DNA from: Eubacteriales bacterium
GTDB lineage: Bacteria; Bacillota; Clostridia; Oscillospirales; Butyricicoccaceae
NCBI GenBank assembly: GCA_030524205.1
Contig: JAUNGZ010000014.1
Coordinates: 17,182 to 59,088 of the forward strand
Direction of reading: 5' to 3'
Length of the DNA stretch: 41,907 bases
In this document: piece by piece, positions 1 to 41,907 of the stretch
How positions within the stretch are numbered: position 1 is the first letter of the stretch
Layout: the number at the start of each line of letters is the position of its first letter
Translations under genes and position numbers: made by a program
Notes under the pieces: generated by a model
What the model saw: only the letters and a program-made list of their open reading frames with translations
What the model was told of the DNA's origin: nothing
Databases searched by the model: none

Positions 1-86
1 AATCCGGGGGCCGCTTCTATGCAATAGCCTTTTCCGGCCTGCGGCCCGGAAAGGCGTCCCTCGATTGAAAGCGTGCTTTCAATCGA
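1..86. repeat. Composite hairpin repeat, copy A (partial)
   Basis: This copy is cut by the window start. It shows the linker GCAATAG, a stem of CCTTTTCCGG against CCGGAAAGG, the linker CGTCCCTCGATTG, and the terminal hairpin GATTGAAAG/CTTTCAATC with loop CGTG. The same linkers in the same order recur at 2932, 10201, 14614 (inverted) and 16660. The terminal hairpin is identical to that of the copy ending at 10401. Unlike the other copies, no stop codon abuts the terminal hairpin; the proB promoter lies to its right. Confidence 0.75.
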
Positions 87-92
87 TAGCTC

Positions 93-121
93 TTGTATGC
101 GGCGGCCGGCTGTGCTAAAAT
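93..121 (+). promoter_or_regulatory. Putative proB promoter
   Basis: A -35 hexamer TTGTAT (93-98) and a -10 TAAAAT (116-121) are separated by 17 nt, and TGC just before the -10 makes it an extended -10. Transcription would start near 128, leaving the AAGGAG site (147-152) of proB in the message. The better-looking TATAAT at 139-144 is too close to that ribosome site to serve. Confidence 0.45.
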
Positions 122-128
122 AAATCTG

Positions 129-142
129 TATACGAACGTATA
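129..142. promoter_or_regulatory. Palindrome in the proB leader, possible operator
   Basis: TATACG-AA-CGTATA is a perfect 6+6 inverted repeat just after the predicted transcription start of the proB operon. It is AT-rich against a GC-rich background and sized for a dimeric repressor. No matching regulator is encoded next to it. Confidence 0.3.
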
Positions 143-160
143 ATATAAGGAGAATCCACC

Positions 161-964
161 ATGCTGAACATGAACGAGGTGCGCCGCATCGTCGTCAAGG
201 TCGGCACCTCGACGCTGACCTATGAAAACGGCAAGCTCAATATCCGCCGGATCGAGCGGCTCGTGCGCACCATCAGCGACTTGCAGAACCAAGGGTTCGA
301 GATGGTGCTCGTGTCCTCGGGCGCGGTGGGCGTGGGCGCAGCCAAGCTGGGGCTGGCCGAACGCCCGAAGGCGCTTGCGATGAAGCAGGCCGCCGCCGCC
401 GTCGGCCAGTGCGAGCTGATGCATATTTACGACAAAATGTTCCTTGAATACGGCATCAATGTCGCGCAAATCCTGCTCACGCGCGAAAATATCGTCGACG
501 ACGAGCAGAAGGAGAACATCCACAACACCTTTACCGCGCTGCTGCAAACGGGCGTTGTGCCGATCGTCAACGAGAACGACACGGTCGCCACGGCCGAGCT
601 CAAGTATATCGAGCATTTCGGCGACAACGACACGCTGTCCGCCGTTGTCGCGCGCATGTGCGAGGCCGACCTGCTCGTTATTTTTTCGGACATCGACGGC
701 CTGTACGACTCCGACCCGCGCAAAAACCCGCAGGCGAAGCTGATCGGGCACGTCTCGAAGATCGACGCCAAAATCCGCCGCATGGCGGGGGGAGCCGGCT
801 CCGCGCACGGCACGGGCGGCATGGCCACCAAGATCACCGCGGCCGAGCTGTGCATGGACGCGGGCATCCCGATGCTGGTGGCCAACGGCGATAAGCAGGG
901 GATTTTATACGACATCGTCGACGGCAAGCCCGTCGGCACACTCTTCGCACGGGAGATGGATTGA
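161..964 (+). CDS. proB: Glutamate 5-kinase
   Basis: It phosphorylates L-glutamate to gamma-glutamyl phosphate, the first step of proline synthesis in the cytoplasm. The 267-residue product is one amino-acid-kinase domain: phosphate-binding KVGTSTL near residue 13, SSGAVGVG near 52, substrate motif NENDT near 138, FSDIDGLYDSDP near 175 and the late GTGGMATK segment near 218. It ends where many family members begin a C-terminal PUA domain of about 100 residues, so it is the short form. The start at 161 has AAGGAG 8 nt upstream; an in-frame ATG at 170 is less well placed. It heads an operon with a tiny membrane ORF, proA and a CYTH gene. Confidence 0.96.
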   Translation: MLNMNEVRRIVVKVGTSTLTYENGKLNIRRIERLVRTISDLQNQGFEMVLVSSGAVGVGAAKLGLAERPKALAMKQAAAAVGQCELMHIYDKMFLEYGINVAQILLTRENIVDDEQKENIHNTFTALLQTGVVPIVNENDTVATAELKYIEHFGDNDTLSAVVARMCEADLLVIFSDIDGLYDSDPRKNPQAKLIGHVSKIDAKIRRMAGGAGSAHGTGGMATKITAAELCMDAGIPMLVANGDKQGILYDIVDGKPVGTLFAREMD

Positions 965-965
965 T

Positions 966-1067
966 ATGACCAAGACCCGCAGGCACTACCTGATCGCCTC
1001 GCTCCTCGGCGCTGTCATCGGCGCATTTTTAGGGCTGCAGGCGTACTGGAACAACTGGCTGGGCTGA
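966..1067 (+). CDS. 33-residue single-pass membrane peptide (hypothetical)
   Basis: An ATG one base after the proB stop opens 33 codons ending in TGA, 21 nt before proA. The peptide starts MTKTRRHYL and continues with a hydrophobic stretch (about residues 9-26, with glycines) followed by YWNNWLG, which looks like one membrane helix with a basic cytoplasmic N-terminus. A GGGAG sequence (951-955) lies 10 nt upstream inside proB. No family is recognised. The basic-then-hydrophobic pattern and tight fit between two operon genes argue for a real product, but nothing in the sequence shows its function. Confidence 0.55.
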   Translation: MTKTRRHYLIASLLGAVIGAFLGLQAYWNNWLG

Positions 1068-1088
1068 CGGAAACGGAGGAGACCCGAC

Positions 1089-2336
1089 ATGAGAGACCTG
1101 ATGCAGATCGCCGCGGACGCGAACAAAGCCAAGCGCACGGTCGCAAAGCTTGGTACGAACGACAAAAACCGCGGCCTTCTCGCCATCGCGGACGCGCTCG
1201 AGGCGCACGCGGACGAGATTATCGCCGCCAACCAAACCGACATCGAGGCCGGACGTGCAAGCGGCCTTTCCGAGGGCTTGATCGACCGGCTGATGCTGGA
1301 CAAACCGCGCATCAAGGGCATCGCGGAGGGCTGCCGGCAGGTGGCCGCCCTGCCCGATCCCATCGGCGAAACGCTGTGGATGCGCCGGACGCCCTCCGGG
1401 CTGGAGATCGGCCAGAAGCGCGTGCCGATGGGCGTCATCGGCATTATTTACGAAGCGCGCCCGAACGTCACGGTCGACGCGGCCGCGCTGTGCTTCAAGG
1501 CCGGTTCGGCCTGCATCCTGCGCGGCGGCAAGGAGGCGTTCCACTCCTCCCTGTGCCTGACCGGCCTGATGCGCGCGGCGCTCGCCGCCGAGGGGCTGCC
1601 CGAAAACGCGATCAATCTGGTCGAGGACACGACCCGCGAAAGCGCCAACCGGATGATGCGGCTGAACGGTTCTCTCGACGTGCTCATCCCGCGCGGCGGC
1701 GCGGGGTTGATCCAGTCCGTGGTGCAGAACGCGACCGTGCCGGTCATCGAAACCGGCACCGGCAACTGCCACGTATACGTCGACGCAAGCGCCGACCTCG
1801 AAATGGCGAAAAGCATCCTCGTCAACGCCAAGTGCCAGCGCCCCTCCGTGTGCAACGCGGCCGAAAGCCTGCTGGTGCACCGGGACGTTGCCGAAGCCTT
1901 CCTGCCGATGGCGGCGGCCGGCCTCGCGCCGAGCGGCGTTAAAATCCACGGCTGTCCGCGCACGATGGAAATTCTGGGCGAGGCCGTCCTGCCCGCGACC
2001 GACGAGGACTACGGCCGCGAATACCTCGGTTTTGAAATTTCGTGCAAGGTCGTCGATTCTCTGGACGAAGCCATCGACCACATCAACCGTTTTAACACCG
2101 GCCACTCCGAGTGCATCGTCACGCGTGACTACGCCTCGTCCCAGCGCTTTCTGGACGAGGTCGACGCGGCCGCGGTCTACGCCAACGCCTCCACCCGCTT
2201 TACCGACGGGTTCGAGTTCGGCTTCGGCGCGGAGATCGGCATTTCCACCCAAAAGCTGCACGCGCGCGGCCCGATGGGACTGACCGCGCTGACCAGCACC
2301 AAATTTGTTGTTTATGGAAACGGACAGGTAAGATAA
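1089..2336 (+). CDS. proA: Glutamate-5-semialdehyde dehydrogenase (gamma-glutamyl phosphate reductase)
   Basis: It reduces gamma-glutamyl phosphate with NADPH to glutamate semialdehyde, the second step of proline synthesis, and normally works with ProB because the intermediate is unstable. The 415 residues match the usual family length. The aldehyde-dehydrogenase catalytic cysteine is Cys255 in RPSVCNAAE. Other family segments are VIYEARPNVT-like sequence near 120, RGGKEA near 145 and ARGPMGLTALTSTK at the C-terminus. GGAGGAG lies just upstream of the ATG. The stop at 2336 is one base before the CYTH gene. Confidence 0.97.
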   Translation: MRDLMQIAADANKAKRTVAKLGTNDKNRGLLAIADALEAHADEIIAANQTDIEAGRASGLSEGLIDRLMLDKPRIKGIAEGCRQVAALPDPIGETLWMRRTPSGLEIGQKRVPMGVIGIIYEARPNVTVDAAALCFKAGSACILRGGKEAFHSSLCLTGLMRAALAAEGLPENAINLVEDTTRESANRMMRLNGSLDVLIPRGGAGLIQSVVQNATVPVIETGTGNCHVYVDASADLEMAKSILVNAKCQRPSVCNAAESLLVHRDVAEAFLPMAAAGLAPSGVKIHGCPRTMEILGEAVLPATDEDYGREYLGFEISCKVVDSLDEAIDHINRFNTGHSECIVTRDYASSQRFLDEVDAAAVYANASTRFTDGFEFGFGAEIGISTQKLHARGPMGLTALTSTKFVVYGNGQVR

Positions 2337-2337
2337 A

Positions 2338-2931
2338 ATGGAAAAAGAGTACAAATGGCGTGCCGATCCGCTTCTGCTCGGACAGGCGCTTTTGTGGGCC
2401 TCCGCCCGCATCGGCAGCCAGAGCCGCACGATCCACATGCGCTCCCAGTACTTCGACACGGCGGACGGCCTGCTCCGCCGGCAGGAGGCCGCACTGCGGC
2501 TGCGCCGCGAAAACGAGCGCAGCGTCTGCTGCATGAAGCTGCGGAATGAAAATACGCCCGAGGGCATGCGCGCCCACGAGGAGTATGAGTGCGACGCGCA
2601 GAGCGTCGAGCAGGGTCTTGCCGCTCTGCCCGGAAAGGGCGCGCCGCGCGCGCTCTGCGAAGCGGCGAGCGCCGCGCCGCTCGAACTAATCTGCACCGTC
2701 GATTTTAGGCGCTGCGCCGTGCTGCTCCAGCAAAGCAACACCGTATGCGAGCTCGCGCTCGACGAGGGGACGCTGTGCCGCGAGGGCCGCACCGCGCCGC
2801 TGTGCGAAATCGAGCTCGAGCTGATCGCCGGTGACGAAGCCGTGTTCCATGAGCTTGCCGGCGAGCTTGCCGAGCATTTGTCGCTCGTCCCCGAGCCGGA
2901 AAGCAAGCTTGCCCGCGCGATGCGGGTATAA
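2338..2931 (+). CDS. CYTH-domain protein (putative triphosphate-binding or hydrolysing enzyme)
   Basis: The N-terminal EKEYK (residues 2-6) fits the ExExK signature of the CYTH (adenylate cyclase/thiamine triphosphatase) fold. Later strands alternate basic and acidic residues as in this tunnel fold: YFDTADGLLRRQEAALRLRRE, CCMKLR, and CEIELELIAGD near 160. Bacterial CYTH proteins mostly hydrolyse inorganic triphosphate or bind triphosphates; the substrate cannot be read here. At 197 residues it is a single-domain form without a CHAD domain. Its start follows the proA stop by one base, so it is the last gene of the proline operon. Its stop codon runs directly into repeat copy B. Confidence 0.82.
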   Translation: MEKEYKWRADPLLLGQALLWASARIGSQSRTIHMRSQYFDTADGLLRRQEAALRLRRENERSVCCMKLRNENTPEGMRAHEEYECDAQSVEQGLAALPGKGAPRALCEAASAAPLELICTVDFRRCAVLLQQSNTVCELALDEGTLCREGRTAPLCEIELELIAGDEAVFHELAGELAEHLSLVPEPESKLARAMRV

Positions 2932-3194
2932 GGGGTACCCAGTACCCCTTATATACGAAAGGCGGTTCCCAAAGGGAACCGCCTTTCGATATCCCCGGAC
3001 GGCGCCCAAGGCGCGCATACAATAGAAAATAGCGGTTTTGCCGCTATTTTCATCAAAAGTACGAGCTTGGCCCGTGCCTTTGATGCAAACAGAAGGACTC
3101 TCTGAAAATTGTGATTTTCAGAGAGCCCTTCTGCAATAGCCCTTTCCGGCGCAGCCGGAAGGACGTCCCTCGATTGCGAGCGTGGCCGCAATCG
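2932..3194. repeat. Composite hairpin repeat, copy B (fullest copy)
   Basis: The space between two convergent genes is filled by consecutive hairpins. In order they are: GGGGTAC/GTACCCC directly after the CYTH stop; a perfect 15-bp stem (2957-2989) with loop AAA; a linker ending GGCGCGCATA; GAAAATAGCGG/CCGCTATTTTC (3025-3051); an imperfect stem containing CGAGC-TTG-GCCCG; CTCTCTGAAAAT/ATTTTCAGAGAG; linker GCAATAG; CTTTCCGGC/GCCGGAAGG; linker CGTCCCTCGATTG; and CGATTGCG/CGCAATCG (3171-3194). A small AAAACGC/GCGTTTT stem then separates it from the stop of the next gene at 3211. The same linker order occurs in the other copies. Confidence 0.85.
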
Positions 3195-3210
3195 AAAACG
3201 CGCAGCGTTT

Positions 3211-4602
3211 TTATGCGTGCCTGATATCGGTATATTTGGAGATCTCGCGGCTGGTGGTGCACAGGTCGCGCACGGAAAGGCCGTGCACGTCGTCGTGTCC
3301 GGTGATGCGGGCAAAGGTTTTCAGCTCCTCGGTCGAGACGTTCAAGAAATTGGCCACGCGCTGCGCCGCCGCGTCCTCATGCAGGCGCTGCCGCAGCTCG
3401 GGATCCTGCGTGGCCACGCCGACCGGGCACTTGCCCGACCCGCAGATGCGGTACTGCATGCACGCCGCCGCGATCAAAGCCGCCGAGGCGATGGCGACCG
3501 CGTCCGCGCCCATCGCAAGCGCCTTGGCAAAATCCGAGGACACACGCAGGCCGCCCGTGATGACAAGGTCGATGTCCGCGCCGTGCTTGTCCAGATATTT
3601 CCGCGCGCGGTGCAGCGCGTAAACGGTGGGCACGCTGGTCGCGTCGCGCACCAGCTTGGGGCTTGCGCCCGTCGCGCCGCCGCGCCCGTCGAGCGTGACA
3701 AAATCCGGCGCGGCGTACACCACGTATTCCAAATCGTCCTCGATGCGTCCCGCCGCGATCTTTACGCCGATCGGCCGCCCGTCCGAGCGCCGCCGCAGCT
3801 CGTCCACCAGCGCCTTCAAATCCTCCTTGGTGTTCACCTCTGGGAATTTGGACGGGCTGATCACGTCCTGCCCCTCCGGCTTGCCGCGCACCGCCGCGAT
3901 TTCCGCCGTCACCTTGTTGCCCGGCAGATGACCGCCCATGCCCGGCTTGGTGCCCTGCCCGATCTTGATTTCGATCGCGTCGGCGTTTTTTAAATTTTCC
4001 TCGGTCACGCTATACTTGTTGGGCACGTACTCGAATATGTATTTGTACGCGGCTTCCCGCTCGGACGGCAGAATGCCGCCCTCGCCCGAGCACATGGCGG
4101 TTTTCGCTATCGCGCTGCCGCGTGAAAGCGCGGTTTTGGTCTCGGCCGATAAGGCGCCGAACGACATATGCGAAATATAAACCGGGCTTTCCAGCACCAT
4201 CGGCTTTTTCGCATGCTTACCGATTACGGTCTGCGCATTCACCTGCGCGTGCTCGTCGAGCGGCGGCGGGTTGAGCTGTGCGCCCAGCAGCAGGATGTCG
4301 TCCCAGCTTGGCATGGGCATCTGCGTGCCCATGGCCTCGATGATCGGCGCGCCCGACACCGCCATCTGGTGAATCGCGTCCATATAGCGCACGGAAGCGT
4401 CGGTGCGCGCATGCGCGTGCGGATATTCCAGCGTTTGCGGTTCGGCCGCCGGAACGGGCGCGGGCTGTGGCTCCCCCTCGACCAGTACAAAATTGGAAAC
4501 CGGCTGTTCGCAGCGCGGGCACTCGCTCATCGCGGCGAGCGGCTTACCAGCCTTTTCCTCATCGTGGATATAGCCGCAAATCCTGCATCTATAAACTGCC
4601 AT
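3211..4602 (-). CDS. Rubredoxin-like domain fused to a glutamate-synthase FMN domain (GltB central-domain-like)
   Basis: The N-terminal 40 residues form a rubredoxin-like iron knuckle pair (CRICGY near residue 6, CPRC near 28). A short proline-rich linker follows, then a full FMN-binding glutamate synthase domain from about residue 75. The 3Fe-4S cysteines of that family appear as C-X5-C-X4-C in the segment CMQYRICGSGKC near 380, and the flavin-barrel motifs GQGTKPGMGGHLPG and VITGGLRVSSDFAKAL are present. At 463 residues it lacks the N-terminal glutamine amidotransferase domain and C-terminal GXGXG helix domain of complete GltB, so it resembles stand-alone archaeal-type GltS-like proteins. 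Amination with free ammonia or an unrelated flavin reaction is possible. It is a single gene with its own promoter. Confidence 0.88.
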   Translation of the reverse strand: MAVYRCRICGYIHDEEKAGKPLAAMSECPRCEQPVSNFVLVEGEPQPAPVPAAEPQTLEYPHAHARTDASVRYMDAIHQMAVSGAPIIEAMGTQMPMPSWDDILLLGAQLNPPPLDEHAQVNAQTVIGKHAKKPMVLESPVYISHMSFGALSAETKTALSRGSAIAKTAMCSGEGGILPSEREAAYKYIFEYVPNKYSVTEENLKNADAIEIKIGQGTKPGMGGHLPGNKVTAEIAAVRGKPEGQDVISPSKFPEVNTKEDLKALVDELRRRSDGRPIGVKIAAGRIEDDLEYVVYAAPDFVTLDGRGGATGASPKLVRDATSVPTVYALHRARKYLDKHGADIDLVITGGLRVSSDFAKALAMGADAVAIASAALIAAACMQYRICGSGKCPVGVATQDPELRQRLHEDAAAQRVANFLNVSTEELKTFARITGHDDVHGLSVRDLCTTSREISKYTDIRHA

Positions 4603-4636
4603 CCTTGCTCCTCCTTCTCAAATAAGATATAATACT

Positions 4637-4664
4637 AGTATATAATAATTTTCTTTTTTGTCAA
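4637..4664 (-). promoter_or_regulatory. Promoter of the rubredoxin-GltS-like gene
   Basis: On the minus strand TTGACA (4659-4664) and TATACT (4637-4642) are separated by 16 nt. A GAAGGAGGAG ribosome site follows before the ATG at 4602. The stretch 4621-4680 is notably AT-rich. Confidence 0.75.
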
Positions 4665-4750
4665 TTGAAATAATACCTCACAGGGAATCCCCTTCGAAAT
4701 TGTGTGAATTGTACAATTTTACGCAGGAACGCAATAATCGCCCTGCGTTC

Positions 4751-4779
4751 TTGCAAAAAAACCTGATTCCATGTATAAT
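4751..4779 (+). promoter_or_regulatory. Promoter of the putP operon
   Basis: TTGCAA (4751-4756) and a perfect TATAAT (4774-4779) are 17 nt apart. GGGAGGG (4793-4799) lies 9 nt before the putP ATG. Confidence 0.8.
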
Positions 4780-4808
4780 AAACATGAATTTTGGGAGGGT
4801 AAAAACGC

Positions 4809-6308
4809 ATGTATATCAGTGACAATCTTATCACCATCATTGCATTTGCAGCTTATTTAATTTTTATGATTTGCGTAGGCATGTTTTTCTACGGCAAGAA
4901 CCGTACGACGACGGAGTATTTCCTCGGGGGAAGAAAGCTCGGCTCGTGGGTTGTTTCCATGTCGGCGCAGGCGAGCGACATGTCCGGCTGGCTGCTGATG
5001 GGCCTGCCGGGCGCGGCCTATCTATCCGGCATTTCCGCCGGCTGGATTGCCATTGGCCTTGCCATCGGCACCTATTTGAACTGGCTGCTGGTCGCAAAAC
5101 CCTTGCGCCAGTACACCAAAGCCGCGGACGACGCGATCACGCTGCCGCAGTTTTTTAAAAACCGCTTTCGCGACCAAAGCGGCATGATCTCCGTGATCGC
5201 GGCTGTGTTTATTCTGGTGTTTTTCCTGTTCTACGTGGCGTCCGGCTTCGTTTCGTGCGCCAAGCTGTTCTCGTCCGTATTCGGCATCCCCTATCTGGTT
5301 TCGCTGGCCGTGGGCGCGGTCGTCGTGATCTCGTACACCTTTGCGGGCGGATTCTTTGCCGTGTGCTGGACCGACTTCTTTCAGGGCATGCTGATGTTCT
5401 TCTGCGTGCTCGCGGTGCCGACCCTCGTCATCGGCGAGCTAGGCGGTCCCGGCGCGTTCTTCTCACAGGTTGAGGCGTTTAACCCCAACTTCCTGAGCAT
5501 GTTCGTCGACGGGGCGACAAACACGCCGCTGACCTTTATGGGCATTATATCGCTGGTTGCGTGGGGCCTCGGCTACTTTGGCCAGCCGCACATTCTGGTG
5601 CGCTTCATGGGCATTGAAAAGCCCTCGGCCATCAAAAAATCCCGCCGTATCGCCACCGTTTGGGTGCTGATCTCGCTGACGGCCGCCGTGCTGATCGGCG
5701 TTGCCGGCCGTATGTATCTGGGCGACAGCCTGCTGAACGTCAGCGGTCTGGAGGAAACCATCTATATCACTCTGGTCGGCCGCATTTTCCCTGTGTTCAT
5801 CGGCGGCGTTTTCCTGTCGGCCATTCTCGCCGCCATCATGTCGACGGCGGACAGCCAGCTGCTCGTCACCGCCTCGGCGATCACCGAGGACCTTTATCAC
5901 AATAAAATACGGCCCAAGGCGTCCGCGGGCGAGCTGATGTGGGTTTCCCGCATCTGCGTTATGGCGGTCGCCGTCATTGCCGCGCTGATCGCCACCGACC
6001 AAAACAGCACCGTGCTCGGGCTGGTCTCCTATGCCTGGGCGGGCTTTGGCTCGGCCTTCGGCCCGCTGGTGCTTTGCTCGCTGTTCTGGCGGCGCGCCAA
6101 CAAATACGGCGCCTACGCGGGCATCCTCGTGGGCGGCGTGGTCGATCTGGTCTGGGCGCAGCTTTCGGGCGGCATCTTCGACCTGTATGAAATCGTGCCG
6201 GGCTTCGTCTTCGGCCTGATCGCCATTTTGGTCGTCAGCCTGCTGACGCCCGCGCCGAACGCCGAAATCACCGACACCTTCGACACCTACCGCACCTGCG
6301 AGGACTGA
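4809..6308 (+). CDS. putP: Sodium/proline symporter
   Basis: It imports L-proline with sodium across the inner membrane. The 499 residues have the hydrophobic profile of the 13-helix solute:sodium symporter family. PutP-specific substrate and sodium segments are present: ASDMSGWLLMGLPGA near residue 55 and AIMSTADSQLLVTASAI near 340, holding the serines and threonine that bind sodium in the characterised enzyme. The proline synthesis genes about 2 kb upstream fit a shared theme, though they are separately transcribed. The stop overlaps the next start (ATGA), so putP is co-transcribed with the metallo-beta-lactamase gene. Confidence 0.95.
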   Translation: MYISDNLITIIAFAAYLIFMICVGMFFYGKNRTTTEYFLGGRKLGSWVVSMSAQASDMSGWLLMGLPGAAYLSGISAGWIAIGLAIGTYLNWLLVAKPLRQYTKAADDAITLPQFFKNRFRDQSGMISVIAAVFILVFFLFYVASGFVSCAKLFSSVFGIPYLVSLAVGAVVVISYTFAGGFFAVCWTDFFQGMLMFFCVLAVPTLVIGELGGPGAFFSQVEAFNPNFLSMFVDGATNTPLTFMGIISLVAWGLGYFGQPHILVRFMGIEKPSAIKKSRRIATVWVLISLTAAVLIGVAGRMYLGDSLLNVSGLEETIYITLVGRIFPVFIGGVFLSAILAAIMSTADSQLLVTASAITEDLYHNKIRPKASAGELMWVSRICVMAVAVIAALIATDQNSTVLGLVSYAWAGFGSAFGPLVLCSLFWRRANKYGAYAGILVGGVVDLVWAQLSGGIFDLYEIVPGFVFGLIAILVVSLLTPAPNAEITDTFDTYRTCED

Positions 6309-7180
6309 TGAAAAAGACCCTGCGGCGCATTTTGTTCTGCTGCGCGGCCATTGTGCTCGCGCTGAACGGCATTTTGCATCTAACCGACACGCTGGCCGGC
6401 CGCCGCGCGCTGACGGAAGCGACCGCCGTACACTTTATCGACGTTGGCCAAGGCGACGCGGCCCTGCTGCTTTCGGGCGGGCAGGCCGTGCTGATCGACG
6501 CCGGCACAAAGGAAGGCGGCGCCGCCGTCGTCCGTTATTTGCAGGATTTGGGCGTGAAACGGCTGTTTGCCGCGGTCGCCACGCACCCGCACGCCGACCA
6601 TATCGGCGGTATGGCGCAGGTGCTCGAAGCGTTTCCGGTTGACGCCTTTTACATGGGCACGGAAACCGCGAACACCGCCGCGTACAGCAAGATGCTCGAC
6701 GCGCTGGAAGCGCGCGGCGTCCGCCCCAGCGTGCCGAAGGACGGCGACAAGCTCGAATTTTCCTCGGGCGCGTCGCTCACCTTCCTCGGGCCGGACGGCG
6801 ATGTGCCCGCCTCAAACCTGAACGACCGCTCGCTGATCACTCTGTTTCGTGCGGGGGACCGCAGCGTACTGCTGATGGGCGACGCCGAAGCCGCCGCGGA
6901 GCAGTCGCTCCTCCGCCGTCATCCCGCTCTGCCGTGCGATATCCTCAAGGTCGGCCACCACGGCGGCGCGACTTCGACCTCACCGGCGCTGCTGGAGGCT
7001 GTAACCCCCTCCGCCGCAGTGATATCCTGCGGTTTGGACAATGATTACGGCCATCCCAGCGAGCAAGCTCTCGAAAATCTATCCCGTGCGGGCGTTGCAG
7101 ACGTCCGCGTCACCGCGCAGGCGGGTACGGTTGTCATCCCACTCGACCCCACATCATCAAGCAAGGAGAATGCTGCATGA
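6308..7180 (+). CDS. Secreted or membrane-anchored metallo-beta-lactamase-fold hydrolase, ComEC C-domain-like
   Basis: An N-terminal hydrophobic helix (about residues 8-25) after a basic start suggests export or anchoring. A metallo-beta-lactamase domain follows: FIDVGQGDA near 43, LIDAG near 62, the zinc motif THPHADHIGG (His93, His95, Asp97, His98), LLMGDAE near 195 and VGHHGG near 215. This matches the extracellular nuclease-like domain of the competence protein ComEC. At 290 residues it has none of ComEC's channel helices, so it is the free-standing form. It overlaps putP by one base and the DUF3006 gene by four; the MBL-DUF3006 pair is common in Firmicutes. The substrate is unknown, but DNA or another phosphodiester is likely. 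Confidence 0.85.
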   Translation: MKKTLRRILFCCAAIVLALNGILHLTDTLAGRRALTEATAVHFIDVGQGDAALLLSGGQAVLIDAGTKEGGAAVVRYLQDLGVKRLFAAVATHPHADHIGGMAQVLEAFPVDAFYMGTETANTAAYSKMLDALEARGVRPSVPKDGDKLEFSSGASLTFLGPDGDVPASNLNDRSLITLFRAGDRSVLLMGDAEAAAEQSLLRRHPALPCDILKVGHHGGATSTSPALLEAVTPSAAVISCGLDNDYGHPSEQALENLSRAGVADVRVTAQAGTVVIPLDPTSSSKENAA

Positions 7181-7410
7181 AACAGACCGGTATCGTCGAC
7201 CGCTTTGAAGGCGATTTCGTCGTTGTCGAAATCGGTGAAGAAATGGTCAATTTCCCCCGCGCCGAAGCACCCGCCATGCTGGCGGAAGGCATGGTCGTCA
7301 TCGTGCAGGACGGCCGTATTGCCGGCATCGACGAAATAGAGACCCAGCGCATGGAGGACGACATGCGCCGCCGTTTTGAGCGCATCCTCGGCAAGCAGAC
7401 CGACGAATAG
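7177..7410 (+). CDS. DUF3006 family protein
   Basis: This 77-residue acidic protein has the DUF3006 pattern: KQTGIVDRFEGDFVVVEI at the start, a central GMVVIVQDGRI and a charged C-terminal helix (METQR-like, RRRFERILGK). It is predicted to be a small beta-barrel. It starts inside the last codons of the ComEC-like gene (ATGA overlap), so translation is coupled and the two probably act together. The family has no established function. Confidence 0.82.
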   Translation: MKQTGIVDRFEGDFVVVEIGEEMVNFPRAEAPAMLAEGMVVIVQDGRIAGIDEIETQRMEDDMRRRFERILGKQTDE

Positions 7411-7484
7411 CCCGTCCCGCCCAGCGCTTCCCTCCCGTTTGAAACGGCAGTCTCAAGCGAAAACTTTCAGAAAGGCGAAAAGCA

Positions 7485-8750
7485 ATGGAAAAGAAACCCT
7501 TTGTCACTCTGGAACAGGTACAGGAAATCGTTAAAACTTATCCTACGCCCTTCCATATTTACGATGAAAAAGCCATCCGCGAAAACGCGCGCAAAGTCAA
7601 GGCGGCGTTTGCATGGAACCCCGGCTTTAAAGAATACTTCGCCGTCAAGGCAACGCCCACGCCCCGGCTGCTGCAAATCCTCCACGAGGAGGGCTTCGGC
7701 TGCGACTGCTCGAGCTATACCGAGCTGCAAATGAGCCGCGCCTGCGGCGTCACCGGGCACGACATCATGTTCTCGTCCAACGTCACGCCGGACGAGGATT
7801 TCAAGCTCGCCAGCGATCTTGACGCGATCATCAACTTCGACGACATCACCCATCTGGACTATTACGACAAGGTTGGCCAGTGGAAGGAGACGATGTCCTG
7901 CCGGTTTAACCCGGGCGGCGATTTCGTTTTGGAAAACGAGATCATGGACACCCCGCAGGAAGCCAAGTACGGCATGACCCGTGAGCAGCTCATCGAAGCG
8001 TTCAAGATCATGAAAAGCAAGGGCGTTAAGCACTTCGGCATACACGCCTTCCTCGCGTCCAACACGGTTGCAAACGAATACTATCCGGCGCTCGCGCGCA
8101 TCCTGTTCCAGCTTGCGGTCGAGGTGCAGAAGGAAACCGGCGTGCATATCGCGTTCATCAATCTGTCCGGCGGCGTGGGCATCCCCTACAAGCCTTGGCA
8201 GGAGCCGAACGATATCATGGCCATCGGCGACGGCGTGCGCCGCGCGTTCGAGGATGTGCTCGTTCCCGCGGGCATGGGCGACGTGTCCATCTACACCGAG
8301 ATGGGCCGCTTCATTTTGGGGCCATACGGCGCGCTGGTCGCCAAGTGCATCCACCACAAGCACACCTACAAGGAGTACGCCGGCTTGGACGCGTGCGCGG
8401 CCAATCTGATGCGCCCGGCGATGTACGGCGCATACCATCACATCACCGTGCTCGGCAAGGAGAACGCGCTGCACGACCGCACCTACGACGTGACCGGCGG
8501 CCTGTGCGAAAACAACGATAAGTTTGCCATCGACCGCAACCTTCCCCGCATCGACATCGGCGATTATGTCTATCTTCACGACACGGGCGCGCATGGTTTT
8601 TCGATGGGCTATAACTACAACGGCAAGCTGCGCTCCGCCGAGCTGCTGCTGAAGGAGGACGGCACGGTAGAGCTGATCCGCCGCGCCGAAACCCCGCAGG
8701 ACTATTTTGCCACCTTCGATTTTACCCATCTGTTCGACGATATCGAGTAA
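7485..8750 (+). CDS. lysA: Diaminopimelate decarboxylase (type III-fold PLP enzyme)
   Basis: It decarboxylates meso-diaminopimelate to L-lysine. The 421 residues follow the alanine-racemase-like barrel plus C-terminal beta domain. The PLP lysine is Lys55 in YFAVKATPTP, the phosphate loop is LSGGVGIPY near 230, EMGRF is near 272, and the dimer-interface active-site segment is GGLCENNDKFA near 340, matching CESxD of LysA. Some relatives act on other basic amino acids, so the substrate is inferred from overall similarity. The ribosome site is weak (AAAGG at 7470-7475). A perfect bidirectional terminator follows. Confidence 0.88.
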   Translation: MEKKPFVTLEQVQEIVKTYPTPFHIYDEKAIRENARKVKAAFAWNPGFKEYFAVKATPTPRLLQILHEEGFGCDCSSYTELQMSRACGVTGHDIMFSSNVTPDEDFKLASDLDAIINFDDITHLDYYDKVGQWKETMSCRFNPGGDFVLENEIMDTPQEAKYGMTREQLIEAFKIMKSKGVKHFGIHAFLASNTVANEYYPALARILFQLAVEVQKETGVHIAFINLSGGVGIPYKPWQEPNDIMAIGDGVRRAFEDVLVPAGMGDVSIYTEMGRFILGPYGALVAKCIHHKHTYKEYAGLDACAANLMRPAMYGAYHHITVLGKENALHDRTYDVTGGLCENNDKFAIDRNLPRIDIGDYVYLHDTGAHGFSMGYNYNGKLRSAELLLKEDGTVELIRRAETPQDYFATFDFTHLFDDIE

Positions 8751-8755
8751 AAAGC

Positions 8756-8787
8756 AAAAGGAGTGCGTTAAAACGCACTCCTTTTTT
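8756..8787. terminator. Bidirectional terminator between lysA and the zinc-ribbon gene
   Basis: A perfect 14-bp stem, AAAAGGAGTGCGTT/AACGCACTCCTTTT with loop AA, has T runs on both strands. It serves lysA (+) and the convergent zinc-ribbon gene (-), whose stop lies at the right edge. Confidence 0.9.
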
Positions 8788-9031
8788 ATATGCCCATATT
8801 TTCCAGCAGCAGCGCCGCAAGCAGCGCCAAGACCACGACGGCCAGCGTGCGCACAATGCGCAGGATGCGTTCCCGCTTCGGGTCGTCGCGCAGCCATTTC
8901 TCCTCGGGCTGCTCGATTTCGGGAATCTGCTCCGTGCCGTCCGGCTCATGGTCGATCAGCGGGATATGGCAGGTATTGCAGGTGGTAAACCCTTCGCGGT
9001 ATTCCGCGCGGCATTTGGGGCACCATGGCAT
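8786..9031 (-). CDS. Small zinc-ribbon membrane protein (81 residues)
   Basis: Cysteines 4, 7, 18 and 21 (MPWCPKC…CNTC) form a zinc ribbon. An acidic linker follows, then a basic stretch (DDPKRERILRI) and a C-terminal membrane helix (about residues 60-78). This tail-anchored shape puts the ribbon in the cytoplasm. Its first 15 residues are nearly identical to those of the preceding gene (9047-9577), so the pair arose by duplication, but it lacks that gene's central DUF2007 domain. It is the last gene of the mnmM operon, starting 15 nt after its paralogue. Function unknown. Confidence 0.75.
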   Translation of the reverse strand: MPWCPKCRAEYREGFTTCNTCHIPLIDHEPDGTEQIPEIEQPEEKWLRDDPKRERILRIVRTLAVVVLALLAALLLENMGI

Positions 9032-9046
9032 AGCACAGTCCCTCCC

Positions 9047-9577
9047 CTACAGCCGCGTCGAAACAAAATACAGCAGAACGAGCGCAAGCGCGATCACCCC
9101 GGCCACAACCGGCAGCAGCTTGAACGAAGCGTTGTCCTCCGCCGGCCGCTCGGGCGTCTGCATCGCCTGCTCCTCCGACAGACGGGCCAGCTCGTCCTCG
9201 TCCATCGGCGCTTGCTCCAAATCGTTGTTCAGCTCGTCGATCAACTGACGGGCGCGGGCCGTCTGGCTCGCATCGACCAAAATTTCCACGCCGAAGCGCG
9301 CGTCCGCCCCGCTGTACGCCTGAATCTGCCGGAACGCCGCCGGGCGGTCCAGCGTGACGATATCGTGCTCCTGCAGCATATCGCAGAGCATCTCAGCCTC
9401 CAGCCGGTTTTTCGCCGTGTAAACCGCGATGGGCTTTTCCATACCGTCCGGCAGGACCAAGGCCGATCGCTCTTCGGGCGCGTCCTCGCCCAGCTCGTCC
9501 ACCAACGGCACATGGCATTCGCTGCATTCGGCAAAGCCTTCTCTGTATTCCGCACGGCATTTGGGGCACCATGGCAT
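9047..9577 (-). CDS. Zinc-ribbon, DUF2007 and membrane-anchor protein
   Basis: The 176-residue product has an N-terminal zinc ribbon (Cys4, Cys7, Cys18, Cys21). The middle matches DUF2007, a small ferredoxin-like fold suspected of signal transduction: IAVYTAKNRLEAEMLCDML near residue 50 and VEILVDASQTARARQLIDEL near 98. A C-terminal membrane helix lies near residues 155-172. I chose the ATG at 9577 over the upstream frame start at 9631 because the paralogue at 9031 begins with the same MPWCPKC and because a GGGAG site, inside the last codons of mnmM, sits at the right distance. Function unknown. Confidence 0.8.
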   Translation of the reverse strand: MPWCPKCRAEYREGFAECSECHVPLVDELGEDAPEERSALVLPDGMEKPIAVYTAKNRLEAEMLCDMLQEHDIVTLDRPAAFRQIQAYSGADARFGVEILVDASQTARARQLIDELNNDLEQAPMDEDELARLSEEQAMQTPERPAEDNASFKLLPVVAGVIALALVLLYFVSTRL

Positions 9578-9582
9578 ATGCT

Positions 9583-10173
9583 TCACTCTCCCTTTTGTTC
9601 CATTGTACCACAGCCCCGCCGCTCTTTCCACAGAAATATCGGCAGAGGCGGATCATGCTTCCGGTTCAGCCAATCGCAGGCAAGAACAGTGAACAATCGG
9701 TCATTTATCGTTCGCAAGTGCTCTAAAATCGCATTTTTCTCCTCATATCCATTTTCTTTGCCATAATAAATCGCAAGCGCCATTATCCCGCCGGGCTTCA
9801 GCAGACGCAGTCCCGCGTCGATTGCAGCAAGCGAGGAGGCCGCGGTCGTAAATATATTGGGATCTCCGCCCGGCAGGCGGCCGAAGTTGAACACAATGCA
9901 GTCCACGCTTTCCTGCTCGGCGTACCGCTCCATATTCGCGTGGCTGTCCCGCACCACCTCGGCGGACAGTCCCTCCGCGCAAAGCAGCGCCCGCGTCTGT
10001 TCGACCGCGTCCTGCTGGACGTCAAACGCCAGCACGCGGCCGCTTTCCCCCGTCAGCCTGCACAGCAGCGCCGTGTCGCGCCCCTTGCCCGCCGTCGCGT
10101 CGATGCAGAACGCCCCCGGCTTTACCTGCTCCTCTAAAAACCGGTGCACCAAACCCAGCGTGTTTAACCCCAT
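9583..10173 (-). CDS. mnmM: Class I SAM-dependent methyltransferase, MnmM/YtqB-like
   Basis: The 196-residue protein has the Rossmann methyltransferase pattern: CIDATAGKGRDTALLC near residue 22 (SAM loop), VLAFDVQ near 48, CIVFNFGRLPGGDPN near 92 and LLKPGGIMALAIYYG near 123. This is the YtqB family, in which the Bacillus subtilis member methylates the wobble uridine of some tRNAs (nm5s2U34 to mnm5s2U34) and was renamed MnmM. The NFGRLPGGD segment is typical of it. It is the first gene of a three-gene operon with the two zinc-ribbon proteins. The gap to the next start is 5 nt. Confidence 0.82.
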   Translation of the reverse strand: MGLNTLGLVHRFLEEQVKPGAFCIDATAGKGRDTALLCRLTGESGRVLAFDVQQDAVEQTRALLCAEGLSAEVVRDSHANMERYAEQESVDCIVFNFGRLPGGDPNIFTTAASSLAAIDAGLRLLKPGGIMALAIYYGKENGYEEKNAILEHLRTINDRLFTVLACDWLNRKHDPPLPIFLWKERRGCGTMEQKGE

Positions 10174-10200
10174 CGTCGTCTCCTCCCCTGTCAGAAACCA

Positions 10201-10401
10201 GAAAACCGCCGCTTTGCGGCGGTTTTCGAGGTTTCCGCGCCTCGTTCCGCCCGCAGGCGCAATTTCATAGAAAGCGGCCGTGCCGCTTTCCTCAAAAGCG
10301 GAAGGCCGTCGGAATCAAAATTCCGGCGGCCTTCCGGCGCAATAGCTGTTTCAGGCTGCGCCTGAAACAGCGTTCCTTGATTGAAAGCGTGCTTTCAATC
10401 G
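10201..10401. repeat. Composite hairpin repeat, copy C
   Basis: The copy begins with a terminator-like stem GAAAACCGCCGC/GCGGCGGTTTTC (10201-10227). It continues with linker ATAGAAAG in GAAAGCGG/CCGCTTTC, a long stem CGGAAGGCCG/CGGCCTTCCG with inner GGAAT-CAAA-ATTCC, linker GCAATAG, CTGTTTCAGGC/GCCTGAAACAG, linker CGTTCCTTGATTG and terminal GATTGAAAG/CTTTCAATC. The terminal hairpin ends 1 nt before the stop codon of the minus-strand DUF819 gene. The stem sequences differ from copies A and B, but the linkers are shared. Confidence 0.82.
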
Positions 10402-10402
10402 A

Positions 10403-11566
10403 CTACGCAAAAAATTTCATAATATTCGCCACAATAATGCCGCCCCAGGTGCCGATAATATAGCCCAGCAATGCCATCAGCACGCCGACGGACACCAGTG
10501 CGGGCGAGTAGGACGCGGCCAAAATCGGCGCGGAGGCCGTGCCGCCGATATTGGCGAGCGAGGCCACGCCGCAGGTGAACATATCCAATTTGAATATTTT
10601 AGCCAGCACGACCAGAATAATGCCGTGAATCGCCAGAATCATGAAGCCGGAGATGATCCAGACCGGCGCGTTGGTCATTTCGAGCAGGCTCGCGCGGGAA
10701 GCGAGCAGCGCGATAACGATGTACAGGAACACATTGGACAGCTCCGCCGAACCCGCGATCTTGCCGATCGGCGTAACCGCCCCGATCAGCGCCACCACCG
10801 TGACGAGCAGCACCGTCCATGTCGCCTTATCCAGCCACGGCGCAACGCCGTAGATGGCCGTGCCGATGTTCTGCGCGACCGCGGACACCAGCAGCGCGCC
10901 GCCGACCAGAAACAGCAGGCCGGCAAAAGTAATATGGTTTTCATTCGACAGCTGCTCATTCTCTAACCGCGCGCAGACCTCGTCGAGCGTGTCGGTGGAT
11001 GCCTTGGTCCATTTGTTGAACTGCGGCGCAAACGAGATCGCCCACAGCAGGAACATGACCCAGACCGAATAGTCGATCGAGTCGATGACAAGGGCGTAGC
11101 CCATGTCTCCCGCCCCGATATCCAGCGCCTGCTGTACCGCGACCATATTGCCCGAGCCGCCCATCCAGCTGCCGCACAGCGCGCCGAGCGCCTTCCAAGC
11201 GTCCGCGCCGAGCTGCGAGTGCATGATCGCGTAAGTGGCGATAAAGCCAATGGCGATCGAAACGCTTGCCGCGAAGAAGCCGCCCAGCATGCGCGGGCCG
11301 AGCTTCAGCACCTTGCGGATATCGCAGCGCAGCAGCATCAGGCACAGCATCGCATACAGAATGTTGTTTTTCATTACGCTGTACGCGGGCGCGGTGGCCT
11401 CCATATCCCACGCGCCGACGGTGCACAGCACCATCGTCAGCAGATACAGCAGCACGACCGGCGGAACGTACTTGAAAAACTTCCATTTGGTCAGCTTTTC
11501 CGCGCCGACCAGCACAGCGGCCAAAAATACCAATACCGCAACGTAAGTAAAGCCGTTTGTGATCAT
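10403..11566 (-). CDS. DUF819 family membrane protein (YjcL-like putative transporter)
   Basis: The 387 residues are mostly hydrophobic, with about ten predicted membrane helices and a glycine-rich segment GALCGSWMGGSGNMVAVQ near residue 133 that is characteristic of DUF819. A second conserved repeat-like segment, GVASLANIGGTASAPILAA, lies near 335, so each half carries a glycine-rich re-entrant-type motif, as in secondary transporters. The substrate is unknown. It is a single gene with its own promoter, divergent from pepV. The start has GAGGGATG upstream. Its TAG stop is 1 nt from repeat copy C. Confidence 0.85.
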   Translation of the reverse strand: MITNGFTYVAVLVFLAAVLVGAEKLTKWKFFKYVPPVVLLYLLTMVLCTVGAWDMEATAPAYSVMKNNILYAMLCLMLLRCDIRKVLKLGPRMLGGFFAASVSIAIGFIATYAIMHSQLGADAWKALGALCGSWMGGSGNMVAVQQALDIGAGDMGYALVIDSIDYSVWVMFLLWAISFAPQFNKWTKASTDTLDEVCARLENEQLSNENHITFAGLLFLVGGALLVSAVAQNIGTAIYGVAPWLDKATWTVLLVTVVALIGAVTPIGKIAGSAELSNVFLYIVIALLASRASLLEMTNAPVWIISGFMILAIHGIILVVLAKIFKLDMFTCGVASLANIGGTASAPILAASYSPALVSVGVLMALLGYIIGTWGGIIVANIMKFFA

Positions 11567-11647
11567 AAGTTTTCATCCCTCACTTTTTATATACTCTTTT
11601 CCCAACCGCCGCGCGGCTTCCCGCGGCCCCCGGCGGAGGCTGTGTAT

Positions 11648-11676
11648 ATTATACAGGATATCGCGCATTTTGGCAA
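11648..11676 (-). promoter_or_regulatory. Promoter of the DUF819 gene
   Basis: On the minus strand TTGCCA (11671-11676) and a perfect TATAAT (11648-11653) are 17 nt apart. The leader of about 75 nt contains a very GC-rich inverted region (11607-11640) that may fold. Confidence 0.75.
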
Positions 11677-11706
11677 GGCATGCGCGAGCAAATTGCACAG
11701 ATGGAT

Positions 11707-11735
11707 TTGCAAAACGAAGGATTATCCTGTACAAT
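11707..11735 (+). promoter_or_regulatory. Promoter of pepV
   Basis: TTGCAA (11707-11712) and TACAAT (11730-11735) are 17 nt apart. AAGGAGG (11761-11767) precedes the pepV ATG. Confidence 0.7.
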
Positions 11736-11772
11736 GATGATAATGGATTGACACCGCTCAAAGGAGGATTAT

Positions 11773-13137
11773 ATGAATTTTAAACCGTATATCCGCGCGC
11801 ACGCGGAAGAATTGCTCGACAGCCTCGGCTCTCTGATCCGCATCCCAAGCGTGGAAGGCGTTCCCGAGGAAGGCGCGCCGTTCGGCAGAGAGGTCGCGCG
11901 CTGCCTGCGCGAAACGCTCGTGCTTTGCGAAAGGCTGGGCTTTCGCACGGTCAATATGGACGACCGCGTCGGCTGGTGCGAATATGGTGAGGGCGCGGAG
12001 ATGATCGCCGTTTTAGGCCATCTGGACGTCGTTCCCGCGGGCGACGGCTGGACCGCCGCCGCGCCGTTTTCGGGCGAAGTAAAGGACGGACGCATCTACG
12101 GCCGCGGCACAATGGACGACAAGGGGCCGACCGTCGCGGCGCTGTACGCGCTGGCGGCTTTGAAGGACGCGGGCTTCGTCCCCTCCCGCCGCATCCGCAT
12201 CCTGTTCGGTACGAACGAGGAGACCGGCTGCGAGGATATGAAATACTACCTCGCGCACGGCGGCGAAACGCCGCTGATGGGCTTTACACCCGACGGCGAG
12301 TACCCGATCATCAACGGCGAAAAGGGCATTATGAACTGCGTGTACGCCAAAAAGCTGCATCAAACCGGCGCGTACCGTCTGACGAAATTCGAGGGCGGCA
12401 CCGCGTCCAACGTCTCCCCCGCCTACGCCGCGGCGGAGCTGGCCTGCCCGCCTGACGCTGTGAGCAAGATTGCCGCTGACAAGGTGACGGTCACGCCGGT
12501 CGAGGGCGGTATCCGGGTCGAGGCGCAGGGCGTGTCCGCCCACGGCTCAACGCCCGAGCAGGGCGAAAACGCCGTCGGCCGGCTGGCGCAGGCGCTGGCG
12601 CAGCTCCCGCTCGAGGGTGAGACCGCCGACTGCATCACCTTTATTGCCGAGCGCATCGGCATGGAGACGCGCGGTGAATCGCTCGGCCTTGCGATGCGGG
12701 ACGATCTGTCGGGCGACCTGACCGTCAATTTAGGCGTGGCCGCTTTCGCGGACGAAACGCTGTCGCTTACGTTATCCGTGCGCTATCCGGTCACCAAAAC
12801 CTACGACGAAGCGCACCCCAAGCTCACCAAGGCCTTCGCGCTCGCAGGCTTTACGGAAACGTCGATGCACCACAAGGCGGCCATCTATATGCCGCCAGAC
12901 TGCGAGCTGATCGAAAAGCTGTCTAAGGTGTACGAGGAGCAGACGGGCGACAAGGCAGTGCTCAAATCCATCGGCGGCGGCACATATGCCAAGGCCATCC
13001 CCAATCTGGTGGCCTTCGGACCGATTTTCCCGGGCGACGAGGTGCGCGAGCACAAGCCAGACGAATATATGGAGGTCGAGCGCCTGCTGCAAAACGCCGA
13101 GATTCTGGCGGCGGCGATGTACGCGCTTGCGCGGTGA
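11773..13137 (+). CDS. pepV: Dipeptidase PepV (M20 metallopeptidase)
   Basis: It hydrolyses dipeptides and some beta-alanyl or D-amino acid dipeptides in the cytoplasm. At 454 residues it has the PepV length. M20 zinc ligands and catalytic residues are visible: GHLDVVPAGDGW (His near 84), GRGTMDDKGP (Asp near 116), GTNEETGCEDM (Glu pair near 151), FTPDGEYP (Asp near 175) and the late PGDEVREHKPDEYM (His near 430). The lid-domain segment SAHGSTPEQG lies near 257. It is followed, across repeat copy D, by an L-Ala-D/L-Glu-type epimerase, suggesting use of cell-wall peptides. The stop codon abuts the first hairpin of the repeat. Confidence 0.93.
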   Translation: MNFKPYIRAHAEELLDSLGSLIRIPSVEGVPEEGAPFGREVARCLRETLVLCERLGFRTVNMDDRVGWCEYGEGAEMIAVLGHLDVVPAGDGWTAAAPFSGEVKDGRIYGRGTMDDKGPTVAALYALAALKDAGFVPSRRIRILFGTNEETGCEDMKYYLAHGGETPLMGFTPDGEYPIINGEKGIMNCVYAKKLHQTGAYRLTKFEGGTASNVSPAYAAAELACPPDAVSKIAADKVTVTPVEGGIRVEAQGVSAHGSTPEQGENAVGRLAQALAQLPLEGETADCITFIAERIGMETRGESLGLAMRDDLSGDLTVNLGVAAFADETLSLTLSVRYPVTKTYDEAHPKLTKAFALAGFTETSMHHKAAIYMPPDCELIEKLSKVYEEQTGDKAVLKSIGGGTYAKAIPNLVAFGPIFPGDEVREHKPDEYMEVERLLQNAEILAAAMYALAR

Positions 13138-13304
13138 TAGGGGGTATCCAATACCCCCTATCTACGGGAAGAGGTTCCCAAGGAAACCTCCTCCCGATAC
13201 CCCCGGACGCGGCCCAAGGCCGCTGGGGTCGGGGTATTAAAAGTGCGGGCGGAGCTCGCACTTTTGATGGAAAATGCAGCGGGCTGCATTTTCCTATTCT
13301 ATGC

Positions 13305-13380
13305 GCGCTGCGGCGCGGGGGAAAAGGCTCGCCGCCCGAGAGGCGGCTGCCTTGGGGATGGGCTTTGCAAGCAAAGCCTG
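13305..13380 (+). repeat. 76-bp direct repeat, unit 1
   Basis: This unit matches 13412-13487 at about 69 of 76 positions. It contains two hairpins, GCCGCC/GGCGGC and GGCTTTGC/GCAAAGCC. The start GCGCTGCGGCGCGGGG also appears at the right end of copy E (near 14797-14815). Confidence 0.85.
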
Positions 13381-13411
13381 TTTCCGGAAGCCGCGCACGG
13401 ACGTGCGCGGG

Positions 13412-13487
13412 GCGCTGCGGCGCGGGGAAAAAGGCCCGCCGTCTGAGGGGCGGCTGCCTTGGGGATGGGCTTTGCGAGCAAAGCCTT
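13412..13487 (+). repeat. 76-bp direct repeat, unit 2
   Basis: This is the second copy of the 76-bp unit, 31 nt after the first. Differences in the first stem leave it pairable through a G.U-type pair, and the second stem GGCTTTGC/GCAAAGCC keeps its arms with a changed loop. It ends 32 nt before the epimerase start. Confidence 0.85.
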
Positions 13488-13519
13488 ATCCGAATACAAC
13501 ATACAAGGAGCGTGACAGC

Positions 13520-14611
13520 ATGAAAATCACAAAGATAAGGCTTGGCAGGATTTCGGTGCCGCTGCGCGTGCCGTTTAAAACGGCCGTGCGCTCGGTTTCG
13601 TCCGTCGAGGACGTGATCGTCGAGATCCACACCGACACGGGCGCGGTCGGCTACGGCGAAGCGCCCCCGACCGGCGCGGTCACGGGCGATACGGCGGGCG
13701 CGATCATCGGCGCGGTGCAGGATCACATCGCCCCGACCATCCTCGGCCGCGAGGTGGACGATTTTGAAAACCTGATGCTGGCCGTGCAGGGCTGCATCCT
13801 GAAAAACACCAGCGCCAAGGCCGCGGTCGATATGGCGCTGTGGGATCTCTACGGCCAGCTTTACGGCATCCCCGTCTACAAGCTGCTGGGCGGCAGCCGG
13901 AACAAGATCGTCACCGATATCACCATCAGCGTGAACGACCCTGAGGAGATGGCGCGCGACGCGCGCAACGCGATCGACCGCGGCTACAACTGCCTGAAAT
14001 GCAAGGTCGGCAAGGACGCGCCGCTCGACCTTTTGCGGCTTGAAGCCATCCGCAAGGAGGTCGGGCCGGACGTTCGCATCCGCATCGACGCTAATCAGGG
14101 TTGGAAGCCGAAAGAAGCCGTGCGCATCCTCGACAAAATGGCCGAGCGCGGGCTGGATATCGAATTTGTCGAACAGCCCGTGCACCAGCACGACCTCATT
14201 GGCCTGAAATACGTGACTGACAACGTCTCCATCCCCGTTTTGGCGGACGAGAGCGTGCAGGGCCCGTCGGACGCGCTGACCATCATGCAGATGCGCGCGG
14301 CCGATCTGGTCAACATCAAGCTGATGAAGTGCGGCGGCCTGTACAACGCGCTCAAGATCGCGTCCGCCGCCGAGGTATACGGCGTCGAATGCATGATCGG
14401 CTGTATGCTGGAGGCCAAGATCTCGGTCAACGCGGCCATCCATCTGGCCTGCGCCAAGCAGATCATCACCAAAGTGGACCTCGACGGCCCGGTGCTCTGT
14501 CTCGAGGACCCGATCCGCGGCGGCGCGGTATTCGACGAGAAAAACATTACCGTGTCGGACGAGCCGGGCCTCGGCGTCAAGGGCATCGAAAAAATTACCT
14601 ATCTGGACTGA
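13520..14611 (+). CDS. Dipeptide epimerase (L-Ala-D/L-Glu epimerase-like, enolase superfamily)
   Basis: The 363-residue product has every catalytic residue of the Bacillus subtilis L-Ala-D/L-Glu epimerase type: the KxK pair Lys160/Lys162 (LKCKVGK), magnesium ligands Asp190 (RIDANQ), Glu218 (EFVEQP) and Asp243 (LADES), and the opposite base Lys267 (NIKLMK). These enzymes epimerise the Glu of cell-wall-derived L-Ala-D-Glu so that ordinary peptidases can use it. The dipeptidase gene upstream and the amidase downstream fit that role; exact dipeptide specificity is not readable. I chose the ATG at 13520 for its AAGGAG (13505-13510). The frame is open back to 13274, but that part is repeat sequence. 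Confidence 0.9.
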   Translation: MKITKIRLGRISVPLRVPFKTAVRSVSSVEDVIVEIHTDTGAVGYGEAPPTGAVTGDTAGAIIGAVQDHIAPTILGREVDDFENLMLAVQGCILKNTSAKAAVDMALWDLYGQLYGIPVYKLLGGSRNKIVTDITISVNDPEEMARDARNAIDRGYNCLKCKVGKDAPLDLLRLEAIRKEVGPDVRIRIDANQGWKPKEAVRILDKMAERGLDIEFVEQPVHQHDLIGLKYVTDNVSIPVLADESVQGPSDALTIMQMRAADLVNIKLMKCGGLYNALKIASAAEVYGVECMIGCMLEAKISVNAAIHLACAKQIITKVDLDGPVLCLEDPIRGGAVFDEKNITVSDEPGLGVKGIEKITYLD

Positions 14612-14613
14612 GT

Positions 14614-14822
14614 TTCGATCGCGACCACGCTCGCGATCGAGGGACGGCGTTCCGGCTTTTGGCCGGAAACGCCTATTGCAGAAGAGCCCGCTGAAAATTC
14701 TGATTTTCAGCGGGCTCTTCTGTTTGTATCAAAAGACCGGGCAAAGCTCGGCCTTTTGATGAAAAAGGCGGCGTTGTCGCCATTTTCTATTTTATTCGCG
14801 CTGCGGCGCGGGGCTTTTTCGA
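14614..14822. repeat. Composite hairpin repeat, copy E (inverted relative to copy B)
   Basis: Read left to right it is copy B reversed. The terminal hairpin TCGATCGCGA/TCGCGATCGA (14615-14640) lies 3 nt after the epimerase stop. Linker GAGGGACG, stem GCGTTCCGG/CCGGAAACGC, linker CTATTGC, and a long stem AGAAGAGCCCGCTGAAAAT/ATTTTCAGCGGGCTCTTCT follow. Then come ATCAAAAG…CGGGC-AAA-GCTCG…CTTTTGAT, the GAAAAAGGCG/CGCCATTTTC stem, and TATTCGCGCTGCGGCGCGGGG. It fills most of the space to the convergent amidase gene. Confidence 0.85.
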
Positions 14823-14843
14823 CAGGCTGACGCCTCCGCTTTT

Positions 14844-15557
14844 TTATGCCTTATACAGCCCCGCCCGGTCGTTGATAACCAGCGTGCGCAGCAGGTCGTC
14901 GGACAGGTTGAGCGCGCCGTCCTCGCCCTTGAGCCAACCCTTCTCCACCAGCTTATCGACCGTCGCGCGCCCCCAAGCCGGAACGTCATCCGCGGTCTTG
15001 TACACGGTTCTGCTCTGTGCAATGATCTGCTTTACCTCGTCTGCCGTCATATCGTCGTCCTCCTTTGTCAGTGCCGCTTTGAACGCGTTCCACGCAGCCG
15101 CGCTCTCGACATACGGCGCGGGACAGGTTTTGTGCGTCACGTCGTAATGCCGTACCACGCAGTCGGGCGCAATGCCGTATTTGCCCATCAGGGTGCGGGC
15201 CAGCGCCTCCGCGTTGCGGATCGTCTGCTCCTTAAAATAATACTTGCCGTTTTCCAGCCGGCTGCACATTTCGATGCCGATGCTGTTCGCGTTCCGGCAG
15301 TACGGATGGTAATACGTTCCTTTTGTGCCGCAGTGCCATGCAATGTCGTGATCGGCCACGCTCTGCCAAACCTCATTCTCGTCGACGAAATAATGCGCCG
15401 AGGTCGAAATATCCGCGTCGGCGAAGTAATCGGCGTTGTTTTTGGCCGTGTCGCCGTTATTCGCCGTGAAATGGATCACCAGATAGCGGATCTCGCCTTT
15501 GCCGCGCGCCGCCGCTAAGTAATTGCCGCTGTTTGCCTGTTTGAAATGGATTTCCAT
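14844..15557 (-). CDS. N-acetylmuramoyl-L-alanine amidase (Amidase_2/PGRP fold)
   Basis: It cleaves the bond between N-acetylmuramic acid and L-alanine in peptidoglycan. Zinc ligands of the family are visible: His29 (LVIHFTAN), His137 (VRHYDVTHKTCPAP) and Cys145, with the SAHYFVDENEVWQSV strand near 53 and a WHCGTKG segment near 75. After residue 165 a linker leads to about 65 residues with an acidic helix (DDDMTADEVKQII) and a GWLKGEDGALNLSDDLLRTLV segment of unknown role. No signal peptide is seen. That is typical of endolysins, but no other phage gene is near, so it may be a domesticated enzyme. It is divergent from cysK. Confidence 0.88.
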   Translation of the reverse strand: MEIHFKQANSGNYLAAARGKGEIRYLVIHFTANNGDTAKNNADYFADADISTSAHYFVDENEVWQSVADHDIAWHCGTKGTYYHPYCRNANSIGIEMCSRLENGKYYFKEQTIRNAEALARTLMGKYGIAPDCVVRHYDVTHKTCPAPYVESAAAWNAFKAALTKEDDDMTADEVKQIIAQSRTVYKTADDVPAWGRATVDKLVEKGWLKGEDGALNLSDDLLRTLVINDRAGLYKA

Positions 15558-15602
15558 GCTATTTCACCTCCCTCCCGCATATAATCCGGCAACACCGGTA
15601 TG

Positions 15603-15624
15603 GATTGACACAATTTGGTCAATC
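15603..15624. promoter_or_regulatory. Inverted repeat between amidase and cysK, possible operator
   Basis: GATTGAC and GTCAATC form a perfect 7+7 inverted repeat around an 8-nt centre. It lies about 30 nt upstream of the extended -10 of cysK and 46 nt from the amidase start, so one bound dimer could affect both genes. Confidence 0.4.
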
Positions 15625-15651
15625 TGTTCCTATCCTTATGCGGAAAGTTGT

Positions 15652-15659
15652 GCTATAAT
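15652..15659 (+). promoter_or_regulatory. Extended -10 of the first cysK gene
   Basis: TATAAT at 15654-15659 is preceded by a TG (15651-15652) one base upstream, an extended -10. The -35 region at the right spacing (TATCCT) is poor, as expected for an extended -10 or activated promoter. Confidence 0.55.
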
Positions 15660-15693
15660 GTGGATTAGACACGTTTGAGAGGAAGATTTTTCA

Positions 15694-16623
15694 ATGGTTT
15701 ACAGCAACATTCTGGAGGCGGTCGGCCACACCCCCATGGTGCGCCTGAACCGCATGGTTCCGGAAAACTGCGCCGAGGTGCTTGTCAAGTTTGAAGGGCT
15801 CAACGTTGGGGGCTCGATCAAAACGCGCACCGCGCTCAATATGGTGGAGGACGCCGAGCGCCGCGGGCTGATCGGCCCGGATACGGTTATTGTCGAGCCG
15901 ACGAGCGGCAATCAGGGCATCGGCCTTGCGCTGTGCGGCGCGGTCAAGGGATACACGGTTAAAATCATCATGCCGGACTCGGTTTCCGAGGAGCGCCGCA
16001 AGCTCGTGCAGCACTATGGAGCCGAAGTGATCTTGGTACACGACGCGGGCAATATCGGCGACTGCATTGAGGAATGCCAGCGAATTGCGGACGAAATGGC
16101 AAAAAACGACCCATCGGTCTTTGTTCCGGGCCAATTCGACAACCCCGCGAATCCGGCGGTGCACCGTCACCACACCGCGACCGAAATTCTCGAGCAGGTC
16201 GGCGGGCCGATCGACGGATTCTGCTCGGGCTTCGGTACGGGCGGCACGATCAGCGGCATCGGCGAGGTGCTCAAGGCCCAAAATCCCCAGCTTGAGATTT
16301 GGGCGGTCGAGCCTGAGCACGCCGCGATCCTGTCGGGCGGCTCGATCGGCACGCACCTGCAAATGGGTATCGGCGACGGGCTGATCCCGCAGAACCTGAA
16401 CACAAAGATTTACGACGAGCTGTACATCGTCACCGACGACGAGGCGATCCAAACCGCCAAGGACCTCGCGCGGCTCGAGGGGCTGATGTGCGGTATTTCC
16501 AGCGGCACAAACGTCGCGGCGGCCATCCAGCTTGCGAAAAAGCTGGGACCGGGCAAAACGGTCGTCACCGTACTGCCCGATACCGCCGAGCGTTACTTCT
16601 CCACCCCGCTCTTCGAGGCCTGA
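15694..16623 (+). CDS. cysK: Cysteine-synthase-family PLP enzyme, divergent paralogue
   Basis: It is a fold-type II PLP enzyme of 309 residues, probably converting O-acetylserine and sulfide to cysteine. The PLP lysine is Lys43 in GGSIKTRTA and the phosphate loop is GTGGTISG near 185. Two substrate-loop differences from the canonical enzyme stand out: SIKTR replaces SVKDR, and the asparagine loop is PTSGNQG (residues 69-75) instead of PTSGNTG. The second cysK in this window (38675) has the canonical forms, so this paralogue may prefer another donor or nucleophile. It is a single gene, with an inverted repeat upstream and a strong terminator downstream. Confidence 0.85.
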   Translation: MVYSNILEAVGHTPMVRLNRMVPENCAEVLVKFEGLNVGGSIKTRTALNMVEDAERRGLIGPDTVIVEPTSGNQGIGLALCGAVKGYTVKIIMPDSVSEERRKLVQHYGAEVILVHDAGNIGDCIEECQRIADEMAKNDPSVFVPGQFDNPANPAVHRHHTATEILEQVGGPIDGFCSGFGTGGTISGIGEVLKAQNPQLEIWAVEPEHAAILSGGSIGTHLQMGIGDGLIPQNLNTKIYDELYIVTDDEAIQTAKDLARLEGLMCGISSGTNVAAAIQLAKKLGPGKTVVTVLPDTAERYFSTPLFEA

Positions 16624-16631
16624 CAAAAAAA

Positions 16632-16659
16632 GCCCGCGTGCTGCCGCACGCGGGCTTTT
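16632..16659 (+). terminator. Terminator of the first cysK gene
   Basis: GCCCGCGTGC/GCACGCGGGC with loop TGCC is flanked by A and T runs, so it could act in both directions. Confidence 0.88.
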
Positions 16660-16862
16660 CCTCCGCGCCGCCGCGCGCATATAAAAAGAAACCGGACGGC
16701 TGTGCCGTCCGGTTTCATGAAAAAGCCGAGCTTTGCCCGGTTTTTTCATACAAAGTCAAAAAGGCGCCCGAATCAAAATTCGGGCGCCTTTTTGACGCAA
16801 TAGGTGGTTCAGACGCAGTCTGAACTGCCGTCCCTCGATTGGAACTGTACGTTCCAATCGAA
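16660..16862. repeat. Composite hairpin repeat, copy F
   Basis: The order is as in copy B: GCGCGCATA linker, GAAACCGGACGGC/GCCGTCCGGTTTC, ATGAAAAAGCCGAGC-TTT-GCCCGGTTTTTTCAT, a 19-bp stem starting GTCAAAAAGGCGCC with loop CAAA, GCAATAG, GGTTCAGAC/GTCTGAAC, CGTCCCTCGATTG, and terminal CGATTGGAAC/GTTCCAATCG (16836-16860). The terminal hairpin ends 4 nt before the rubrerythrin stop. Every stem differs in sequence from copies A-E while remaining paired. Confidence 0.85.
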
Positions 16863-16864
16863 AC

Positions 16865-17404
16865 TCAGTAATTTTCCGCCTTCACCTGAAAATACGCCTG
16901 CGGATGCGCGCAAACCGGGCAAACGTCCGGCGCCTGCTTGCCAACGACAATGTGGCCGCAGTTCGAGCACTGCCAAACCGCGTCGCCGTCCTTGGAGAAC
17001 ACCAGCTTATTCTCCACATTGGAGAGCAGCTTCAGGTAACGCGCCTCATGCTCCTTCTCGATCTCGGCAACCTTCTCGAACAGGAACGCGATATCCTCAA
17101 AGCCTTCCTCATGCGCTTCCTTCGCGAAGGTGGCGTACATGTCGGTCCACTCGTAGTTCTCGCCCTCGGCCGCGGCCTTCAGGTTGGTCGCGGTGTCGTC
17201 GATTCCGCCGTTGAGCAGTTTGAACCAAATCTTCGCATGCTCCTTCTCATTGTTGGCGGTTTCCTCAAAAATGCTGGCGATCTGGACGTAACCATCCTTC
17301 TTCGCCTTCGATGCAAAATACGTGTACTTGTTGCGCGCCATTGATTCGCCCGCGAACGCGGTCTGGAGGTTGGCTTCCGTCTTGCTGCCCTTTAAATTTG
17401 CCAT
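16865..17404 (-). CDS. rbr: Rubrerythrin
   Basis: It reduces hydrogen peroxide at a non-haem diiron site in anaerobes. The 179-residue protein has the ferritin-like four-helix domain with the expected glutamate/ExxH motifs: [15 protein letters not shown] near residue 47 and [14 protein letters not shown] near 112. A C-terminal rubredoxin domain carries CSNCGH near 147 and [11 protein letters not shown] near 163 to hold the electron-donor iron. An open frame runs much further upstream, but the ATG at 17404 gives the normal family N-terminus ([10 protein letters not shown]) behind a GAGGAG site. It follows perR in one operon, so PerR probably represses it. Confidence 0.95.
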
Positions 17405-17468
17405 AATAACATTCTCCTCACATTTCACAATATTTTTAAGGCGGCGCGTCTGCCGCCGGGGGTACAGT

Positions 17469-17852
17469 TTAGCTGCCGCCGCACGAAGGGCAAACGCCCT
17501 CAAACAGGATATCGTACCGCTGCACCGCAACGCCAGAGGCGTCCTCGATCTGCTCAACAAGATTATCAATATGCGGCATATGCACATCAAACACCGCGCC
17601 GCAGCCGGTACAGCGGACATGATAATGCTCTTCTGTATTAAAATCGAAGCGATCCGCGCCGTTGGGAACGGGCACGCGGCGGATTTCCCCCTGCGTAGCC
17701 AACTGGTTGAGGTTGCGGTAAACCGTCGCCTTGCTGATGGAAGGATGCTCCGCCGCAACCGCCGCGTATACGGTATCGGCCGTCGGATGGTCGTGCATGC
17801 GCAATACCGCCTGCAAAACAATCTGGCGCTGAACCGTGTTTCTGGTCTGCAT
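17469..17852 (-). CDS. perR: Fur-family repressor, PerR-like
   Basis: The 127-residue protein has the winged-helix of Fur proteins ([11 protein letters not shown] near residue 23, [14 protein letters not shown] near 38). It also has the two CxxC structural zinc pairs, CTGCG near 81 and CPSCGG at the C-terminus, and a regulatory metal segment [11 protein letters not shown] near 68 with the Asp/His pattern of PerR. Location directly upstream of rubrerythrin supports peroxide sensing rather than iron control. Its own promoter overlaps a TAATTA-rich inverted repeat, so autoregulation is likely. Assignment as PerR rather than Zur or Fur rests on context and the DF-HYH pattern. Confidence 0.85.
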
Positions 17853-17867
17853 AATGTCACCTGCTTT

Positions 17868-17892
17868 CTAATTAGTATTTTGTTTTAATTAA
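17868..17892. promoter_or_regulatory. Putative PerR operator
   Basis: CTAATTAG (17868-17875) and TTAATTAA (17885-17892) lie between the -10 and the start codon of perR. AT-rich TAATTA half-sites of this kind are typical of Fur/PerR boxes, although the spacing differs from the compact Bacillus box. Confidence 0.45.
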
Positions 17893-17893
17893 G

Positions 17894-17922
17894 AGTATAC
17901 ACTCGTTTTCCACCCGTGTCAA
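17894..17922 (-). promoter_or_regulatory. Promoter of perR-rbr
   Basis: On the minus strand TTGACA (17917-17922) and TATACT (17894-17899) are exactly 17 nt apart. The predicted start falls inside the TAATTA-rich repeat. Confidence 0.85.
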
Positions 17923-17944
17923 GTATTCCCGTAAAAAAATAAAA

Positions 17945-17985
17945 AAAACCGTCTCTATCCCCCCTCTCAGGGCAGAAACGGTTTT
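17945..17985 (-). terminator. Terminator of the hypothetical gene at 17991
   Basis: On the minus strand AAAACCGT and ACGGTTTT pair around a long, partly paired loop. A run of T follows (the A tract at 17938-17944 on the plus strand). Confidence 0.7.
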
Positions 17986-17990
17986 CCTTT

Positions 17991-18578
17991 TTATGCCGCA
18001 ATCGCTTCCGTCCAGCAAGCCCGCAGACGCGACCAGATCTCCCGGTCCTCCATGCAGCCGCCGAACAGGCGCAGGCGCAGCATCGGCTGATCCGCGTTCG
18101 AGTATGTCAGCTCCACATCGGCGCCGCCGTTGAACAGGCCCGCAAAGCGAACCTCGGGCAGACGCGGCTCCAAATAACCGACAAACCGGATACAAGCCTG
18201 TTCCTGATCCCGCGCCAGTTCCAGCAGATTCTTGATTGCCGGGTAGTGGTTCTCACGGTCAGCAATCGCAACAAACGCCGTACCCGCCGCCCGTGCTATC
18301 AGACGGCAGTCCGGCCAGATATCCGCCATATGCCTTATGACCGTGCGCGCAAAGCGCCCCTGCCCCTCGCCGTCGCTGGCCATCACAGCCGCCGACATGC
18401 CTTCCAGCATCGAATCCAGCGCGCGGATCATCACCGAGCAGGCCTGCTCGCTGTTTTCCCGCGCTGCCAGCACATATTCGGTTTCCTGCCGGTCACTTAC
18501 CGTACGCCACAGGCTCCAGCCCTCCCGCGTATCGGTATGGATTTCAGAACATATATTCATTTTCTGTGTCTGATTCAT
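17991..18578 (-). CDS. Conserved-looking hypothetical protein, 195 residues
   Basis: I do not recognise a family. The protein has no signal peptide or membrane helix. It begins MNQTQKMNICSEI, has an N-terminal half rich in mixed alpha/beta pattern (EYVLAARENSEQ, MIRALDSMLEGM), a central ADIWPDCRLIARAAGTAFVAI strand-helix, and a C-terminal half with LRLRLFGGCMEDREIWSRLRACW. I chose the ATG at 18578 because AAGGA lies 10 nt upstream; a GTG at 18596 is the other candidate. It has its own terminator and reads toward perR, in the same direction, but is separated from it by that terminator and the perR promoter. Confidence 0.65.
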   Translation of the reverse strand: MNQTQKMNICSEIHTDTREGWSLWRTVSDRQETEYVLAARENSEQACSVMIRALDSMLEGMSAAVMASDGEGQGRFARTVIRHMADIWPDCRLIARAAGTAFVAIADRENHYPAIKNLLELARDQEQACIRFVGYLEPRLPEVRFAGLFNGGADVELTYSNADQPMLRLRLFGGCMEDREIWSRLRACWTEAIAA

Positions 18579-18861
18579 GCCGTACACATCCTTCACTCAC
18601 GCACAATTGCATTTTTGTTTCGCAGTTCTTGTCAAGTATTGTAACATGCGCAGTGAAGCCGCCGCAATGCCGTTTCTTTATTTTTGTTATGTTTGCTCGC
18701 CTTATTTTACTTACACACCCATATTATGCCTTTAATTGTGTGCATTTCTTATAATATCCCATTCCGATTCCGTTGTTTTGTGTGCACAATTATCTATTCT
18801 CTCCTGCATTTTTGGCTATTTTGCTTTTATGAAATCGTTCTCATCTTTCCTTTTTAGACGC
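18579..18861. other. AT-rich intergenic stretch without a supported gene
   Basis: This spacer is clearly richer in A and T than the surrounding genes. TAATTGTG (18733-18740) and CACAATTA (18785-18792) form an inverted repeat 44 nt apart. On the minus strand a TACAAT preceded by TGT (near 18640) could be the promoter of the hypothetical gene. A 74-codon frame at 18736-18960 runs through the downstream terminator and looks non-coding. Confidence 0.5.
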
Positions 18862-18891
18862 AAAAAAGCAGGGCTGCTCTCGCAGCCCTGC
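18862..18891 (-). terminator. Terminator of trhA
   Basis: On the minus strand GCAGGGCTGC/GCAGCCCTGC with loop GAGA is followed by six T. Confidence 0.92.
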
Positions 18892-18907
18892 CGGCGGTTC
18901 CATTTCC

Positions 18908-19561
18908 TTACAAAACGTATAAGAACACCATCAAATAATGACAGACGCTGCCCACGATAACGAACAGGTGGAACAGCTCATGAAAGCCTACGGTTGGGCC
19001 AAGGTTGGGCCTTTTCGCGATATACACGATTCCCCCGACCGTATAGGACAAGCCGCCGGCCGCCAGCAGCGCCATCGCGGGCGCGGGCATGGACAGAATG
19101 ACCTGAAAATCAAATGCGATCGCCCAGCCGAGCACCAGATACAGAACCGTGCCCAAAAAACGGGGCGCGTCGATCCACAGCAGCTTAATCGCAATGCCGG
19201 CCAGCGCGATCAGCCAGATGACGCCGAGGAACACATAGCTGCGCGGCGCCGCCATAAACCGAAGGATAATCGGCGTGTAGCTGCCTGCAATGAGCACATA
19301 GATCATGCTGTGATCCAGCTTTTTCAGGCGGCGCAGCACCATACCGCCCTTGCCGGAAAAATGGTACACGCTGCTTGCGGAATACAGCGCGATCAGCGAC
19401 AGACAGAACACGACCGCGGCAGCCGCCATCTGGCCGGAGACCGAACCGTCGAACAGCAGGCGGGTAAGCATGACAAACAGGCCGAAACCGCTGAGCACCG
19501 CGCCTACAAAATGCGAATAACTGGAAAAGGGTTCTCTTGCTTTCAAAAATGCGCGGGGCAT
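18908..19561 (-). CDS. trhA: TrhA/hemolysin III family membrane protein
   Basis: The 217 residues form seven hydrophobic helices of the PAQR/hemolysin III superfamily. The putative metal-site residues are in place: SSVYHF near residue 64, LDHSMIY near 82 and FHELFHLF near 195. Bacterial members (YqfA, YplQ) have been linked to membrane homeostasis, and the haemolysin name is historical. The ribosome site AAGGAGG lies 8 nt before the ATG. It is a single gene with its own terminator. Confidence 0.9.
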   Translation of the reverse strand: MPRAFLKAREPFSSYSHFVGAVLSGFGLFVMLTRLLFDGSVSGQMAAAAVVFCLSLIALYSASSVYHFSGKGGMVLRRLKKLDHSMIYVLIAGSYTPIILRFMAAPRSYVFLGVIWLIALAGIAIKLLWIDAPRFLGTVLYLVLGWAIAFDFQVILSMPAPAMALLAAGGLSYTVGGIVYIAKRPNLGPTVGFHELFHLFVIVGSVCHYLMVFLYVL

Positions 19562-19673
19562 AGTAAATTCCTCCTTGGTCGAAAATAGTTTTTAAAACCA
19601 CTTCTTACTTTCTATGATACTATATTTTGCAAAAAAAGCAAGGGCTGTTTGTAAATTTATTGTAACCACAAAC

Positions 19674-19710
19674 AAAAAAAATACACCCGCCCCTGCAGGA
19701 CGGATGCATT
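19674..19710 (-). terminator. Terminator of the polysaccharide deacetylase gene
   Basis: On the minus strand an imperfect stem from AATGCATCCGTCC to GGGGCGGGTGTAT with loop TGCA is followed by eight T. Confidence 0.75.
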
Positions 19711-19716
19711 TTCCCT

Positions 19717-20946
19717 TTAAGCATTTACGGTAATCATCTGTGATACGCTGTCCCAATCTACCAAAAATCCGCACAAATCGCCCAAGCTGCGCAGCTTATA
19801 ATAGGTTGAACCGTCGATATTATACGCCGCAACCATGTTGGTCACGCCGTCCGCAACCGTCGGCTCGGTGATCGACCGGACATTCCTGCTGCCCGCGGGC
19901 AGCGGCTTGTTTTCCGTGCCGAGCGGCGTATACGCGGAGAAAGAAGCCAATTCGACGCGTCCCTGCGCGCTGTTCCACCGCACGTCGAAATGGCTGGCGG
20001 TATTCTGCAGCAGCACGGCCACATCGCGCACACGCACATAGTTATTGCCGCCGATGTTATATGCCGGCAATTTGCTCACCTGACCGTTGACCGACACGGC
20101 GGCCATCGCGGGCGCCGCGCTGGCCGATTGACGCAGCAGCTCGGAAACCGGCTTATTCATCGTAATGCGGTAGCGCGGCAGGCCGTACAGACTGCCCGCC
20201 AGATCGGCCTGCCCCGAATTGGTCAGCGTGCTGACCCCGATCCCGGCGTCCTGTAAAAGCTGCTGCATCCAGCTGTCGCCCGCCCCGAACGGATAGGAGA
20301 AATAGTTGACGTTTTTGCCCGTGTACTGGCGGATCAGCTCCAGACTGGTCGTCAAATCGCTTCCCACGCGCGCGTTGTACGCGCTCTGCGATTCGCCCGC
20401 CCGGCGCATCACGCCGTTGACCCCATCCGGTGCGCTCATGCCGTTATACTGGGGATTGTGGAGATTATAGGTGTGCGAACCGATTTCAAAAACGCCGCTG
20501 TCCGACATCTCCCGGATTTCCCCCCAGGTCAGCGAATGACGGGTCTCGTCCGTATCGTTTTCCGGCCGCATATTAAACGCGACCACGGCCAGAGTGGCTT
20601 TCATGCCGGTATTCTGTAAAATCGGATACGCATAATCGTAATTGGAACGGTAGCCGTCGTCAAAGGTGACCATGACCGGCTTTTCCGGTATTTCCATAAC
20701 GCCGCTCCGGATCGCCAGCAAGTCGGCCGGCTGAAGCGGCGTGTAGCCGAATTGCTGTAAGTATTCCATGTCCAGCCGGAACCGCTCGTCGGTCACCGTC
20801 ATGCTGTTGGTTTTCGCCGGATCGGCCGTCAGATCATGATACATCAGGATCGGTATTTTAGTATTAGCGGCGCCGCAGGTTGCAAACGATCCCAGCACGA
20901 ACACCAGCATCGCCGCTAAAACGAGTTTGCGGAAAATTCCCTTCAT
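19717..20946 (-). CDS. Exported polysaccharide deacetylase with C-terminal copper-amine-oxidase-N-like domain
   Basis: The 409-residue precursor starts with a basic, hydrophobic signal segment (KLVLAAMLVFVLGSFATCG). A NodB-fold deacetylase follows: ILMYHDL near 33, the catalytic TFDDGYRSNYDY near 95, and the metal histidines in GSHTYNLH near 158. NodB enzymes remove N-acetyl groups from peptidoglycan or other glycans outside the cell. From about residue 280 comes a domain of the copper-amine-oxidase N-terminal type, here probably a wall-binding module (NNYVRVRDVAVLLQN, STYYKLRSLGDLCGF). I chose the ATG at 20946 for its GAGGGG site; the frame opens at 20988 without one. It is divergent from the DUF1836 operon. 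Confidence 0.88.
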   Translation of the reverse strand: MKGIFRKLVLAAMLVFVLGSFATCGAANTKIPILMYHDLTADPAKTNSMTVTDERFRLDMEYLQQFGYTPLQPADLLAIRSGVMEIPEKPVMVTFDDGYRSNYDYAYPILQNTGMKATLAVVAFNMRPENDTDETRHSLTWGEIREMSDSGVFEIGSHTYNLHNPQYNGMSAPDGVNGVMRRAGESQSAYNARVGSDLTTSLELIRQYTGKNVNYFSYPFGAGDSWMQQLLQDAGIGVSTLTNSGQADLAGSLYGLPRYRITMNKPVSELLRQSASAAPAMAAVSVNGQVSKLPAYNIGGNNYVRVRDVAVLLQNTASHFDVRWNSAQGRVELASFSAYTPLGTENKPLPAGSRNVRSITEPTVADGVTNMVAAYNIDGSTYYKLRSLGDLCGFLVDWDSVSQMITVNA

Positions 20947-20978
20947 ATTCGTTTTGTCCCCTCTTTTATTGTGATAAA

Positions 20979-21007
20979 AGTATACCACACACGATCCGGT
21001 TTGTCCA
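20979..21007 (-). promoter_or_regulatory. Promoter of the polysaccharide deacetylase gene
   Basis: On the minus strand TGGACA (21002-21007) and TATACT (20979-20984) are 17 nt apart. Its -35 lies only 12 nt from the -35 of the divergent DUF1836 promoter. Confidence 0.7.
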
Positions 21008-21019
21008 CCCGGCGCACCC

Positions 21020-21048
21020 TTGCGCGGCGGGATGCAAAGCGGTATAAT
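21020..21048 (+). promoter_or_regulatory. Promoter of the DUF1836-ybaK-nitrilase operon
   Basis: TTGCGC (21020-21025) and TATAAT (21043-21048) are 17 nt apart. A GAGGTG ribosome site at 21059 follows. Confidence 0.7.
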
Positions 21049-21071
21049 AGGTAGGAAACGAGGTGAACGGC

Positions 21072-21605
21072 ATGCCCCAGCTCGACGAGCAAATCGGCGC
21101 GGTTTTTGCCGACCGCGATATTTTACCCGGCGACGTCCCCCAGCTCGACCTTTATATGGATCAGGTGCTGTCGCTGTTCGACCGGTACTTATCCGCGGAA
21201 AAGCGCGACCCGTCGGACAAGCTGCTGACCAAAACGATGGTGCATAACTATGTCAAGGAAGGGCTGATGACGCCCGTCCGCGGCAAAAAATACACCCGGC
21301 AGCAGATCATGCAGCTGCTTTGCGTGTATCACTTGAAGCAGACGCTCAAGCTGAGCGACGTCAAAGCGCTGACCGGACGGGACGACGTGGATTTTGAAGC
21401 CTGCTATTCCAAGCTGCTGGCCGACAAGGAGCGCATCCGGGCGGTCGTTCCGCCCCTTGTGCGCGAGCATCTGCCCGCCGACCCAAGCGATCCCAACGAA
21501 CGGCTTGCGCTCTGCCTCGCGCTGAGCGCGGTCGCGGAATATCTGCGTCGGCTGTGCGAAAGCCTGATCGACGCCATCCCTGAACAGACCGGAGGAGCAA
21601 AATAA
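21072..21605 (+). CDS. DUF1836 family protein (putative MerR-like DNA-binding)
   Basis: The 177-residue protein shows the DUF1836 core: LTKTMVHNYVKEGLMTPV near residue 52, then GKKYTRQQIMQLLCVYHLKQTLKLSDVKAL. This resembles the MerR-type winged helix in which a KxYTxxQI segment positions the wing. The C-terminal third is helical and could dimerise. I chose the ATG at 21072 over the GTG at 21063 because the GAGGTG site fits it. The stop overlaps the ybaK start by one base (TAATG), so the two are coupled. It may regulate this operon; that is inference. Confidence 0.8.
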   Translation: MPQLDEQIGAVFADRDILPGDVPQLDLYMDQVLSLFDRYLSAEKRDPSDKLLTKTMVHNYVKEGLMTPVRGKKYTRQQIMQLLCVYHLKQTLKLSDVKALTGRDDVDFEACYSKLLADKERIRAVVPPLVREHLPADPSDPNERLALCLALSAVAEYLRRLCESLIDAIPEQTGGAK

Positions 21606-22078
21606 TGTCTATTGAAAAAGCAAAAGCGCATCTCGCGGCATTCGGCGCGGCCGAGCGGGTGCTGGAATTTGAAACCTCGTCCGCAACCGTCGAGCTGGCC
21701 GCACAGGCCGCTGGCTGCGAACCCGCGCGCATCGCGAAAACGCTGTCCTTCCGTGTGGGCGGCGGGGTAATTCTGGTCGTCGCCGCAGGCGACGCCAAGG
21801 TTGACAACGCCAAGTACAAGGCGCGGTTCGGCTGCAAAGCAAAAATGCTCGCCTTCGAGGAGGTCGAGCCGGAAATCGGCCACGCGGTCGGCGGCGTCTG
21901 CCCCTTTGGTGTGAACGAGGGCGTGGCCGTTTATCTGGACGAATCGCTCCGCCGCTTTGAAACGGTATTCCCCGCCGCCGGCTCGGCCAACTCGGCCATT
22001 GAGCTGACCATCCCGGAGCTGGAACGCTTTTCCGGCTGCGCCGCATGGGTGGACGTGTGCAAGGGCTGGCAGGCATGA
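21605..22078 (+). CDS. YbaK/EbsC-family aminoacyl-tRNA deacylase
   Basis: The 157-residue protein matches the YbaK/ProX editing fold: an early strand VLEFETSSATVELAAQAAGC, the catalytic-lysine segment RIAKTLSFRVGGGVILVV near residue 41, a glycine segment IGHAVGGVCPFGV near 91, and IELTIPELERF near 130. These free-standing domains clear mischarged tRNA such as Ala- or Cys-tRNA(Pro). The exact specificity cannot be told. It overlaps its upstream neighbour by 1 nt and its downstream neighbour by 4 nt. Confidence 0.88.
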   Translation: MSIEKAKAHLAAFGAAERVLEFETSSATVELAAQAAGCEPARIAKTLSFRVGGGVILVVAAGDAKVDNAKYKARFGCKAKMLAFEEVEPEIGHAVGGVCPFGVNEGVAVYLDESLRRFETVFPAAGSANSAIELTIPELERFSGCAAWVDVCKGWQA

Positions 22079-22791
22079 CCGGCGCGCTGGCACAGTTCGG
22101 CGCCGCGGCGGACAAGTCCGCCAATCTTCGCAGGATCGAGGCCTTTGCACAGCAAGCGTCGAAATCCGGCGCATCCATGCTGTTTCTGCCGGAATACAGC
22201 ATGTTTTATGCAAAAGAGAACCGCCGGTCTCTGATGCGGCAGGCCGCCGAGCCGCTGGACGGACCGTTTGCCGCCGCGCTGGGCGCGGTCGCGAGGCGAC
22301 ACGGGCTCTGGCTCGCTACGGGACTATATGAAGCCGCGGACGGCCTGCCGTACAACACGGTCGCCGTTTTCGACGACGCGGGCGCCCTGCGCGGTTCTTA
22401 CCGCAAGCAGCGTCTGTACGACGCCTTCGGCTGCCGCGAATCGGACGAATGCCGCGCGGGCGGCCGGCCGTTCACGCCCATACCTACGCCCGTCGGCACG
22501 CTCGGGATCATCACCTGCTTCGAACTGCGGTTTCCCGCCCTTGCCGCCGCACAGCGGGCCGCGGGCGCGGACGTGCTTTTCGTCCCCGCCGGGTGGGTGC
22601 AGGGAAAAAACAAGCTGCTGCACTGGGACACGCTGCTGCGCGCCCGGGCAATCGAAAACGGCATGGCCGTTATCGGCGCGGACCAGTTTGCCGACGGGCT
22701 GTTCATCGGCCACAGCGCCGCCTATGCGCCCGACGGCACGGCGCTCGGCGCGCTGCAAGCCGGCGAAGGCCTGCTCACCATTACATTATAA
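22075..22791 (+). CDS. Carbon-nitrogen hydrolase (nitrilase superfamily)
   Basis: The 238-residue protein has the Glu-Lys-Cys triad of the nitrilase superfamily: MLFLPEYSMF near residue 35, YRKQRLYDAF near 102 and GIITCFELRFPAL near 142. ENGMAVIGADQF near 198 is the usual late segment. It is most like omega-amidase or Nit-type amidases of short chain amides, but the substrate cannot be fixed. It starts in the ATGA overlap with ybaK, so the two are translated together. ThiE follows 12 nt later. Confidence 0.88.
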   Translation: MTGALAQFGAAADKSANLRRIEAFAQQASKSGASMLFLPEYSMFYAKENRRSLMRQAAEPLDGPFAAALGAVARRHGLWLATGLYEAADGLPYNTVAVFDDAGALRGSYRKQRLYDAFGCRESDECRAGGRPFTPIPTPVGTLGIITCFELRFPALAAAQRAAGADVLFVPAGWVQGKNKLLHWDTLLRARAIENGMAVIGADQFADGLFIGHSAAYAPDGTALGALQAGEGLLTITL

Positions 22792-22803
22792 GAGGAGTCC
22801 ATT

Positions 22804-23445
22804 ATGCAACTCGATCTCACCCTTTATGTCGTCACCGACAGCACCTATCATACCCCGGAAAGCCTGCTGCACACGGTCGAACAGGCCTGCGCGGGCGGCG
22901 CAACGCTCGTTCAGCTCCGCGAAAAAGAGCGCGGCGGCCGGGATTATCTGGAACTCGCGCAGCGGGTCAAAGCGGTCACCGACCGCTTCGGCGTGCCGCT
23001 CATCATCGACGACCGCGTCGACGTCGCCATCGCCTGCGGCGCGGCGGGCGTGCACGTCGGCGCGTCCGACCTGCCGGTCGCCGTCTGCCGCCGTCTGCTC
23101 GGACCGGACAAAATCGTCGGCGCGACCGCCAAAACGGTCGAAGCCGCCAAGGCCGCCTATGCCGACGGCGCGGACTACCTCGGCACCGGCGCGATTTACC
23201 CGACCACCACACATGTGACCACAAAAATCACGCCGGTCGAAACGCTCGACGAAATCTGCCGCGCCGTTCCCATTCCGGTCGCCGCGATCGGCGGGCTGAA
23301 CGCGGACAACATGGGCGTTCTGCAAAACAGCCCGATCGCTGGCGTGGCCGTCGTCTCCGCCGTGATGAAGGCGGACGATCCCCGCGCCGCCGCCGCGCTG
23401 CTCAAGGCGCGCGTGCTTGCCATGCGGGAAAAACGCGCAAAATAA
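22804..23445 (+). CDS. thiE: Thiamine-phosphate synthase
   Basis: It joins hydroxymethylpyrimidine diphosphate and the thiazole phosphate into thiamine phosphate. The 213-residue TIM barrel has the family motifs: LYVVTDS near residue 7, LVQLREKERGG near 35, LIIDDRVDVA near 66, GVHVGASDLPV near 80, DYLGTGAIYPTTTH near 123 and VAAIGGLNADN near 158. No other thiamine gene and no TPP riboswitch is visible here, so it is an isolated thi gene at the end of the DUF1836 operon. GAGGAG precedes the ATG. Confidence 0.93.
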   Translation: MQLDLTLYVVTDSTYHTPESLLHTVEQACAGGATLVQLREKERGGRDYLELAQRVKAVTDRFGVPLIIDDRVDVAIACGAAGVHVGASDLPVAVCRRLLGPDKIVGATAKTVEAAKAAYADGADYLGTGAIYPTTTHVTTKITPVETLDEICRAVPIPVAAIGGLNADNMGVLQNSPIAGVAVVSAVMKADDPRAAAALLKARVLAMREKRAK

Positions 23446-23480
23446 ATAAAGGGGCCGGCTGAAAACTGGCCCCTTTATTT
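23444..23480. terminator. Bidirectional terminator between thiE and the GerMN gene
   Basis: A perfect 13-bp stem, AAATAAAGGGGCC/GGCCCCTTTATTT with an 11-nt loop, has A/T-rich outer ends on both strands. Confidence 0.88.
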
Positions 23481-23482
23481 GT

Positions 23483-24064
23483 TTAGTTCCCACTCATCTC
23501 GAGCGGATAGTCGTAAATCTCATGCCCGCTTTCCAGCGGCGCACCGTCCACCGTGATCAGTATTTTGTCCACGCCGCGCGCTTGAATAAAGGTGTTGACG
23601 AGCGAATAAATCAGCATATTTTCTCCCGTCGAGCCGGACGAACGCACCGCGTCGCCATACGCCGCGTTCATATCGAGCGTCAGCACGCCGTTCTCGGTTT
23701 TAGACGACTGCACTTCGACGCCGTCGGGCAGCGAATTAGACGCGATCAGTGCGTCGACCAGCGCCTGATCGGAATCGTCCTCCGCGGAGGCGCCGACCGG
23801 CGTGAGCGTTTCCCCCTGTTCGTCCGGCACATACACGACCACCGGCTCGCCGCCCGATGGATTGGGATTTTCCGGCTGCACGGGGTTTTCCGGCTTGGAC
23901 GGCGGCTGCTCTACGGGCTTGTTGGGAGCGACCGGCTCGGTGACCGGCGGCTTTGGCTCCTCCTCCGGCTTCCGCCCGGACAGATAACCATAAATACACG
24001 CGGCCGCGATCAAGGCGACGACCGCCGCGACAACTGCAATTATCAAAACGCGTTTCTTTTTCAT
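23483..24064 (-). CDS. GerMN-domain protein, membrane anchored
   Basis: The 193-residue product starts MKKKR, followed by one strong membrane helix (about residues 6-27), then a proline- and glutamate-rich extracellular linker of about 45 residues. A single GerMN domain follows: VVVYVPDEQGETLTPV near 75, DQALVDALIAS near 98, GVLTLDMNAAYGDAV near 125 and IYSLVNTFIQARGVDKILITVDG near 150. GerMN domains occur in spore-germination and spore-assembly proteins such as GerM and in LpqB, and probably bind peptidoglycan or a small ligand. A palindrome sits inside its promoter. Confidence 0.87.
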   Translation of the reverse strand: MKKKRVLIIAVVAAVVALIAAACIYGYLSGRKPEEEPKPPVTEPVAPNKPVEQPPSKPENPVQPENPNPSGGEPVVVYVPDEQGETLTPVGASAEDDSDQALVDALIASNSLPDGVEVQSSKTENGVLTLDMNAAYGDAVRSSGSTGENMLIYSLVNTFIQARGVDKILITVDGAPLESGHEIYDYPLEMSGN

Positions 24065-24091
24065 CTTGAAAACGCCTCCTCTCCTGATGTT

Positions 24092-24121
24092 ATTCTACCA
24101 TATCGGACGTATCCGATACAA
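24092..24121 (-). promoter_or_regulatory. Promoter of the GerMN gene
   Basis: On the minus strand TTGTAT (24116-24121) and TAGAAT (24092-24097) are 18 nt apart. A GGAGAGGAGG ribosome site follows. Confidence 0.6.
24101..24118. promoter_or_regulatory. Palindrome between -35 and -10 of the GerMN promoter
   Basis: TATCGGA-CGTA-TCCGATA is a perfect 7+7 inverted repeat in the promoter spacer, a position where a bound repressor would exclude RNA polymerase or a MerR-type activator could remodel the 18-nt spacer. Confidence 0.5.
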
Positions 24122-24138
24122 GCCCTGTTCCCTTTCGC

Positions 24139-24168
24139 TTGACAACCGGCGCTGTTTCGGGTTACGAT
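24139..24168 (+). promoter_or_regulatory. Promoter of the AIM24-like gene
   Basis: TTGACA (24139-24144) and TACGAT (24163-24168) are 18 nt apart. AAGGAGG lies at 24207-24213. Confidence 0.55.
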
Positions 24169-24218
24169 GGAAACGGAAGCTCCACGTTTATCCAACCGAG
24201 GCAATAAGGAGGCAGAAT

Positions 24219-24896
24219 ATGAATTACGATATTAAGGGCGGCGTGTTCCCCGTCGTCGTATGCCAGCTGGCTGACGGCGAGCAGATGATAACCGAAAAAG
24301 GCTCGATGGTCTGGATGAGCCCCAACATGGAAATGGACACCCGCGGCGGCGGGCTGGGCAAAATGTTTTCCAAGGCGTTTTCCGGCGAAAGCATGTTCCA
24401 AAACATTTATACCGCGCGCGGCGCGGGCATGATCGCTTTCGGCTCAAGCTTTCCCGGCAAAATCCTGCCGCTTACCATTGCGCCGGGGCGGGAAATGATC
24501 CTGCAAAAAAGCGCGTTTCTCGCCTCCGAAACGGGCGTTGCGCTGTCTATTCATTTCAACAAAAAGCTGGGCGCCGGCTTTTTCGGCGGCGAAGGGTTTA
24601 TTATGCAGCGGCTGTCCGGCAGCGGCACGGCCTTTTGCGAGATCGACGGCGAGCTGGTCGAATACGAGCTTGCCGCGGGACAGCAAATGGTCGTCGATAC
24701 CGGCAATGTAGCCGGCTTTGAACCAACTGTATCCATCGACATCCAGCAGGTGCCCGGCCTAAAGAACAAACTGCTCGGCGGGGAAGGCCTGTTCAACACC
24801 ACGCTGACCGGTCCGGGCAAAATCTGGCTGCAAACCATGCCGATCTCTAGCGTCGCGGCCTCCATCCGGCCGTTCATCCCGACGGGCAACGGATGA
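24219..24896 (+). CDS. AIM24/TIGR00266 family protein
   Basis: The 225-residue all-beta protein fits the AIM24 (TIGR00266) family: an early GEQMITEKGSMVWMSPNMEM segment, GLGKMFSKAFSGESMFQNIYTA near residue 46, GAGFFGGEGFIMQRLSGSG near 118, and a C-terminal PGKIWLQTMPISS. These proteins form a double-stranded beta-helix trimer of unknown function; the mitochondrial relative is needed for inner-membrane organisation. An AAGGAGG site fixes the start at 24219, although the frame is open back to 24066. It is a single gene with a strong terminator. Confidence 0.9.
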   Translation: MNYDIKGGVFPVVVCQLADGEQMITEKGSMVWMSPNMEMDTRGGGLGKMFSKAFSGESMFQNIYTARGAGMIAFGSSFPGKILPLTIAPGREMILQKSAFLASETGVALSIHFNKKLGAGFFGGEGFIMQRLSGSGTAFCEIDGELVEYELAAGQQMVVDTGNVAGFEPTVSIDIQQVPGLKNKLLGGEGLFNTTLTGPGKIWLQTMPISSVAASIRPFIPTGNG

Positions 24897-24903
24897 TAAA
24901 AAT

Positions 24904-24948
24904 AGAAAGCCCCCGCTTTCCGCGTCAAACGGAAAGCGGGGGCTTTCT
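24904..24948. terminator. Bidirectional terminator, AIM24-like gene and trp operon
   Basis: A perfect 19-bp stem (24904-24922 with 24930-24948) with a 7-nt loop lies between convergent genes. The TAA stop of the cupin gene overlaps its right edge. This is the strongest hairpin terminator in the window. Confidence 0.92.
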
Positions 24949-25265
24949 TATCCGCCAAGCGTCAGGCCGAGCACCTCAGCGGCGCAGTCCCCGGGGTTGT
25001 CGGTCGTGTGCGGCAGAGCGCCGGGCACGCGGCAGTATTCGCCCGCGCGTACAAGCGTCGTCTCGTCCCCGCTCTGGATGCGCATTTCCCCTGAAATCAC
25101 GTAAAACAGATGGTCGCGCTGCGGATGGGTGTGCGCCGGACGCGGGCCGCCCCCGCCCGGCTCGATGACGGCGAGCGAGCCGTCCAGCAATTCGCCCTGC
25201 GCTCCGAACAGCTTCGCCGCGCGAAAGCCGAAGTGGTCGGGCGGCGTGATGAATTCGCGTTCCAT
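24948..25265 (-). CDS. Cupin-domain protein at the end of the trp operon
   Basis: The 105-residue protein is one cupin barrel: GGGPRPAHTHPQRDHLFYVISGEM near residue 38 holds the histidine metal ligands of motif 1, and GEYCRVPGALPHTTDN near 74 holds motif 2. It starts one base from the trpA stop, so it is translated as part of the trp operon. Cupins of this size include metal-dependent isomerases, dioxygenases and small-molecule sensors; nothing here fixes the function. It is not a standard trp gene. Confidence 0.85.
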   Translation of the reverse strand: MEREFITPPDHFGFRAAKLFGAQGELLDGSLAVIEPGGGGPRPAHTHPQRDHLFYVISGEMRIQSGDETTLVRAGEYCRVPGALPHTTDNPGDCAAEVLGLTLGG

Positions 25266-25266
25266 G

Positions 25267-26046
25267 TCAATCCGCCTCCCGCACGGCTTGCGCCATCGCG
25301 CGCACGTAATCGGCCACGTGCGGCACGCAGTCCGCGCCGTACTCGGCGCACAGCCGGACGATGGCCGAGCCGACGATTGCGCCGTCCGACCGGGCGGCCA
25401 TTTCCTTTGCCTGCGCGGGCGTTGAAATGCCGAAGCCGACCGCGCACGGGATGCCCTTCTCAGCCTTGACCAGCTCTACCATCGCGCCGATATCGGTCGT
25501 GATATCCGAGCGCACGCCGGTCACGCCGAGCGAGGACACGCAGTAAACAAAGCCCTCGGCCTCCCGCGCGATCATACGCGCACGCTCGTGCGAGGTCGGC
25601 GCGATCAGCGAGATCAGGTCGAGACCGTACCGCTTGCACAGCGGATCGAACTCGCCCTTCTCCTCAAACGGCAGGTCGGGCAGGATCAGGCCGTCCATGC
25701 CGATTTCCGCGGCGGTTCGGATGAATTCTTCCGCGCCATAAGAGAACACGACGTTCGCGTAGGTCATGAACACCATCGGCACGCCGGTCTTCTGCCGGAC
25801 GCGGCGCACCATGCCGAAAATCTTGTCGGTCGTCACGCCGCCCGCCAGCGCGCGCACGTTTGCCGCTTGGATAACGGGTCCTTCGGCCGTCGGGTCGGAA
25901 AACGGGACGCCCAGCTCGATCAAATCCGCCCCCGCCTCCGCCATCGCGCAGACGAGCTTTTCGGTCACCTCCAGCGACGGGTCGCCGCAGGTCACAAACG
26001 GGATAAACGCCTTGCCGTTTACAAAGGCTTTTGCAATTTTACTCAT
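25267..26046 (-). CDS. trpA: Tryptophan synthase alpha chain
   Basis: It cleaves indole-3-glycerol phosphate to indole and glyceraldehyde 3-phosphate and passes indole through a tunnel to TrpB. The 259-residue barrel has the catalytic glutamate in [19 protein letters not shown] near residue 42 and the aspartate in [10 protein letters not shown] near 124. The phosphate-binding segments GVTGVRSD and GFGIS lie near 177 and 210. The start at 26046 overlaps the trpB stop by 8 nt (ATGAGTAA), giving translational coupling. The open frame extends upstream only as a shadow of trpB. Confidence 0.96.
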
Positions 26047-27223
26047 GCAGATCCTCCCCGCGATACCGCGCGATGGCCGCGCAGTCCTTGTCGCCGCGCC
26101 CCGAAAGGTTGACGACGATGATTTGGTCCTTCCCCATCCGCGGCGCGAGCTCCATCGCGTGCGCGACGGCGTGCGCCGACTCGATCGCCGGGATAACACC
26201 CTCGGTGCGGCTGAGATACTCAAAGGCGTTTACCGCCTCGTCGTCGGTCACGGGCACGTACTCGGCGCGGCCGGTGTCGTACAGGTGCGCATGCTCGGGG
26301 CCGATGCCCGGGTAGTCCAGCCCCGCCGAAATGGAGTAGACGGGCGCGATCTGGCCGTACTCGTCCTGACAGAAATAGCTTTTCATGCCGTGGAAAATGC
26401 CCGGCCGCCCGGTCGCGATGGTCGCAGCGGTCTCGGCGGTGTCCACGCCGCGCCCGGCGGCCTCGCAGCCGATCAGGCGGACGCTTTTGTCCCCGATGAA
26501 GTGGTAAAACGCGCCGATGGCGTTCGAGCCGCCGCCTACGCACGCCAGCACCGCGTCGGGCAGTCGGCCCTCCTTTTCGAGCAGCTGCTCCTTGATCTCT
26601 TTGGAGATCACCGCCTGAAAATCGCGCACGATGGTCGGGAACGGGTGCGGCCCCATGCACGAGCCGAGCACGTAATGCGTGTCCGCAATGCGGTTCGTCC
26701 ATTCGCGCATGGTCTCGGAAACCGCGTCCTTCAGGGTGCCCGTGCCGCTGTCGACCGGATGCACGGCCGCGCCCAGCAGGCGCATGCGGTACACGTTCAG
26801 CGCCTGCCGTTCGGTGTCCTCGCGTCCCATGAACACCTCGCACTCCAGCCCCATCAGCGCGGCCGCCGTCGCGGTGGCAACGCCGTGCTGCCCCGCGCCG
26901 GTCTCCGCGATGACGCGGGTCTTGCCCATGCGTTTTGCAAGCAGCACCTGCCCGAGCACGTTGTTGATCTTGTGCGCGCCCGTGTGGTTCAAATCCTCGC
27001 GCTTCAAATAGATTTTCGCGCCGCCGAGGTCCTTCGTCATGTGCGCGGCATAGTACAGCCGCGAGGGACGGCCCGCATAGTCGTTCAGCAGGTCCGTCAG
27101 CTCGGCCTGAAAGTCCGGGTCGTCCTTGTACCGGTGATAGGCCTCTTCCAGCTCGATCACCGCGTTCATCAGCGTTTCCGGCATATACTGCCCTCCGTGC
27201 GCGCCAAAGCGTCCTTTACTCAT
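26039..27223 (-). CDS. trpB: Tryptophan synthase beta chain
   Basis: It condenses indole and serine to tryptophan with PLP. The 394 residues match the standard TrpB1 length. The PLP lysine is in [16 protein letters not shown] near residue 82, the phosphate loop is [12 protein letters not shown] near 228, and the communication segment [15 protein letters not shown] lies near 343. The N-terminus [15 protein letters not shown] is typical. It overlaps trpF upstream and trpA downstream by the same 8-nt ATGAGTAA, so the three are coupled. Confidence 0.97.
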
Positions 27224-27830
27224 TGCTCTTACTCCTTACCGTGGCGGCAATCGAGCGCATTTTAGCCGCGTCCTTGACGCCGTCCGTCTCGATACCGCTT
27301 GAAATATCCAGCGCGTAAGCGCTCGTTTCGAGCGCCCGCGCAAGGTTGTCCTGACAAATCCCTCCCGCGAGGAAATAGGGCTTGGAAGGCCGCCCGATCA
27401 GCGACCAGTCGAACGGCTTGCCGCTGCCGCCATAGGCATGCTGCACATAGGTGTCCAGCAGCAGGAAATCGACCGGCAGTGCCGCCGCCCGCTCGATATC
27501 GGCGCGCGTTCGGGCGCGCACGGCCTTGATGAGCGGCGCATCGGTCAGCCCGCGCAGGCGCGCAATGTACCGCGCGTCCTCGTCCCCGTGCAGCTGCACA
27601 AGGTCGATCACGCCGTCCCGAACGAGCGCGGCGATGTGCGCCGGTTCGTCGTTGACGAACACGCCGACCGACCGGATCGACGGGTCGAGCCGCGCCCTCA
27701 GCCGCGCCGCGTCCAGATCGGACACGCGGCGGCGGCTCTCCGCGAACACAAAGCCCGCGTAATCCGGTCTTGCCTCGTTCGCGGCGGCGATATCGGCCAT
27801 GCGGGTCAGTCCGCAGAATTTCAGCTTCAC
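27216..27830 (-). CDS. trpF: Phosphoribosylanthranilate isomerase
   Basis: It isomerises phosphoribosylanthranilate to the carboxyphenylamino-deoxyribulose phosphate. The 204-residue barrel carries the catalytic cysteine in [11 protein letters not shown] near residue 6, VQLHGDED near 80, the catalytic aspartate in [20 protein letters not shown] near 128, and [12 protein letters not shown] near 154. It overlaps trpC by four bases (ATGA) and trpB by eight. In this operon it is separate from trpC, unlike the fused enterobacterial form. Confidence 0.95.
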
Positions 27831-28609
27831 TGCGCGGCCTCCCGCAGCCCGCGCAGCGCGGCGGGCTTATCGAGCGAGCGCATCAGATATTCGCCGACGA
27901 GCACCGCGTCCGCGCCCGCCCGCCGGAGCGCCTTTACGTCCCCGGGGGACGAAACGCCGCTCTCCGCGACGAACACCGTGCCCGCCGGGGCCTTTTCCCG
28001 CAGACGGGCGGCGTTTTGCAGATCGACCGAAAAGTCCTTAAGGTTGCGGTTGTTGACCCCGATCACCCGCGCGCCCGCCCGCGCCGCCGAAACGATTTCG
28101 GCCTCGTCATGTGCCTCGACCAGCGCGGACAAGCCGAGCGCGTCGCAGACCGCGAGGTAGGTTTTCAGCGTTTCCGTATCCAGCAGCGCGCAGATCAGCA
28201 GCACCGCGTCCGCGCCCATCGCCTTGGACTCGTAAAGCTGGTATTCGTCCACGGTGAAGTCCTTGCGCAGCAGGGGTACGTCCACCATCAGGCGGATGGC
28301 GCGGAATATCTCGTCCGACCCCAGAAACCACTTGGGCTCGGTCAGCACGGAAACGCAGTCCGCGCCCGCCTCCTCGTACTGCATGGCGGCGGCGAGGTAG
28401 TCGAACTGCTCGTCGATCACACCCTTGGAGGGCGAGGCCTTTTTGACCTCGCAGATAAACGCCAAGTCTTTGCCGGCAAGCGCCTTCTCAAAGCGAAAAT
28501 CACCGCGCGGCAGAGCTTCGGCCTTGGCCTTGACCTCGTCAAGAGGAAGCTTTACCTTTGCCGCCGCGACGCGCTCGCGCGCGTGGTTCGCCAGCTCGTC
28601 TAAGATCAT
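27827..28609 (-). CDS. trpC: Indole-3-glycerol phosphate synthase
   Basis: It closes the indole ring with loss of carbon dioxide. The 260-residue barrel shows FICEVKKASPSKGVI near residue 50 (catalytic lysine and substrate loop), LLRKDFTVDEYQLYES near 112, ALVEAHDE near 162, IGVNNRNLKDF near 180 and VAESGVSSPGDVK near 210. It starts in an ATGA overlap with trpD and ends in one with trpF. Confidence 0.96.
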   Translation of the reverse strand: MILDELANHARERVAAAKVKLPLDEVKAKAEALPRGDFRFEKALAGKDLAFICEVKKASPSKGVIDEQFDYLAAAMQYEEAGADCVSVLTEPKWFLGSDEIFRAIRLMVDVPLLRKDFTVDEYQLYESKAMGADAVLLICALLDTETLKTYLAVCDALGLSALVEAHDEAEIVSAARAGARVIGVNNRNLKDFSVDLQNAARLREKAPAGTVFVAESGVSSPGDVKALRRAGADAVLVGEYLMRSLDKPAALRGLREAAQ

Positions 28610-29622
28610 GCGGACACCTCCCTTGTCGCCCGGATAAACCGCGTCAGCTTGTCATACGCCGCGCCGCTGTCGATCAGCTCTGCCGCGCGGCGGACGCCGT
28701 CCGCCAGCTCGTAGCCGTCAATGCCAAGATAGAGCGCGATACCCGCGTTAAGCAGGATTTCCTCCCGCTTCGGTCCCCGCTCTTTCCCTGAGAGCACGTT
28801 TTTCGTGATCTCCGCGTTCTCCGCCGGCGTTCCGCCGCGCAGATCGGCCACCGTGCAGGGGGTAAGCCCCAGACCGTCCGCGGTGAATGCGTAAGGCGTC
28901 AGCTTGCCGAAGCGGATCTCGCACACCTTGTTCTCGCCGGTCAGGCTCGCCTCGTCCATGCCGCCGCCGCAGACGACCATGCCGCGCGTCACCCCGAGGT
29001 TCGAGAGCACCTGCGCCATCGGCAGGACCAGCTTTTCGTCGTATACGCCTAAAAGCTGCATGGTCGCGCGCGCCGGATTGGACAGCGGCCCGAGCACATT
29101 GAACAGTGTGCGCTCGCGCATGCCGCGGCGCACGGGCGCGACGTTCTTCATCGACTTGTGATAGCCCTGCGCGAACAGAAAGCAGACGCCCGTCTCGGCC
29201 AGCACCTTTTCGTTCTGCGTAGGGCTCAGGTCGATCTCCGCGCCGAGCTGCTCCAAAACGTCAGCCGCGCCCGACTTGGACGACACCGAGCGGTTGCCGT
29301 GCTTGGCGATCGGCACGCCGCCCGCCGCCGCCACAAAGGCCGCCGTGGTCGAGATGTTGAACGAGCCGACCTCGTCCCCGCCCGTGCCGACAATGTCCAT
29401 CACCGCGCCCTTGGGCTCGATGTGCGCGCCCTTTTCGCGCATGACCTCGGCGCAGGCCGTGATCTCGGTGATCGTCTCGCCCTTCATGCGCAGGGCGGTC
29501 AAAAGCGTCGCCATTTCAATTTCGGTCGCCGTGCCGTCCATCATTTGCTCCATCGCCGCGCGGGCGGTATCATAATTTAGGTCGCGGCCGTTGATCGCCG
29601 CGTGAATTGCTTGCTGCATCAT
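28606..29622 (-). CDS. trpD: Anthranilate phosphoribosyltransferase
   Basis: It transfers phosphoribosyl from PRPP to anthranilate. The 338-residue protein has the PRPP and magnesium motifs VGTGGDEVGSFNISTTAAF near residue 80, AKHGNRSVSSKSGAADVLE near 105, VLGPLSNPA near 174 and GGMDEASL near 222. It is a free-standing TrpD, not fused to TrpG. The ATGA overlap with trpC couples them; a 13-nt gap with a GAGGAAA site separates it from trpG. Confidence 0.96.
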   Translation of the reverse strand: MMQQAIHAAINGRDLNYDTARAAMEQMMDGTATEIEMATLLTALRMKGETITEITACAEVMREKGAHIEPKGAVMDIVGTGGDEVGSFNISTTAAFVAAAGGVPIAKHGNRSVSSKSGAADVLEQLGAEIDLSPTQNEKVLAETGVCFLFAQGYHKSMKNVAPVRRGMRERTLFNVLGPLSNPARATMQLLGVYDEKLVLPMAQVLSNLGVTRGMVVCGGGMDEASLTGENKVCEIRFGKLTPYAFTADGLGLTPCTVADLRGGTPAENAEITKNVLSGKERGPKREEILLNAGIALYLGIDGYELADGVRRAAELIDSGAAYDKLTRFIRATREVSA

Positions 29623-29635
29623 ATTGTTTTCCTCC

Positions 29636-30202
29636 TCAAAGGCTTAAAAAGTTTTGTAGGATGACGCCGCCCACCGGCGTCAAAATGGACTCGGGATGGA
29701 ACTGCACGCCGTAAACCGGCTTTTCCTTGTGCCGCACGGCCATGATCTCGCCGATCTCGTCGCGGGCGATGACCGCGATGCAGTCGGGCAGGGTTTCGGG
29801 CGCGGCCACCAAAGAGTGGTAGCGCGCCGCGCTGATCTTGTGCGGCAGGCCGCGGAACAGCGGGTCGGTTTCGTCCACTTCGACCATGCTCTGCTTGCCG
29901 TGCATCAGGCGCTTTGCGTGCTCAATTCTCGCACCGAACGCCTCGCAGACCGCCTGATGGCCGAGGCACACGCCCAGAATGGGGATAACGCCGCCGAGCG
30001 CTTTCACCGCCTGCTCGCACACGCCCGCGTCCCTCGGGTAACCCGGCCCAGGCGAAAGCAGGAGGTGCGACGGGTTCAGCCCCTGTATTTCACCGACCGT
30101 GACCGCGTCGTTGCGCACGACCCGGATGTCCGGCTCGATCGCCGCCGCCTGCTGGTACAGGTTGTAGGAAAAGGAATCGTAATTGTCGATTAACAGTACC
30201 AT
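29636..30202 (-). CDS. trpG: Anthranilate synthase glutamine amidotransferase component
   Basis: It supplies ammonia from glutamine to TrpE. The 188-residue class I amidotransferase has the nucleophile cysteine in GVCLGHQAVCEAFG near residue 78, LLLSPGPGYP near 50 and the His-Glu pair in VQFHPESI near 170. The start overlaps the trpE stop (TGATG), so it is coupled to TrpE. Clostridial TrpG may also serve para-aminobenzoate synthesis. Confidence 0.96.
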   Translation of the reverse strand: MVLLIDNYDSFSYNLYQQAAAIEPDIRVVRNDAVTVGEIQGLNPSHLLLSPGPGYPRDAGVCEQAVKALGGVIPILGVCLGHQAVCEAFGARIEHAKRLMHGKQSMVEVDETDPLFRGLPHKISAARYHSLVAAPETLPDCIAVIARDEIGEIMAVRHKEKPVYGVQFHPESILTPVGGVILQNFLSL

Positions 30203-31659
30203 CAGCCATCCACCTCCGAAGCGCGTTCGATCGCCGCAATGACCGCGCGCGCCTTGTTCGCGCTTTCCATATATTCGTTATGCGGGACGGAATCGGCCAC
30301 GATGCCGCCGCCCGCCTGCACGGTGACCGTGCCGCCCTTCTTCGCCGCCATGCGGATGGCGATGCAGGTATCCATATTGCCCGCGAGGTCCAGATAGCCC
30401 AGCGCGCCGCCGTACACGCCGCGCGGCGCGGGCTCCAGCTCCTCGATGATTTCGCACGCGCGGATTTTGGGCGCGCCCGACAGCGTGCCCGCGGGCAGCA
30501 CCGCCTCGATGGCCGAGAGGGCGTCGCGGCCGTCCGCGAGCTCGCCCTCGACCTGCGAGCAGATGTGCATGATCTTGGAGTAGCGGTGGATCATCAGGTA
30601 CTCGGTCACGTCGACCGAGCCGATCTTGGACACGCGCCCCAGATCGTTCCGCCCCAGATCGACCAGCATGTTGTGCTCGGACAGCTCCTTTTCGTCGCGC
30701 AGCAGCTCCTCCTCGAGCGCCTTGTCCTCGGCCGGCGTCGCGCCGCGCGGACGCGAGCCCGCGACCGGAAAGGTCGTCAGCCGCCCGTTTTGCAGACGCA
30801 CCAGCGTTTCGGGCGAGGAGCACATGATCTCGTCCCCGTCGATCGACAGGAACACCATGTAGGGCGAGGGGTTGGTCGTGCGCAGCACGCGGTAGGCGGA
30901 AATGAGGCTGTCCCCGTAAGGCGAGGTGAACTGCCGCGACTGCACAGCCTGAAAGATATCGCCGTCGAAGATATGCTTCCGTGTTTTCTCGACGATGCCG
31001 GCGTACTCCTGCTCGCTCACGCTGCAGGTGAACCGCGGCGCGGCGGGACGGCCGAGCGGCGGCAGCGGGCTTTGGTCGGCCGCAAGCGCGGCCATCGCCT
31101 CCAGCTCTGCGCAGGCCTTGCCGTAATTCTCCATCACGCGGTCGGTTGCGATGTTGACGATCAGCACGAGCTTCTGCCGCAGGTGGTCAAAGGCGATCAC
31201 CTTGTCGAACAGCAGCAGGTCGAAATCGTCCCAGCCGTCGCGCCCGATGCGCAGCGTCGGCTCGGCGTAGCCGAGCATCGCGTAAGCGAAGTAGCCGACG
31301 AAGCCGCCGGTAAACGGCGGCAGCCCCTCGATGCGCGGCGCGCGGCGCGCATCGAGCAGCCCGCGCAAAACGTCCAGCGGCTTCTCCGTCTTTACCGTGC
31401 GGTTTTCCGCGCCGGTCAGCGTCACCACGCCGCTTTTGCAGCGGGCGCGCAGGATGGGATCAAAGCCCAAGAACGAATAGCGCGCCCACTTCTCGCCGCC
31501 CTCGACGCTCTCAAGCAGGAAAAAACGCTTTGCTTTGGCTTGCAGCCGCCGCAGCAGCAGAATGGGGGTGGTCACGTCCGCGTATACCTCGCGGCAGACC
31601 GGAATGGTCGAATACTCGCCCGCGAGCTTTAAAATTTCGTCACAGCTTGGTGTAATCAT
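30202..31659 (-). CDS. trpE: Anthranilate synthase component I
   Basis: It converts chorismate to anthranilate with ammonia from TrpG. The 485-residue protein has the tryptophan-binding feedback motif in RFFLLESVEGGEKWARYSF near residue 44. Chorismate-binding segments are DIFQAVQSRQF near 247, PVAGSRPRG near 320, LVDLGRNDLGRVS near 357 and GTLSGAPKIRACEII near 410. I chose the ATG at 31659 because GGAGGG lies 7 nt upstream; the frame runs into the leader terminator further out. It is the first gene of the operon, downstream of a tryptophan T-box, so it is subject to both leader control and end-product inhibition. Confidence 0.96.
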   Translation of the reverse strand: MITPSCDEILKLAGEYSTIPVCREVYADVTTPILLLRRLQAKAKRFFLLESVEGGEKWARYSFLGFDPILRARCKSGVVTLTGAENRTVKTEKPLDVLRGLLDARRAPRIEGLPPFTGGFVGYFAYAMLGYAEPTLRIGRDGWDDFDLLLFDKVIAFDHLRQKLVLIVNIATDRVMENYGKACAELEAMAALAADQSPLPPLGRPAAPRFTCSVSEQEYAGIVEKTRKHIFDGDIFQAVQSRQFTSPYGDSLISAYRVLRTTNPSPYMVFLSIDGDEIMCSSPETLVRLQNGRLTTFPVAGSRPRGATPAEDKALEEELLRDEKELSEHNMLVDLGRNDLGRVSKIGSVDVTEYLMIHRYSKIMHICSQVEGELADGRDALSAIEAVLPAGTLSGAPKIRACEIIEELEPAPRGVYGGALGYLDLAGNMDTCIAIRMAAKKGGTVTVQAGGGIVADSVPHNEYMESANKARAVIAAIERASEVDG

Positions 31660-31683
31660 ATGTAAACCCTCCGTTTTGGCAAT

Positions 31684-31731
31684 AAAAAAAGCCTTCGTCC
31701 TCACGATGCACATGCATCATGGGACAAAAGC
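31684..31731 (-). terminator. T-box leader terminator (attenuator) of the trp operon
   Basis: On the minus strand GCTTTTGTCC pairs with GGACGAAGGC (including G.U pairs) around an inner ATGATGCA/TGCATCGT stem and is followed by seven T. The 5' part competes with the T-box antiterminator just upstream. Confidence 0.88.
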
Positions 31732-31981
31732 CGAAACTTCTGCGGTACCACCCAAATTGGCGCGTAAAAACGCCCGCTCGATAGACGCGCCAACACGCGC
31801 CCTCCCTTGGTAACGGCGGGAATCCCGTCAGCGTCTACTTGCCGGAAAGCCGGCTTTGGAGGCTGCCCTCACGAGTCCATTCGGATACGTCCTTCGCTGC
31901 CGCCCTCGCACCAATGGGCGGCTCTCTGCAAACGCGGTGTCGTTCTTACTTACCCTCGCTCTGCGGTTTTGCTTTGTTCTG
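31732..31981 (-). promoter_or_regulatory. T-box riboswitch of the trp operon (tRNA-Trp)
   Basis: The minus strand has the T-box consensus TGGGTGGTACCGCAGAAG (31737-31754 on the plus strand), whose GGTACC core pairs with the free CCA end of uncharged tRNA. Upstream is the long stem I region. Its specifier appears to be TGG in the context GAATGGACTC (complement at 31877-31879), the tryptophan codon, preceded by AGAGAGCC and GAAGGA-type elements. Uncharged tRNA-Trp would favour antitermination and expression of trpE through the cupin gene. The exact stem I fold was not computed. Confidence 0.93.
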
Positions 31982-31987
31982 TTTCAC

Positions 31988-32016
31988 AGTATATGCCGCG
32001 GCTGCGAATTTGTCAA
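31988..32016 (-). promoter_or_regulatory. Promoter of the trp operon
   Basis: On the minus strand TTGACA (32011-32016) and TATACT (31988-31993) are 17 nt apart, immediately upstream of the T-box leader. The -35 lies 39 nt after the stop of the preceding SPFH operon, with no clear terminator between, so read-through is possible. Confidence 0.88.
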
Positions 32017-32055
32017 GCGGAAATTTCGCAGAATTTCTCAGCATGATAACCCATG

Positions 32056-32388
32056 TTATTTGCGGTAGGGCGCAAAAGCCTTTTCCGCGTCCCAGCGCAC
32101 CGTGCGCCCCAGCCAAGTCAGCCAAACGACGACCGCCGCGACCGCCGCCCCTTCATGCACCCAGACGCTTGCGAGCGCGCCGGCTGCGAACAGCGCCGTC
32201 CAGCACAAAAACAGATTGCGGTAAGCGCGGCTCAACTTCGCGGTGTCGTACTGCGCGCGTTTGGACGGCGGCAGCGTGTTGAACCCGCTGACCAGCATAG
32301 CCGCGCGGCCGCGCAGCGCGGCAAACAGCGCGCCGATCAGCGCAAACACCGCGGCAAACGCCAAGCAGCAGACCGTACCCCAGTTCAT
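32056..32388 (-). CDS. DUF3784-like membrane protein
   Basis: The 110-residue protein has an N-terminal helix (CCLAFAAVFALIGALFAAL), the segment GRAAMLVSGFNTLPPSKRAQYD near residue 27 typical of DUF3784, and two more helices (LFLCWTALFAAGAL, AAVAAVVVWLTWL). Three membrane passes are predicted. It starts 12 nt after the ribbon-helix-helix gene and is the last gene of the SPFH operon. The family has no known function. Confidence 0.75.
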   Translation of the reverse strand: MNWGTVCCLAFAAVFALIGALFAALRGRAAMLVSGFNTLPPSKRAQYDTAKLSRAYRNLFLCWTALFAAGALASVWVHEGAAVAAVVVWLTWLGRTVRWDAEKAFAPYRK

Positions 32389-32400
32389 CGCGCGCCCCTT

Positions 32401-32574
32401 TCACACGTCCTTTTCCTTGGCCCTTTTGCGGCGACGCACCGCCTCGGTCAGCAGAAACTCGATTTGCCCGTTGACCGAGCGGAAGTCGTCCTCCGCCCAG
32501 CGGGCGATCTCCTCGTACAGCGAGGCGGAAAGCCGCAGCGGCACCTGTTTCTTCGCTTTTTCCTTGTCCGCCAC
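32401..32574 (-). CDS. Ribbon-helix-helix (Arc/MetJ-type) DNA-binding protein, 57 residues
   Basis: This short gene uses a GTG start with AGGAGGTG 8 nt upstream. The product begins MADKEKAKKQ. It then has a beta strand VPLRLSASLYEEI and two helices separated by FRSVNGQ (residues 12-45), the ribbon-helix-helix pattern of a dimeric repressor, and ends in a very basic tail (RRRKRAKEKD). It lies in the middle of the SPFH operon. The palindrome over the operon's transcription start is a natural candidate for its operator; that link is inference. Confidence 0.82.
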   Translation of the reverse strand: MADKEKAKKQVPLRLSASLYEEIARWAEDDFRSVNGQIEFLLTEAVRRRKRAKEKDV

Positions 32575-32605
32575 GGCGTTTCACCTCCTCGATTTCGGTT
32601 CGACT

Positions 32606-33124
32606 TTAGAGATAGCGGCCGACCCGCTCCATGTACGCGCGGTACGCCTGCCCGAACTGCCGCGCGCACCACCGCTCCTCCGCTAAAATGATCCCGTGCG
32701 CCGAAAGCTGGAACACAAGCGTAAAGACGAGCAGCACCGGCGAGCGCGTCAGCAGCGCGCACCCGATGAAATAGACGAAATACGCCACATACATCGGGTT
32801 GCGACTAAACCGATAAAGCCCGCGCTCGCAGAATCCGTCCTTATCCGCCGCCGCGAAATTCACCACCGACGCGGCCAACAGCAGCAGTCCCGCCAAATAG
32901 ACGGCCAGCCCCGCGCCGAACAGCCCGCGCGGCGCGGTACGCACGCGCAGGAAAAACAGCGACACGAAAATCGCCGCGTTGGAGATCTGGTACACCCAAT
33001 AGGCCGCCCGCTCCCCGCCCCGCACCGGCGCGAAATGCGCCGCGCGCCGCACCGCTGTCCGGTCCAGCCGGTACAGCAGCCCAAAGCGGAGGAGGAAAAA
33101 GGGCAGCAGCAGCCAAGCGCCCAT
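32606..33124 (-). CDS. Isoprenylcysteine-methyltransferase-like (ICMT/PEMT family) membrane protein
   Basis: The 172-residue membrane protein has five or so helices and the C-terminal signature of the ICMT/PEMT family: GLYRFSRNPMYVAYFVYFIG near residue 100 and then LAEERWCARQFGQAYRAYMERVGRYL at the end, which holds the SAM-binding RNPMY and EE elements. Bacterial members are mostly uncharacterised; isoprenylated targets are not expected. I chose the ATG at 33124 behind GGAGAGGGG; a GTG at 33145 would lack a site. It follows the SPFH gene by 53 nt. Confidence 0.82.
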   Translation of the reverse strand: MGAWLLLPFFLLRFGLLYRLDRTAVRRAAHFAPVRGGERAAYWVYQISNAAIFVSLFFLRVRTAPRGLFGAGLAVYLAGLLLLAASVVNFAAADKDGFCERGLYRFSRNPMYVAYFVYFIGCALLTRSPVLLVFTLVFQLSAHGIILAEERWCARQFGQAYRAYMERVGRYL

Positions 33125-33177
33125 CAAACCGTCCCCTCTCCGCACGGCCGCCGCCCGCGCTCTGTTATGTCTCTATT

Positions 33178-34203
33178 TTAATAGATGCTGCCAGAATTGA
33201 CAATAGGCTGGGCTTCCTTGTTGCCGCACAGCACGACCATCAGGTTGGATACCATCTGCGCGCGGCGTTCGTCGTCCAGCTCGCAGACCTGATTCTCGGA
33301 AAGCTGCGCGAGCGCCATTTCGACCATGCCGACCGCTCCCTCGACGATCATCTTGCGCGCGTCGATCACGGCGCTCGCCTGTTGGCGCTGGAGCATGGCC
33401 GCCGCGATTTCGGGCGCGTACGCCAAGGTTGTGATGCGCGCCTCCTCGATCTTCAGCCCCGCGCAGTCGACGCGCTGCTGGATCTCCTCGGCCAGCACGC
33501 CCGCGATCTCCTGCGCCGAGCCGCGCAGGCTCTTTTCATCGCCCGACTCGGACACGTCGTAGGGGTACAGGCGCACGGTGTTGCGCAGCGCCGCGTCGCA
33601 CTGGATGGACAGGAACTCGCGGTAGTTATCGACCGCGAAAACAGCCTTGGCCGTGTCCTCGATATGCCAGATAACCGCGATGCCGATGATGATGGGGTTG
33701 CCGAGCAGGTCGTTGATCTTCTGCTTATCGTTGTTGAGCGTCATGGTCTTGAGCGACAGGCGCTTGCCGCGCGCATAGGCCGCCCCCGCGCTCGCCGGCG
33801 CTTTGCCGGTACGCGCGACCGCGTTGGCCGCTTCCTCGGCCGCGTCGGCCTTGGCCGCCTCGGCCGCGGGATTGACCGCCGAGCAGAAGGGGTTGACAAA
33901 GAAAATGCCCGCGCCCTTGAGCGTGCCGACGTACTTGCCGAACAGCGTCAGCACGAGCGCCTCGTTGGGCTTCAGCACCTTGATGCCCGCAAACAGCAGC
34001 CAGCACGGCAGGCACCAGTAAAAAATGCACACCGCCAAAAGCGCCGCGCCAAGGCCGGCCGCCTCGCCGCCGTCGATCAGGGAAGCGCCCCAGACAATGC
34101 CCCCGACCGCCGCGATCATCAACAGGATATTGAGCGTCAAAATGGCAAGCCCGTTCGGTGCGCGAAGGAGCTTCTCCTCGTAAATCATTTCATCCTTGTT
34201 CAT
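33178..34203 (-). CDS. SPFH/Band 7 domain membrane protein
   Basis: The 341-residue protein has two N-terminal membrane helices (about residues 20-40 and 50-75) and an SPFH domain starting [27 protein letters not shown] near 73. An alanine-rich linker of about 35 residues ([18 protein letters not shown]) interrupts it, then come [27 protein letters not shown] near 175 and the helical [18 protein letters not shown] and [22 protein letters not shown] segments. SPFH proteins form ring-like membrane scaffolds. It is the first gene of an operon with a methyltransferase-like protein, a ribbon-helix-helix protein and DUF3784. Confidence 0.88.
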
Positions 34204-34220
34204 ATTTATCCCTCACATTC

Positions 34221-34235
34221 ATATCAATTTGATAT
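34221..34235. promoter_or_regulatory. Palindromic operator over the SPFH operon start site
   Basis: ATATCAA-T-TTGATAT is a perfect 7+7 inverted repeat lying 4-18 nt downstream of the -10. It covers the expected transcription start. The operon encodes a ribbon-helix-helix protein, a class that binds short symmetric sites and often represses its own operon. Confidence 0.6.
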
Positions 34236-34239
34236 CACC

Positions 34240-34268
34240 ATAATACACCCGCCCCTGCTGTCTGTCAA
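34240..34268 (-). promoter_or_regulatory. Promoter of the SPFH operon
   Basis: On the minus strand TTGACA (34263-34268) and TATTAT (34240-34245) are 17 nt apart. Confidence 0.82.
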
Positions 34269-34298
34269 CCGGTTTTTTCATAAAATTTCCGCAAAAAG

Positions 34299-34327
34299 AA
34301 AAGCGCCCCGCACAAGGGGGCGCTTTT
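34299..34327 (-). terminator. Terminator of gluQ
   Basis: AAAAGCGCCCC/GGGGCGCTTTT with a 7-nt loop overlaps the gluQ stop codon. T-rich sequence follows on the minus strand. Confidence 0.82.
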
Positions 34328-35243
34328 ACCGAAAGATATCCGGCAGGAACAGGTCTGTTTTGGGGATTTTGTCCCACGAAAAGCCCGCGATCAGCTCTTT
34401 CGCGGCGGCGGGCGCGGGCGTTTCCGTCAGCCCGGCGGCGCACGCCAGCGCGCCGATCACCTGCTCGGCTGTGAATTTTTCGCGCAGCAGGCCGAGATCG
34501 AGGTCGTCGTCCCGCTTGGAGAGCCGCCGTCCGTCGTGGTCGCACAGCAGCGGGATATGGATAAAGCGCGGCGGCTCGAATCCGAACAGCCGGTGCAGCC
34601 AAATCTGGCGCGGCGTGGACGAGATCAGATCCGCCCCGCGCACGACCTCGGTCACGCCCGAAAGCGCGTCGTCCGCCACGACGGCGAGCTGGTAGGCGAA
34701 CACCCCGTCCGACCGGCGGATGATGAAATCGCCGCACTCGCGCGCCAAATTCTCAGCATACGCGCCGAACACGCCGTCCACAAAGGAAACGTCCTCGTCC
34801 GGCACGCGCACGCGGGTCGCGGGCGCGCGCGTTTTCCGCTTTTCCGCGATTTCGGCGGCGGATAAATCGCGGCAGATGCCCGCATAGACCACGCGGCCGT
34901 CCGACAGATGGGGCGCCGACGCCGCGTGCAGCGCCGCGCGCGAGCAAAAGCAGGGGTAAAGCAGGCCTTTTCGCCGCAGAATCCCCTCATATTCCTCATA
35001 AAGCGCCGTGCGCTCGGACTGGTAAGGCACTTCGCCGTCCCAGTCGAGGCCGAGCCAGCGCAGGTCGTCCAAAATCAGGTCGGCAAAAGCGCGCGGACAG
35101 CGCATTTCGTCCAAATCCTCGATTCGCAGCAGATAGCGCCCGCCCTGCGCCCGCGCGGACAGCCACGCGAGCAGCGCGCACAGCACGTTGCCCAGATGCA
35201 TCCGCCCGCTTGGGCTGGGCGCGAAACGGCCGACGGTTTCCAT
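34326..35243 (-). CDS. gluQ: Glutamyl-queuosine tRNA(Asp) synthetase-like protein (GluQRS)
   Basis: It resembles the catalytic half of glutamyl-tRNA synthetase without the anticodon-binding domain, at 305 residues. The ATP motifs are RFAPSPSGRMHLGN near residue 6 (HIGH equivalent) and RRLSKRDDD near 245 (KMSKS equivalent). Zinc ligands sit in CFCSRAAL near 98 and YAGICRDL near 119, as in GluQRS. Known GluQRS enzymes attach glutamate to the queuosine at position 34 of tRNA-Asp. No queuosine genes are visible nearby. It is divergent from the GH3 gene. Confidence 0.9.
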   Translation of the reverse strand: METVGRFAPSPSGRMHLGNVLCALLAWLSARAQGGRYLLRIEDLDEMRCPRAFADLILDDLRWLGLDWDGEVPYQSERTALYEEYEGILRRKGLLYPCFCSRAALHAASAPHLSDGRVVYAGICRDLSAAEIAEKRKTRAPATRVRVPDEDVSFVDGVFGAYAENLARECGDFIIRRSDGVFAYQLAVVADDALSGVTEVVRGADLISSTPRQIWLHRLFGFEPPRFIHIPLLCDHDGRRLSKRDDDLDLGLLREKFTAEQVIGALACAAGLTETPAPAAAKELIAGFSWDKIPKTDLFLPDIFR

Positions 35244-35291
35244 CGCTCCTCCCCCTTTCCGCTCCCTATCTTACCATATTTGTGACAGGCT

Positions 35292-35320
35292 TTGCAATGG
35301 CGCGGCGCGGCGTGTATAAT
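35292..35320 (+). promoter_or_regulatory. Promoter of the GH3 lipoprotein gene
   Basis: TTGCAA (35292-35297) and TATAAT (35315-35320) are 17 nt apart. AGGAGG lies at 35336-35341. Confidence 0.75.
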
Positions 35321-35348
35321 AAAGTCAACCGCCATAGGAGGAGAAAAG

Positions 35349-36494
35349 ATGAAAAAGAGACTGCTTTGCCTGCTGCTGGCCCTGCTGTGCCTTGGCGCCT
35401 GCGGCAAACCCGACGCAACTATCGAGCCAGAACCCGACGCGCGGCAGCCGGCCGAGGTCACGCCGCCGCCAGCGCCCGAGCCGGAAACCGACCCGGCCGA
35501 AGAATACGCCGCCGGCCTGTCGGTCGAAGAGCAAATCGCGCAGATGTTTTTTGCGCGCTGCCCGGAGGCCGGGGCCGCCGCGCTTGCCGGAGAATATAAT
35601 ATCGGCGGCTACATCCTGTTCGGCCGCGACTTCGAGGGGCAGACGCGCGATTCGGTGCGCGAAACTGTCCAATCCTATCAGAACGCGGCCGGAACGCCCA
35701 TGCTGATCGGCGTGGACGAGGAGGGCGGCACGGTCGTGCGCATCAGCTCCAACCCGAATTTCCGCGCGGTCAAATTTCATTCGCCGCAAAGCCTGTACAA
35801 CGAGGGCGGCTTCGAACTGGTGACAAGCGACACCAAGGAAAAGGACGAGCTGCTCGCCTCCATCGGCATAAACGTCAACCTCGCGCCGGTGTGCGACGTG
35901 TCGACCGATCCCGCCGATTTCATCAACGCCCGCGCGTTCGGGCAGGACGCGGCGGCGACAAGCGAGTACGTCAAAACCGTCGTCTCGCAGATGGTCGCGG
36001 ACGGCACGGGTATGGTGCTCAAGCACTTCCCCGGCTACGGCAGCAATGTGGACACGCACACCGGCATCGCCATCGACGAGCGCCCGCTGGATTCCTTCCG
36101 CGAAAGCGATTTCCTGCCCTTCAAGGCGGGCATGGCCGCCGGGGCGCAGGCGGTGCTCGTCTGCCACAACGTCGTCACCGACATGGACGCCGAGCTGCCT
36201 GCGTCGCTCTCCCCCGCCGTGCACAAGCTTCTGCGGGACGAGCTGGGCTTTGACGGCGTCATCATGACCGACGACCTCATCATGGACGCGATCACCGAAT
36301 ACACCGACGGCGAGAACGCCGCCGTGCGCGCCGTGCAGGCGGGCAACGATATGCTGATCTCATCGGACTTTGTCACGCAGTACAACGCGGTGCTCACCGC
36401 GGTGAACGCGGGCACGATCGACAAAGCGCAGGTGCGGCAGGCCGCGACCCGCGTCATCCGCTGGAAGATGCAGCTCGGCTTGATCGACGCATAA
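35349..36494 (+). CDS. Glycoside hydrolase family 3 lipoprotein (beta-N-acetylhexosaminidase, NagZ-like)
   Basis: The 381-residue precursor starts with MKKRLLCLLLALLCLGACG, a lipoprotein signal with a lipobox (LGAC) at Cys18. A proline/glutamate linker follows, then a GH3 barrel from about residue 55. NagZ-type motifs are IGVDEEGGTVVRI near 118, the KHFPGYGSNVDTHTGI segment near 222 with the Asp-His dyad, and the nucleophile in GVIMTDDLIMDAI near 305. Such enzymes remove N-acetylglucosamine from cell-wall fragments outside the cell. An AGGAGG site fixes the start at 35349. It is a single gene. Confidence 0.92.
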   Translation: MKKRLLCLLLALLCLGACGKPDATIEPEPDARQPAEVTPPPAPEPETDPAEEYAAGLSVEEQIAQMFFARCPEAGAAALAGEYNIGGYILFGRDFEGQTRDSVRETVQSYQNAAGTPMLIGVDEEGGTVVRISSNPNFRAVKFHSPQSLYNEGGFELVTSDTKEKDELLASIGINVNLAPVCDVSTDPADFINARAFGQDAAATSEYVKTVVSQMVADGTGMVLKHFPGYGSNVDTHTGIAIDERPLDSFRESDFLPFKAGMAAGAQAVLVCHNVVTDMDAELPASLSPAVHKLLRDELGFDGVIMTDDLIMDAITEYTDGENAAVRAVQAGNDMLISSDFVTQYNAVLTAVNAGTIDKAQVRQAATRVIRWKMQLGLIDA

Positions 36495-36495
36495 C

Positions 36496-36523
36496 AAAAA
36501 TCTCCCTGCGGGGAGATTTTTTT
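36496..36523 (+). terminator. Terminator of the GH3 gene
   Basis: TCTCCC-TGCG-GGGAGA is extended by flanking A and T runs into a rho-independent terminator. Confidence 0.85.
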
Positions 36524-36628
36524 ATGAAACGCGCAACCGACCGCGCCCGCGCTCCGTATCTATTGTTGTACGGGGCAGCGCGCGCGCCGTGCAGGATAGA
36601 GAAAAAACGAAAGGGGGATGGACGCGGC

Positions 36629-37189
36629 ATGAACGACGCAAAGCTGATCGGCTCGCTCAAGCGCCGCCAGCGCGGCGCGCTCGACCGGGCGATCGACCGG
36701 TACGGCGGCTATGCCGCGTCCGTCGCCCGCACGGTATTGGGGCCGCGCGTCACGCGCGAGGATCTGGAGGAGATCGTCTCGGATGTGTTTCTTGCGCTTT
36801 GGCGCACCGCCGACCGGCTGGACGAGGAGCGCGGCACGCTGAAAAGCTATCTGGCGGCCGTCGCGCGCAACGCGGCGGTCGACCGGCTGCGACGGCAGAG
36901 GCCGGAAGCGCCGCTGCCCGAGGACGACATCCTCACCGCCGATGAGGACGAAGGGCCGGAGGCCTCCGCCCTGCGCCGCGAAACCGCGGAAACGCTGCGC
37001 CGCCTGCTGCTCGACATGGCGGCGGACGACCGCGCCATCTTCGTGCGCTTTTATTACTACCGCCAAACGGTGCGCGAAATCGCGGAAGCCATCGGCATGA
37101 ACGAGTCAACGGTCAAGGCGCGCCTGTCCCGCGGACGAAAACGGCTGCGCGAACGGCTGAAGGAGGTGGACGTTGATGCGGATTTCTGA
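36629..37189 (+). CDS. ECF-type RNA polymerase sigma factor (first pair)
   Basis: The 186-residue protein has sigma region 2 (RTVLGPRVTREDLEEIVSDVFLALW near residue 36, then LKSYLAAVARNAAVDRLRR) and region 4 (FYYYRQTVREIAEAIGMNESTVKARLSRGRKRLRE near 145), without regions 1 or 3. I placed the start at 36629, behind AAAGGGGG, because residues encoded further upstream are not sigma-like. The downstream membrane protein gene overlaps its end by 14 nt and is probably its anti-sigma factor. Confidence 0.88.
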   Translation: MNDAKLIGSLKRRQRGALDRAIDRYGGYAASVARTVLGPRVTREDLEEIVSDVFLALWRTADRLDEERGTLKSYLAAVARNAAVDRLRRQRPEAPLPEDDILTADEDEGPEASALRRETAETLRRLLLDMAADDRAIFVRFYYYRQTVREIAEAIGMNESTVKARLSRGRKRLRERLKEVDVDADF

Positions 37190-38540
37190 ATTGTTGGAGG
37201 AGCTGGATGCAGAGGAGCTGAACGCGCTGCTCGGCCTGCCCGAATCCGAAGCGCCCGCCGTGTCCGCCCGCGCCGTGCGCCGCCGTGTCAGCCAAACGCT
37301 CGACGAGGACCCCATCGAAAGGAGACGGCATATGAAACAGCTATTGAAAAAAGGCGTATGCGCGGCGCTGATTGCCGCCAGCCTGATCACCGCCTCGGTC
37401 GCGGCGTATCAGACAGATTTTTGGAAATCTTGGTTCCCGGACGGCACGGGCGATCTTGCGGTCAACACGGAAAAGCAGTCGATCGACAACGGCGACATCC
37501 GGCTGACCCTCGAGCAGTCGCTCGCGGACGACAATATGACTTTTGTCGTCTATTCGCTGACCGCGCTGACCGGGCAGGGCAAAAAGCTGCTGTACGATGA
37601 AAACTATGTCGGCGGAATCGACTGCGCCGTATCCGCGAGCTATGCATCGCCGGACGGCGTCGTCGGGTACTCGATGGGCAGTTATCCGGAGCAGGACACG
37701 CCCGAGCAGCGCTTTTTCTCGCTCGGCACCTCGGATTATTCCGGACCGGTCACACTGCATCTGCGCGGCAGCAGGCAGACGATCACCGTGCCGCGCACCC
37801 AAAATATGCCGACGGTCACAATCAATCTGCAAAACGCGGAAATCCAGACGCCCGACGGTTCGCGCTGCCGGCTGCAATCGCTTGACCTGACCGGCATGAC
37901 ATACCGCCTGCGCTACGACCGCACCTATGAACCGGCGACCGGCAGCTGGTATGATCCGGAAGCCAGCCTGTGCTTTGTACTGCTGGACGGCACGCTGCAA
38001 ACAGCGGGGCAAGCCGGTCTGGAGCAGGCAAGCAGCAATGCCGCAAGCAGCACCGGCCGTCTGAGCAGGCTCTTTGCTCCGGACCAGCTCGAGGGCGTTG
38101 TGGTAAACGGCACGGAATATTTCGCCGACGGACGCGCGCCCGCCGCCTACTCGCTGCCCTATGATATGAGTCCGGTCGAAGCGCCCACCCTCCGCACCGA
38201 CCTCAACGGCAGGGAATTCCTCGGCACGCCGCTCCGTGCCCTCCTTGAACAGTTCGGCGGCACGGTTTCGTGGGATTCTCAGACACAGAGCGCGTCCGTT
38301 AGCTACCGCGGCGTGACCTGCGTGCTGACCGACGGCGGCGCTTTCCTGCTGCGGGACGGAAAGCAGATCGAAACCCTTACGCCCGCGGCAAAGATCTTTG
38401 ACGGCGTCATGTATATTGACAGCGCCGCCCTGCGGACCGGCCTTGATGTTTCCGTCGTCGGCTACCGCCTGCGCGACGCGGGCTTTGACTATTCCCGCCA
38501 AACCGAAGACGATTCCGTCATTTGGCTGATCCAGCCGTAA
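37176..38540 (+). CDS. Probable anti-sigma factor with extracellular DUF4179-like and copper-amine-oxidase-N-like domains
   Basis: The 454-residue protein has a cytoplasmic N-terminus of about 60 residues rich in charged helix (ISELLEELDAEELNALL) and one membrane helix (GVCAALIAASLITASVAAY). A large extracellular part follows: first a DUF4179-like immunoglobulin-type region (DIRLTLEQSLADDNMTFVVYS near 110), then from about 335 a domain like the N-terminal domain of copper amine oxidase (GTPLRALLEQFGGTVSWDSQ, DGVMYIDSAALRTGL). It overlaps the sigma gene and has AAGGAGGTGG 6 nt before its ATG. The sigma-membrane pair layout suggests envelope sensing; the signal is unknown. Confidence 0.8.
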   Translation: MRISELLEELDAEELNALLGLPESEAPAVSARAVRRRVSQTLDEDPIERRRHMKQLLKKGVCAALIAASLITASVAAYQTDFWKSWFPDGTGDLAVNTEKQSIDNGDIRLTLEQSLADDNMTFVVYSLTALTGQGKKLLYDENYVGGIDCAVSASYASPDGVVGYSMGSYPEQDTPEQRFFSLGTSDYSGPVTLHLRGSRQTITVPRTQNMPTVTINLQNAEIQTPDGSRCRLQSLDLTGMTYRLRYDRTYEPATGSWYDPEASLCFVLLDGTLQTAGQAGLEQASSNAASSTGRLSRLFAPDQLEGVVVNGTEYFADGRAPAAYSLPYDMSPVEAPTLRTDLNGREFLGTPLRALLEQFGGTVSWDSQTQSASVSYRGVTCVLTDGGAFLLRDGKQIETLTPAAKIFDGVMYIDSAALRTGLDVSVVGYRLRDAGFDYSRQTEDDSVIWLIQP

Positions 38541-38546
38541 CGCGAA

Positions 38547-38577
38547 GGAGCCGCGCTGATGCGCGGCTCCTCTTTTT
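38547..38577 (+). terminator. Terminator of the first sigma/anti-sigma operon
   Basis: GGAGCCGCGC/GCGCGGCTCC with loop TGAT is followed by TCTTTTTT. Confidence 0.92.
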
Positions 38578-38590
38578 TCAAAATTCCCTC

Positions 38591-38619
38591 TTGACAAATT
38601 CATTTTTCCGCTGTATGCT
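38591..38619 (+). promoter_or_regulatory. Promoter of the second cysK gene
   Basis: TTGACA (38591-38596) and TATGCT (38614-38619) are 17 nt apart. Confidence 0.78.
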
Positions 38620-38639
38620 TAATCCATATTAAACACATA

Positions 38640-38656
38640 TGAATTCAGTGAATTCA
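38640..38656. promoter_or_regulatory. Doubled TGAATTCA in the cysK leader, possible operator
   Basis: The palindromic octamer TGAATTCA occurs twice, separated by one G, between the transcription start and the ribosome site of cysK. An AT-rich symmetric site here could bind a cysteine-metabolism repressor; no regulator gene is adjacent. Confidence 0.35.
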
Positions 38657-38674
38657 AGAAAGGCGGTCATTTCC

Positions 38675-39607
38675 ATGTCCGATATCAAAAGAAGCTTCGC
38701 CGAGCTGATCGGCAACACCCCTTTGTACGCAGCGGATAAAATGGCGCACAAGCTCGGCGCAAAGGCCGAAATCCTCGCCAAGCTCGAATATTTCAACCCG
38801 GCGGGCTCGGTCAAGGACCGCGTTGCGAACGCGATGATCGACGACGCGGAGAAAAGCGGCGCGCTGAAGCCCGGCGCAACGATCATCGAGCCGACCAGCG
38901 GCAACACCGGCATCGGCCTTGCAGCGGTCGCGGCCGCGCGCGGGTACCGGATCATTCTGACCATGCCCGAAACCATGAGCGTCGAGCGCCGCAACATGCT
39001 CAAGGCCTACGGCGCGGAGCTGGTGCTGACCGAAGGCTCCAAGGGCATGACCGGCGCGATCGCCAAGGCGGACGAGCTGGCCAAGGAGACCCCGAACAGC
39101 TTTATCCCCGGCCAGTTTGTCAACCCGGCCAACCCGGCGGCACACCGCGCGTCCACCGGCCCCGAGATCTGGACGCAGTCGGGCGGCAAGGTCGATATCT
39201 TCGTCGCGGGCGTGGGCACCGGCGGCACGGTGACCGGCGTCGGCTCTTACCTGAAGGAGCAAAATCCGGATGTCCGGATCGTCGCGGTCGAGCCGGACGA
39301 ATCCCCCGTGCTGACCGAGGGCCGCGGCGGCCCGCACAAGATTCAGGGCATCGGCGCGGGCTTTGTGCCCGAGGTGCTCGACACTAAGATTTACGACGAG
39401 GTGATCCGCGTCAAGGGCGAGGACGCGTTTGCGGCCGCGCGCGCCTTTACGCACAGCGAAGGCCTGTTCGTCGGCATTTCGTCCGGCGCGGCGCTGCACG
39501 CGGCGGTCGAGCTTTCCAAGCGGCCGGAGAACGCGGGCAAGACCATCGTCGCCCTGCTGCCCGACACCGGCGACCGCTATCTGTCCACGCCGCTGGTTTC
39601 CGAATAA
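38675..39607 (+). CDS. cysK: Cysteine synthase A (O-acetylserine sulfhydrylase)
   Basis: It forms cysteine from O-acetylserine and sulfide with PLP. The 310-residue protein has the canonical motifs: PLP lysine Lys47 in [11 protein letters not shown], substrate loop [11 protein letters not shown] near residue 74, phosphate loop [12 protein letters not shown] near 178, and the [11 protein letters not shown] segment near 270. I chose the ATG at 38675 behind AAAGGCGG; the frame is open to 38639 but those codons lie over the TGAATTCA repeat. It is a single gene lying between two sigma/anti-sigma pairs, with its own promoter and terminator. Confidence 0.95.
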
Positions 39608-39630
39608 CGGAGCCTGCATCAACAGAAAAA

Positions 39631-39656
39631 GATCCCTCGACGGAGGGATCTTTTTT
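39631..39656 (+). terminator. Terminator of the second cysK gene
   Basis: GATCCCTC/GAGGGATC with loop GACG is followed by six T. Confidence 0.92.
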
Positions 39657-39751
39657 GTGTTATGCTGAACCAAAGCCCTCCCTTCCCCATCTAATCCATG
39701 AAAGCAGTTTTCCGGCGGCCGCCAGACGCTTTCGGAAAGGACAACCCGCCT

Positions 39752-40234
39752 ATGATGGACAAAACCGCATTCACCGCGGCGGTGCTTGACGCCGAGCCAA
39801 CGCTTTACCGCGTGGCAAAAACCATGCTGCAGCGCGACGCCGACTGCGCCGACGCGGCCCAGCAGGCCATCCTGCGCGCTTGGGAGCAGCTCGGCACGCT
39901 GCGCCAGCCCCGGTATTTTAAAACATGGCTGACGCGCATCCTGATCAACGAGTGCGCGGCCATCCTGCGCCGCCGCCAGCGCCTCGCGCCCTACGAACCC
40001 GAGCTGGCCGAGGCCGTGCCCGCGCCCGTCCCGGCCGACCACAGCGATTTGTACGAAGCGCTCCGGTCGCTCGACGAGAAATACCGTCTGCCCGTGACGC
40101 TTTATTATTTGGAGGGCTTCAAGACGCGCGAAGTCGCCTCACTGCTCGGCATCCCCGAGGGGACGGTCAAATCGAGGCTGAAAACCGCGCGCGGAATGCT
40201 CCGCGAAACCTTGGAAGGAGCGTGCTTTGCATGA
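39752..40234 (+). CDS. ECF-type RNA polymerase sigma factor (second pair)
   Basis: The 160-residue protein has sigma region 2 (YRVAKTMLQRDADCADAAQQAILRAWEQL near residue 18, then YFKTWLTRILINECAAILRRR) and region 4 (YYLEGFKTREVASLLGIPEGTVKSRLKTARGMLRE near 117). The pattern resembles SigV-like ECF factors. GGAAAGGA lies upstream of the ATG at 39752; a second ATG follows directly. The gene ends in an ATGA overlap with a DUF4179 membrane protein, its probable anti-sigma factor. Confidence 0.88.
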   Translation: MMDKTAFTAAVLDAEPTLYRVAKTMLQRDADCADAAQQAILRAWEQLGTLRQPRYFKTWLTRILINECAAILRRRQRLAPYEPELAEAVPAPVPADHSDLYEALRSLDEKYRLPVTLYYLEGFKTREVASLLGIPEGTVKSRLKTARGMLRETLEGACFA

Positions 40235-41268
40235 TGAACCATAAGAATTTTCCCGAAATGCCCGCGTCGTTCGACCGCCGCGTGCGGAATACCCTCGAGG
40301 CCCTGCCCGATCAGCCGCAGCGCGCAAGGCGCTTTCCGTTCCGGCGCGTGGCCTGCATCGGCCTTGCCGCGGCGCTCTGCGTCGGCGGAACGGCGTTTGC
40401 CGCCAGCGATCTGCCGCAGCAGATCGGACGGCATTTCCAGCTGCTGCTGCACGGGTCGGACGAGGCGCTTTTAAGCGACTACACCATCACCCCCGCGCCG
40501 GGCGCGCTGTCGGACGAAAACGACGATTACCGCGTGACGGTTGAATCCGTTTTGTTCGACGAAAGCGCGGGCGCGGGCGTGGTCAGCCTGCATATAGAGG
40601 ATAAAAAGAAAACCGGCGTCAGGCCGTTCGGCATTTCGGAAACCCTAGAGCAGTACAAGGGCGACAACATCGTTTGGAGCAATCTTGCGGAATGCATGGG
40701 CAACGAGGACGGCCAGCTTGTATTTGACATATGGTATGGCGACAAGCTGGATTGGTGCGCCGGACGCTTCTATTTGGATACGGCGCGCTCCACCGAAAAC
40801 GATTACTATGTGGAAGGCGCCTTCATTCCGGTGGGCGACTATACGGCGGCGGACGGCCCGCTCCGTCTGGAGGTCGGCGAGCAGGGCGCGTACTTGGAGG
40901 AAGGCGGCTTAACGCGGCTGAAGCCGGTTCTGTCCGTCCCCCTGCCGGAGCCCCGGCAGATGCCTTATTACCGCACGTCCGACGGCCGCGTCACACTGTC
41001 GCAGATCGGCCTGCGGGTAAACGGCCCGGACATGGGCTGTGTGGTAGACGATCTGGACTATATTGCCGTCAAAATGAAAGACGGCAGCGTGCTTGAGATC
41101 GTGGATGAAGAAAACAAAATCGAGCGCACCCTGTACGCGCTCGGGCAGGAAAGCGGCGTGTCCGGCGAGGGCTATGACGTCGGCACCTACGTGCTGGCGA
41201 AAACCTTCGACCTGCAAAACGTCCGATCGGTCATCCTAAACGGCGACGAATACCCGCTCTCCGAATGA
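40231..41268 (+). CDS. Probable anti-sigma factor, DUF4179 type
   Basis: The 345-residue protein has a basic cytoplasmic N-terminus of about 35 residues, one membrane helix (VACIGLAAALCVGGTAFAA near 38) and a large extracellular region. The first part has a DUF4179-like pattern (DDYRVTVESVLFDESAGAGVVSLHI near 94) and the second is all-beta with no recognised motif. The ATGA overlap with the sigma gene gives coupled translation. The start may be either of two adjacent ATG codons (40231 or 40234). The architecture is the same as the first pair but lacks its C-terminal domain. Confidence 0.82.
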   Translation: MMNHKNFPEMPASFDRRVRNTLEALPDQPQRARRFPFRRVACIGLAAALCVGGTAFAASDLPQQIGRHFQLLLHGSDEALLSDYTITPAPGALSDENDDYRVTVESVLFDESAGAGVVSLHIEDKKKTGVRPFGISETLEQYKGDNIVWSNLAECMGNEDGQLVFDIWYGDKLDWCAGRFYLDTARSTENDYYVEGAFIPVGDYTAADGPLRLEVGEQGAYLEEGGLTRLKPVLSVPLPEPRQMPYYRTSDGRVTLSQIGLRVNGPDMGCVVDDLDYIAVKMKDGSVLEIVDEENKIERTLYALGQESGVSGEGYDVGTYVLAKTFDLQNVRSVILNGDEYPLSE

Positions 41269-41277
41269 GCGCAAAAA

Positions 41278-41303
41278 ACGGGACTGCAAACGCAGTCCCG
41301 TTT
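41278..41303 (+). terminator. Terminator of the second sigma/anti-sigma operon
   Basis: ACGGGACTGC/GCAGTCCCGT with loop AAAC is flanked by six A and three T, so it is stronger in the minus direction but can serve both. Confidence 0.75.
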
Positions 41304-41319
41304 CAGATTGCCGAAAAAG

Positions 41320-41451
41320 TCCTCGCGCCGCAGCGCGCATATCATAGAAAATGGCGGCCACGCCGCTATTTTCATAAAAAGCGCCGGAGAATTGTGCCCA
41401 TAGGGCGCGATTCATAGGCGGAACTTCGATCGCGAGCGTGGTCGCGATCGA
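41320..41451. repeat. Composite hairpin repeat, copy G (shortened)
   Basis: The linker GCGCCGCAGCGCGCATATCATAG leads to GAAAATGGCGGC/GCCGCTATTTTC as in copy B. The middle is degenerate: the GCAATAG and CGTCCCTC linkers are missing. The terminal hairpin TCGATCGCGA/TCGCGATCGA (41426-41451) is identical to that of copy E and ends 2 nt before the stop of the minus-strand CAP-domain gene. Confidence 0.78.
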
Positions 41452-41453
41452 AA

Positions 41454-41907
41454 TCAGTTAGTAAACATCTGCGTCCAGTACGGCGTGCCGTTAATGACAG
41501 TGTACCCCACGCCGATGGTCGTAAAGTCCGCCTTCAGGATGTTCGCGCGGTGACCCGCGGAGTTCATCCAGGCCGTCATGACCGCCTGCGGGGTCGACTG
41601 GCCGTAGGCGATGTTCTCGCCCGCGCCCCGGTAGGAAACGCCCGCTTCCGTCAGCGCGGTGAAGCACGACGCGCCGTTCGGCCGGGTGTGCGAGAAGGAC
41701 TGCGCCTGTTCCTTTGCCCGCACCTGCGCCGCCTGCTGCACCTTGCTGTCCACCTTCAGGGCGGACAGACCGGCCTTCGCGCGCTCCGCGTTGACAAGCT
41801 GCACCACCTGCGCCGCAAAATTGCCCTGCGCTGCGCCGCCGTTGTTATCCGGGGTTTCCTCCGGCTTGGTCTCCGGCTTAAACTCGGGCTTAACCACCGG
41901 GCAGCCG
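41454..41907 (-). CDS. CAP (SCP)-domain secreted protein, 5' end outside the window
   Basis: The frame is open to the window edge, so the N-terminus (probably a signal peptide and part of the linker) is missing. A proline- and glutamate-rich linker (KPEFKPETKPEETP) is followed by a bacterial CAP domain: VVQLVNAERAKAGLSALKVD, then FSHTRPNGASCFTALTEAG, GAGENIAYG, VMTAWMNSAGHRANIL and IGVGYTV…YWTQMFTN. This is the YkwD-like group found in clostridial secreted proteins; some bind or act on wall material, but the activity is not settled. The stop codon lies 2 nt from repeat copy G. Confidence 0.9.
   Translation of the reverse strand, partial: GCPVVKPEFKPETKPEETPDNNGGAAQGNFAAQVVQLVNAERAKAGLSALKVDSKVQQAAQVRAKEQAQSFSHTRPNGASCFTALTEAGVSYRGAGENIAYGQSTPQAVMTAWMNSAGHRANILKADFTTIGVGYTVINGTPYWTQMFTN

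Follow-up and report, generated by a model that had tools for sequence, protein, structure and literature searches.

The window (the whole 41,907-nt stretch of DNA that was analysed, with a G+C content of 61%) carries copies of a composite multi-hairpin element between its genes, seven of which, named A to G, are considered here. The full layout is about 200 nt long and consists of six hairpins joined by short linkers, H1-CATAnnATAG-H2-AT-H3-ATACAAA-H4-GCAATAG-H5-CGTCCC-H6, in which H1 is CGCGCCGCAGCGCG and H6 is TCGATTG...CAATCGA when read in the H1-to-H6 orientation; a prime marks a hairpin read on the strand of the gene that abuts H6. The copies and the genes next to them are as follows.

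2932-3195, + strand: copy A, whole
2932-3000, + strand: copy A, extra 5' module of two hairpins (about 2926-2953 and about 2956-2988), which starts at the stop codon of a CYTH gene (2338-2931) and also opens copy F
3001-3024, + strand: copy A, H1 and linker GCATACAATA
3025-3051, + strand: copy A, H2, terminator-like on the - strand
3052-3089, + strand: copy A, H3 and linker GCAAA (consensus ATACAAA)
3090-3133, + strand: copy A, H4, with a stem of 20 bp
3134-3169, + strand: copy A, linker CAATAG, H5 (about 3141-3162) and linker CGTCCC
3170-3195, + strand: copy A, H6; the end of a - strand gene (3211-4602, glutamate synthase domain) lies 15 nt further on
10201-10402, + strand: copy B, H1-H2, H3 missing, H4, GCAATAG, H5, CGTTCC and H6, which abuts the stop of a - strand gene (10403-11566, DUF819)
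14614-14822, - strand: copy C, whole, with H6' at 14615-14640, then H5', H4' at 14679-14722, the H3' core at 14737-14751, the H2' core at 14767-14781 and H1' at 14795-14812; H6 lies 3 nt past the stop (14611) of a + strand epimerase gene (13502-14611)
16660-16862, + strand: copy D, H1-H6, with H2' (16688-16716) and H4' (16755-16796) terminator-like on the - strand; the end of H6 is 3 nt from the stop of a - strand rubrerythrin gene (16865-17860)
1-86, + strand: copy E, the 3' part only (3' arm of H4, GCAATAG, H5, CGTCCC, H6), cut by the window start; the 5' part precedes the window in the contig, and the H4 contains a run of N
13138-13487: copy F, a 5' module as in copy A, an inverted H3-H2-H1 (H2' at 13269-13294) and two 75-nt direct repeats
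41320-41451, + strand: copy G, type II, with H1, H2, core CGCCGGAGAATTGTGCCCATAGGGCGCGATTCATAGGCGG and H6 (41426-41451), beside which a - strand gene (41454-41897) ends

A preliminary description of this DNA had reported the same linker words in the same order at A, B, D and, reversed, at C, and had taken the other three for partial or rearranged copies. Both points hold: A to D carry the same modules in the same order, with the element on the - strand at C, although B lacks H3 and the linker words differ by 1-2 bases among copies (copy D, for example, has AAAAAGAAA in place of ATAGAAA), while E is a 3' part, F combines an inverted H1-H2-H3 with other hairpins and G represents a second subtype. 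Conservation of individual letters is found mainly in the linkers, the apex of H3 and the base of H6. The two direct repeats of copy F (13305-13379 and 13412-13486), 92% alike and rich in hairpins, lie beside its inverted H1-H2-H3. Another pair of direct repeats in the window, at 8951-9032 and 9497-9578, is 82 nt long, 78% alike and 546 nt apart, and is perhaps a duplicated protein segment.

The assembly that contains the window comprises 2,212,955 bases in 47 contigs, with a completeness of 81.94. By inference this gut bacterium belongs to the genus Agathobaculum, as suggested by a window protein whose seven named relatives at 90-93% identity comprise six from Agathobaculum and one from Butyricicoccus faecihominis. 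A covariance model built from H4-H5-H6 of window copies A, B, C and D (R1) finds 55 places in this genome at E ≤ 1e-6, and recovers copies E and G at 64.5 and 43.2 bits, neither of which was used in building it. A second model (R2), covering H3-H6 and based on 25 chosen sequences from the same genome and its relatives, finds 119 places at E ≤ 1e-3, with 99 non-overlapping places and 89 at E ≤ 2e-9. At E ≤ 1e-5, R2 matches in all 25 genus genomes, with 2 to 101 places each (2 to 67 in the 24 genomes other than our own), counts that take in overlapping and opposite-strand matches. The covariance-model search proposed in the preliminary description places the family well beyond the window; its view of the element as multicopy stands, at about 100 places here rather than the hundreds per genome that it had projected. 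Five contigs of the assembly (C1, C20, C30, C32 and C38 of G000) start within about 550 bases of an element and, given also the run of N in copy E, strong hairpins may break assemblies and account for some of the contig breaks in these assemblies, so that the copy numbers may be underestimates.

Further afield, 295 genomes drawn from the order include 17 with an R2 match at E ≤ 1e-4, of which seven belong to the genus, two (G142 and G036, the latter with a single match) to other genera of the family and eight lie elsewhere. A genome of a sister genus in the family (G142) has five matches at 42-51 bits, and one of its loci (L235), laid out as H1-H3-H4-H5-H6, is on its sequence the only convincing layout outside the genus among the loci read. 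The eight genomes outside the family score 28.6-40.2 bits; four of them match at H4 positions only and the one that was read (G122, L236) does not have the element layout, so that the eight were not counted as carriers.

The central part of the element is interchangeable. Besides type I, own copies include a type II with the core CCGnCGGAGAA...GGCGG (copy G in the window), and a type III has a core near AAAAAGTTTCGC...GGAACTTTTT followed by an H5-like hairpin; both keep the same H1-H2-H3 and H6 ends as type I, and the end of one gene carries type I in one species and type II in another (L034, L228). Smaller variants occur as well. An alternative 5' stretch like GCGCCGTGTCGGCGCGACnGTCCCCCGTCCCC lies upstream of H1 at L017, L019, L020, L026, L029, L032, L034, L040 and L044, where other copies show AAAAAGTCCCCGCGCC or similar. 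The H3 apex takes one of two alternative forms in many copies, CGAGCTTTGCCCG and GACATGCGC, each present in several species, and the latter is found with one change at L235 in the other genus. At L007, L038 and L045 the H4 loop is apparently inverted (TTCG/TGCG vs. CGAA/CGCA), and the outer linkers keep their direction.

Across 25 copies, 95.5% of cells are paired vs. 71.1% after shuffling, changes on both sides occur at 41 of 51 pairs (28.6 in shuffles) and covariation reaches 0.649 vs. 0.188, with slid structures giving 54.3% paired cells at most. Chance is excluded for the fold, because none of 500 shuffles reaches the observed value on any of five measures. A larger own set of 60 aligned matches (55 distinct rows), which was fitted to the model and hence leans towards it, gives 92.7% paired cells, 38 of 38 pairs and a covariation of 0.645 vs. 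0.183. The shared fold suspected from the window copies is therefore real, and is not limited to them. In H4 of the 60-match set there are 306 two-sided, 18 one-sided and 43 unpaired cells (27 of them at the outermost pair), sums that count copies and not events. The stem of H4 is mostly 17-20 bp long, and the H4-window hairpins of 54 own copies contain 918 Watson-Crick, 24 G-T, 8 A-C and 3 other pairs (at L054 and L056 the hairpin found in this window is H5).

The fold says little about which strand is used. The H1-to-H6 strand is the stabler one in 37 of 87 rows (with up to two places counted twice), so that folding energy has no strand preference. Among distinct hairpins from 71 copies, wobbles in H2-H4 favour the H1-to-H6 strand, opposite to that of the abutting gene (78 G-T vs. 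35 A-C, the latter without 24 A-C at one fixed H3 position), and those in H5-H6 lean slightly the other way (10 G-T, 16 A-C); neither energies nor wobble counts were retained for strand assignment. The element may work in both directions, since the H2-H4 wobbles favour the other strand and the energies show no preference. The lack of an energetic preference, the stems that are about 93% Watson-Crick with few wobbles and the H4 arms that change together would also suit a DNA-level element, in which a nucleoid or topology protein binds cruciforms or hairpins of single-stranded DNA, as in BIMEs, or in which templated repair keeps the arms matched. We regard this as very improbable, as it does not fit the strand asymmetry of loops and tails and of the orientation to genes that is described below. 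The least probable explanation is that the H1-to-H6 strand is an independent small RNA ending at H6. The G-T excess in H2-H4 and the A-rich linkers of that strand could be read in this way, as could a T-rich stretch past H6 (at least 4 T in 8 in 34 of 86 rows), but the stretch overlaps the antisense of stop codons, the element occupies about 100 dispersed places, and sigma-70-type scans of copies A, B, C, D and G find no site within 200 nt before H1 on that strand, making such an RNA extremely unlikely.

Positions relative to genes were measured for 54 own places (R1, E ≤ 1e-9; about half of the 99 and essentially type I) and for 32 distinct copies of other species, chiefly those with the highest scores. 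Genes were called with a score of codon usage learned from 15 window genes. The stop of an opposite-strand gene lies within 80 nt of H6 in 44 of the own and 23 of the other-species copies, and within 8 nt in 35 (at 1-7 nt) and 22, respectively. Copies without such a stop within 80 nt (10 own, 9 other-species) include contig ends and copies before a start codon. In nine own copies the stop is 11-51 nt from H6; four of these have an additional GCCCGnAGGGCG-H6-like unit, and their called stop falls within the second H6 (L024, L040, L044) or 4 nt past it (L034). The preliminary description had the elements filling intergenic spaces, which is right for a dispersed intergenic family but not in the sense of random filling, as most placeable copies stand at gene 3' ends.

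As a control, limited to two genes, we compared the ends of gdhA and rubrerythrin across the genus genomes. At the 12 loci with the element the first hairpin begins 3-8 nt past the stop; of the 30 loci without a strong match, 26 have a hairpin at 2-63 nt (median 26.5) and four have none. Own-copy distances differ from those of the 26 element-free ends with p = 7e-7. The shortest control distances (2, 5 and 5 nt) come from L262 and L265, where the hairpin is H6-like (the L265 contig stops after 72 nt), and from L278, where it is ordinary. Closeness to the stop is thus not exclusive to the element, because the element-free gdhA end at L278 has its hairpin at 5 nt.

Five pairs of neighbouring elements in the own genome are no more than 450 nt apart, and every one of them is arranged H1-to-H1; in three, both genes end within 4 nt of the match boundary, each at its own H6, and the remaining two comprise one with only the left gene called and one with a badly scoring left frame. 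A convergent gene was called on the H1 side of 28 own copies, 22 of which leave at least 25 nt before H1. Half of these gaps (11 of 22) contain a T-tailed hairpin, in some cases a second element and in others an ordinary terminator (L011, L025).

The available text of PMC12306157 reports that REPs within 15 nt of a stop codon stall ribosomes and affect translation, which makes an effect of H6' on translation a live rival, given that H6' of the 35 own copies noted above lies within this range. The element could then be a brake on translation or mRNA stability, in which H6' behind the stop slows ribosomes or blocks exonucleases and termination is secondary; the sequence that follows H6' on the mRNA strand, GGGACG and not a T-rich tail, is consistent with this. 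Taken as the main function, however, a brake seems improbable. Ten abutting genes named by Pfam encode glutamate dehydrogenase, a class II tRNA synthetase, an NlpA lipoprotein, DUF4914, formate-tetrahydrofolate ligase, a trypsin-PDZ (HtrA-like) protease, RNase J, ATP synthase epsilon, an ABC ATPase and a phosphopantetheine (acyl carrier) protein, a diverse and often housekeeping set in which a general brake is hard to understand, and the features of H4' would be left unexplained.

These features differ between the strands. In 51 own copies (the 54 minus three without a clear H4), a UNCG loop caps the hairpin 24 times when it is read on the abutting gene's strand and three times on the other strand; a tail in which 4 or more of 8 letters are T is present 40 times and once, respectively. 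The corresponding numbers for 28 distinct type I copies of other species are 5 vs. 0 for the loop and 18 vs. 0 for the tail, so that the UNCG loop, carried by only five, is a weaker feature outside the own genome. The general hallmark of an intrinsic terminator is a G+C-rich stem with a T-rich tail on the transcribed strand. Of the 54 own copies, 48 have at least one such site on the strand of the abutting gene, but 40 have one on the opposite strand as well; two or more are present in 33 and 18, respectively. As 17 copies from other species give nearly equal counts (17 vs. 15 for at least one site, 11 vs. 10 for at least two), the terminator scan separates the strands in own copies only. Within the window, the terminator calls that score best at C and D fall on H4' as read in the direction of the abutting gene, and H3' and H2' of both copies and H1' of C are called as well; single calls are weak evidence, since the scan returns 48 sites in 20 kb vs. 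24 expected. The H4' tail, UUUGUAU with a mean of 4.0 T in 8, is weaker than the T5-T6 tails that many ordinary terminators have. Where orthologous genes lack the element, many end in an ordinary terminator, which sometimes shares the apex GGAATTTCGATTCC or GGAATTTTGATTCC (L248, L279). The H4 at the rubrerythrin end of G023 resembles the ordinary terminator of G012 and G022, and the idea that H4 is the unchanged local terminator of each site is suggestive, but was set aside because the cases are too few and the terminators of the genus resemble one another.

At the gdhA end a strong match (at least 111 bits) is present in eight of 22 loci. Two of the 22 do not contain the gene end, which in those species is found, together with the element, on a different contig. 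Four of 22 loci have the element at the rubrerythrin end (window copy D). For the epimerase end (copy C), 10 loci include downstream sequence, and the element is present only in that of the own genome; a further locus, L190, stops at the gene. Copy F is absent from all seven relatives shown. Judged by this distribution, some sites look old and others lineage-specific. Stems at shared sites differ between species and retain their pairing; orthologous empty sites are too diverged for the junctions to be placed, where a MITE, BOX or RUP element would show terminal inverted repeats and a target-site duplication. The best pair among own copies is 86% alike and the median is 63% (49 copies, 1176 pairs), so that there is no sign of recent copying or spread. 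The rubrerythrin frame itself (16865-17860, - strand) encodes 331 aa; in 14 of 22 genus loci the match starts at residue 131-148, and the seven loci of other species whose match begins close to the N-terminus contain stops that are read through. Its first ~140 codons may be a separate or fused gene.

Some of these data would fit a non-autonomous mobile repeat (MITE-, RUP- or BOX-like) that sits at gene ends because it is least harmful there, with the hairpins as transposase signals and any effect on the host incidental: the sites are dispersed and lineage-specific, as for copy C, the number of matches varies widely (2 to 101) among the genus genomes, and constant ends flank exchangeable central cassettes. 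Yet near-identical copies are absent, several sites are common to different species, and the orientation with H6 near the stop seems tighter than tolerance alone explains. In addition, the 82%-complete own genome has no match to the Y1 transposase (PF01797), the only transposase family searched (5 of 14 controls positive), which may speak against a REP/RAYT origin, and one copy searched in each of the phage and plasmid collections gave no match to support an origin from either. A mobile repeat is therefore unlikely, if less so than the other alternatives, and we infer that the element spread through recombination between copies and not by active transposition.

On balance, we favour the explanation that each copy is the composite terminator and 3'-UTR end of the gene whose stop abuts H6. 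This is the simplest reading because of the preferred orientation, the anchoring to stop codons, the outward-facing pairs and the T-tailed, often UNCG-capped H4'. On the mRNA of the abutting gene, the stop codon would be followed by H6', H5', H4', H3', H2' and H1'. H4', with its long stem, its frequent UNCG loop and the UUUGUAU that follows, would be the intrinsic terminator, and a polymerase that reads through would reach H3' and H2', hairpins of the A-tract/stem/T-tract kind that could also stop transcription from the opposite side. H6' and H5' would be retained in the message as a paired 3' UTR starting right behind the stop codon, where they would be expected to obstruct 3' exonucleases and other factors and may also hold back the ribosome as it terminates. 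By analogy, the element would work like a tandem, partly two-way terminator with a sealed 3' UTR. The preliminary description had missed the preferred orientation and position, the one-strand terminator character of H4, the interchangeable cassettes I, II and III and the sites shared between species.

The usual picture of a bacterial terminator is one hairpin that arose locally. In this family, copies dispersed over about 100 places of one genome join a terminator-like hairpin to a fixed array of hairpins, which has a preferred orientation and in most cases begins at the stop codon. We tentatively suggest, with less confidence than for the 3'-end reading itself, that this could be a distinct class of gene-end module: a stop-anchored terminator enclosed by fixed hairpins and linkers, with three or more exchangeable central cassettes, present at scores of gene ends in one genus and in a diverged form in a sister genus. 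Such a module would replace the ordinary terminator gene by gene, with its arms changing in concert, by templated repair or swapping, and with pairing kept while the sequence turns over completely. The copies are natural replicates, in which one architecture is built from different stems and the same gene occurs with and without the element in sister species. They could be used to test what effect the structure of the 3' UTR at a stop codon has on termination, translation and mRNA decay, and by what means the two arms of inverted repeats stay matched while their sequence changes.

The preliminary description had considered the family unlike known ones, and this agrees with both searches that were made. 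An Rfam scan of the window has no family at gathering score on the element copies (matches to copy C are far below it), which rules out a known RNA family at that level, and a literature search for the element family in the genus and family, with subscription papers outside its scope, found no description. The only gathering-score match in the window is a T-box (RF00230, 31717-31972, - strand, 96.9 bits), which precedes a - strand reading frame (30202-31713). Systematic surveys of stem-loop families do exist (PMC2267715, from the text available).

Several known repeats offer partial likenesses, as far as the available texts describe them. SPRITE is a dispersed repeat with an 18-bp stem and a U-rich tract, resembling an over-long terminator and overrepresented between convergent genes (PMC3049150). 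By this description H4' resembles it in stem length and T content; SPRITE, however, is one hairpin in AT-rich DNA, whereas H4' stands among six hairpins with fixed linkers in a G+C-rich window. BOX elements, as outlined in the same source, are modular composite repeats with constant end modules around variable inner ones, and our element shares this modularity, but its modules are separate hairpins with fixed linkers and one of its ends is tied to stop codons. REP palindromes, too, lie at gene ends, in many cases no more than 20 bp from the 3' end, and also between convergent genes (PMC3733652), and the element even has a CGTC word before H6; REPs are nevertheless units of 20-40 bp with short stems. 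The CGTC super-family described there has a stem of 8-9 bp with A-T in the first two pairs, a loop of 4-5 and mostly a CCA tail, whereas the stem of H6 is mostly 9-11 bp, its first pair (T-A) fits and its second (C-G) does not, and AAAT or similar follows in place of CCA. The GTAG super-family is marked by a dedicated RAYT (Y1) transposase in the genome, for which PF01797 gives no matches in the 82%-complete assembly. Finally, H4' shares its stem size and at times its apex with ordinary terminators of the genus, which stand alone, mostly 10-63 nt past the stop and in many cases with longer T tails. The element may work like REP, BOX or SPRITE repeats, a likeness of function that need not mean membership in any of these families.
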